Assembly: GCA_903829085.1 (NCBI GenBank)
Contig: CAIKOL010000256.1
Span: 1 to 33,511, forward strand
Direction: 5' to 3'
Source of the DNA: an uncultured Anaerolineales bacterium
GTDB lineage: Bacteria; Chloroflexota; Anaerolineae; Anaerolineales; Villigracilaceae
DNA: 33,511 nucleotides
In this document: positions 1 through 33,511 of the stretch, in pieces
How positions within the stretch are numbered: the first letter of the stretch is position 1
Layout of the letters: each line of letters begins with the position of its first letter
Notes under the pieces: model-generated
Databases searched by the model: none
Seen by the model: the letters and a program-made list of their open reading frames with translations, nothing else
What the model was told of the DNA's origin: nothing
Made by a program: the position numbers and the translations under genes

Positions 1-2
1 AC

Positions 3-467
3 CTGGGTTTACTTTACTCGGTCGAACAACAACATGAAGAGGCAGTCAATGCTTTTCAGATCGTTCTCCGGAAGAACCCGGATTATGTTCTGGCTCACAG
101 TGCCCTGGCAGGTGTCTATCACCGTATGGGGCTTGAAAACAAAGCCAACCACCATATTTCCACAGCGTTACCTAAAATGAATACTGAGAGCGCCTATAAC
201 CGGGCCTGTTTTTATGCAATTTGTGGGGACACAGAACTCGCTTTCGAGTTCCTCCGCCTTGCGCTTATGAATAAAGACACGACGATTGAATGGATAAAAT
301 CCGATCCCGACTTGGATCCGATAAGAACCGATCAACGCTATCAGGAATTGGTTTCCGGGACGGATCAATCTGCCCCAGAAACCGCAAAAGAAAATTACTT
401 TTCATCTGATGTGGAGAGTATGCATAATCGGCTGCTCCCAATATTGAACAATTCCCTGGCGAGGTGA
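3..467 (+). CDS. TPR-repeat protein, C-terminal part (5' end outside window)
   Basis: The reading frame is open from the first bases of the window, upstream of the ATG in the ORF track, so this is the tail of a longer protein. The visible residues form tetratricopeptide-like helix pairs, for example a segment beginning LGLLYSVEQQHEEAVNAF followed by AHSALAGVYHRMGLENKA. A further helical region (YNRACFYAICGDTELAFEFL) has the look of another TPR unit. TPR arrays usually mediate protein-protein contacts; no catalytic motif is visible. The stop codon overlaps the GAGGTG ribosome site of the next gene, so the two are probably translated from one message. The N-terminal domain and hence the true role cannot be judged from here. 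Confidence 0.75.
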   Translation: MGLLYSVEQQHEEAVNAFQIVLRKNPDYVLAHSALAGVYHRMGLENKANHHISTALPKMNTESAYNRACFYAICGDTELAFEFLRLALMNKDTTIEWIKSDPDLDPIRTDQRYQELVSGTDQSAPETAKENYFSSDVESMHNRLLPILNNSLAR

Positions 468-472
468 ACAAA

Positions 473-1816
473 ATGTCCATTACCATATTCCTCAATGTTT
501 TAATCGGTCTTTTCCTTACATGGTCATTGCTAAGCCTGGCATCCATGCAAATTCAAGAATGGATCGCTGCCAGGCTAAAATGGCGTTCCCGAATGCTGGA
601 GAAAACGCTTGGAAAAATGCTGACTGATTTCACACTTGTGGACCAATTCTATAACCACCCATTGATCCGCAGCCTCTATACCGGGAAGAATAACTCGGAC
701 AAACCTTCGTATATACCGGTCAGTCAATTTTCCAAGGTCATGATTGATCTCCTTTCAACCAACGGGACGGAATCCTCCCTTATCCAGCAGCAGCTTTACA
801 GACTCTATAGCGAAACCCAGAGACTGCCTAAAAAGAACCGCAGCGATGCACGCGGACGAATTAGCTTGATGCTGGGAATGATCCGTAAAGCGTTGGTATC
901 TGAAACTGGAGAAGAGGCTTGCGCTGAAATCATGGATACTGTAAAAAACGATCTTTTAACCATGGGGCAGGATATTCCACGGTTTCAAGGCGCTGTGGAT
1001 GCCTTTTTCCATACCATTAGAATCCAGAAGCAGCAAATTAATGACGCGCTGGTTAAATTATCCCTAAAGGCAAATGCTTCCGAAGATGAGACAGCCAACA
1101 AAATCCGGGCTGGTGTTACTGCGCTGAGTATCACCCACCCCCAGTTAAAACAGACTTTGTATGCCATTCTAAATGGTATGCCTCCATCCGTAACCCAAAA
1201 AGAAAGCGAAATGGAGTTGGTTCGAACCAACATCGAGGATTGGTTCAATAACTCCATGAATCGGTTGACTGGTTGGTACAAACGCCGCTGTCTCATTACA
1301 ACTTTGTTCCTGGGAATATTATTGGCAGTCACCGTGAATGTAGACTCGATCAACCTCGTCGGTCGTTTGTGGAGAGAACCAGATTTGCGCATAGCAATCC
1401 TGAACAATATCGAGTCCATTCTTACACAAAATAATACGACGACATTGGATGTGGGACAAATATCTAATATCGAGCAACAATTCACAGATATCAGCCTTCC
1501 GGTAGGCTGGTTGGGATCCCCTGTTTCGCTTAAAAGTGACCAGGGAACAAACCTGTCAGGTGCATGCAGCCTTTTTCCTCAACAGGAAAATGAAATCTAC
1601 GGTTTATTTATTTCGGGCGAATGTTATCCAATCATTAACTCCCCCCAGGTGACTGACCTGACTGGTTGGCTCATAAAACTTGCCGGGATATTTATTTCCG
1701 GGATCGCTGCCAGCCCTGGAGCGTCCTTCTGGTTTGATATGCTCAAGAAGATCATTAACGTGCGCCTTACAGGCATCAAGCCATCGGAGTTAAGTCCCAG
1801 TGCAACAAGCGGGTAA
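473..1816 (+). CDS. Conserved hypothetical membrane protein (three predicted TM helices)
   Basis: The ORF track starts at GTG 464, but GAGGTG (461-466) is a good Shine-Dalgarno six bases before ATG 473, so 473 is the likelier start (447 residues). A hydrophobic helix lies at the extreme N-terminus (FLNVLIGLFLTWSLLSL). A second is near residue 270 (ITTLFLGILLAVTVNVDSI) and a third near the C-terminus (WLIKLAGIFISGIAA), followed by ASFWFDMLKKIINVR. The sequence resembles a widespread uncharacterised bacterial family that I recall with an N-terminal helix, a long polar middle, the NVDs-x-R-x-LW segment and a C-terminal FWFDxLxxxxNxR motif. No biochemical function is known to me. It follows the TPR gene directly and precedes a lysozyme gene, so a cell-envelope role is possible but unproven. 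Confidence 0.7.
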   Translation: MSITIFLNVLIGLFLTWSLLSLASMQIQEWIAARLKWRSRMLEKTLGKMLTDFTLVDQFYNHPLIRSLYTGKNNSDKPSYIPVSQFSKVMIDLLSTNGTESSLIQQQLYRLYSETQRLPKKNRSDARGRISLMLGMIRKALVSETGEEACAEIMDTVKNDLLTMGQDIPRFQGAVDAFFHTIRIQKQQINDALVKLSLKANASEDETANKIRAGVTALSITHPQLKQTLYAILNGMPPSVTQKESEMELVRTNIEDWFNNSMNRLTGWYKRRCLITTLFLGILLAVTVNVDSINLVGRLWREPDLRIAILNNIESILTQNNTTTLDVGQISNIEQQFTDISLPVGWLGSPVSLKSDQGTNLSGACSLFPQQENEIYGLFISGECYPIINSPQVTDLTGWLIKLAGIFISGIAASPGASFWFDMLKKIINVRLTGIKPSELSPSATSG

Positions 1817-1878
1817 TACCAGCAAACCCGGAGATAGAAACCAGGCAGCAAGAACCCGCGGTTTTTACAAAGATGGGG

Positions 1879-1923
1879 TTTGGAGGGTTGGTGAGTGGCT
1901 TTTCCACATACCAACCTTCCAAA
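1879..1923 (+). terminator. Strong hairpin, possible terminator of the upstream gene
   Basis: Arms TTTGGAGGGTTGGT and ACCAACCTTCCAAA pair over 14 bp with one G.T pair. The loop contains a smaller GTGG/CCAC stem. It lies 63 bp after the stop of the membrane-protein gene and is followed, after GAGCCTC, by a short T run (TTTT). That fits a weak intrinsic terminator, but the T run is not immediate. Confidence 0.45.
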
Positions 1924-2117
1924 GAGCCTCTTTTAGTCGAGGTGGCTATCACGAAAAGGATCCTCCCGGTGTTCTTTCGGGATATCCTACCTGTAAAAGT
2001 ATCATTGAGAAACGAGGCTCCGAAATCACGCCCTGGGACGGTGGACACCAGGCGCGCACAACCTGTTTCCTCTACTTTTTAATAGCTGACCAGAAGCCGG
2101 AATGCTATGAACAGGTA

Positions 2118-2126
2118 TGCTATAAT
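2118..2126 (+). promoter_or_regulatory. Extended -10 promoter for the GH25 gene
   Basis: TGCTATAAT is a perfect extended -10 (TGnTATAAT), about 80 bp before the lysozyme start. No convincing -35 hexamer is seen at 16-18 bp, which is common for extended -10 promoters. Confidence 0.5.
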
Positions 2127-2204
2127 TATTAACTGGAAACCTGTCTATCATAATGGAGTCCCAGTAACTTTCTGTTTTCCTGGAAATTTGATTTAGGAGG
2201 AAAA

Positions 2205-3233
2205 ATGTCTGCAACCATTATTACTGATCGGGTATTGGTCACTGACCACAGTCATTGGGAGGTGATGCTCAAGCCTCAGGAACTCATTGATGGTGGCGTG
2301 ACGGATGTAGTTCTTAAAGCCGGGTCAGGTATGCAGATTGACTCAAGCTTCCAGAAGAATGGGGAGAATGTAGCTAAATTTTCCAAGTACCTGCGTCTGC
2401 ATGCCTATTGGTGGGATGATCCCATCGTCAGTGCGAATAACCAGGTAGAATTTGCAGGCCAGACATTGAAGAAAAGTGGCTTGCCTGTGCTCTCCCTCTG
2501 GGGGGATTTGGAACAATGGTGGTCTGATTGGAATAAATGGACGGAAGCCAGATTAGGCAGGCTGAACTGGAGCGCAGTACCTGTTTTTAAACCCGCACCG
2601 CTGGATAGCCATTGCAAGGCATTTGCTGAAGCTCTGGCTAAAATATGGCCAGTAACCGGATTATATACAGGGCGTGGGTATATTACAACCTATGCCCCCA
2701 CCATGAAAACCTGGCTCGGAAATTATAAGATCTGGATCGCGGCATACGCAAAACAGCCCAGCGTTGCAACCAAGATGACCTGGAAGGATTTAAAGGATAA
2801 GTGGCTTCCAGATTACGATCCGATCTTCGCGGATACCGGGATTGTGAAGGGGAATATTGTTGGGCATCAATTTACTGGTGACAAATGTTTGTTACCAGGC
2901 GGTTATCAGGATATCCTGGGTTTGACCCGCATCGCGATGGACGTAAGTGTTTTCCAACGCACCTTTATGGAACAGCTCGGAGAGGTTGGCTCTGGCGGAC
3001 CCATCAATCCCACTCCCGTGGACCCCAATCCGGTTCCTGTTCCTGTTGGCACACCGTACATCTTCCTGGGGGCGCACCTGTGGGTGCGGGATCAGCCAAA
3101 TGAATTGACCGCCAGGCTGATCGACAGTCTCACAAAAGACCAGCGGGTAAATGTGCTGGAGATCAAGGGCGACTGGGCACGGTTGGAGAAACCAGCCGGG
3201 TGGGTGCGTTTAAGCTGGCTTACCAAGCTGTAA
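2205..3233 (+). CDS. GH25-type lysozyme with C-terminal SH3 domain
   Basis: Predicted glycoside hydrolase family 25 muramidase, which cleaves the MurNAc-GlcNAc bond of peptidoglycan. The N-terminal ~250 residues follow the GH25 pattern: DHSHWE near residue 14, the catalytic D-x-E pair in LWGDLEQWW (D101 and E103), the strand-like IWIAAYAKQP, and HQFTGDKCLLPG with MDVSVFQ near the domain end. A Pro-rich linker (NPTPVDPNPVPVPVG) leads to a bacterial SH3-like domain (about 285-342) that usually binds cell-wall material. No classical signal peptide is visible, so export would need another route, or the enzyme acts after lysis. A strong ribosome site (AGGAGG) sits six bases before the ATG. The family assignment is fairly secure; activity is inferred. 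Confidence 0.8.
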   Translation: MSATIITDRVLVTDHSHWEVMLKPQELIDGGVTDVVLKAGSGMQIDSSFQKNGENVAKFSKYLRLHAYWWDDPIVSANNQVEFAGQTLKKSGLPVLSLWGDLEQWWSDWNKWTEARLGRLNWSAVPVFKPAPLDSHCKAFAEALAKIWPVTGLYTGRGYITTYAPTMKTWLGNYKIWIAAYAKQPSVATKMTWKDLKDKWLPDYDPIFADTGIVKGNIVGHQFTGDKCLLPGGYQDILGLTRIAMDVSVFQRTFMEQLGEVGSGGPINPTPVDPNPVPVPVGTPYIFLGAHLWVRDQPNELTARLIDSLTKDQRVNVLEIKGDWARLEKPAGWVRLSWLTKL

Positions 3234-3292
3234 CAACCGTAGGATGGGCAGGCGCAGCCTGAAAATTAGCGGCTGATAATCAGGTTTGTCTG

Positions 3293-3325
3293 AAAGTAGG
3301 GCAGGATGCGAACTTGCCCTACTTT
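3293..3325 (+). terminator. Hairpin downstream of the lysozyme gene
   Basis: A perfect 11-bp inverted repeat (AAAGTAGGGCA / TGCCCTACTTT) with an 11-base loop, 60 bp after the stop codon. The 3' tail is A/T-rich (ATATAATC) rather than pure T, and the A/T-flanked arms could work in both directions. Confidence 0.6.
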
Positions 3326-3348
3326 ATATAATCTAGACAACTGAGTAT

Positions 3349-3441
3349 CTATCCGAAAATTATTGAAGAATCGCGTTTTGAGTGTGTGCAGTGGAGCCGC
3401 ACACATTCAAAATGTGAACCCTCTACTGAATTTTCAGATAG
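3349..3441. repeat. Nested long inverted repeat (93 bp), origin unknown
   Basis: Outer arms CTATCCGAAAATT (3349-3361) and AATTTTCAGATAG (3429-3441) pair with one mismatch. Inside them, TTTTGAGTGTGTGC (3376-3389) and GCACACATTCAAAA (3399-3412) pair with one mismatch around a 9-base loop. CTGA occurs just outside each outer arm (3341-3344 and 3445-3448). It could be a decayed MITE, a structured leader of the next gene, or a regulatory palindrome; the sequence alone does not decide. Confidence 0.55.
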
Positions 3442-3476
3442 GTTCTGAATAGACGGCTTCTAAACCAGGAGTCAGT

Positions 3477-4964
3477 ATGAAATCTTCAGATATGAAAATG
3501 TCCCGACGAACCATGCCAATTGCGTTCATGGTTCTGGCAATCGGCCTGGCGTGCACATGCAATGGGTTTTCCGTGATCAGTACGCCAACAGGCTTCCCCT
3601 CCTTGCCCCCCACTCCACCTCCGACCGTGTTTGAGTTGCCAACTCCGGGGCAGATTGGGCTTAACCCCTCCGCGCCCTGGATGATTATCGGTTCCACCGA
3701 TGGTGTTTGGACTGCCAATCCCGATGGTACTGGTTTGCAGCAGGTAATTGCCGGGACTCACTGGCAGAGCGATTTCTCCAGGGCGATCCAGCCCAACGGG
3801 AACCTGGTGGTAGTACTGACCAGTGGAGCGGATCCTTATCACCAATTGGCGCTAAACCTGCTTTCGCTTCCGGATGGCAGCCTGCAGAAGATCACGGACC
3901 TGTCCAGTTCTCAAACCGAACCGGCTCCCGATGAAGGCCCCGGTTCAAATAACATGGAAGCCATGCGGGCGATCGCTGAACGTACCAGTTACAATTGGTC
4001 GCCGGACGGGACCAGGCTGGCCTTCATCGGGGCGATGGATGGGTCGAGTGCGGATGTATATCTCTATGACATTACCACAAGGGTGATTACACGCGTATCC
4101 ACGGATGCCGCCCAGGACTTTTCACCTTTCTGGTCACCGGATGGAAATCATTTACTCTTCCTTGGCGCAGATGGATTTGGGACCGGAGCCGGGATGGTCA
4201 TGAACGGTGTCTGGTCAGCGGATGGTGATGGTTCGAATGTTGCCTTGCTCTATCCGACTACGAGTGCGGGCGAGGTAATGGTTGGATGGCTGGACAATGC
4301 CACCGCAGTGCTGGAAACCTGGGATGTGGTCAACGGGCTGGCCCATTTACGCCTGTATGATATTACGACCGGGCAGGTCACCAGCCTGGTGGATGGCCCG
4401 GTTTCGGGTGCGGTTGCCGATGCCGGGAACCTGGTCCCCGCGACCGACCCGGGGGCATTGATGTTCGGGTCTGAGACAGGGCTTTTCCTCCTGCCTTCGA
4501 CTGATACAATACCGACCCAGCTTTCGGGCAGCCAGGTTGATTCTGTCCAATGGATCCGGGACAGTTCCATGTTCGAAGTGAGATTCACCGATGGCAGCCT
4601 GGCAACGTTTCAATCAGATGGCGGTAATCGCCAGGATGCTCCTGCCAGTTTATCCAGTGCGGGATATGGCACCATCAACGTGGCAATGTACGGGCTAATC
4701 TGGGCGTGGGTGGAAAGCGATGGGGACACCCCGGGTGCCTGGATCAACGGACCGGGCCTGGATATACCGCAGATTTTCACCGGACCTGCAACTGCACCAC
4801 TCTGGGATCCCCATAACAACCTGACCTTCTTTAGCGGGGGCAGTCTCTACCGGGTGACCTTTGACAGTTATTATACGGACCTGGCGCAAGTTGTAAATCT
4901 CTCCAGGGATGTCGTGGATGCCTCCTGGGTGGGAGCCAAAGGATTCGACATCTATGGTCGTTAG
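3477..4964 (+). CDS. Secreted TolB-like beta-propeller protein
   Basis: The N-terminus has a charged start and a hydrophobic segment ending IGLACTC, which could be a weak lipobox (Cys after Ala, but Gly rather than Leu at -3). It then has a Pro/Thr linker (PSLPPTPPPT). The body contains PD40/TolB-type propeller repeats: YNWSPDGTRLAFIGA, ADVYLYDITTRVITRVS, PFWSPDGNHLLFLGA and LRLYDITTGQVTSLV. Such propellers act as binding scaffolds outside the membrane; no active site is evident. AGGAGT lies seven bases before the ATG. The next gene follows after 85 bp with no clear terminator, so the two may be co-transcribed. Exact role unknown. Confidence 0.7.
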   Translation: MKSSDMKMSRRTMPIAFMVLAIGLACTCNGFSVISTPTGFPSLPPTPPPTVFELPTPGQIGLNPSAPWMIIGSTDGVWTANPDGTGLQQVIAGTHWQSDFSRAIQPNGNLVVVLTSGADPYHQLALNLLSLPDGSLQKITDLSSSQTEPAPDEGPGSNNMEAMRAIAERTSYNWSPDGTRLAFIGAMDGSSADVYLYDITTRVITRVSTDAAQDFSPFWSPDGNHLLFLGADGFGTGAGMVMNGVWSADGDGSNVALLYPTTSAGEVMVGWLDNATAVLETWDVVNGLAHLRLYDITTGQVTSLVDGPVSGAVADAGNLVPATDPGALMFGSETGLFLLPSTDTIPTQLSGSQVDSVQWIRDSSMFEVRFTDGSLATFQSDGGNRQDAPASLSSAGYGTINVAMYGLIWAWVESDGDTPGAWINGPGLDIPQIFTGPATAPLWDPHNNLTFFSGGSLYRVTFDSYYTDLAQVVNLSRDVVDASWVGAKGFDIYGR

Positions 4965-5049
4965 GTAATCCATTAGGAGACGGAAAATTATTGGATCGCA
5001 ACCGCGACTACCGCCAACCGTATTTGAAAAAACCAAGGAGGTTTCGCAA

Positions 5050-5481
5050 ATGGAAAAGAAGGATACACTAACCAAAATACTGGCAGTTTTTGGAACAGTG
5101 CTGGCGTGGTTTCCAATTCTGGCGCCAGTTGTGATCTCTGTTGTTGCATTAATGGCAGATCATCGTTTCCGGTTCGATTATTTGATGCCGGCTGAATTTT
5201 TCCCAGTAGCTTTGCTCGGTGGAGGGCTGCTGTTGTGGTCGGCCTTGCGGAGGCGTTCGCGGCAGAAACTTATCGTCTGGGGATTGGTCTGCGCCGTCGG
5301 GCTGTTGGGTGCCAGCCAGGGGTTGGCTGTTGTGACCGGGCTGGCATCGGGCGCCACCACGCCAAACGGCTGGTGGTGGGCATTGGCACTGGTGGCGATC
5401 GCTGGATATGCCCTGGCGTTGGTGGTCGTCGGTGTGGGTGGTGTATTATTGCTAGGCGACCTGTTCAAACGCTCCCGTTAA
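5050..5481 (+). CDS. Small four-helix membrane protein, unknown function
   Basis: This 143-residue protein is almost entirely hydrophobic. Predicted helices lie at about 9-34 (LAVFGTVLAWFPILAPVVIS), 47-65, 72-97 (LIVWGLVCAVGLLGASQGLA) and 106-136. Short basic loops (RRRSRQK and the C-terminal KRSR) suggest which loops are cytoplasmic. AAGGAGG precedes the ATG at good spacing. I do not recognise the family and see no catalytic residues. It follows the propeller protein in the same direction, which is the only functional hint. Confidence 0.65.
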   Translation: MEKKDTLTKILAVFGTVLAWFPILAPVVISVVALMADHRFRFDYLMPAEFFPVALLGGGLLLWSALRRRSRQKLIVWGLVCAVGLLGASQGLAVVTGLASGATTPNGWWWALALVAIAGYALALVVVGVGGVLLLGDLFKRSR

Positions 5482-5514
5482 CCTGCACCGAGATCATGTC
5501 TGGATGAAGAGGGG

Positions 5515-5532
5515 GGTTCGGATTTCCGAACC
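5515..5532 (+). terminator. Short GC-rich hairpin after the membrane-protein gene
   Basis: GGTTCGG and CCGAACC form a 7-bp stem around ATTT, 33 bp after the stop codon. The T tract is poor, so termination is only plausible. Confidence 0.4.
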
Positions 5533-5548
5533 AGTTTCACCTGCCTGC

Positions 5549-5577
5549 TTGACTCCAGGCAAGCAGAACTGTATGAT
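5549..5577 (+). promoter_or_regulatory. Sigma-70-type promoter placing +1 at the AMMECR1 start codon
   Basis: TTGACT, a 17-bp spacer and TATGAT, with six bases between the -10 hexamer and ATG 5584. Transcription would start at or next to the A of the ATG, giving a leaderless message. An inverted repeat CTGCTTG/CAAGCAG (5545-5551, 5560-5566) overlaps the -35 and could be an operator. Confidence 0.6.
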
Positions 5578-5583
5578 AATGAC

Positions 5584-6153
5584 ATGGGCGAACATTTGAC
5601 TCTTGAAGAAAAACAAACTTTGCTCCGGTTGGCGCGACAGGCTCTCGAAACCGGAGTGCGCGGAAAACCATTTCCGCCTCTTGATGAAGCCTGCCTGACT
5701 CCGGTCCTGCGCGCGCAGGGCGCCTCGTTTGTCACCTTGACCGTGCATGGCGACCTGCGTTGTTGCATCGGCGCTCTTGAACCGTACCAATCCCTGGTTG
5801 AAGATGTGCGCGAACACGCCGTGGCCGCCGCACTGGAGGATTATCGCTTCCCGACTGTGCGGGAAAGCGAACTGGCGGGTATCGAGATCGAAGTCTCGCG
5901 GCTGACGGTACCATCGCCGTTGGAATACGGGGATGCTGAGGATTTGCTTGCCAGGCTGCGCCCTGGGTTGGATGGAGTGATCCTGCGGGATGGCTTCCGG
6001 CGGGCAACTTTCCTGCCGCAGGTGTGGGAGAAAATCCCCGACCCGGCAGAATTCCTGGCAAACCTGTGTCATAAAATGGGTGCCGCCCCCGACACCTGGA
6101 GACGCAAGCACCTGGTGGTGCTGGTTTACCAGGTGGAAGAATTCCATGAATAG
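5584..6153 (+). CDS. AMMECR1-domain protein (AmmeMemoRadiSam system protein A-like)
   Basis: The 189 residues match the AMMECR1 fold. An N-terminal helix (LTLEEKQTLLRLARQAL) is followed by the hallmark loop GDLRCCIGALEP (family consensus LRGCIG, here with Cys in place of Gly). Then come the ELAGIEIEVSRL strand, GLDGVILRDGFRRATFLPQVWE and a C-terminal VLVYQVEEF strand. In bacteria the domain is often found with Memo-like and radical SAM proteins; neither is in this window. Its chemistry is not established. No Shine-Dalgarno is visible, but a promoter is positioned to begin the message at the ATG. The gene converges on thyX across a GC-rich terminator. Confidence 0.85.
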   Translation: MGEHLTLEEKQTLLRLARQALETGVRGKPFPPLDEACLTPVLRAQGASFVTLTVHGDLRCCIGALEPYQSLVEDVREHAVAAALEDYRFPTVRESELAGIEIEVSRLTVPSPLEYGDAEDLLARLRPGLDGVILRDGFRRATFLPQVWEKIPDPAEFLANLCHKMGAAPDTWRRKHLVVLVYQVEEFHE

Positions 6154-6160
6154 AAACCTT

Positions 6161-6183
6161 CGCCCCGGTGATGAGCCGGGGCG
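6161..6183. terminator. Bidirectional terminator between convergent genes
   Basis: A perfect 8-bp GC stem CGCCCCGG/CCGGGGCG with a 7-base loop lies between the AMMECR1 stop (6153) and the thyX stop (6189). It can serve both strands, though T runs are short. Confidence 0.6.
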
Positions 6184-6188
6184 GTCTA

Positions 6189-7634
6189 TTACAGGTTTTC
6201 CTTTTCAATTCCCTGCCAGGTTTCTGCTGGCAGGCGCATGTACTTTGCCAGCAAGGGATGGACACAGCGGATCTCCTCCGCTACCCGTTGCGCCACGCGA
6301 CGCATCGAGAAGTGAGCATTCGGGGCTGAACGCAACTGGCAGAAGGCGAATGCTTCCCTCAGGTTCATCGTGAAGAGCACACGTCGGTTGAACCCGTTGG
6401 GGACAACATAACTGGCGACGTGTCGATTCCACTCTGACAATTCTTCGTATGCCTCCTCTGCGGCTCTCATGGCAGAGGAGTAAGGAGCTTCGAACCCGGC
6501 CTCCACAACCTGGCGTGGGAGCGCATATCCCAGCCGAGTGGTCAGCGCTTGCGGCGTCTGTGTCATCATGCGATGGCGTTTGAACTCTGCATATCCGCCC
6601 TGGTCCAGGATAAGATCGAATGTGTATGTGGCGTATTCCAGTTCGCGTAAGGGTGTGTCGTACTCGCCCAGACCTGCAAGCAGGGATTCCGCCAGTTTAA
6701 CACGTTCTGGCTCGGGGGCGCAACGCACCGTCTCCAGCGCCTCGGCAAAAGACATTCTGCCAAACCGGTACAGTGCTGCCGCCAGTACTTTCGTTTCGCC
6801 TTCAGGGTCGAAATCGACCATTGTGCACCAATCCTGGGAATCCACCAGGGAACCCGCAGGGTCTATAGAGATTTCCATTTTATTTTCTTCGTGATCTGTG
6901 TGGCTTCTGTTGTAAAAGTCTGCCCCTGTTTCAACCAGGTAAGGCACTGCCTCGGCATACTTAACCAGTGTCGGTGTTTCGGTCTTCGCGGCCAGTTTTA
7001 TTTCCTCGCCGATTTCCCTCACCTCTGCCAGAGGATGTGAAAGCATTTTACAGATGGCATGTTCCAGCGTACGTGCGTTGGCAGTCAACCCCAGGTTGGC
7101 GAGGGAGGCCGCCGGCAGCAGGAACCGGCACGAATCGACATACTGTGAGCGGATTCGACGTTCATATGCCTCGTGGGCCTCATTTCCGTGAGGTGGATTT
7201 CGAGATGCCACTAATGTGCGCACAGGCGCGAGCGATTGTGCATAGGTGTCAAAGAGCAATTTGCAGCTCTGTAAAAACACTTCGCGCAAGGGGATACCAT
7301 CCAACTCGGGTGGGACGAAAAAGCTGCCAGCATCCCACTTTTGGTAGCGGGTCGATTTTTCAGTATAGGAAGCCAGCCGGTTGGACTCGATGCATTCCAC
7401 TGCCAGGCGGGACACGTTTTCAATGGCAATGTGCAGTACGGCATGTTCAGCAACCGAGGCGTGCCCATAGCCTACCACCCAATGCTCATGGAATTTTGCG
7501 CTGGTTTCATCGGTCAATTGGGCGGCAATCTCGTGGAAAGTCTCGGGCGAACGGGATGTCTTGGCGAATGCAACCGCGATGGTTTCGGGAGAGAGTTCCC
7601 TGGGTGAAAGCAGATAAATCTGGCGTTTTGACAT
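6189..7634 (-). CDS. thyX: Tandem-domain flavin-dependent thymidylate synthase (ThyX family)
   Basis: ThyX makes dTMP from dUMP using methylene-tetrahydrofolate and FAD. Classical ThyX has ~220-250 residues; this protein has 481 and contains two ThyX-like halves. Half 1 (about 1-245) has HASVAEHAVLHIAIENVSR and SNRLASYTEKSTRY, which aligns to RHRxxSxNExSxRY but lacks the RHR. Half 2 (about 275-475) keeps RHR (353-355) but reads RHRMMTQTPQALTTR after it, losing the Ser/SxRY part. It also carries the C-terminal NLREAFAFCQLR helix. The start at 7634 is preferred over 7697 because a good promoter (7642-7670) lies inside the longer reading. Double ThyX proteins of this size are known in several bacterial lineages; whether this one is the active synthase is unproven. 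Confidence 0.8.
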   Translation of the reverse strand: MSKRQIYLLSPRELSPETIAVAFAKTSRSPETFHEIAAQLTDETSAKFHEHWVVGYGHASVAEHAVLHIAIENVSRLAVECIESNRLASYTEKSTRYQKWDAGSFFVPPELDGIPLREVFLQSCKLLFDTYAQSLAPVRTLVASRNPPHGNEAHEAYERRIRSQYVDSCRFLLPAASLANLGLTANARTLEHAICKMLSHPLAEVREIGEEIKLAAKTETPTLVKYAEAVPYLVETGADFYNRSHTDHEENKMEISIDPAGSLVDSQDWCTMVDFDPEGETKVLAAALYRFGRMSFAEALETVRCAPEPERVKLAESLLAGLGEYDTPLRELEYATYTFDLILDQGGYAEFKRHRMMTQTPQALTTRLGYALPRQVVEAGFEAPYSSAMRAAEEAYEELSEWNRHVASYVVPNGFNRRVLFTMNLREAFAFCQLRSAPNAHFSMRRVAQRVAEEIRCVHPLLAKYMRLPAETWQGIEKENL

Positions 7635-7641
7635 GCTTTGT

Positions 7642-7670
7642 AATATAGACGAAAACGTATAACAAGTCAA
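7642..7670 (-). promoter_or_regulatory. thyX promoter, leaderless arrangement
   Basis: On the - strand TTGACT, 17 bp, TATATT. The -10 ends seven bases before ATG 7634 and no Shine-Dalgarno is present, so the message probably begins at or within a base or two of the start codon. Confidence 0.65.
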
Positions 7671-7784
7671 CTCCAGCCCATACCGCAAAATGCTCATCCG
7701 TCCTTTACTTCACCAAGCTTATCCCCAAACAAGCCTGTGTGATAGCAGTCAAATTTCATAGTAGAATCAAATCCTATCAATATG

Positions 7785-7827
7785 GTGGGGTGGGTGAGCG
7801 CGGCTACGCCGGACCCAGCCACCCCAC
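7785..7827. repeat. GC-rich nested hairpin upstream of the metalloprotease gene
   Basis: GTGGGGTGG (7785-7793) pairs perfectly with CCACCCCAC (7819-7827). The loop holds a second small stem CGGC/GCCG. It lies 55 bp before the protease ATG, in the probable 5' leader. No T run follows it, so regulation or a repetitive palindrome is likelier than termination. Confidence 0.5.
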
Positions 7828-7881
7828 TCCCAGGTTTATTGAAAAGTTCCGTGGAATTTTGCAATCCAGGTAAAGGAATAA

Positions 7882-9891
7882 ATGAAAAAATCTACATCCA
7901 CTCTTCTTCTCATTATCGGGATCGTATTGGTGGCGTGTTGCTGCCTGGTGGTTTTCCTGAGTGTTATGGGGTTGGGTTTCTACCAATTCCGGAAAGTGAT
8001 TCCGACCATCCAGGCGATATATACACCCTTTACACTTGATGTTTCCACCCCCACTCCTTTTGAGATCACACGACAACCTGTGGATGAGAATAACTCCAGC
8101 ACCCAGCACTTGCTTGAGCAGTCCGCTGTACCTGACCGGGACCAGGTTGTGCTGGCATGCCGCCTCAAGAACATCTGTGATGTTCCTCCAACGGTTGCCC
8201 CGCCCCCCGCACCGCTCGAGGTGGGCGCACAGACTCAGCTTTGGTTATTAAATACAGATACCACCAGTTACACCAATATTGATGTCACCCTTCAAGTCGT
8301 CACTCCACACGCATACTTGTGGGTGGAAGACGGTGTCAGTTTTAACCAGAATGATGCCCAAGATTTGATCAATACTTTTGAGAACAACATCTATCCCACT
8401 GACCGGGAGTTCTTCGGCTCGGAATGGACGCCTGGCGTGGATGACGACCCGCATATCTACATTGTCTACGCCCGTAACTTGGGTAGCACAGTCGCCGGTT
8501 TCTACAATTCCGGGGATGAATACCCGCCCCAGATCAGCCAGTATTCCAATGCTCACGAATCGTTCTACATTGACGCCTCGCAGAACCTGGCAGACAACTA
8601 CACCTACGGAACCCTTGCGCATGAATTCCAGCATATGATCCACTGGTACCAGGACCGGAATGAGAGTTCCTTCCTGAACGAAGGATTCTCTGAACTGGCG
8701 GTTTTTCTCAATGGTTACGACACCGGCGGATTTGACTGGTACTTCACTTCCAATCCGGACATGAACCTAACCGACTGGTTGGGAGGTTCGGGGGATAACA
8801 GTGCTCATTATGGTGCCAGTTTCCTCTTTGTCACTTATTTTCTTGACCGGTTCGGCAAGGAAGCCACCCAGGCGCTTGTCCATGACCAGCAGAATGGTCT
8901 GCAGAGCATGGATGACGTGCTGCAGCAGATGAATATTACTGACCCTCTCACCAGCCAACCAATTACTGCGGACGATTTCTTCCTGGACTGGACCCTTGCC
9001 AATTTCATCCACGATCCAAGTGTGGGTGATGGACGGTATTCCTATTCCAACTACCCTGATTCGCCCACAGCGAGTGACACTGAGGATGTGACCAGTTGCA
9101 CCCAGGCACAGGGCACGCGCACGGTAAACCAGTACGGTGTGGATTATATTCGTTTCACCTGTCCAGGAAACTACACGCTCGATTTCACCGGCTCCACTCT
9201 CACCCGTCTCCTGCCTGCTGATCCTCATTCGGGAGCTTATGCCTTCTGGTCAAACAAGGGCGATGAATCCGACATGACGCTTACCCGTCAGTTCGATCTG
9301 TCAGGAGTCTCCGGACCGATCACGTTCTCCTACTGGACCTGGTATGACATCGAAAACGATTACGACTATGTCTACCTGGAAGCCTCCACGGATGGCACCT
9401 CCTGGAATATCCTGAAAACCCCATCTGGTACGGACGCGAATCCCTCTGGCAATTCTTACGGTTGGGGCTACAACGGTCAATCCAATGCCTGGATTCAGGA
9501 AACGGTGGATCTATCACAGTTTGTCGGAAAGACCGTTTCGCTGCGCTTCGATTACATTACCGACGCGGGGGTTAATGGGGAAGGCTTCCTGCTGGATGAC
9601 ATCGCCATCCCTGAAATTGGCTATGCCGAGGGTTTTGAATCCGGTACGGGTGGTTGGGATGGAGCCGGTTTTGTCCGCATCCAGAACATTCTGCCCCAAA
9701 CATTCCGCCTGGCCCTGATCACGCATGCCAGTAGTGGGACGACTGTGGACATTCTCCCGGTCAGTGCTGACCGGACGGTGCAAATCCCGGTCCAGATCGG
9801 CAGCAATGGTGTTAAGGATGTAGTATTGGTGGTCACCGGTACAACGCGCTTCACGCTCGAGCAAGCTGCATACCAGTTTGATATTCACTAA
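7882..9891 (+). CDS. Secreted M6/immune-inhibitor-A-like zinc metalloprotease
   Basis: A predicted extracellular zinc protease of 669 residues. The N-terminus is a hydrophobic anchor (TLLLIIGIVLVACCC); LVAC could also be a lipobox, so it may be a lipoprotein or a membrane-anchored protein. The zinc motif HEFQHMIHW (HExxH, about 247-251) is followed by NEGFSELA, whose Glu (about 267) fits the third ligand, as in the M6 family. The C-terminal ~230 residues hold beta-sandwich segments typical of immune inhibitor A (SGAYAFWSNKGDESDMTL, GEGFLLDDIAIPE, YAEGFESGTGGW). AAAGGA precedes the ATG. Substrate unknown; nutrient scavenging or envelope processing are reasonable guesses. Confidence 0.8.
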   Translation: MKKSTSTLLLIIGIVLVACCCLVVFLSVMGLGFYQFRKVIPTIQAIYTPFTLDVSTPTPFEITRQPVDENNSSTQHLLEQSAVPDRDQVVLACRLKNICDVPPTVAPPPAPLEVGAQTQLWLLNTDTTSYTNIDVTLQVVTPHAYLWVEDGVSFNQNDAQDLINTFENNIYPTDREFFGSEWTPGVDDDPHIYIVYARNLGSTVAGFYNSGDEYPPQISQYSNAHESFYIDASQNLADNYTYGTLAHEFQHMIHWYQDRNESSFLNEGFSELAVFLNGYDTGGFDWYFTSNPDMNLTDWLGGSGDNSAHYGASFLFVTYFLDRFGKEATQALVHDQQNGLQSMDDVLQQMNITDPLTSQPITADDFFLDWTLANFIHDPSVGDGRYSYSNYPDSPTASDTEDVTSCTQAQGTRTVNQYGVDYIRFTCPGNYTLDFTGSTLTRLLPADPHSGAYAFWSNKGDESDMTLTRQFDLSGVSGPITFSYWTWYDIENDYDYVYLEASTDGTSWNILKTPSGTDANPSGNSYGWGYNGQSNAWIQETVDLSQFVGKTVSLRFDYITDAGVNGEGFLLDDIAIPEIGYAEGFESGTGGWDGAGFVRIQNILPQTFRLALITHASSGTTVDILPVSADRTVQIPVQIGSNGVKDVVLVVTGTTRFTLEQAAYQFDIH

Positions 9892-9932
9892 AAGCTGATC
9901 CCTTTTTTTCATTTTGATATTTGGAGGATACC

Positions 9933-10256
9933 ATGTCTACTGCACCCAATTCCGAAATCCTGGAAATGACCCACCTGGCAGAATACCAGAGCGAGGCAAT
10001 CGTCTCCCGCCAGGTCACCAAAGCCGAAGGTGGGAACGTGACCCTCTTCGCTTTTGACGAAGGCCAGGAATTGAGCGAACATACCGCTCCGTTCGATGCC
10101 CTGGTCCAAGTTCTGGATGGAGAGGTAGAGATCAAAATCTCTGGGAAGCCTTTCCTTCTGAAAACAGGTGAAGCCATTATCATGCCCGCCAATCAACCCC
10201 ATGCAGTAAAGGCGGTCAAACGCTTCAAGATGCTGTTGACAATGATCAAGGCATAA
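9933..10256 (+). CDS. Small cupin-domain protein
   Basis: The ORF track starts at TTG 9921, but that reading includes the ribosome site itself (GGAGG, 9923-9927). ATG 9933 at six-base spacing is the real start, giving 107 residues. The fold is a single cupin_2 barrel. Motif 1 is represented by LSEHTAPFDALVQVLDGEVEI and motif 2 by LLKTGEAIIMPANQPHAVKA, with His in EHTAP and QPHAV as possible metal ligands. Such stand-alone cupins bind small ligands or metals; substrate unknown. It follows the protease by 41 bp and may share its transcript; a strong terminator follows. Confidence 0.8.
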   Translation: MSTAPNSEILEMTHLAEYQSEAIVSRQVTKAEGGNVTLFAFDEGQELSEHTAPFDALVQVLDGEVEIKISGKPFLLKTGEAIIMPANQPHAVKAVKRFKMLLTMIKA

Positions 10257-10347
10257 CATTAATTCTCAATAACCAGGTCTGCGGAGTGGGTCGCCCTCGA
10301 TGGAATTAGGCGGTATGAAATGGTGCAATTCGATCTGGGTGTGGAAT

Positions 10348-10383
10348 AATTCAGAGACCACGGATTAGGGTGGTCTCTGAATT
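10348..10383. terminator. Strong bidirectional terminator between cupin and lpdA
   Basis: Perfect 14-bp arms AATTCAGAGACCAC and GTGGTCTCTGAATT with an 8-base loop, followed by TTATTC on the + strand and ATTCC on the - strand. It sits between convergent genes ending at 10256 (+) and 10419 (-). Confidence 0.75.
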
Positions 10384-10418
10384 TTATTCGATGACTGCTT
10401 AAATTTCCTCCCTGTTGG

Positions 10419-11834
10419 TTAGATGTGGATCGCTCGGCCTTCAGCGGCATGCGCGGCTTCCATCAGCGCCTCTGAGAGGGTCGGGTGGGCGTGGATGTTG
10501 CGGGCAATTTCAGTCGGGGTCAATTCCATCATGCGTGCCAGGGTCAGTTCAGGCAGCAGTTCGGTCACTTCCGGGCCGACCAAAGTGGCCCCCAGGATCT
10601 CGCCGTATTTCTCATCCACCACCAGTTTGACCCAGCCAGCGTAGTCTGCCAACCCAAGCGCCTTGCCATTGGCCTGGAAGGGAAAGCGTCCAACCTTGAC
10701 CGTATGACCGCGTTCCTTTGCCTGTGCCTCGGTCATGCCAAAGGAAGCCACCTGTGGTGAGCAGTAGGTGGCGCGCGGCATCATCTCGTAATCCAATTTG
10801 ACCGTCTCGTGACCGGCAATATTCTCTGCACAGACTATCCCCATGGCCGAACCGACGTGTGCCAGCATCAACTTACCGGTCACATCGCCAATGGCCCACA
10901 CGCCGGGGATATTGGTTGCCATGCGCTCGTCGATCTCTACAAATCCGCGTTCACTGATCTTTACACCGGCTTCCTCCAGCCCCAGTCCCCTGGAATTGGG
11001 ACGGAAACCGATTGCCACCAGTGCCTGCTCGGCTTCGAGCAACTTCGTCTCACCAGTGGCAGAGACCGTGACCCTGACACTGCTCCCGGTACTTTCAACC
11101 GCCTCGACTTTGTGTCCAACCATTATTTTCACCCCGCGTTTGGTATATGCCTTGGCTACTTCGGCAGCGGCTTCCTCATCCTCCAGAGGTAGCACGTGCG
11201 GCAGCATCTCCACTACTGTCACATCCACGCCGTAGGAATTCCAGACGGTGGCAAACTCCATCCCGATGGCACCTGCGCCGATGATGATTGCGCTGGTGGG
11301 GAGTTTCTCCTGCAGGATCGCTTCCAAATAAGTGACAACCTTCCCCTCATCCATTTTCCAGGCAGCGGGTAGTACGGCTGAAGCGCCGGTCGCCACGATG
11401 ACGTCTTTAGCGGCCAATTCAGTCAAGGTGCCTTTTTTATCGGAAATGGACACAGTTTTTAATTCGCTTGATGGATCGGCACTCAATTTCGCCGTACCCA
11501 TAAAGACGGAGATGTTATTCTTCTTCATCAAGAAACCCACGCCCTTTACCAGGCGATCTGAGACCTGGCGTGATCGCTTGACGGCTGCGGAATAATCCAA
11601 TTTCAGATTATCAAATGAAAAACCAAATTCCTTACTGCGGCTCCTCAGGATATGGGCGATCTCAGCATTACGCAGGAGCGCCTTCGAGGGGATGCAACCC
11701 ACATTCAAGCACACGCCCCCCAGCCACTGCTTGTCCACAATGGCGGTCTTTAATCCCAACTGGGCTGCGCGGATCGAGGCCACATAGCCAGCTGGCCCTG
11801 CACCGATCACGATAAGATCATAGATTTCAGCCAT
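10419..11834 (-). CDS. lpdA: Dihydrolipoamide dehydrogenase
   Basis: FAD/NAD flavoprotein (E3) that reoxidises dihydrolipoamide in 2-oxoacid dehydrogenase or glycine cleavage complexes. ATG 11834 is chosen over 11897 because AAGGAG lies just upstream and the protein then begins MAEIYDLIVIGAGPAG, the usual FAD-binding start. The redox disulfide is in GGVCLNVGCIPSK (C42/C47). The NAD-binding GAGAIG is near 186-191. The C-terminal dimer-interface HAHPTLSEALMEA supplies the catalytic His-Glu pair. Its 471 residues are normal for the family. No E1 or E2 gene is in the window, so the partner complex is unknown. A hairpin at 11871-11917 lies in the upstream region. Confidence 0.93.
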   Translation of the reverse strand: MAEIYDLIVIGAGPAGYVASIRAAQLGLKTAIVDKQWLGGVCLNVGCIPSKALLRNAEIAHILRSRSKEFGFSFDNLKLDYSAAVKRSRQVSDRLVKGVGFLMKKNNISVFMGTAKLSADPSSELKTVSISDKKGTLTELAAKDVIVATGASAVLPAAWKMDEGKVVTYLEAILQEKLPTSAIIIGAGAIGMEFATVWNSYGVDVTVVEMLPHVLPLEDEEAAAEVAKAYTKRGVKIMVGHKVEAVESTGSSVRVTVSATGETKLLEAEQALVAIGFRPNSRGLGLEEAGVKISERGFVEIDERMATNIPGVWAIGDVTGKLMLAHVGSAMGIVCAENIAGHETVKLDYEMMPRATYCSPQVASFGMTEAQAKERGHTVKVGRFPFQANGKALGLADYAGWVKLVVDEKYGEILGATLVGPEVTELLPELTLARMMELTPTEIARNIHAHPTLSEALMEAAHAAEGRAIHI

Positions 11835-11870
11835 AAATATCTCCTTATTGTTGTAAGGGCATAAAGACTG

Positions 11871-11917
11871 GGATATGGGGTGTGCAGGTGGTTTCACCGC
11901 CCGCTTACCCCATATCC
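11871..11917. terminator. Long hairpin upstream of lpdA
   Basis: GGATATGGGGT (11871-11881) pairs perfectly with ACCCCATATCC (11907-11917), and AAAGA/TCTTT extends the stem outward after mismatches. A GGTG/CACC stem lies in the loop. On the - strand it could end transcription coming from larA; on the + strand it has a better T run (TCTTTTTATT). It could also be an lpdA leader structure. Confidence 0.55.
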
Positions 11918-11992
11918 GCCTCTTTTTATTGAGGAGGTCTTTATTTAAGATGGAACCAATTCCTTATTATAACAACTCATGCGAGCTGTACT

Positions 11993-12124
11993 TCACTTGT
12001 GGTTCTTTGGGAATTAGCATAGTGAGGCAGGAAACAGGGGGTGTTGGGGGGGCCGCCGCGCGGCCCGCCCAACACCCCCATCTCTTTCCCTACTTCACGG
12101 ACATTCCCAAAGAACCTCACTTGT
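11993..12124. mobile_element. MITE: 116-bp palindromic element with 8-bp target duplication
   Basis: The element spans 12001-12116 and has perfect 14-bp terminal inverted repeats GGTTCTTTGGGAAT / ATTCCCAAAGAACC. It is flanked exactly by the 8-bp direct repeat TCACTTGT (11993-12000 and 12117-12124). The interior is nearly a full hairpin: GGGGGTGTTGGG/CCCAACACCCCC, then GGCCGC/GCGGCC at the tip. It encodes no protein. Ends beginning GG-TCTTT with 8-bp duplications resemble ISL3-family insertion sequences, so a non-autonomous ISL3-type derivative is my inference. The rest of the 11835-12240 gap holds only the hairpin at 11871-11917. Confidence 0.8.
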
Positions 12125-12240
12125 CGGTTCATGGGAGTTCTCCCGCTCTGGCTCCAAATTTATCCTTCTGCTTCTTGCATAAATAACTGAATTGAAAATG
12201 CCATAAAGCTGTGGAATATAGCCGGCATAAGTACAATTAT

Positions 12241-13605
12241 TTACGCAGTACTCTGTAAATCAGGCTGTGTTGCTGGAATGACGGGACAAACAACCGGAAG
12301 GGTGAGTAATGCATGCGGCACAATCAGCACTTTGCAGGCAGGCCCCAATTCGATCCTGGCGAGTTCCAGGGCAGCCTCCATTGTAGCTGCGGGGATCATT
12401 TTACAGGCAGCTACCAGTTCCGGGCATTCACTTCCCACAATAATGACGCGCGCTTGCTCCAGTACTTTAGCCATTACGAAGGCGCGCTGCTGACCGGGGG
12501 GGTAGCCATCGCGGCGGGCATTTTCCATAATAGACTGGATATTAGGCGCATCCCGCATGGCAGCCAGGAAACGCTGTTCTCCAACTCCGTACCCGGCTCC
12601 TTCTTCGCAACGGGCTGGGATGATCAGGATTCCACCGGGTCGCACTACCGCGGTGGGAGCAAAGAAAAGATAGGATGCAGCGCGGCTGGCCTGGTAAAGG
12701 TTGGTGTCCTTGGGGAAACCAACCCCGCCGATGGCAATATCGTACTGGTGGGGGATATTGACTTCGTAGATGGATCTCGCAAACGGAACCAGTTCCTGAA
12801 AGGTCTGAGCTGGCTCGCCGGCCATCACGCGCAGGATCTGCTTGTCATCATCCAGCACAACATTCACGATAAAGCGCAGGTTCGCACGCCTGGCGACCTG
12901 AGCCACTGCTTCCTGAAACGGGTTACCTTCGATACGTCCCAGGCGGGTGCCGGGATGATCAATGAAGCGAGGGCCATGCGTGTAGGCAATCAGTTTCTCT
13001 CCAGCTGCACCGATCGCCACTGTTTTCCACCCACCGGAGTACCCGGCATATTGATGCGGTTCCACGATCCCGGTTGCGATGACCAGGTCCGCTTCCAGGA
13101 CAGCGGTGTGCAATATGACCGGCATACCGCCCGGCATGACCCCCAGGTCTGCAAGGACCAGTGGATTTTGGGGTTCATTATCAATCACCCGGTAACGCTC
13201 TACAATTCGAGAGCCCAACTTGGTGATCTTTTCTGCCTGGGTTGAGGGCCGGTGCATCCCAACGCCGCACAGCAAGGTAATATCCTCGTCCCTGACCCCG
13301 GCCTGCTCCAATTCGAGCAATACAGGTGGAACAAGCAGGTGGTCCGGGCAGGCACGGGTGATATCGGTAAAAACGATGCAGACGGTGGTAGCAGACCCGG
13401 CCAGCTCCCGAATCGGTTTTGTCCCGGTAGGATGGGCAAGCGCGGTTCTGATTGCGGCAGGCACATCCAGGATGGGCTTTACCGGCTGCGAGGCGATTAC
13501 AGAAGCTTGCATTGTGCCGGGGAGAGTAAACTCAAGGTACGTCTTGCTATATGGGACCCGGAATTTCTGGCTTCCCATCGAATTGGAGTATCTTTTGGAT
13601 TTCAT
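12241..13605 (-). CDS. LarA-type nickel-pincer racemase family protein
   Basis: The lactate racemase family interconverts 2-hydroxyacid stereoisomers with a nickel-pincer nucleotide. The catalytic residues fit LarA: TDITR (Asp and Arg), CGVGMHRPS (His) and EPHQYAGYSGGWK, where His and the cofactor-bearing Lys are ten residues apart as in LarA H174/K184. A further His lies 16 residues on (YTH), matching H200. The substrate may not be lactate, since the family is broad. The ORF-track start 13725 reads through a terminator and is rejected. ATG 13605 lies six bases after a TATAAT and suits a leaderless message; ATG 13578 is the alternative. Cofactor genes larB, larC and larE are not in the window. 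Confidence 0.82.
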   Translation of the reverse strand: MKSKRYSNSMGSQKFRVPYSKTYLEFTLPGTMQASVIASQPVKPILDVPAAIRTALAHPTGTKPIRELAGSATTVCIVFTDITRACPDHLLVPPVLLELEQAGVRDEDITLLCGVGMHRPSTQAEKITKLGSRIVERYRVIDNEPQNPLVLADLGVMPGGMPVILHTAVLEADLVIATGIVEPHQYAGYSGGWKTVAIGAAGEKLIAYTHGPRFIDHPGTRLGRIEGNPFQEAVAQVARRANLRFIVNVVLDDDKQILRVMAGEPAQTFQELVPFARSIYEVNIPHQYDIAIGGVGFPKDTNLYQASRAASYLFFAPTAVVRPGGILIIPARCEEGAGYGVGEQRFLAAMRDAPNIQSIMENARRDGYPPGQQRAFVMAKVLEQARVIIVGSECPELVAACKMIPAATMEAALELARIELGPACKVLIVPHALLTLPVVCPVIPATQPDLQSTA

Positions 13606-13611
13606 ACAGCA

Positions 13612-13617
13612 ATTATA
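13612..13617 (-). promoter_or_regulatory. -10 element for the larA-like gene
   Basis: TATAAT on the - strand, six bases before ATG 13605 and directly after the upstream terminator stem. No convincing -35 is present because the hairpin occupies that space, so the promoter is tentative. Confidence 0.4.
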
Positions 13618-13656
13618 AAAGCAAATACGGCGACCGGCGGCCTCCGTATTTGCTTT
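13618..13656 (-). terminator. Terminator of the chagasin-like gene
   Basis: Perfect 13-bp arms AAAGCAAATACGG / CCGTATTTGCTTT around a 13-base loop, 22 bp after the stop at 13679. On the - strand the stem ends in CTTTTATAATT. Confidence 0.7.
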
Positions 13657-13678
13657 GAATTTGAGGCTGTGTTCAGAC

Positions 13679-14074
13679 TTACTTGACTGTAACTGTGACC
13701 GTGAATGTGTCGGTTGGATCCACACCTGTTTCCCATGGGCGATGGTAGACCAACGTCAATGGGGCTGTACCTGCCTTCAGGGCTTTGAAGGTCAGGGTTA
13801 ATGTCCCGCCCGAACCGACCAGGCCCGGATTACTGCTGCTGAACGAAGGATCACCCACCTGCTCGAACATGGTTGTATCCAAATCTTTTACTTCCCATGT
13901 GTAACCGGTGGATGGATTGCCATCCAAGGTGATCACGATTTGCCCACCTACCTGAACTTCCGCTTTTCCAGCATTGTCGGCAGCGGTCAGCGAGACCTGT
14001 TTGGCGGAGCTGCAGGCGGTTGCCAGAATGAGTAATGCAACAAGCGGAATGAAAGACATAATTTTACGGACCAT
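13679..14074 (-). CDS. Chagasin-like (I42 family) protease-inhibitor lipoprotein
   Basis: A 131-residue predicted lipoprotein: signal segment SFIPLVALLILATAC with a good lipobox. The mature part carries the three chagasin loops: NPSTGYTW (consensus NPTTGY), the glycine-rich GLVGSGGTLTLTF, and YHRPWETG (consensus RPW). Chagasin-like proteins inhibit papain-type cysteine proteases through these loops. AGGAGA is correctly spaced before the ATG. It lies 87 bp downstream of a transglycosylase-like gene on the same strand and may be co-transcribed. The target is unknown; no C1 protease gene is in the window. Confidence 0.85.
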   Translation of the reverse strand: MVRKIMSFIPLVALLILATACSSAKQVSLTAADNAGKAEVQVGGQIVITLDGNPSTGYTWEVKDLDTTMFEQVGDPSFSSSNPGLVGSGGTLTLTFKALKAGTAPLTLVYHRPWETGVDPTDTFTVTVTVK

Positions 14075-14161
14075 ATTTTCTCCTTTTACAATGTTATTTC
14101 GATCTTATTATTGAAGAGACGCTGGCATCCCGAGTTATGTTCCTTGGGAAACACCCTGAAT

Positions 14162-15775
14162 TTAAGGAGAGTTACTGCTGATGGCGATAACATAATCCTT
14201 TGCTCCCTGGCAGACAGGTGTCAGGTGGGATGAGACGTGTTCCCAGTCCAGTGGTTCACCGCTTCTGCTGGTCTTGTTCACTGCCAGGCCCAGGCAACCA
14301 GGCCCGGCGTTGTAGTTGACCAGGGTGAATTGCCATAGGTCCACATATCCAACCGGGGCGTTTGAAATATTGTTCAGCTCAACAACCATTCCGGCCTGCG
14401 CACAATTGGCGAGCAGAGTCTCGGCAAAGGTACCCACGCTTTTCTCAGCGTGATCCAGATCTATCCCCAAGGCGCAATCTGGACAGGCGCCATCTACACT
14501 GACGACCAGGGCGTCGCGCAGGGTTTCCTGTTGGGCAGAAGTGAGGTGAGCATACCCCTGGCGGCAGGTGCCTGCATCCAACGTTGAAGAACAGAACTGT
14601 TCGTAGAAAGGCGGGTTCCACAGTAAGGTGACATCGGCTCCACCCATGGTCATCTGTCCCAGTCCGGCTTCTGGATGGCCGATCGTCACGCCAGGCCAGA
14701 ACTGGCTCTCACGGCTAAAGATGCTTTTAAGTACCCTGGCAGGTATACCGGTCTTTTGAGCTTCAGAGAAGATCAAACTATCAAAGCGGTTCTGCCAGTC
14801 ACCCACTGCGCTGCGCGAGGCCTCCAACCCGCAAGGACTGGCAACGCCATCCGCAAGCAGACCGCCGTCAGTACAAGAGGATACATCTGCCAGGCCGTGG
14901 GTGATCAATTTGGCTGCGAGGTAGTCGTAGGAGATGCTCGTTGCCAGGGTTTCGACGTCAGGCGGGTTGGAAAGCCAGGCTGGAACCCCACCAACGGGTG
15001 GAAAGGTTTTCCAGGTCTGTGAGCAGCTTGCCAGGGGCGTACCGCGCCATTGTGTGCTCAATACATCCACATACCAGGATTGATCGGTGGGATCCGCGGA
15101 GGAGGTTACCCGTACACGGGCATCAAAGAGTACACTGCTATCGCCATAACTGGAATTTGCCCAGAATTCAATGAGTATGCCTTCTTCATCAGTAGGAGCC
15201 AGATCCACCTGGCAGACCGGATCGCAAGTGAAAGCCTCGCCATCAAGCCGGCCAGCCAACCCGGTAATGGTTTCACCTGCCAATGGCTCCTCCCCGGTCA
15301 ATACCAGGGTTGGCAAAGTATCACAACGAAAGGTTGAATTGAAGGGGACACAACCGTCCAAAGTCACCCATACGACTGGAGGTGGCTGGACCGCGCTCAC
15401 TTGCCGTTGAGCCGATTCGGATTTGTTGAACAACAGGTAATATCCCAGGCAGGCGGAAGGATTATCATCCGATGTGTCGCATGGCCGGGTAGCCGACCAC
15501 TTTTGGGTAAGCGTCGCGCCGCACGAGGCATAGATCTCGCTGCTCGTCGGTAATCCCTCGTGGTCAACTTTGATCGTGCATGCGATCTTGTTATCTACCC
15601 AGCTGGTCAGCCACCACTCATAAGCTGTGTAATTTTGGGTGACTACTATGAAACGGTCTGGACCTGGAGGCTGAATCCCCGCGGCAGACACGTGCCAGGT
15701 CCCGAAAGCGGACACTGCCGCAAATAGAAACAGGAGGGTGATGGCCGCCCAGACGGCCCGGATGCGCGTCCTCAT
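14162..15775 (-). CDS. Secreted lytic-transglycosylase-like protein
   Basis: A 537-residue protein with an N-terminal signal helix (AAITLLFLFAAVSAFGTWHVSAA). The first ~320 residues are Cys-rich and I do not recognise them. The C-terminal part resembles the SLT/lysozyme-like fold: SRESQFWPG has the candidate catalytic Glu (about 356), followed by GLGQMTMGG and LVNYNAGPGCL, matching the ES, GLMQ and NAGxG motifs. It probably cleaves or binds peptidoglycan. The many cysteines suggest disulfides in an extracytoplasmic setting. No Shine-Dalgarno is visible; the ATG is close behind the ccm operon terminator. Fold confidence is moderate, substrate inferred. Confidence 0.65.
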   Translation of the reverse strand: MRTRIRAVWAAITLLFLFAAVSAFGTWHVSAAGIQPPGPDRFIVVTQNYTAYEWWLTSWVDNKIACTIKVDHEGLPTSSEIYASCGATLTQKWSATRPCDTSDDNPSACLGYYLLFNKSESAQRQVSAVQPPPVVWVTLDGCVPFNSTFRCDTLPTLVLTGEEPLAGETITGLAGRLDGEAFTCDPVCQVDLAPTDEEGILIEFWANSSYGDSSVLFDARVRVTSSADPTDQSWYVDVLSTQWRGTPLASCSQTWKTFPPVGGVPAWLSNPPDVETLATSISYDYLAAKLITHGLADVSSCTDGGLLADGVASPCGLEASRSAVGDWQNRFDSLIFSEAQKTGIPARVLKSIFSRESQFWPGVTIGHPEAGLGQMTMGGADVTLLWNPPFYEQFCSSTLDAGTCRQGYAHLTSAQQETLRDALVVSVDGACPDCALGIDLDHAEKSVGTFAETLLANCAQAGMVVELNNISNAPVGYVDLWQFTLVNYNAGPGCLGLAVNKTSRSGEPLDWEHVSSHLTPVCQGAKDYVIAISSNSP

Positions 15776-15780
15776 ATTTC

Positions 15781-15816
15781 AATAAAAAGAGCCCGCCATC
15801 ATTATAGCGGACTCTT
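15781..15816 (-). terminator. Intrinsic terminator of the ccm operon
   Basis: On the - strand AAGAGTCCGC and GCGGGCTCTT pair with one mismatch around a 10-base loop, followed by TTTATT. It lies ten bases after the ccmD stop and before the transglycosylase gene. Confidence 0.75.
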
Positions 15817-15826
15817 GGTTTTGTTG

Positions 15827-15979
15827 CTATTGTTTCTTCTGGAATTCGTTGAGCGTTTGCAGGTCCCGCTTCAAGCTGCGCCAGCGGGTAAATAGACTGA
15901 TAATATAGAGGGCAAGCACGGTGAGGATGACACCATATCCGGCAAGCATATATTTAATTGAAATGGAATATTCAAGCAT
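15827..15979 (-). CDS. ccmD: CcmD-like small membrane protein (not in ORF track)
   Basis: A 50-codon ORF found by reading the - strand between ccmC and the terminator. The product begins MLEYSISIKYMLAGYGVILT, continues with a single helix VLALYIISLF, and ends in a basic/amphipathic tail TRWRSLKRDLQTLNEFQ. CcmD proteins are short single-pass proteins that help release holo-CcmE from the CcmABC complex, with this topology and an (Y/W)xxxYxxxxxxL-like helix. The gene follows ccmC by 11 bp, has GGATCAGG upstream of the ATG and is the last gene of the operon, a usual place for ccmD. Identification rests on position and topology because the family is poorly conserved. Confidence 0.85.
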   Translation of the reverse strand: MLEYSISIKYMLAGYGVILTVLALYIISLFTRWRSLKRDLQTLNEFQKKQ

Positions 15980-15990
15980 GGCCTGATCCT

Positions 15991-16689
15991 TTACTGCAAT
16001 TCTTCGAGTTTGAGTTGTTCAACCTGTTGAGCCAGCTGGCCCTGGCGGATACGGTGCCAGAACAGGGTGATGAAGATGACCGAAAAGGAAAAAAGGGCAA
16101 AGAACATGGTGACAAGCATCTTTGAGGTCATATCAAAACTGCCTGTTGAAGCCGATGAATTCGTCCCAATGACCACGGGATGGATGGTGCGGAACAGCCG
16201 GATGGACATGAAGGTGATCGGAACGCTGATCGAGCCGATGAGCGTGTAAACTGCGCTGAAACGGGCGCGCCGGTCAGGGTCGTCAATACCCTGGCGCAAG
16301 AGGAGGTAGGCGATATATACCATCTCCAGGATGGCGGCAGTGGTCAGGCGCGGTTCCCAAGTCCAATATGCACCCCAGGTGGGACGGGCCCAGATGGAGC
16401 CAGAGATGATGGCAATTAGAAAGAAGACCAGGCTAATTTCCACAGCGGCCAGTCCCACGATATCCCATTTCTGGTCATGCTTGACCAGATAGAGTACCCC
16501 GGCAACCGCTGCAGCAATGAATCCGAGCATCCCAACCCAGGCGTTGGCGATGTGGAAATAAAAAATCTTCTGTACGTAGTTCATGGTTATTTCCAACGGC
16601 GCATAGAAAAAGACCATTCCAAGAGCTGACAGGAAGAGCAAAACTGAGATCACACTGAGCGCTTTTAAAGCAAGTGGTTGAGGTTTCAT
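15991..16689 (-). CDS. ccmC: Haem-handling protein CcmC
   Basis: CcmC presents haem to CcmE on the outer face of the cytoplasmic membrane. The 232 residues carry six hydrophobic helices, the WWD-type haem-binding loop WGAYWTWEPRLT (about 105-116, with the usual WDPR read as WEPR), and the two expected His ligands in YFHIANAW (about H46) and RTIHP (about H170). The length is typical. It is downstream of ccmB and upstream of ccmD on the same strand. Confidence 0.93.
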   Translation of the reverse strand: MKPQPLALKALSVISVLLFLSALGMVFFYAPLEITMNYVQKIFYFHIANAWVGMLGFIAAAVAGVLYLVKHDQKWDIVGLAAVEISLVFFLIAIISGSIWARPTWGAYWTWEPRLTTAAILEMVYIAYLLLRQGIDDPDRRARFSAVYTLIGSISVPITFMSIRLFRTIHPVVIGTNSSASTGSFDMTSKMLVTMFFALFSFSVIFITLFWHRIRQGQLAQQVEQLKLEELQ

Positions 16690-16730
16690 ATTTTTTATTC
16701 TCCAAAAGAGTGGAACCAGGGGAACCCCAT

Positions 16731-17441
16731 CTATTCTTCTACCACGTAATCAAAAACCATATATGCAGCCGCTGTAAAAATTACATCATAGACGATAAGC
16801 AGGTTGATGTAAGGCATCACTTCCGGTAATGCCAGTCCTTGCAGAAAACCGCTGCTGGCTTTTACTGCCGCGATCAGGATGGGGATGACGACCGGGAATA
16901 GCAGGATGGGCAGCATCACATCCCGGGTGCGGGTCTGGACTGCCATGCTGGACAGCAAAGTCCCGACGGCAACATAACCGACTGAACCGAGCAGGATGAC
17001 CACGATCAACCCTGGGTTGAAGAGGTTGGTGTTGTACAACACACTATAGACGGGAAGGACAATCACTTCGACGATCAGCATAAAAGCAAGGTTGCTGATC
17101 GTTTTCCCAAAATAGATTGCCGAGCGGTCAACCGGGGCGAGCAGGAGTCCATCGAGACACCCACGGTCTTTTTCGACCGCCATCGAGCGGTTCAACCCCA
17201 GTGTGCCGGCAAAGGCGAAAGTAGCCCACAGAATTCCCGGCGTTGCCACCCGGCGCGTCTGCGGATCCAGTTCAAGTGCGAAATTAAAGATCAGGATCAC
17301 CAGCAACGCAAAAACCAGCATAGCCGAAAGAAGCTCGCGCGAGCGTAGTTCGGCAGCCAGGTCTTTCCAGACAACTGCGCCAACAGCGCTTAAAAAATTG
17401 GAAGTTGGTTTGTGTTCTGCGGTGTGGATTTCGTTATGCAT
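16731..17441 (-). CDS. ccmB: Haem exporter subunit CcmB (membrane permease)
   Basis: CcmB is the membrane partner of the CcmA ATPase in the complex that releases holo-CcmE. The listed start (17564) would run deep into ccmA; ATG 17441, one base after the ccmA stop, gives a normal 236-residue protein. Six hydrophobic segments are visible, with conserved family stretches VWKDLAAELRSRE, FAGTLGLNRSMAVEKDRG and LLLAPVDRSAIYFGK. Its near-overlap with ccmA indicates translational coupling. Confidence 0.92.
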   Translation of the reverse strand: MHNEIHTAEHKPTSNFLSAVGAVVWKDLAAELRSRELLSAMLVFALLVILIFNFALELDPQTRRVATPGILWATFAFAGTLGLNRSMAVEKDRGCLDGLLLAPVDRSAIYFGKTISNLAFMLIVEVIVLPVYSVLYNTNLFNPGLIVVILLGSVGYVAVGTLLSSMAVQTRTRDVMLPILLFPVVIPILIAAVKASSGFLQGLALPEVMPYINLLIVYDVIFTAAAYMVFDYVVEE

Positions 17442-17442
17442 G

Positions 17443-18141
17443 TTAGCCTGCCAGCGCCTGACGATAGAAATCAAGCAGGTTGCTTTTACCCAGCTTGCTT
17501 CTGTTGGCCGAGGCAGAGATAACCCCGCGCGATAGTACATCAAAGCGGGATGCCAGGTCCTCAACGCGGGCCAAGTCGTGAGAGGTCATAACCACTGTCC
17601 GTCCCTGTCCCGCCACCTTGCGCAGGAGCCGGTCGAGCATATCACAGGCATCCTGGTCTAGACCGGTGTGCGGTTCATCGAACAGGAGTACGTTGGGGTC
17701 ATGCAAAATGGCCCGCCCGATGGCGAGGCGCTGTTGCATGCCGCGCGAAAAAGTCCGCACAAGGTCGCGGCGGCGGGAGGAAAGTCCCACCAGTTCCAGA
17801 ACCTCGTCGATCCGCTGACTCAATTCTTGAACGCCATAAAGCCTTCCATAGAAGCGCAGGTTTTCTTCAGCGGTCAAGTCGCCATACAACAAAGGCAGAT
17901 GCGAGACCACGCCCAGGTTGTGGCGGACGGCGGAAGCCTGGGATGGCAGCCTGTAACCTGCTATGCGAACTTCACCCAGGGTGGGCTGCGAGAGCGATGC
18001 CAGGATGCGCAGGAAGGTGGTCTTGCCGGCTCCGTTAGGACCGAGCAGGGCTACAAATTCCCCTTCCTGTACCTCAAAATCCAGGCCGCGCAGGACGGTT
18101 TTCAAGCCAAAGCGTTTGACGAGCTTTGTGACAGCGATCAT
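17443..18141 (-). CDS. ccmA: Cytochrome c maturation ABC ATPase CcmA
   Basis: ATP-binding subunit of the CcmAB(CD) complex. Walker A GPNGAGKTT (34-42), signature FSRGMQQRLAIGRAI (about 131-145), Walker B VLLFDEP with HTGLD, and a switch His in MTSHD are all present, so it should be a competent ATPase. Its 232 residues are slightly longer than proteobacterial CcmA. The region before the ATG has a weak ribosome site, and a hairpin separates it from the preceding lipoprotein gene. Confidence 0.9.
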   Translation of the reverse strand: MIAVTKLVKRFGLKTVLRGLDFEVQEGEFVALLGPNGAGKTTFLRILASLSQPTLGEVRIAGYRLPSQASAVRHNLGVVSHLPLLYGDLTAEENLRFYGRLYGVQELSQRIDEVLELVGLSSRRRDLVRTFSRGMQQRLAIGRAILHDPNVLLFDEPHTGLDQDACDMLDRLLRKVAGQGRTVVMTSHDLARVEDLASRFDVLSRGVISASANRSKLGKSNLLDFYRQALAG

Positions 18142-18165
18142 GTGATTAATTTATCTTACTTGTCG

Positions 18166-18202
18166 GGTTCATCCGTGTCTCCATGAGAAACCCGGATGAA
18201 CC
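18166..18202 (-). terminator. Intra-operon hairpin before ccmA
   Basis: GGTTCATCCG and CGGATGAACC form a 10-bp perfect stem with a 17-base loop in the gap between the lipoprotein gene and ccmA. There is no T run, so partial termination or an mRNA processing or stability element is more likely than full termination. Confidence 0.45.
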
Positions 18203-18214
18203 TGGTAATACCCA

Positions 18215-19633
18215 TTAAGGCAGATTCTTGAGTCGCTCGATCAATTCGTCACGTCGCATCTCATAGGCTTCTTTTGAAATGTCACCAGTTTTATATTGGT
18301 CGTCGAGGGCGATAACGGCATCCATGATGCTGTCGCGATCTTCTCCGATGGCATCTTTTTCGCCTTCTTCTTCATCATCCTCGAATTCGTCTTCCATTTT
18401 CCTAAGTTTGCGGTCGCGCAGGAATAGAAAGATACCCAGGATGATCAGGATCAAGCCCACCGCACCCACGCCGATCATCAACAACGTGTTTGTGTTTAGA
18501 ACAAAGCCAGGCTTGTCACCGGGCATGCCGGAGATGGTCATACTCAATGTGCTGCCGGAGGCGAGACTGCTGGCTTGATACAGGTGGTAGGTTGCGACAG
18601 TGGTACCTGTGGAAGCTTGTGTACCAGCATCGGTCAATTGGTCACTCTTGACTTTGACGCCTTCAGGTACGATGATGGTTGCAGAAGAAACTGGCAGGTT
18701 GAATGGTTGGGTAAATGCCAGGCTCTTGGTATAAGGCAATGTGAATGTGGCAATTATCCCATATTGCAAATTCGCGCCTGGTAAAAGGGCAAAGCCACTT
18801 TTTGCGCTCATTAAAGGAGAGCTACTCTGGGCCAACTGATACTTTACATTGGTGGCGCTTTCTGGGATTTGAATGAATGGCACACTGGTTCCGTCGCTGG
18901 TGACAACCACGGTACTTCCCCCGGGATTGGTGATCACATATAGTACCATTACCTGTACCTGGGAGGCGGTCGAAAAGTCAAATTGCAGATGAGCCTGGGT
19001 GATGGTTAGAACACTCAGATCGGTTGTCGAATCATAGACGGTAATCGGCATATTAAACTGGAAAACCGTACCATCGAATTGCGCCGGGACAGAATCATAG
19101 GTAACATCTCCGTAATCCACCGATGTCAGATAGACAGTTGTTGTAGTCGCCGGCACGTTGGAAAACTCATAATTCCCACCTGCAAGGATGGGCGCGGTCA
19201 GGGTCTGCGTTACCTGTCCGGCTGTGGTATCGTAAACCAACAAGGTCGCGACTGTACCAGTTGGGATGACAGCGCCGGATGCAACCGTTACGGTCCCATC
19301 AATCACCACCATGCTGGGCTGGGCGGTGGGGCTTATCTCTGCGGCCGGGGTGGTCGAGTCCGTCGCGGCGGGAGTATTCGAGTCCGTCGCGACAGGAGTA
19401 TTCGAACCTGCTGTGGCAGGGGATGTTTCTGCGGTGGCTGTGGCTGTGGCTGGCTCCAGGGTAGGCGCGGAGGTTTTGGTCGCAGGAGGGATCGGCGTCT
19501 GTGTGGCTGGAAGGGTCACCGAAATGGAACTCGGTGTAGAATAATTGGCTGGCGGGGTGATGTCCTCAGCGAGGGAACAGGCTGCGAGTGCCAGGGAGAG
19601 AATTAAGACGAGAATGGTCAAGCGGGCTTTCAT
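18215..19633 (-). CDS. Membrane-anchored lipoprotein of the ccm operon, unknown function
   Basis: ATG 19633 is preferred over 19666: AAAGGA lies upstream and the protein begins with a clear lipoprotein signal ending LALAACS. The 472 residues contain a long Thr/Ala/Pro linker and a beta-rich extracytoplasmic region that starts VIDGTVTVASGAVIPTG, like a carboxypeptidase-regulatory or Ig-like domain. A second beta region ends near LSMTISGMPG. Then a TM helix (about 384-405) and an acidic cytoplasmic tail ending TGDISKEAYEMRRDELIERL, a short helical hairpin. A protein with both a lipobox and a C-terminal TM helix would be tethered at both ends. Lying between ccmG and ccmA, it is probably an accessory of cytochrome c maturation, but I do not recognise a named family. 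Confidence 0.7.
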   Translation of the reverse strand: MKARLTILVLILSLALAACSLAEDITPPANYSTPSSISVTLPATQTPIPPATKTSAPTLEPATATATAETSPATAGSNTPVATDSNTPAATDSTTPAAEISPTAQPSMVVIDGTVTVASGAVIPTGTVATLLVYDTTAGQVTQTLTAPILAGGNYEFSNVPATTTTVYLTSVDYGDVTYDSVPAQFDGTVFQFNMPITVYDSTTDLSVLTITQAHLQFDFSTASQVQVMVLYVITNPGGSTVVVTSDGTSVPFIQIPESATNVKYQLAQSSSPLMSAKSGFALLPGANLQYGIIATFTLPYTKSLAFTQPFNLPVSSATIIVPEGVKVKSDQLTDAGTQASTGTTVATYHLYQASSLASGSTLSMTISGMPGDKPGFVLNTNTLLMIGVGAVGLILIILGIFLFLRDRKLRKMEDEFEDDEEEGEKDAIGEDRDSIMDAVIALDDQYKTGDISKEAYEMRRDELIERLKNLP

Positions 19634-19760
19634 TAAGGATCCTTTTCGTAATAGGGTAGTCATCAAAACGTTCTGAATAATTGCTAGAACAGGTTAAGAG
19701 GACTTCAAAAGTTATTCTCAATAATTGTAAAGGAGTGATGGGAACACACTATTCCATTAT

Positions 19761-20273
19761 TTATTGAGTTTTCACATTGCTTAAGGTGTTTCCACAAGCC
19801 GGGCAAAAAACATCCGATTGCAGCACGGGTTTTCCGCACTTGGGACAAAAACCAGCTGTCTTTTCCTTGCGAGCGCTGCGGCGTTTGGCAAGCAGGTCTT
19901 CAAGGTCATCATTCGTAAGCAGGGTTCCGGGTTTGGTCAAGGTGTCGGAAGGGAGCTCTTTTACGCCTGCAGGATTTGTAGCGATGGGGGTGAGGACGTC
20001 CAACTGGCGCAGAACCTCGACACCTTTTTGGAGTAAAGCCGAACGCTGGGCAGGGTAGTCTTCTGCCGGAATTTTCCCGAGGGCCTGGTCAAAACCCAAT
20101 TCCTGGATGGCGTTCAGCAGGCGCTCCCGCTCAGCCAGCAGGGATGAATATTCGTGGCCGCTTTCGGTGGCACGGGCGCGCTGCCGTTTGAAGAATGGAC
20201 GGGTTACGAAAAGCACAATGAAAGCCAGTACCAGGAGGAGCAGGAGAATTGCCAATGGTTCCATGGATGTCAT
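19761..20273 (-). CDS. CcmI-like helical protein with C-terminal zinc ribbon
   Basis: 170 residues: one N-terminal TM helix (LAILLLLLVLAFIVLFVTRPFF), a helical region ERERLLNAIQELGFDQALGK continuing IPAEDYPAQRSALLQKG, and a C-terminal zinc ribbon (C143/C146, C157/C160; CPKCGK...FCPACG). The TM plus the G-K-I-x-x-E-D-Y-x-x-x-R helical segment recalls the N-terminus of CcmI, the apocytochrome chaperone of System I, but the TPR part is replaced by the ribbon. The start overlaps the ccmG stop by ATGA, so the genes are coupled. ATG 20264 is an alternative start. A role in holding apocytochrome or organising the haem lyase is inference. Confidence 0.7.
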   Translation of the reverse strand: MTSMEPLAILLLLLVLAFIVLFVTRPFFKRQRARATESGHEYSSLLAERERLLNAIQELGFDQALGKIPAEDYPAQRSALLQKGVEVLRQLDVLTPIATNPAGVKELPSDTLTKPGTLLTNDDLEDLLAKRRSARKEKTAGFCPKCGKPVLQSDVFCPACGNTLSNVKTQ

Positions 20274-20857
20274 CTCCCCGCCAGGATCGGATCAATGATC
20301 GCCTGGATTTCTGCCACGGATTGGAACGGTCCAATTTGGGTGTAACGCAGGATGCCCTGCTGGTCAATGACATAAGTTTCCGGCACACCCAGGTTGCGGT
20401 TGAATATTTGTGAGATGCGTGTGCCCATATCGGGACCATTCGGGTAACTCAGCTTGAATCGTGACATATATTCACGGGCTTCCGGTTCGGTATCCACATA
20501 ATCCACACCCAGGAAAACAACCTTGCCTGACTCTTGGTAAGAATTCCAGGCAGCTTCCACATCTGCGGCTTCGCTGGCACATGGCTGGCACCAGGAGGCC
20601 CAAAAATTGACCACCACAACTTTTCCGCTCAAGTCGGAAAGTTTTACTTCCAAACCATTATTGTATTCATAACCGGTGAAAAGAGGCAGGGTAAAATCGG
20701 GCACTGATGAGCCGACGGTCAGGATCGGATTCTTGGCTTTTACCAATCCTCCTGCCAAAAGGCCAAGTAAACCTAATAACCCAACCCAGACGATTATCTG
20801 CGCCCAAAGCGGGACGCCACGCTTCGGAGCAGGAGCAGTATTCGATTCTTGCGACAT
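20270..20857 (-). CDS. ccmG: Thiol:disulfide oxidoreductase CcmG/TlpA-like
   Basis: Membrane-anchored thioredoxin-fold protein that keeps the CXXCH cysteines of apocytochrome c reduced for haem attachment. An N-terminal TM helix (WAQIIVWVGLLGLLGLLAGG) is followed by VNFWASWCQPC (C90, C93) and the conserved GVPETYVID with the cis-Pro. Length (195) and operon position between ccmH and the zinc-ribbon gene fit CcmG/DsbE. Confidence 0.9.
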   Translation of the reverse strand: MSQESNTAPAPKRGVPLWAQIIVWVGLLGLLGLLAGGLVKAKNPILTVGSSVPDFTLPLFTGYEYNNGLEVKLSDLSGKVVVVNFWASWCQPCASEAADVEAAWNSYQESGKVVFLGVDYVDTEPEAREYMSRFKLSYPNGPDMGTRISQIFNRNLGVPETYVIDQQGILRYTQIGPFQSVAEIQAIIDPILAGR

Positions 20858-20869
20858 TAATCCAGGCTC

Positions 20870-21418
20870 CTATTTTCGTTTCTTGAGTTCTTCTTCGAGA
20901 CGTTCTACGTACTTATCGTCCAAGGCAGGGCGCGCTGCTTCGATGGACGGCGGTGCTCCAGTTACAAGACCAGGCACAGGCAGTCCCGAAAGCTCAGTCC
21001 CGGGTGCCGTATTTTTTGCTGCCCGCTTCCAGGTCTGGAAAGCCCGCAAGAGCAGGTAGACTCCTGCCAGGAACGCCAGCGGGGGAACGACATAAACCAG
21101 CCAGTTAATCCCGCTGGTCGGCGGTTCAGACAGTACTCTGGCGCCATAATAATCCACAAAATACTGTTTGATCTCTGCTTCCGATTTCCCTTCCGCCAGC
21201 ATCTGGCGGATGAGTTCGCGCCATTGATGACATGCAGTGGTTGGGCAAACATCCAAGGGGGTGTTCTCACACACCGGGCAGTACAGCTGGCGTGCGATGG
21301 CATTTACTTCATCATCGGAAGGCGTTGGTTGCTGGGCAGAGACAGCCAGGGTGGGGATGAGGATGGCTGAAATCAACACCAGGGAAAGGATGAGAAGGCA
21401 AATATTCTTGGTTTTCAT
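20870..21418 (-). CDS. ccmH: Cytochrome c maturation protein CcmH (CcmH/CycL type)
   Basis: ATG 21418 overlaps the ccmF stop (ATGA) and gives a signal-like N-terminus (ICLLILSLVLISAILIPTL), so the longer ORF start (21508) is rejected. The 182 residues contain the redox pair in QLYCPVCENTP (C47, C50; family LRCxxCQ), a helical bundle (WRELIRQMLAEGKSEAEIKQYF) and DYYGARVL...PP before a C-terminal TM helix (WLVYVVPPLAFLAGVYLLL). Unlike proteobacterial CcmH it has two more Cys (C58, C63) just after the active site. It reduces apocytochrome thiols together with CcmG and works with CcmF. Confidence 0.9.
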   Translation of the reverse strand: MKTKNICLLILSLVLISAILIPTLAVSAQQPTPSDDEVNAIARQLYCPVCENTPLDVCPTTACHQWRELIRQMLAEGKSEAEIKQYFVDYYGARVLSEPPTSGINWLVYVVPPLAFLAGVYLLLRAFQTWKRAAKNTAPGTELSGLPVPGLVTGAPPSIEAARPALDDKYVERLEEELKKRK

Positions 21419-23439
21419 ATTGTTCCTGCGCGCTTTTCTTCCTCGCGATCTGGCCAGGCTGCCACCAGGAAACCGAAAATAAACATCACGCTTCCAATCC
21501 AGAGCCAATTGACCAACGGATTATGATACACCTTAAAAGGCGCCTCGGCTGACGAGACATTCTCCCAATTGACCAGGACAACGTACAGGTCATCAGCCAG
21601 GGTGGAGCGTACCCCTGCGATGGTCATGGGCTGCCCATCGGGATAATAATCGTAGCGTGGGTAGAGTTCACCCAGGAATTTCCCATCTTTGAATACACTC
21701 ATGACAGCGCGCGTTACAATGCGCCCGTCTGTATAAGGGAACTGCGCCAGCGAGTCAAATCGCAGGGTATACCCGGAAATCTGGATATCTTCCCCAACTG
21801 CCAACGTCTTTTGCGTGGTGGTCTGGTAAAGTTCCATCCCCAGGATACCGATGGCCATCACCACCATGCTGAGATGGATCAGGTAGCCTCCATATCGGCG
21901 GCGATTGTGACCAGCCAACCGCCAGAAGGCGACCAGGAAATTCTCGTTTTGCTTTTTTTGACGGGAACGCGCTCCACGCCAGAATTCGAATAGCGTTACG
22001 AAGATCACTAATGCCACCAATGTGAATCCGACCAACGCGATCCAGTTTCGGACCCCCAGGATTACCAGAACGATCGGGACGATTGCCGCAGGGATGGATG
22101 GTTTCCACAGGGCGCGCCCCAGCGTCTTATAAGTCGATTTTCCCCAGGCCGAAAGTGGGGCGATACCCATCAAAGCCATCAGGGCGCCGAACAACGGCGC
22201 GTTGGCGCGCAGATAGAACGGAGGCCCGACCGTCACCTTCTGGCCTGTCACCAGTTCAGATATCAGGGGAAAGATTACGCCCCAGAAGCACACGATCAGT
22301 ACACCCATGAACAATAAATTATTAAGTAAGAATAACGCCTCGCGCGAAAAGAACGAGGTCATCTCCACTTCGGCGCGCAGGTCTTTCCAGCGATAGATCA
22401 GCAGGGCCACCGAAATGACAAAGGTGATGCCAATAAAGGCGAAAAACATTGGCCCGATGGCGCTTTCCGCGAACGCATGCACCGACGAAAGCACCCCTGA
22501 GCGGGTGAGGAACGTGCCAAAGATGACCAGTGAATAGGTCAAGATGATGAGAAGCATGTTCCATTGTTTGAACATACCTCGTTTTTCCTGGATCATGACC
22601 GAATGCAGGAAAGCCGTCCCGGTCAGCCAGGGCATCAGGGCAGCAATTTCCACCGGGTCCCAGGCCCAGTAACCTCCCCAGCCAAGAACGTCATAAGCCC
22701 AGCGCATACCGAGCACCAGGCCTAGAGACAGGAACAGCCAGGCAACCAGCGTCCAGCGGCGGGTAAGACGGATCCAACGGTCATCTGAGCGACCGGTGAC
22801 CAGTGCCGCGATGGCAAAAGCGAACGGGATGACAAAAGCAACAAAACCCAAGTACAACATAGGTGGGTGCAGGATCATACCGGGATGGCGTAGAAGCGGG
22901 TTCAGCCCCTGTCCATCCGAAGGAGTGACCGCGAGCGCCCCGGCTGGCGCAAACATACGCGGCACAAAATCACCCAATGCAGTTTGCCACCAACGCGCAA
23001 ATGGATTCTCGTAGAGGATTGACAAGGCAAGGAAAAAAGCCAGTGTAACCGAGGTGACCACGATCACCCACGGCAGCAATTCGCGGTCGCGTTCCCATTT
23101 GCGCAAGGTAATAGCCGAGGCGAAGGCAGACATCAACCACGACCACAAGACAAGCGACCCCGCCTGTCCACCCCATAAGGCGGTGACTTTTAGATAGAAC
23201 GGCATGTCATTGCTTGTCACCGCATAGACATATTGGAGTTCATAATGTCCTGTGACAAGCAGGTAAACGAGTGTCAGAGTCCCAAGGGTGATGAGCGGGA
23301 AGGTTAACAACATGGCTCGCCGGGCGGCTTCCACCCAGCGGTCAGAGTTGCCAAAATATCCCGCGACGGCTGCACCCACGCTGAAAAGCGCCAGCAGGAA
23401 TGTCAGCACAAACACGCCAAAGCCGAATTGAGCAAGCAT
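21415..23439 (-). CDS. ccmF: Haem lyase subunit CcmF
   Basis: Large integral-membrane component of the System I cytochrome c synthetase that attaches haem from CcmE to CXXCH motifs. The 674 residues contain many TM helices, LWGGQAGSLVLW (89-100), HPPMLYLGFV (about 191-200), and the WWD haem-binding motif WGGYWAWDPVE (254-264). A long periplasmic segment precedes the last TM. AGGAG lies seven bases before ATG 23439. It is coupled to ccmH by overlap. Confidence 0.95.
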   Translation of the reverse strand: MLAQFGFGVFVLTFLLALFSVGAAVAGYFGNSDRWVEAARRAMLLTFPLITLGTLTLVYLLVTGHYELQYVYAVTSNDMPFYLKVTALWGGQAGSLVLWSWLMSAFASAITLRKWERDRELLPWVIVVTSVTLAFFLALSILYENPFARWWQTALGDFVPRMFAPAGALAVTPSDGQGLNPLLRHPGMILHPPMLYLGFVAFVIPFAFAIAALVTGRSDDRWIRLTRRWTLVAWLFLSLGLVLGMRWAYDVLGWGGYWAWDPVEIAALMPWLTGTAFLHSVMIQEKRGMFKQWNMLLIILTYSLVIFGTFLTRSGVLSSVHAFAESAIGPMFFAFIGITFVISVALLIYRWKDLRAEVEMTSFFSREALFLLNNLLFMGVLIVCFWGVIFPLISELVTGQKVTVGPPFYLRANAPLFGALMALMGIAPLSAWGKSTYKTLGRALWKPSIPAAIVPIVLVILGVRNWIALVGFTLVALVIFVTLFEFWRGARSRQKKQNENFLVAFWRLAGHNRRRYGGYLIHLSMVVMAIGILGMELYQTTTQKTLAVGEDIQISGYTLRFDSLAQFPYTDGRIVTRAVMSVFKDGKFLGELYPRYDYYPDGQPMTIAGVRSTLADDLYVVLVNWENVSSAEAPFKVYHNPLVNWLWIGSVMFIFGFLVAAWPDREEEKRAGTI

Positions 23440-23505
23440 GAAAACTCCTGGAAATTACATAAATTACTAATCAGGCTGGAGCAATGATCTCAGAATGCCA
23501 ACGGG

Positions 23506-24021
23506 TTAGTTCCCGCCGACTACCTGACTGGGAACGGCTTCCTGGTATTTGGTGGGGCATTTAAGTAGAAGTTCATCGGCATAGAAGATACCATCCTCGC
23601 CCAGATGCCCGGTGATAATTGCCTGGGCCTCATCACGGAGCAAGTCGGGTTTCGGACCATTATAAATAATGGTCAGCCGTGCCCGGTTTGGATCCGTGAC
23701 TGCCGCGTGCAACACGGCTGCCAATCCACCACCCATCTCAATCGCGGCGTTATCGCCGGGAACATGGGCGATAACAAAAGTCAAATTCATGGTCTGCGGG
23801 TCGTATTGGATAGAATCGCCAACAACTGCTCCTGAGATGCGCAGACTGCGTCCTACCAGGCTTCCACTTTGGTTTTTTAATTCATTCACAGTCATAAAGT
23901 ATTCAGCATTGGCTTGTGTGGCTGAAACAATAAGATAAATTATGGCTGCCAGGATGAGCAAGCCGCCAATGATGAATTTAACTCTGCCTCGATTACCAGT
24001 TTGTGGGGATTTCTCCATCAA
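23506..24021 (-). CDS. ccmE: Haem chaperone CcmE, Cys-type
   Basis: CcmE accepts haem from CcmC and delivers it to CcmF. The 171 residues have an N-terminal TM anchor (VKFIIGGLLILAAIIYLIV) and an OB-fold beta domain (LRISGAVVGDSI, LTFVIAHVPGDN, LTIIYNGPKPDLLRDEAQAI). In most CcmE proteins the covalent haem ligand is His in HxxxY; here the motif reads LLLKCPTKYQE, i.e. CxxxY (C155/Y159). Cys-type CcmE is known from Desulfovibrio and archaeal systems. GGAGG precedes the ATG. This is the first gene of the maturation operon. Confidence 0.93.
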   Translation of the reverse strand: MMEKSPQTGNRGRVKFIIGGLLILAAIIYLIVSATQANAEYFMTVNELKNQSGSLVGRSLRISGAVVGDSIQYDPQTMNLTFVIAHVPGDNAAIEMGGGLAAVLHAAVTDPNRARLTIIYNGPKPDLLRDEAQAIITGHLGEDGIFYADELLLKCPTKYQEAVPSQVVGGN

Positions 24022-24108
24022 TACCTCCAGGATTTCCTCTCATGATATCCAATCTAATTTTACATAAGTTCATTAACACAAGGTGAGAATGCAAAACCTC
24101 CGGGCTTG

Positions 24109-24804
24109 TTATTGCAAATGGATAAGTCCGGTGCGAATGGCAAATTTAACCAGTTCCGTCCTTGAATGCATTTTGAGCTTGTGCATGATCCGTTCTCGAT
24201 GACGGGCGATCGTTTTCGGGCTGAGTTCGAGTTGCTGCCCGATCTGCTGGTTATTCAGTCCATGCGCCACCAGTTCAAGCACCTGGCGCTCCCGCAAGCT
24301 AAGCACATCCAGCCCAATGACATCCGCCTCATCCATTTCGACCGGCAACGATGTCTGAGTTGCAGAAGACTGGCGTGCCAGCCGCTGGTAATCCTCAAGC
24401 AACCAGCGTGCCAGGGCCGGTTGGAGAAAAACATTTCCCGCGGATATTGCATGGATGGCCGCGATAAGATCATCCCCGGCAGCTTGCTTGGTAATGTAAC
24501 CAGACGCGCCGGCAGCCAGCATTTGCATGAAATACTGTTTATCATCGTGGACAGTTAAGGCCAGGATCAGGCATTTTGGACACAGGACGCGCAAGCGTCG
24601 GGTGGCTTCCAATCCGTCGACGCCGGGCATGGTGATATCCATCAGGATCACATCTGGATGTGTAGCCATGGCGCCGCTGACTGCTCCTTCCCCATCGCTG
24701 GCTTCGGCCACTACTTCGAAATCTTCCTGGGTCTGCAAGAAGTTCTTTAAGCCGACCCGCACAACTTCATGGTCATCCACAAGCATTAATCGAATTTTTT
24801 TCAT
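24109..24804 (-). CDS. NarL/LuxR-family response regulator
   Basis: 231 residues: receiver domain with the acidic pair DDH (about 10-12), phospho-acceptor D56 in VILMDITMPGVDG, and K in the ITKQAAGDD region. A linker leads to a C-terminal LuxR-type helix-turn-helix LSLRERQVLELVAHGLNNQQIGQQL and KTIARHRERIMHKL. It lies 28 bp after the sensor kinase on the same strand, so the two form a cognate pair. It is 87 bp before ccmE and may be co-transcribed with the ccm operon. TTGGG-N8-CCCAA boxes near the kinase and cytochrome genes are candidate binding sites, by inference. Confidence 0.92.
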   Translation of the reverse strand: MKKIRLMLVDDHEVVRVGLKNFLQTQEDFEVVAEASDGEGAVSGAMATHPDVILMDITMPGVDGLEATRRLRVLCPKCLILALTVHDDKQYFMQMLAAGASGYITKQAAGDDLIAAIHAISAGNVFLQPALARWLLEDYQRLARQSSATQTSLPVEMDEADVIGLDVLSLRERQVLELVAHGLNNQQIGQQLELSPKTIARHRERIMHKLKMHSRTELVKFAIRTGLIHLQ

Positions 24805-24832
24805 GCTTTAATGATTCCTTTTACCATTGAGA

Positions 24833-26320
24833 TTAAGGGAGGATATCAAAGACAGGCACAACTACTTCAACGACCGTTCCTTTGCCCGGCTTCGATTCGA
24901 TACTTAATTGACCGCCAACCGATTCGACCCGTTCCCGCATTCCAGCCAGCCCCCAACCGCGCGGCGGGGCGAATGATTGTACAGGATTAAAACCGACGCC
25001 AGGGTCGGAAATATTCAGGGTGATCTCCTGATGCTGATACCCTAATATGATCCGGGCCTGTCGGGCTTCTGCGTGCCGGATTACATTATGCAGAGCTTCT
25101 TGCGCAACTCGAAACAGTACGGTTTCAATTACGGATTCAAGTCGCCGTGCTTTGCCTTGAATCTCAATGGAAACATCCAGCCCTGCCGAAATACTATCAT
25201 CCTTAAGATAATCCAGGGCAGAAATCAATCCAAGGTCATCCAATTGCGCTGGGCGGAGATCATGGACCAGGCGGTAGAGACCCTGCGACATCTGTTTGCT
25301 AAGTGCCTGCAGTCGGTCTACAAGGGCTTTAACCTCTGGACGGTCGCAAACGACAGTTCGTAATGTTGCCAGGTCGAGGGAAAAGGCCGTCAGGACCTGG
25401 GATGTTTCATCATGCAGCTCACGCGCAATACGGGCACGCTCTTCCTCCTGCGCCCGCACAGTGTGCCGCAACAACTCCCGCCTGAGCGCCTCCCGCTTGG
25501 TTAACTCATCCTGGACCCGTTCCAGTGCATCCAGGCGCGCCTGTTGTGCGACGAGTAATTGTTGCTGCCTTTCTCTTTCAACCGTCTGGGTGGCTCGCAA
25601 CAAGCTGAGCGTGATGAACACTGCCAGGAGAGCCCCGATGACTTGAATGGGGAACCCTGTAAAAGTCCGAAAAAGAGTCGAATTCAATTCGCGGGCTGGG
25701 AACATGTCAATGGCAGGCACGAAAAGTTGCGTCAGACCGTACAACCCAAATCCGATGGCGGCCCAGGTCAGGTAAACCATCACACGCCTGCGGTTATTTG
25801 CCAGCGCACTAAGCGCTTCAGCGCGCAAGGCCAGGGCAGCCAGGAACGCCGCGGGTACGGCCAACAGGTAACGGGCCAGTACATCAAATACATTTACCAG
25901 GAGGGTCGTGCCAGTCCGGTAGGTAAACACTGCGCTTGCCAGGATTCCGAGACCGTAAACTGCCAGCACACCCCAACCCAGGTAGGTGACCGTCCCTGGT
26001 TTTAAGGGATGAACACGCAGAGTCAGAACACCATAAATAAGAAGGGAAGAAAACGAAGCGATTAAAAGACCCAACCGCAACCAAAGAAGCCAGGCTGGTA
26101 ATTGGTACCCTTGGGATACAGGCAGTAAAATATATGAATCAAGCCATTCGTAAGCGCCATGGATCATGCCAAAAGCAGCTAACGGGCGAAGGATGCTCCT
26201 CTCTGCCAGGGCGGGGGAACGTCCGGATTCCAATGCCAGCGTAAGGCCCATGCCAAAAAAGGCGAGGCCATACGCAAAATAAAAAACCAGCAAACTTAGA
26301 TCGTAAGATTGACCAACCAT
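24833..26320 (-). CDS. 7TM sensor histidine kinase (HisKA_3 type)
   Basis: The N-terminal ~240 residues form about seven TM helices, starting LLVFYFAYGLAFFGMGLTLAL and containing FGMIHGAYEWLDSYILLP. This is an integral-membrane sensing domain I do not know by name. A coiled coil (about 245-295) leads to the DegS/NarX-type dimerisation helix ARELHDETSQVL with phospho-acceptor His 303. The ATPase domain has the N box VAQEALHNVIRHAEA, G1 SDPGVGF and G2 RGWGLAGMRERV. All catalytic parts are intact. The signal is unknown; His residues in the TM region and the cytochrome neighbours suggest a redox or quinone cue, as inference only. Confidence 0.9.
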   Translation of the reverse strand: MVGQSYDLSLLVFYFAYGLAFFGMGLTLALESGRSPALAERSILRPLAAFGMIHGAYEWLDSYILLPVSQGYQLPAWLLWLRLGLLIASFSSLLIYGVLTLRVHPLKPGTVTYLGWGVLAVYGLGILASAVFTYRTGTTLLVNVFDVLARYLLAVPAAFLAALALRAEALSALANNRRRVMVYLTWAAIGFGLYGLTQLFVPAIDMFPARELNSTLFRTFTGFPIQVIGALLAVFITLSLLRATQTVERERQQQLLVAQQARLDALERVQDELTKREALRRELLRHTVRAQEEERARIARELHDETSQVLTAFSLDLATLRTVVCDRPEVKALVDRLQALSKQMSQGLYRLVHDLRPAQLDDLGLISALDYLKDDSISAGLDVSIEIQGKARRLESVIETVLFRVAQEALHNVIRHAEARQARIILGYQHQEITLNISDPGVGFNPVQSFAPPRGWGLAGMRERVESVGGQLSIESKPGKGTVVEVVVPVFDILP

Positions 26321-26333
26321 TTGTTCTTACTCA

Positions 26334-26351
26334 TTGGGTATTTTACACCAA
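26334..26351 (-). promoter_or_regulatory. TTGGG-N8-ACCAA box centred on the kinase -10
   Basis: An 18-bp imperfect palindrome that matches the perfect boxes at 26442 and 28834 except for one base. On the - strand it contains TAAAAT (26345-26340), a plausible -10 for the kinase gene starting at 26320. A regulator bound here would be expected to repress, e.g. autoregulation. Confidence 0.45.
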
Positions 26352-26390
26352 CATCGGATATTTATTTAAACGCATTATCACGGATAGATA

Positions 26391-26404
26391 GTGACAAAAA
26401 TCAC
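26391..26404. promoter_or_regulatory. CRP/FNR-type box GTGA-N6-TCAC
   Basis: GTGACAAAAATCAC has the exact CRP/FNR-family core spacing. Its centre is 52.5 bp from the first base of the proposed kinase -10, the same distance as the box upstream of the six-haem gene has from its -10. The regulator gene is not in the window. Confidence 0.5.
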
Positions 26405-26441
26405 GTAGGTTTGCCTCATTTTCACCTGTAATTAATCGTTG

Positions 26442-26459
26442 TTGGGGTCATAAACCCAA
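26442..26459. promoter_or_regulatory. TTGGG-N8-CCCAA box (perfect)
   Basis: TTGGGGTCATAAACCCAA. The same two half-sites and spacing recur at 28834-28851 upstream of the six-haem cytochrome gene. It may be a binding site of the adjacent NarL-family regulator. Confidence 0.5.
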
Positions 26460-26462
26460 CTA

Positions 26463-26480
26463 TTGGCATTATATACCCAA
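26463..26480. promoter_or_regulatory. TTGGC-N8-CCCAA box, 21 bp from the previous one
   Basis: TTGGCATTATATACCCAA differs from the consensus by one base. It begins 21 bp after the perfect box, i.e. two helical turns, so two dimers would sit on the same DNA face. The AT-rich spacer contains a possible -10 (TATATA). Confidence 0.4.
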
Positions 26481-26517
26481 ATCTGGCTGGGCTATCCATA
26501 GGCTGAATATTCAATAA

Positions 26518-26877
26518 CTTGGGTCAGGTGAAACAAAAAAACACCTCGAACTTGCTGGTGTTTGGATTCACCAAATTGAGATAAATCGCCGTTATTCATT
26601 TTTCACTTATTGGGATGCTTCCATCGCACCCATCTTCCAGTCCAGGTGCGGGATGTGCTGTGGGGCCTCTCTTGCAACAAATGGGCCTTCATTTGCCAGC
26701 CATGTAGATGCCCTGCGGGGTGCCAATGATGGTACCGTGATCTTCCTGGGGGACGCAGACGGCAACGAGTTGATGCAAATCCAATCCGCTGGATATCATT
26801 CAGCCCAGTTAAGCCCGAAAGAATTGACTGCAGTGAAGAATTGGATAGCGTTCTGGAGCCCTTTAATAATAGATTAA
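26518..26877 (+). pseudogene. Remnant of a c-type cytochrome domain
   Basis: The + frame is open from a stop at 26515 to the stop at 26875-26877, but has no start codon or ribosome site before ATG 26653, which lies inside the domain. Its translation, YWDASIAPIFQSRCGMCC, then HVDALRGANDGTVI and LMQIQSAGYHSAQLSPKEL, aligns along its length with the last domain of the next gene (YVANIKPIFDAECIVCH, GVMKGGKDGAIV, IIKIQSAAHFHNATPEEL). The haem motif CIVCH has become CGMCC, losing the axial His, and the 5' part is gone. It is best read as a decayed paralogue or duplication of that domain. Confidence 0.65.
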
Positions 26878-26883
26878 AATCTC

Positions 26884-26912
26884 TTGAGAAATCAATTAAA
26901 GAAGAGTAAAAT
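26884..26912 (+). promoter_or_regulatory. Promoter of the nine-haem cytochrome gene
   Basis: TTGAGA, 17 bp, TAAAAT. The predicted start near 26918-26919 places a 7-9 bp stem at the very 5' end of the message and leaves a leader of ~42 bases with GGAGG before ATG 26961. Confidence 0.6.
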
Positions 26913-26915
26913 GAT

Positions 26916-26946
26916 AAGGTCTGGTTAATCCAGACCTTGCCATTTT
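26916..26946 (+). terminator. Hairpin plus T run in front of the nine-haem gene
   Basis: AAGGTCTGG/CCAGACCTT (9 bp, loop TTAAT) followed by GCCATTTTT. It may end read-through from the remnant gene, or form a stabilising 5' stem on the message starting just before it. Confidence 0.5.
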
Positions 26947-26960
26947 TGGCGGAGGATACA

Positions 26961-28655
26961 ATGAAGAAATTTGGTAATTGGCTGAAACGTATTTTTTTCC
27001 CACCTGCAACTGCACCTCTTTCCCTCCGCATACTTCCTTATGCAATACTGGCCATCCTGGCGATTGCTGTGTTAATCGGTGGGGTTTATGGTTGGGATTA
27101 CACCAATTCCCCAGGTTTCTGCGGTTACACCTGCCATACCATGCCGCCTCAAAATGCAACCTACCTGAACTCCCCACATTCGAATGTCTATTGCACCGAG
27201 TGTCATATCGGGCGTGGTTTTCTGGGTACCGAACTAAGCCGGAAAACCGAGGATGTTTACGAAATCTATTCATATGTCTTCCATACGTACACCTTTCCCA
27301 TTCAGGCAGCCCGCACACGGCCGGCGCTGCAAACCTGTGAGAAATGCCATCAACCTGAAGCTTTTTCAGCAGATAGCCTGCTGGTCATCAATCATTTCAC
27401 CCCCGATATGAATAACACGCCTTTCAATATTTACCTGGTCATGAAGACCGGAGGTGGTTCCAAGCAGCAAGGACTTGGCTTGGGCATTCACTGGCATATC
27501 ATGTCCAAGGTGGAGTATTACACCACCGATCCGTTGAGCCAGAACATCCCTTACATTCGGGTATATAACGATGATGGCACGATAACCGAATATGTGGATG
27601 CCACGGCAAATTTTGATCCTTCTACCATTAAAGAAAGCGACCTCAAGGTGATGGACTGCATTACCTGCCATAACCGGGTGACGCATGATTTCAAGCCCCC
27701 GGCTGATTCAGTGGATAATGCCATGGCACATGGTCTGATTTCCCCGACCATCCCCGAAATTCGCAAGAAGAGTGTGGAAGTTCTGAGTGTGGCCTATACC
27801 TCCCAGCCGGAGGCGATGTCTGGAATTGCCGGTTTGGGAAACTATTACAAACAATATTATTCCGATTTCTATACCAGTAATTCAGGATTGATTTCTGCCG
27901 CGATTTCTGCTGTTCAGGATATTTACAACCAGACCGTGTTCATCGATCAAAAAGTGGATTGGACCACCCACCCCAACAACCTCGGTCATATCAATTCGGC
28001 AGGCTGTTTCCGCTGCCATGATGGGAAACACCTGGACGCCCAGGACAATGCCGTTCGTTTGGAATGCAATCTCTGCCATTCCATCCCGGTGGTTTCCACT
28101 TCCCAGGACTTTGTAACCAATCTTGAGATCAGTAGTGGACCGGAGCCCAGCTTGCACCTGAATCCCAACTGGATCAGCCTGCACAATAGTGCTATTGATG
28201 CCACGTGTTCTAATTGTCATACTACTGGTGATCCCGGAGGCACTTCCAATACTTCATTCTGTTCGAATAGTGCCTGTCATGGAACGGATTACACATACGC
28301 CGGTTTCGACGCACCCGCCCTACGGAAAATCATCCTGCCTCAATTACCCACCCCGACTCCCGCGGCGACACCAGCCCCGGTCATCGGTGCTCCCACTTAT
28401 GTCGCGAATATTAAACCCATCTTTGATGCAGAATGTATTGTGTGTCATAACACAACATCTTTACTGGGTGGTCTTGATCTGAGTAACTATACCGGCGTTA
28501 TGAAAGGCGGAAAGGATGGTGCTATTGTCAATCCGGGTGATTCGGCGACCAGTTTGATCATAAAAATCCAAAGCGCAGCTCATTTCCATAATGCAACACC
28601 CGAAGAGTTGGTTCTGATCAAGCAATGGATCGATGCTGGTGCATTGGAAAAATAA
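26961..28655 (+). CDS. Membrane-anchored nine-haem c-type cytochrome
   Basis: The listed TTG start (26937) precedes the ribosome site GGAGG; ATG 26961 is right and gives 564 residues. One TM helix (about 24-46) anchors the protein; the rest should be extracytoplasmic. Nine haem motifs are visible: seven CXXCH (Cys 78, 126, 233, 349, 369, 416, 492), one CX3CH (C54, FCGYTCHTM) and one CX4CH (C434, CSNSACH). The start FCG-TCHTM...SPH...CTECHIG resembles NapC/NirT-type or related membrane cytochromes that take electrons from quinol. After a Pro/Thr linker, a separate monohaem domain (about 475-564: PIFDAECIVCH...IKQWIDAG) ends the protein. Likely role: electron transfer from the quinone pool to an outside acceptor; acceptor unknown. 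Confidence 0.88.
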   Translation: MKKFGNWLKRIFFPPATAPLSLRILPYAILAILAIAVLIGGVYGWDYTNSPGFCGYTCHTMPPQNATYLNSPHSNVYCTECHIGRGFLGTELSRKTEDVYEIYSYVFHTYTFPIQAARTRPALQTCEKCHQPEAFSADSLLVINHFTPDMNNTPFNIYLVMKTGGGSKQQGLGLGIHWHIMSKVEYYTTDPLSQNIPYIRVYNDDGTITEYVDATANFDPSTIKESDLKVMDCITCHNRVTHDFKPPADSVDNAMAHGLISPTIPEIRKKSVEVLSVAYTSQPEAMSGIAGLGNYYKQYYSDFYTSNSGLISAAISAVQDIYNQTVFIDQKVDWTTHPNNLGHINSAGCFRCHDGKHLDAQDNAVRLECNLCHSIPVVSTSQDFVTNLEISSGPEPSLHLNPNWISLHNSAIDATCSNCHTTGDPGGTSNTSFCSNSACHGTDYTYAGFDAPALRKIILPQLPTPTPAATPAPVIGAPTYVANIKPIFDAECIVCHNTTSLLGGLDLSNYTGVMKGGKDGAIVNPGDSATSLIIKIQSAAHFHNATPEELVLIKQWIDAGALEK

Positions 28656-28674
28656 GCAGATGATTTTATACCTC

Positions 28675-28708
28675 AAGAAGGTTGCCTCAGGCGACCTTCT
28701 TGTCTTTT
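28675..28708 (+). terminator. Intrinsic terminator after the nine-haem gene
   Basis: AAGAAGGTTGCC/GGCGACCTTCTT forms a 12-bp stem with one G.T pair and loop TCA, followed by GTCTTTT. The two cytochrome genes are therefore probably separate transcription units. Confidence 0.8.
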
Positions 28709-28788
28709 AAGGGAATAAAGCTTCCCGGGTTTTGGACCAAGAATATCTACAAATTCAAATAGGTGATTCAACAAAACGAACCTGACAG

Positions 28789-28816
28789 TTAAATAGTGAC
28801 ATTTGTCACTATTTAA
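28789..28816. promoter_or_regulatory. Perfect CRP/FNR-type palindrome upstream of the six-haem gene
   Basis: TTAAATAGTGACA and its exact reverse complement flank a 2-bp centre, giving the core GTGACATTTGTCAC (GTGA-N6-TCAC). It lies 168 bp before the ATG and 52.5 bp (centre) before a TATACT -10 (28855-28860). Such length and perfection are unlikely by chance. Confidence 0.7.
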
Positions 28817-28833
28817 TATGACAATTATTCTGC

Positions 28834-28860
28834 TTGGGGCTAATAGCCCAATGATATACT
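28834..28860 (+). promoter_or_regulatory. TTGGG-N8-CCCAA box and -10 of the six-haem gene
   Basis: TTGGGGCTAATAGCCCAA (28834-28851) is followed by TATACT (28855-28860). The box covers the -35/spacer region, so a bound regulator would affect polymerase directly. It repeats the box at 26442-26459. Confidence 0.5.
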
Positions 28861-28886
28861 TCTAATGTAGTATTAATCTTTTGTAG

Positions 28887-28906
28887 ATTGTGCTTAATGA
28901 CACAAT
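28887..28906. promoter_or_regulatory. ATTGTG-N8-CACAAT palindrome in the leader
   Basis: A 6-bp-arm inverted repeat downstream of the proposed start site, directly before an AGGAGG (28909-28914) that has no start codon near it. It could be an operator or an mRNA stem. The 328-bp gap 28656-28983 otherwise holds the terminator and boxes listed here. Confidence 0.35.
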
Positions 28907-28983
28907 AACAGGAGGCGCTCACCCCAAAATAAGCGAACGGTTTTACCTTCCACTATGCCCAAAAATAATTAGGAGAATGAAGA

Positions 28984-30015
28984 ATGTCAATTAAAAAAGG
29001 TTTGTTTATTACTGCTGTCCTGATCGCTGCTGCTTTCATCCTGACAGCCTGTGCCGGTCCTGCTGGCGCTGTCGGTCCTGCTGGCCCTGCTGGTCCCGTT
29101 GGCCCCACCGGACCTGTCGGAGCCGCTGGTACCAATCCGTCTGCAGCCGACCTGACCTGCACCCAATGCCATAACGATACAACCTTGATAACTGGACCGG
29201 AGACTTCCTATTCGACCTCCGTTCATGCGACCGGTATCGCCTTTGGAATTGCAGCTAGCAGATCAACCTGTACTGGCTGTCATACCGGTGTCGGCTTTAG
29301 TGAACGAATCGCGGCTGGGCAAACAAACCCAGACCTGTGGACGACCACATATGCCAATCCGACCCGCATTGATTGCCGTGCCTGCCACCAGGTCCATACC
29401 ACTTACACCAAGGATGACTTTGCCCTGGAAACCACTGCAGCGGTCCCTCTCTATGCCTTTACTGGGGTAACTTTTGACGGTGGCATGGGTAACCTGTGCG
29501 CCAACTGCCACCAGCCCCGTACAGTCATAACTGCCCCCGCAGCCGATGGCACGATCAACGTTAGCAGCACGCACTGGGGCCCCCACCATGGTCCACAGGC
29601 ATCAATGATGCTCGGTGTTGGAGGCGCTGGTACTGTAACAGGCACTCCCAGTCCGCATTATGCAAACGTTCCTGATACCTGTGTTGGATGCCACATGGGT
29701 GGCGATTCCGTTAACCATACATTGGTTCCGAGCGTCACGACTACCTGCGTCACCTGCCATCCCGGAGCCACGGACTACAACATGAATGGCGCACAGACTG
29801 CACTGGAAGCCAAGATCGCGACCCTAAAAGCTGATTTGACGACCGCTGGCTTGCTGGATAAGGATGGTAATATTGTTGTCGGGAATTACCCCGAAGCGAA
29901 AGCCAATGCCCTGTGGAACTATATCCTCGTAGCCATCGAAGACAAGAGCAATGGCGTTCATAACATGCCCTACGCTGAAGCATTGATTGACGACAGCCTG
30001 GCAGCGTTCAAGTAA
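28984..30015 (+). CDS. Six-haem c-type cytochrome lipoprotein with collagen-like tract
   Basis: 343 residues. The signal ends in a good lipobox (FILTAC), so the mature protein is lipid-anchored on the outer side. Immediately after it comes a G-x-y tract (GPAGAVGPAGPAGPVGPTGP...) of about eight triplets, like a short collagen stalk. Then six CXXCH haem motifs: CTQCH (59), CTGCH (96), CRACH (131), CANCH (172), CVGCH (233) and CVTCH (255), with extra His residues (e.g. HWGPHHGPQ) as possible second ligands. The C-terminal ~80 residues are helical and haem-free. AGGAG lies eight bases before the ATG. Likely partner of the nine-haem membrane cytochrome; the final electron acceptor is unknown. Confidence 0.9.
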   Translation: MSIKKGLFITAVLIAAAFILTACAGPAGAVGPAGPAGPVGPTGPVGAAGTNPSAADLTCTQCHNDTTLITGPETSYSTSVHATGIAFGIAASRSTCTGCHTGVGFSERIAAGQTNPDLWTTTYANPTRIDCRACHQVHTTYTKDDFALETTAAVPLYAFTGVTFDGGMGNLCANCHQPRTVITAPAADGTINVSSTHWGPHHGPQASMMLGVGGAGTVTGTPSPHYANVPDTCVGCHMGGDSVNHTLVPSVTTTCVTCHPGATDYNMNGAQTALEAKIATLKADLTTAGLLDKDGNIVVGNYPEAKANALWNYILVAIEDKSNGVHNMPYAEALIDDSLAAFK

Positions 30016-30043
30016 TTCATTTATTCAAACAAATCGGTAACCG

Positions 30044-30078
30044 ACATGGCCTGTCCTGAAGTGAAGGATGGGCCATGT
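30044..30078 (+). terminator. Terminator after the six-haem gene
   Basis: ACATGGCC/GGCCATGT outer stem with an inner TCCT/AGGA stem, followed by TTGTATT, 29 bp after the stop codon. Confidence 0.65.
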
Positions 30079-30197
30079 TTGTATTATCGAACAGCCCCTT
30101 GCAGGATGTACTTCTCCCCCGCTTGAAACGATCAACAATGTAACCGCGCCCGCGAAGATTGCTTGACCGGTCACTGGCACCGGGTTCGCAACCTGGC

Positions 30198-31100
30198 CTA
30201 GTCTTCTTTCCGCAAACGCGTCCCACATGTGCGGCAGAACACATCACCCGGCTGGGCGCGCTTGCCGCATTGATAGCAGTACACCTCACCGGTCTCGGCA
30301 ACTTGTTGTGTTTGTACGTGGCGTTTGCGCGCTGCCGGTGAACGACGTGTGCCCCGCTTCCACATGTATGATCCTGCCACAACTCCAACTATGATCAACG
30401 CCGCCCCAATCCCCGCCAATATCCACGGCAAAACACTGCTCATCGTCACCCGCCCGGGCGTGCTCGTCGTGAGTGGCTGCACCGATTGGACCGGGAGTCC
30501 TGTGGTACTTAATGTATCGGTCTCTTTCTGGTAATTGGCGGTCAAAGTGAAAGCTTGTCCCGCTGCCAAAGGCTGAGGCGCGGATTGATAATAAATGAAA
30601 CCATCCTGACCGAGACTGCTTTTTGGGAGCGCAGGATCTGTGACCATATCCGTTGCCCCGACTGGCTGCTGAACAGCGACTTCGAAAGCATCTACAGCGT
30701 AATCCCCGGCCCATTCATAAACAATGTTGCGGGTTGTCCCGTTCTTAACCAGGGCATCATAATATTCCACCTGCACATCCCGCGAATTGGCTGTGATTTT
30801 CAGGGTTGCCCATGTCCCTTCGACACTGCGATCATAAGGAGCATTGATTAATCCGCTTGTCGTGTCAGCTACAGCTACAGCAAAAACTTCGGCCTGGGCA
30901 GGTACCCGTAGGTTCAGGGTTGCCGGAAGGGGTGCATCCACGGACAGGGAAATATGATAAATTATCAGCACGGCTGGCTGGTCATATTCTGGCCAGATTT
31001 CCACGCTTACTGAACTCAGGTTCGTCCCACTCTGTGCCTGGGCAGGGAAGGAAATCCAAAGGGCAACCAGAACAACCAGGATGAGAAGACACTTCCTCAT
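30198..31100 (-). CDS. Membrane-anchored protein with C-terminal zinc ribbon, unknown function
   Basis: ATG 31100 has GGAGGTG at good spacing; the longer start (31163) is rejected. The 300 residues have a signal helix (CLLILVVLVALWISFPAQAQ), a beta-rich extracytoplasmic domain of ~190 residues (SVEIWPEYDQPAVLIIYHIS, VQVEYYDAL, QPLAAGQAFTLTANYQK), a TM helix (about 225-247) and a cytoplasmic zinc ribbon (C275/C278, C289/C292). The ribbon CYQCGK...DVFCRTCG closely resembles that of the ccm-operon protein at 19761, and the beta domain recalls the ccm-operon lipoprotein. It faces the cytochrome genes convergently. Function unknown; an envelope accessory of the same system is possible. Confidence 0.65.
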   Translation of the reverse strand: MRKCLLILVVLVALWISFPAQAQSGTNLSSVSVEIWPEYDQPAVLIIYHISLSVDAPLPATLNLRVPAQAEVFAVAVADTTSGLINAPYDRSVEGTWATLKITANSRDVQVEYYDALVKNGTTRNIVYEWAGDYAVDAFEVAVQQPVGATDMVTDPALPKSSLGQDGFIYYQSAPQPLAAGQAFTLTANYQKETDTLSTTGLPVQSVQPLTTSTPGRVTMSSVLPWILAGIGAALIIVGVVAGSYMWKRGTRRSPAARKRHVQTQQVAETGEVYCYQCGKRAQPGDVFCRTCGTRLRKED

Positions 31101-31128
31101 CAAACACCTCCAATAAAATAAAAATTGT

Positions 31129-32043
31129 CTATATCTTAATCTTACCACCAACAGAAAGCGCATTTACCAGGTGCCAGACTGTCCGGTTGACCGGTACCTG
31201 GATATGTCTTTCCTCTGCCAGCCCTGCAACCGCGCCATTAATTGCATCAATTTCAGTCGGTGCCTCGCGCAGAACATCCTGAAGCATCGAAGATTGGTTC
31301 TCTGCCGTCCGCTGGGCCACATCTTCGGCGGCACGCCCTGCATCCAGAAATGGCAGCCTCACGCCCAGGCTTTCTGCCACCTCAGCGGTTTCGCGTGCCA
31401 GTTCTCCCATCAGTGTCCGGGCGGATGGGTGTTCGAGTATTCCGCCATTTTTTACCCGTAGCAGGGCGGTTAACGGATTAATGGCCGAACTGACCACAAG
31501 TTTGCCCCATACCAGGGATTGAACATCTTCCAAAACGTTAATTTCAAAACCTGCCCGTTGGAGCATCTCCGCCAGCGGGGTCAGGCGCGGATGGGACTCA
31601 AGCGATACCGGCCCCTGCCCGCCCAAGAGGACCAGGCCGGGTGCCAGCAGGGTCGCGCCCAGGGTGGTCACACCCCGGGCAACGCGCCGCACCCCCAGGC
31701 TATCGGCAAGGATTGCATCATTTCCAAGCCCGTTTTGGAGTGTCAAGGCTACCCCATCTTCAGGGAGGCATTCTGCCAGCTGGCGGGCGGCATGCCGCGT
31801 CTGCCAGGCCTTGACCAGTACCAATGCAAAAGGTGCGTATTTACATTCCGCTGGAATGCTTGTTGCGTGAACCTGAAATGTCCGGCCATCCCCATCTATT
31901 TTAGCCCCCTGGTTGCCCAGGGCAGCCAATCCATCCACCCAGGTACCGAGCATTGTTACAGATATGCCAGCCGATGCGAGCCGTGCTGCGAAGAGAGTGG
32001 CCAGCGCGCCGGAACCCACGATCAAGATCGAGTCGCTTTTCAT
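31129..32043 (-). CDS. panE: 2-dehydropantoate 2-reductase (ketopantoate reductase)
   Basis: NADPH-dependent reduction of ketopantoate to pantoate in pantothenate/CoA synthesis. The Rossmann start ILIVGSGALATLFAARL, VLVKAWQT (with the conserved Lys), LQNGLGN, the helix VWGKLVVSSAINPLTALL, and the C-terminal SSMLQDVLREAPTEIDAINGAV (with the catalytic-region Glu and family N/S residues) all match PanE/ApbA. Length 304 is typical. It is 15 bp after panB on the same strand, giving consecutive pathway steps. Confidence 0.92.
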   Translation of the reverse strand: MKSDSILIVGSGALATLFAARLASAGISVTMLGTWVDGLAALGNQGAKIDGDGRTFQVHATSIPAECKYAPFALVLVKAWQTRHAARQLAECLPEDGVALTLQNGLGNDAILADSLGVRRVARGVTTLGATLLAPGLVLLGGQGPVSLESHPRLTPLAEMLQRAGFEINVLEDVQSLVWGKLVVSSAINPLTALLRVKNGGILEHPSARTLMGELARETAEVAESLGVRLPFLDAGRAAEDVAQRTAENQSSMLQDVLREAPTEIDAINGAVAGLAEERHIQVPVNRTVWHLVNALSVGGKIKI

Positions 32044-32058
32044 GTTCTGATTTTCCGG

Positions 32059-32943
32059 CTAACCCTCTAGCTTGTCAATTAATTCTTCCCATTCTTCGTC
32101 GGGCATCTCGACGGTATGTTCCTGAGCCGGAAAATTCCGGTTTTGAACATCAGCGATATATGAAGTAAAAGCTGTCTGCATTGCAGTGTGCAAGTCGGCA
32201 TATTGGCGGACGAATTTAGGCGTGAAGCGGTCAAAAAGACCCAGGATATCATGTGATACCAATACCTGGCCGTCACAGCCTGCGCCTGCCCCGATCCCGA
32301 TGGTGGGGATGGCAAGCCGCTTTGAGATCACCTCCGCCAGGCGCGCCGGCACGGATTCGAGCACCAGGCTGAAACAGCCAGCTTCTTCGAGCAGGAGCGC
32401 ATCTTCGAGCAGCCTCCCTGCGGCAATTGCGGTGCGCCCCTGCGGGCGGAACCCCCCCAGCAGGTTGACCGATTGGGGTGTCAGGCCAAGGTGCCCCATA
32501 ACAGGTATTCCAGCCCCAAGGATGGCGCGGATGGCATCCAGGCGTTCCCGCCCACCCTCTAATTTGACAGCCTCCATACCACCTTGCTGGAGGAATCGCC
32601 CGGCATTTTGGACTGCATCTTCCTTTGATACCTGGTAGGACATGAAAGGCATGTCCCCGATCAACAATGCCGTCCTGGCGCCGCGGGCCACAGCCCGGCA
32701 ATGATGCAGCATCTCCTCCATCGTAACGGGAAGTGTGTTTTCGTAGCCCAGAACCACCATGCCAAGCGAATCACCCACCAGAATGGCATCTATCCCGGCT
32801 TGATCAAGAGCCAGTGCGGTCGGATAGTCATAACCGGTCAAGACTGCGATCGGTTCACCACGTTCCTTCTTTTGTCGGAAAGTCAGCGTGGAAATTTTCT
32901 TCCGGGTGTTCAGTGGGTTGAAATTTGGGGGAAGTGTGGACAT
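32059..32943 (-). CDS. panB: 3-methyl-2-oxobutanoate hydroxymethyltransferase
   Basis: PanB transfers a hydroxymethyl group from methylene-tetrahydrofolate to 2-oxoisovalerate, giving ketopantoate, the substrate of PanE. Conserved segments: VLTGYDYPTALALDQAGID, VGDSLGMVVLGYENTLPVTM (metal-binding Asp), GDMPFMSY, VKLEGG, PVMGHLGLTPQSV and IGIGAGAGCDGQVLV. Length 294 is slightly long because of a 17-residue N-terminal and a Glu-rich C-terminal extension. AAGGAGG precedes the ATG strongly. Confidence 0.95.
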   Translation of the reverse strand: MSTLPPNFNPLNTRKKISTLTFRQKKERGEPIAVLTGYDYPTALALDQAGIDAILVGDSLGMVVLGYENTLPVTMEEMLHHCRAVARGARTALLIGDMPFMSYQVSKEDAVQNAGRFLQQGGMEAVKLEGGRERLDAIRAILGAGIPVMGHLGLTPQSVNLLGGFRPQGRTAIAAGRLLEDALLLEEAGCFSLVLESVPARLAEVISKRLAIPTIGIGAGAGCDGQVLVSHDILGLFDRFTPKFVRQYADLHTAMQTAFTSYIADVQNRNFPAQEHTVEMPDEEWEELIDKLEG

Positions 32944-33276
32944 GGTACCCTCCTTTCAGGTAGGGGCCGGGGTGGTAGGATTTGTTTGGATTGGAATTGC
33001 ATTTGCCATCGCGTTCCACTGCTGCTGTCTGGATAAGCGTGAGCTAAGGACTGGCTTATATTTCAGCCTTTCAAACAGCTCTGTGTAAATGATACACGTA
33101 GCACAACTATTATTCCACAAAAATAGTACTTCGGCAATCTTCCATCAAGTTTCATTATGTTCTATAATATCGATGGTATCTTTTCAATCGACGTGAGAGG
33201 GAGAGTTACTTTCTACTCCCCGGTCGATCGAGATGATGGATAATTGCACATAAACCGTTAATCACAGGAGGCTTCC
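32944..33276. other. 333-bp divergent intergenic region, panB / ytxH-like gene
   Basis: No gene is supported; the ORFs at 32701-33088 are shadows. It holds a GTGTA-N5-TACAC palindrome (33083-33097) of unknown meaning, a TATAAT (33163-33168) on the + strand with a poor -35, and a nested stem in the probable leader (33187-33228: ATCGAC/GTCGAT outside GGGAG/CTCCC). A clear panB promoter was not found. Confidence 0.45.
33163..33168 (+). promoter_or_regulatory. -10 element for the YtxH-like gene
   Basis: TATAAT about 110 bp before the ATG; the -35 position (TTCCAT) matches poorly, so this is a tentative promoter. Confidence 0.35.
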
Positions 33277-33492
33277 ATGCGACGGGCTGTTAGTTTCTTC
33301 ATCGGTTCATTAATCGGCGGGATCATTGGTGCGGTGCTGGCTCTACTCTTTGCTCCTTTACCGGGCACAGAACTGCGCGTTCAGATCAATGATCGCACCC
33401 AGGGATTGGCTGCGGATATTCGGCATGCGGCAATTTCAAAACGGATTGAACTGCAGGAGCGGTTGGAAACCTTGCGTTCTCCACGGGTATAA
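33277..33492 (+). CDS. YtxH-like small membrane protein
   Basis: 71 residues, complete within the window, with AGGAGG before the ATG. The N-terminal glycine-rich TM helix (FFIGSLIGGIIGAVLALLFAP) followed by PGTELRVQI and an amphipathic basic helix (ISKRIELQERLETL) is the YtxH pattern (GxxxGxxxALLFAPxxGxELR). These proteins are often stress-linked envelope proteins; molecular function is not established. A stem-loop lies in its leader. Confidence 0.8.
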   Translation: MRRAVSFFIGSLIGGIIGAVLALLFAPLPGTELRVQINDRTQGLAADIRHAAISKRIELQERLETLRSPRV

Positions 33493-33511
33493 GCCCCTGG
33501 GGAGCCTCAAC

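Follow-up and report, generated by a model that had tools for sequence, protein, structure and literature searches.

Equally spaced GTGA-N6-TCAC boxes upstream of a sensor kinase and a six-haem cytochrome gene in an uncultured Anaerolineales bacterium

The window analyzed here is the whole 33,511-nucleotide stretch of contig C256, which belongs to a 3.24-Mb metagenome-assembled genome (MAG, 80% complete) of an uncultured Anaerolineales bacterium. The titled relatives used for comparison are Anaerolineales/Chloroflexota MAGs. The genes of interest, together with a gene remnant and a hairpin, are as follows:

24109-24804, minus strand: LuxR/NarL-type response regulator with Response_reg and GerE domains (Pfam)
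24833-26320, minus strand: membrane sensor histidine kinase with HisKA_3 and HATPase_c domains (Pfam)
26620-26874, plus strand: cytochrome domain remnant whose haem motif has decayed to CGMCC (58% identity to a section of the L127 locus's divergent operon)
26961-28655, plus strand: NrfH/NapC-like multihaem cytochrome with a C-terminal PSCyt1 domain (Pfam, NCBIfam)
28674-28702, plus strand: terminator-like hairpin 3' of the NapC-like gene (sequence)
28984-30015, plus strand: six-haem lipoprotein cytochrome with a collagen-like spacer (Pfam, ORF translation)

The N-terminal sensor part of the kinase had no match to any Pfam family. Among relatives, most loci with an orthologous kinase have a multihaem cytochrome opposite it, frequently a lipoprotein whose spacer is collagen-like; in a few, the facing gene instead encodes a lipoprotein that has an ethylbenzene-dehydrogenase-type domain. 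No haem gene was found in the examined stretch near any of six paralogous kinases. In the six-haem protein of the window, a collagen-like GPAGP spacer separates the lipobox from the haem domain, and the same order of lipobox, GPAGP-type spacer and haem is also seen in many of the relatives' proteins that face the kinase.

Two kinds of palindromic box and several core promoter elements lie between these genes (sites without a strand are marked as unstranded):

26334-26351, minus strand: TTGGG-type box C (TTGGTGTAAAATACCCAA, one mismatch), which contains the kinase -10 (sequence, alignment)
26340-26345, minus strand: proposed kinase -10, TAAAAT (sequence; invariant in eight aligned genomes)
26391-26404, unstranded: candidate activator site, a GTGA-N6-TCAC box separating the kinase from the divergent operon (exact match; conserved in orthologues)
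26426-26454, plus strand: decayed divergent promoter, CTGTAA (26426-26431), 17 bp, CATAAA (26449-26454) (comparison with relatives)
26442-26459, unstranded: box A, an exact TTGGG-N8-CCCAA match that overlies the divergent promoter's -10 (conserved in relatives)
26463-26480, unstranded: TTGGG-type box B, one mismatch, 21 bp from box A (also in some relatives)
28796-28809, unstranded: GTGA-N6-TCAC box of the six-haem gene, within the palindrome 28789-28816 (exact match)
28834-28851, unstranded: exact TTGGG-N8-CCCAA box belonging to the six-haem gene (conserved in L054)
28855-28860, plus strand: proposed six-haem -10, TATACT (sequence; TATAAT in L054)

The initial annotation had reported the two GTGA-N6-TCAC boxes, the second inside a perfect 28-bp palindrome. 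Both boxes are exact at these positions, and L054, an orthologue of the six-haem locus, has an exact box as well. The palindrome consists of two perfect 13-bp arms (28789-28801 and 28804-28816) flanking a non-matching TT, and is therefore not perfect throughout. The window contains three matches to GTGA-N6-TCAC versus 0.36 expected from shuffles, the third of which (23054) falls within the ccmF coding sequence. Genome-wide, 49 sites were found versus 16 for the pattern-reversed control; nearly all are coding and about half a dozen are intergenic, including both boxes described above, so that the number of boxes by itself is uninformative. Another intergenic box, TTTGTGAGTATTGTCACACAAA, is located at G000:C19:17161-17174 (L005), flanked by a UbiA-type gene and the gene of a 4Fe-4S dicluster protein.

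In relatives, the divergent promoter reads TTGATT-N17-TATAAA, placed 29.5 and 52.5 bp from the box, versus CTGTAA-N17-CATAAA here; by this comparison, the divergent promoter facing the kinase-side box is a decayed one. The cytochrome remnant lies between this promoter and the NapC-like gene, and in L127 the homologous stretch sits in the divergent operon, directly before a NapC-like gene. Since the divergent promoter has decayed and is followed by a cytochrome remnant, the box at 26391 probably serves the kinase alone in this genome. The hairpin after the NapC-like gene implies that the six-haem gene must have its own promoter, and this gene probably carries its own copy of the module.

The distance from box to promoter is the same at both genes. 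On the minus strand, it is 52.5 bp from the box centre at 26397.5 to the first base of TAAAAT at 26345; at the six-haem gene, 52.5 bp likewise separate the centre at 28802.5 from TATACT, whose first base is 28855. This equality, the core of the initial annotation, is exact and is kept in relatives; in the G008 orthologue, the cytochrome -10 is TATAAT, 53.5 bp from the GTGA box. A generic sigma-70 consensus scan of the window detected neither promoter because each is without a good -35. The -10 elements had been called by eye. In an unbiased scan, the -10 consensus was scored at all offsets relative to 19 exact boxes, and the highest mean was at 52.5 on the kinase and divergent sides alike. On the divergent (cytochrome) side, the peak stays at 52.5 in 14 non-redundant sequences (none of 400 shuffles reached this height), and with close relatives removed a -35 appears at 29.5 (P 0.007), with a second -35 peak at 34.5. 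That side thus has a sigma-70 promoter at a fixed distance from a palindromic CRP-like box (-35 at 29.5, -10 at 52.5). The kinase side gave a z of 4.0 with all sequences; kinase promoters are near-identical among close relatives and hence not independent, and after redundancy removal 52.5 is not significant there (top offset 54.5, P 0.18). The kinase-side scan is therefore not relied on by itself.

When the kinase core (TAAAAT/TACAAT) was located directly, a box with at most one mismatch was found 51.5-54.5 bp away in 14 loci. The exceptions are 40.5, 58.5 and 65.5 (two loci), of which 40.5 and 65.5 are approximately one helical turn away. In L095, L100 and L107, each promoter has one box, 52.5 bp away for the cytochrome promoter and 53.5 bp away for the kinase promoter; as the boxes of a pair are separate sequences, these loci are the strongest support for a shared geometry. 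L098 also has two boxes, and its kinase core was unrecognised.

The same spacing is enriched across the order. The pattern box-N22-TTG-N17-TANNNT matches 50 times across 101 genomes, and its reversed control 5 times. When the gap was allowed to vary between 8 and 38 (31 values), gaps 21-23 hold 50 of 229 matches, or 16.7 per gap versus 6.4 elsewhere (P about 4e-8, or about 2e-7 with identical copies removed; loci related by descent inflate this significance). Could the boxes be bound and the equal 52.5 bp nevertheless be a coincidence, or reflect common descent of one intergenic region, with no single activator setting both? The near-identity of kinase promoters in close relatives is in line with this, and an alternative -10 that lies within the TTGGG box (ATGACA-N17-TAATAG) could be the one used by the six-haem promoter. 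However, the cytochrome-side spacing persists after redundancy removal, relatives with separate boxes hold 52.5-53.5, and the enrichment in 3 of 31 gap values is order-wide, its matches being partly kin. We regard coincidence or descent as the least probable explanation of all.

Conservation was assessed by counting exact patterns within 250 bp upstream of 38 orthologous and six paralogous kinases, in comparison with shuffles. The GTGA box is present in 18 of the orthologues (shuffles, 0.07), absent in the other 20, and absent in all six paralogues. An alignment of eight genomes revealed unchanged GTGA half-sites around a variable box centre, and several relatives have a second, degenerate GTGA box 23 bp further on. 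Conservation at this level supports a function for the box.

The TTGGG-N8-CCCAA palindrome has a narrower distribution. Only two exact copies occur in the assembled genome, both in the window. Within the same 250 bp, an exact copy was found upstream of 17 of 38 orthologous kinases (shuffles, 0.05), or 26 of 38 with one mismatch allowed (shuffles, 0.7), and upstream of none of the six paralogues. A combined GTGA and TTGGG pattern has 12 matches, spread over 9 of 101 genomes and always at kinase or cytochrome loci by coordinates (control, one match). In the window, the centres of the two boxes are 40 bp apart at the six-haem gene, 53 bp on the divergent side and 55 bp on the kinase side; relatives show separations of 53-56, 65-67 or about 75 bp. 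Because its position shifts within the polymerase footprint, a repressor or gate would fit TTGGG better than an activator. We infer that TTGGG-N8-CCCAA is a response-regulator site, and its confinement to this locus makes the local response regulator (24109-24804) the natural candidate for its reader. The initial annotation had combined both boxes in one candidate redox regulon linking sensor and multihaem respiration. The link to respiration agrees with the position of the kinase beside multihaem cytochromes in most orthologous loci; TTGGG overlaps the core promoters at distances that vary, as would suit a distinct local regulator.

It might be asked whether the reader of the GTGA box is the local response regulator, with TTGGG belonging to something else, given that the box precedes orthologous kinases and not paralogous ones. 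We consider this very unlikely: it is TTGGG, not GTGA, that is restricted to the locus, and the GTGA geometry is also found at other genes, among them an Rrf2-type gene and a candidate small RNA, including in genomes in which no orthologous kinase was found (e.g., G028 and G025), which indicates a reader other than the local response regulator.

The first of these wider targets, an Rrf2-family regulator gene (Pfam Rrf2), is also present in this genome on C354 (region G000:C354:2531-2989, L045), with a GTGA box upstream and a -10 at 51.5. Promoters of similar type are located before Rrf2-type genes in G028 and G079. The candidate small RNA (G000:C291:423-440, minus strand, L038; further loci L217-L236 and L287-L316) has a conserved core, GTCTCCTCCTTTGGNGAA, a GGAGAC/GTCTCC stem and a terminator hairpin with two-sided changes in 12 of 12 pairs. 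It has a match in 130 of 400 genomes of the order, nearly always in single copy, and a GTGA box lies approximately 95-112 bases upstream in this genome and in the examined relatives of its family. A comparison with Rfam gave no family at cut-off (best weak match ar14, E 0.35).

Which protein might read the GTGA box? As the initial annotation had suggested looking for, FNR/CRP-family genes do exist elsewhere in this 80%-complete MAG: three clear CRP-family genes were found, on C224, C283 and C92. The C224 and C283 proteins have the R-E-x-x-x-R recognition helix expected for GTGA. Co-occurrence was tried as a guide to the activator and rejected both the C224-type and the C283-type subfamily, neither of which follows the box across relatives; none of the CRP subfamilies occurs in all box-carrying genomes. 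The sole CRP-family gene of G004 is a C283-type orthologue, and that of G013 belongs to another subfamily, without the glutamate. The C283 subfamily remains a lead because similar boxes precede its genes: a TGTGA-type box was found upstream in 11 of 14 entries, some of which are the same gene twice. A conserved TGTGAA-N4-5-NCACA together with CTTTGCCTTAAAGCAAA is seen upstream of C283-type genes (L247-L252, L255, L265, L266, L279), suggesting that these genes may be autoregulated.

As neither the C224 nor the C283 subfamily occurs in every boxed genome, the assignment of the activator to the CRP family is a putative one. The GTGA box could be a real activator site read by a dimer of another family (e.g., LuxR-, GntR- or MarR-type), as no CRP subfamily tracks it through all genomes, its centre is often GTGAC-N4-GTCAC, longer than a plain CRP half-site, and it is off the Escherichia coli class I optimum. 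Set against this are the N6 spacing, the GTGA half-sites and the fixed place upstream of the -35, all CRP-like, as well as the boxes before C283-type genes, and we consider a reader of another family unlikely, though worth keeping in mind. Since the equal geometry is real, kept in relatives and recovered without bias on the cytochrome side, one activator for both promoters is the best reading. The initial proposal of a single CRP/FNR-type activator is partly supported, the family membership being its putative part.

Our preferred reading, to which we assign a probability of roughly two in three, is that a CRP/FNR-type activator near -64.5 acts on the GTGA boxes and that the local response regulator gates the promoters via TTGGG. 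Binding, the identity of the proteins, the direction of regulation and the signal are here our best interpretation of the boxes, their geometry, conservation and neighbourhood. A dimeric CRP/FNR-type activator would bind GTGA-N6-TCAC and act from one fixed position; a box centre 52.5 bp from the first -10 base would correspond to approximately -64.5 if the start lies 12 bases after that base. It would act on the kinase promoter and, via the second copy of the box, on the six-haem cytochrome promoter, and in relatives one intergenic box may serve both divergent promoters, or each promoter may have its own. TTGGG-N8-CCCAA over the core promoters would be read by a regulator specific to this locus. 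The LuxR/NarL-type response regulator encoded next to the kinase is the most likely one and, judging from where the palindromes lie, would more probably block than activate.

More tentatively, and with the balance tilted against it, an Anaerolineales activator with the CRP fold, acting from a fixed position some 3 bp away from the class I optimum of E. coli, might run a respiratory regulon of multihaem lipoprotein cytochromes, sensor kinase, Rrf2-type regulator and conserved anti-Shine-Dalgarno-type small RNA, with a separate, locus-specific response regulator gating the cytochrome promoters via TTGGG-N8-CCCAA. The preferred reading offers a testable promoter grammar (GTGA box, 52.5 bp, -10, TTGGG gate), together with a list of genes in which the sensor kinase is linked to proteins of surface electron transfer. 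Were it true, readers of metagenomes could predict which cytochromes switch together; the GTGA box also points to a small RNA, so far without a name, that it precedes. In the literature searched, we found no paper on how multihaem respiration is controlled at the transcriptional level in Anaerolineae; Chloroflexi in connection with HcpR, two-component systems or collagen-like cytochromes gave nothing, and neither did a search for DosR-type operator likeness.

Among known systems, a HisKA_3 membrane kinase and a LuxR-type response regulator beside respiratory genes resemble NarX/NarL-type systems. Unlike NarX/NarQ, the kinase is hit by the NCBIfam models in its core only, at 73-78 bits versus cut-offs of 553-578, and TTGGG-N8-CCCAA differs from the NarL heptamer. 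The DosR box has GGG-N8-CCC spacing, and TTGGG-N8-CCCAA shares this spacing with DosR-type operators of LuxR-family response regulators, a possible likeness in which the outer bases differ. We do not assign the locus to the FNR regulon proper: the box is GTGA-N6-TCAC, not TTGAT-N4-ATCAA, the FNR model matched the three CRP-family genes far below cut-off or not at all, and none of the three proteins has an FNR-like N-terminal cysteine cluster.

The closest likeness is to class I CRP/FNR-dependent promoters of E. coli, in which a dimeric GTGA-N6-TCAC-type box also lies at a fixed distance upstream of the -35. Class I sites in E. coli have their optimum at -61.5 and further positions at -71.5, -81.5 and -91.5, and a site at -65.5 worked poorly (PMC10882989). 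Here, the kinase-side departures (40.5, 65.5) are similarly near one helical turn away, whereas the box centre, at about -64.5 from the predicted start, would be 3 bp from that optimum and, unlike in E. coli class I promoters, one box may serve two mirror-image promoters.
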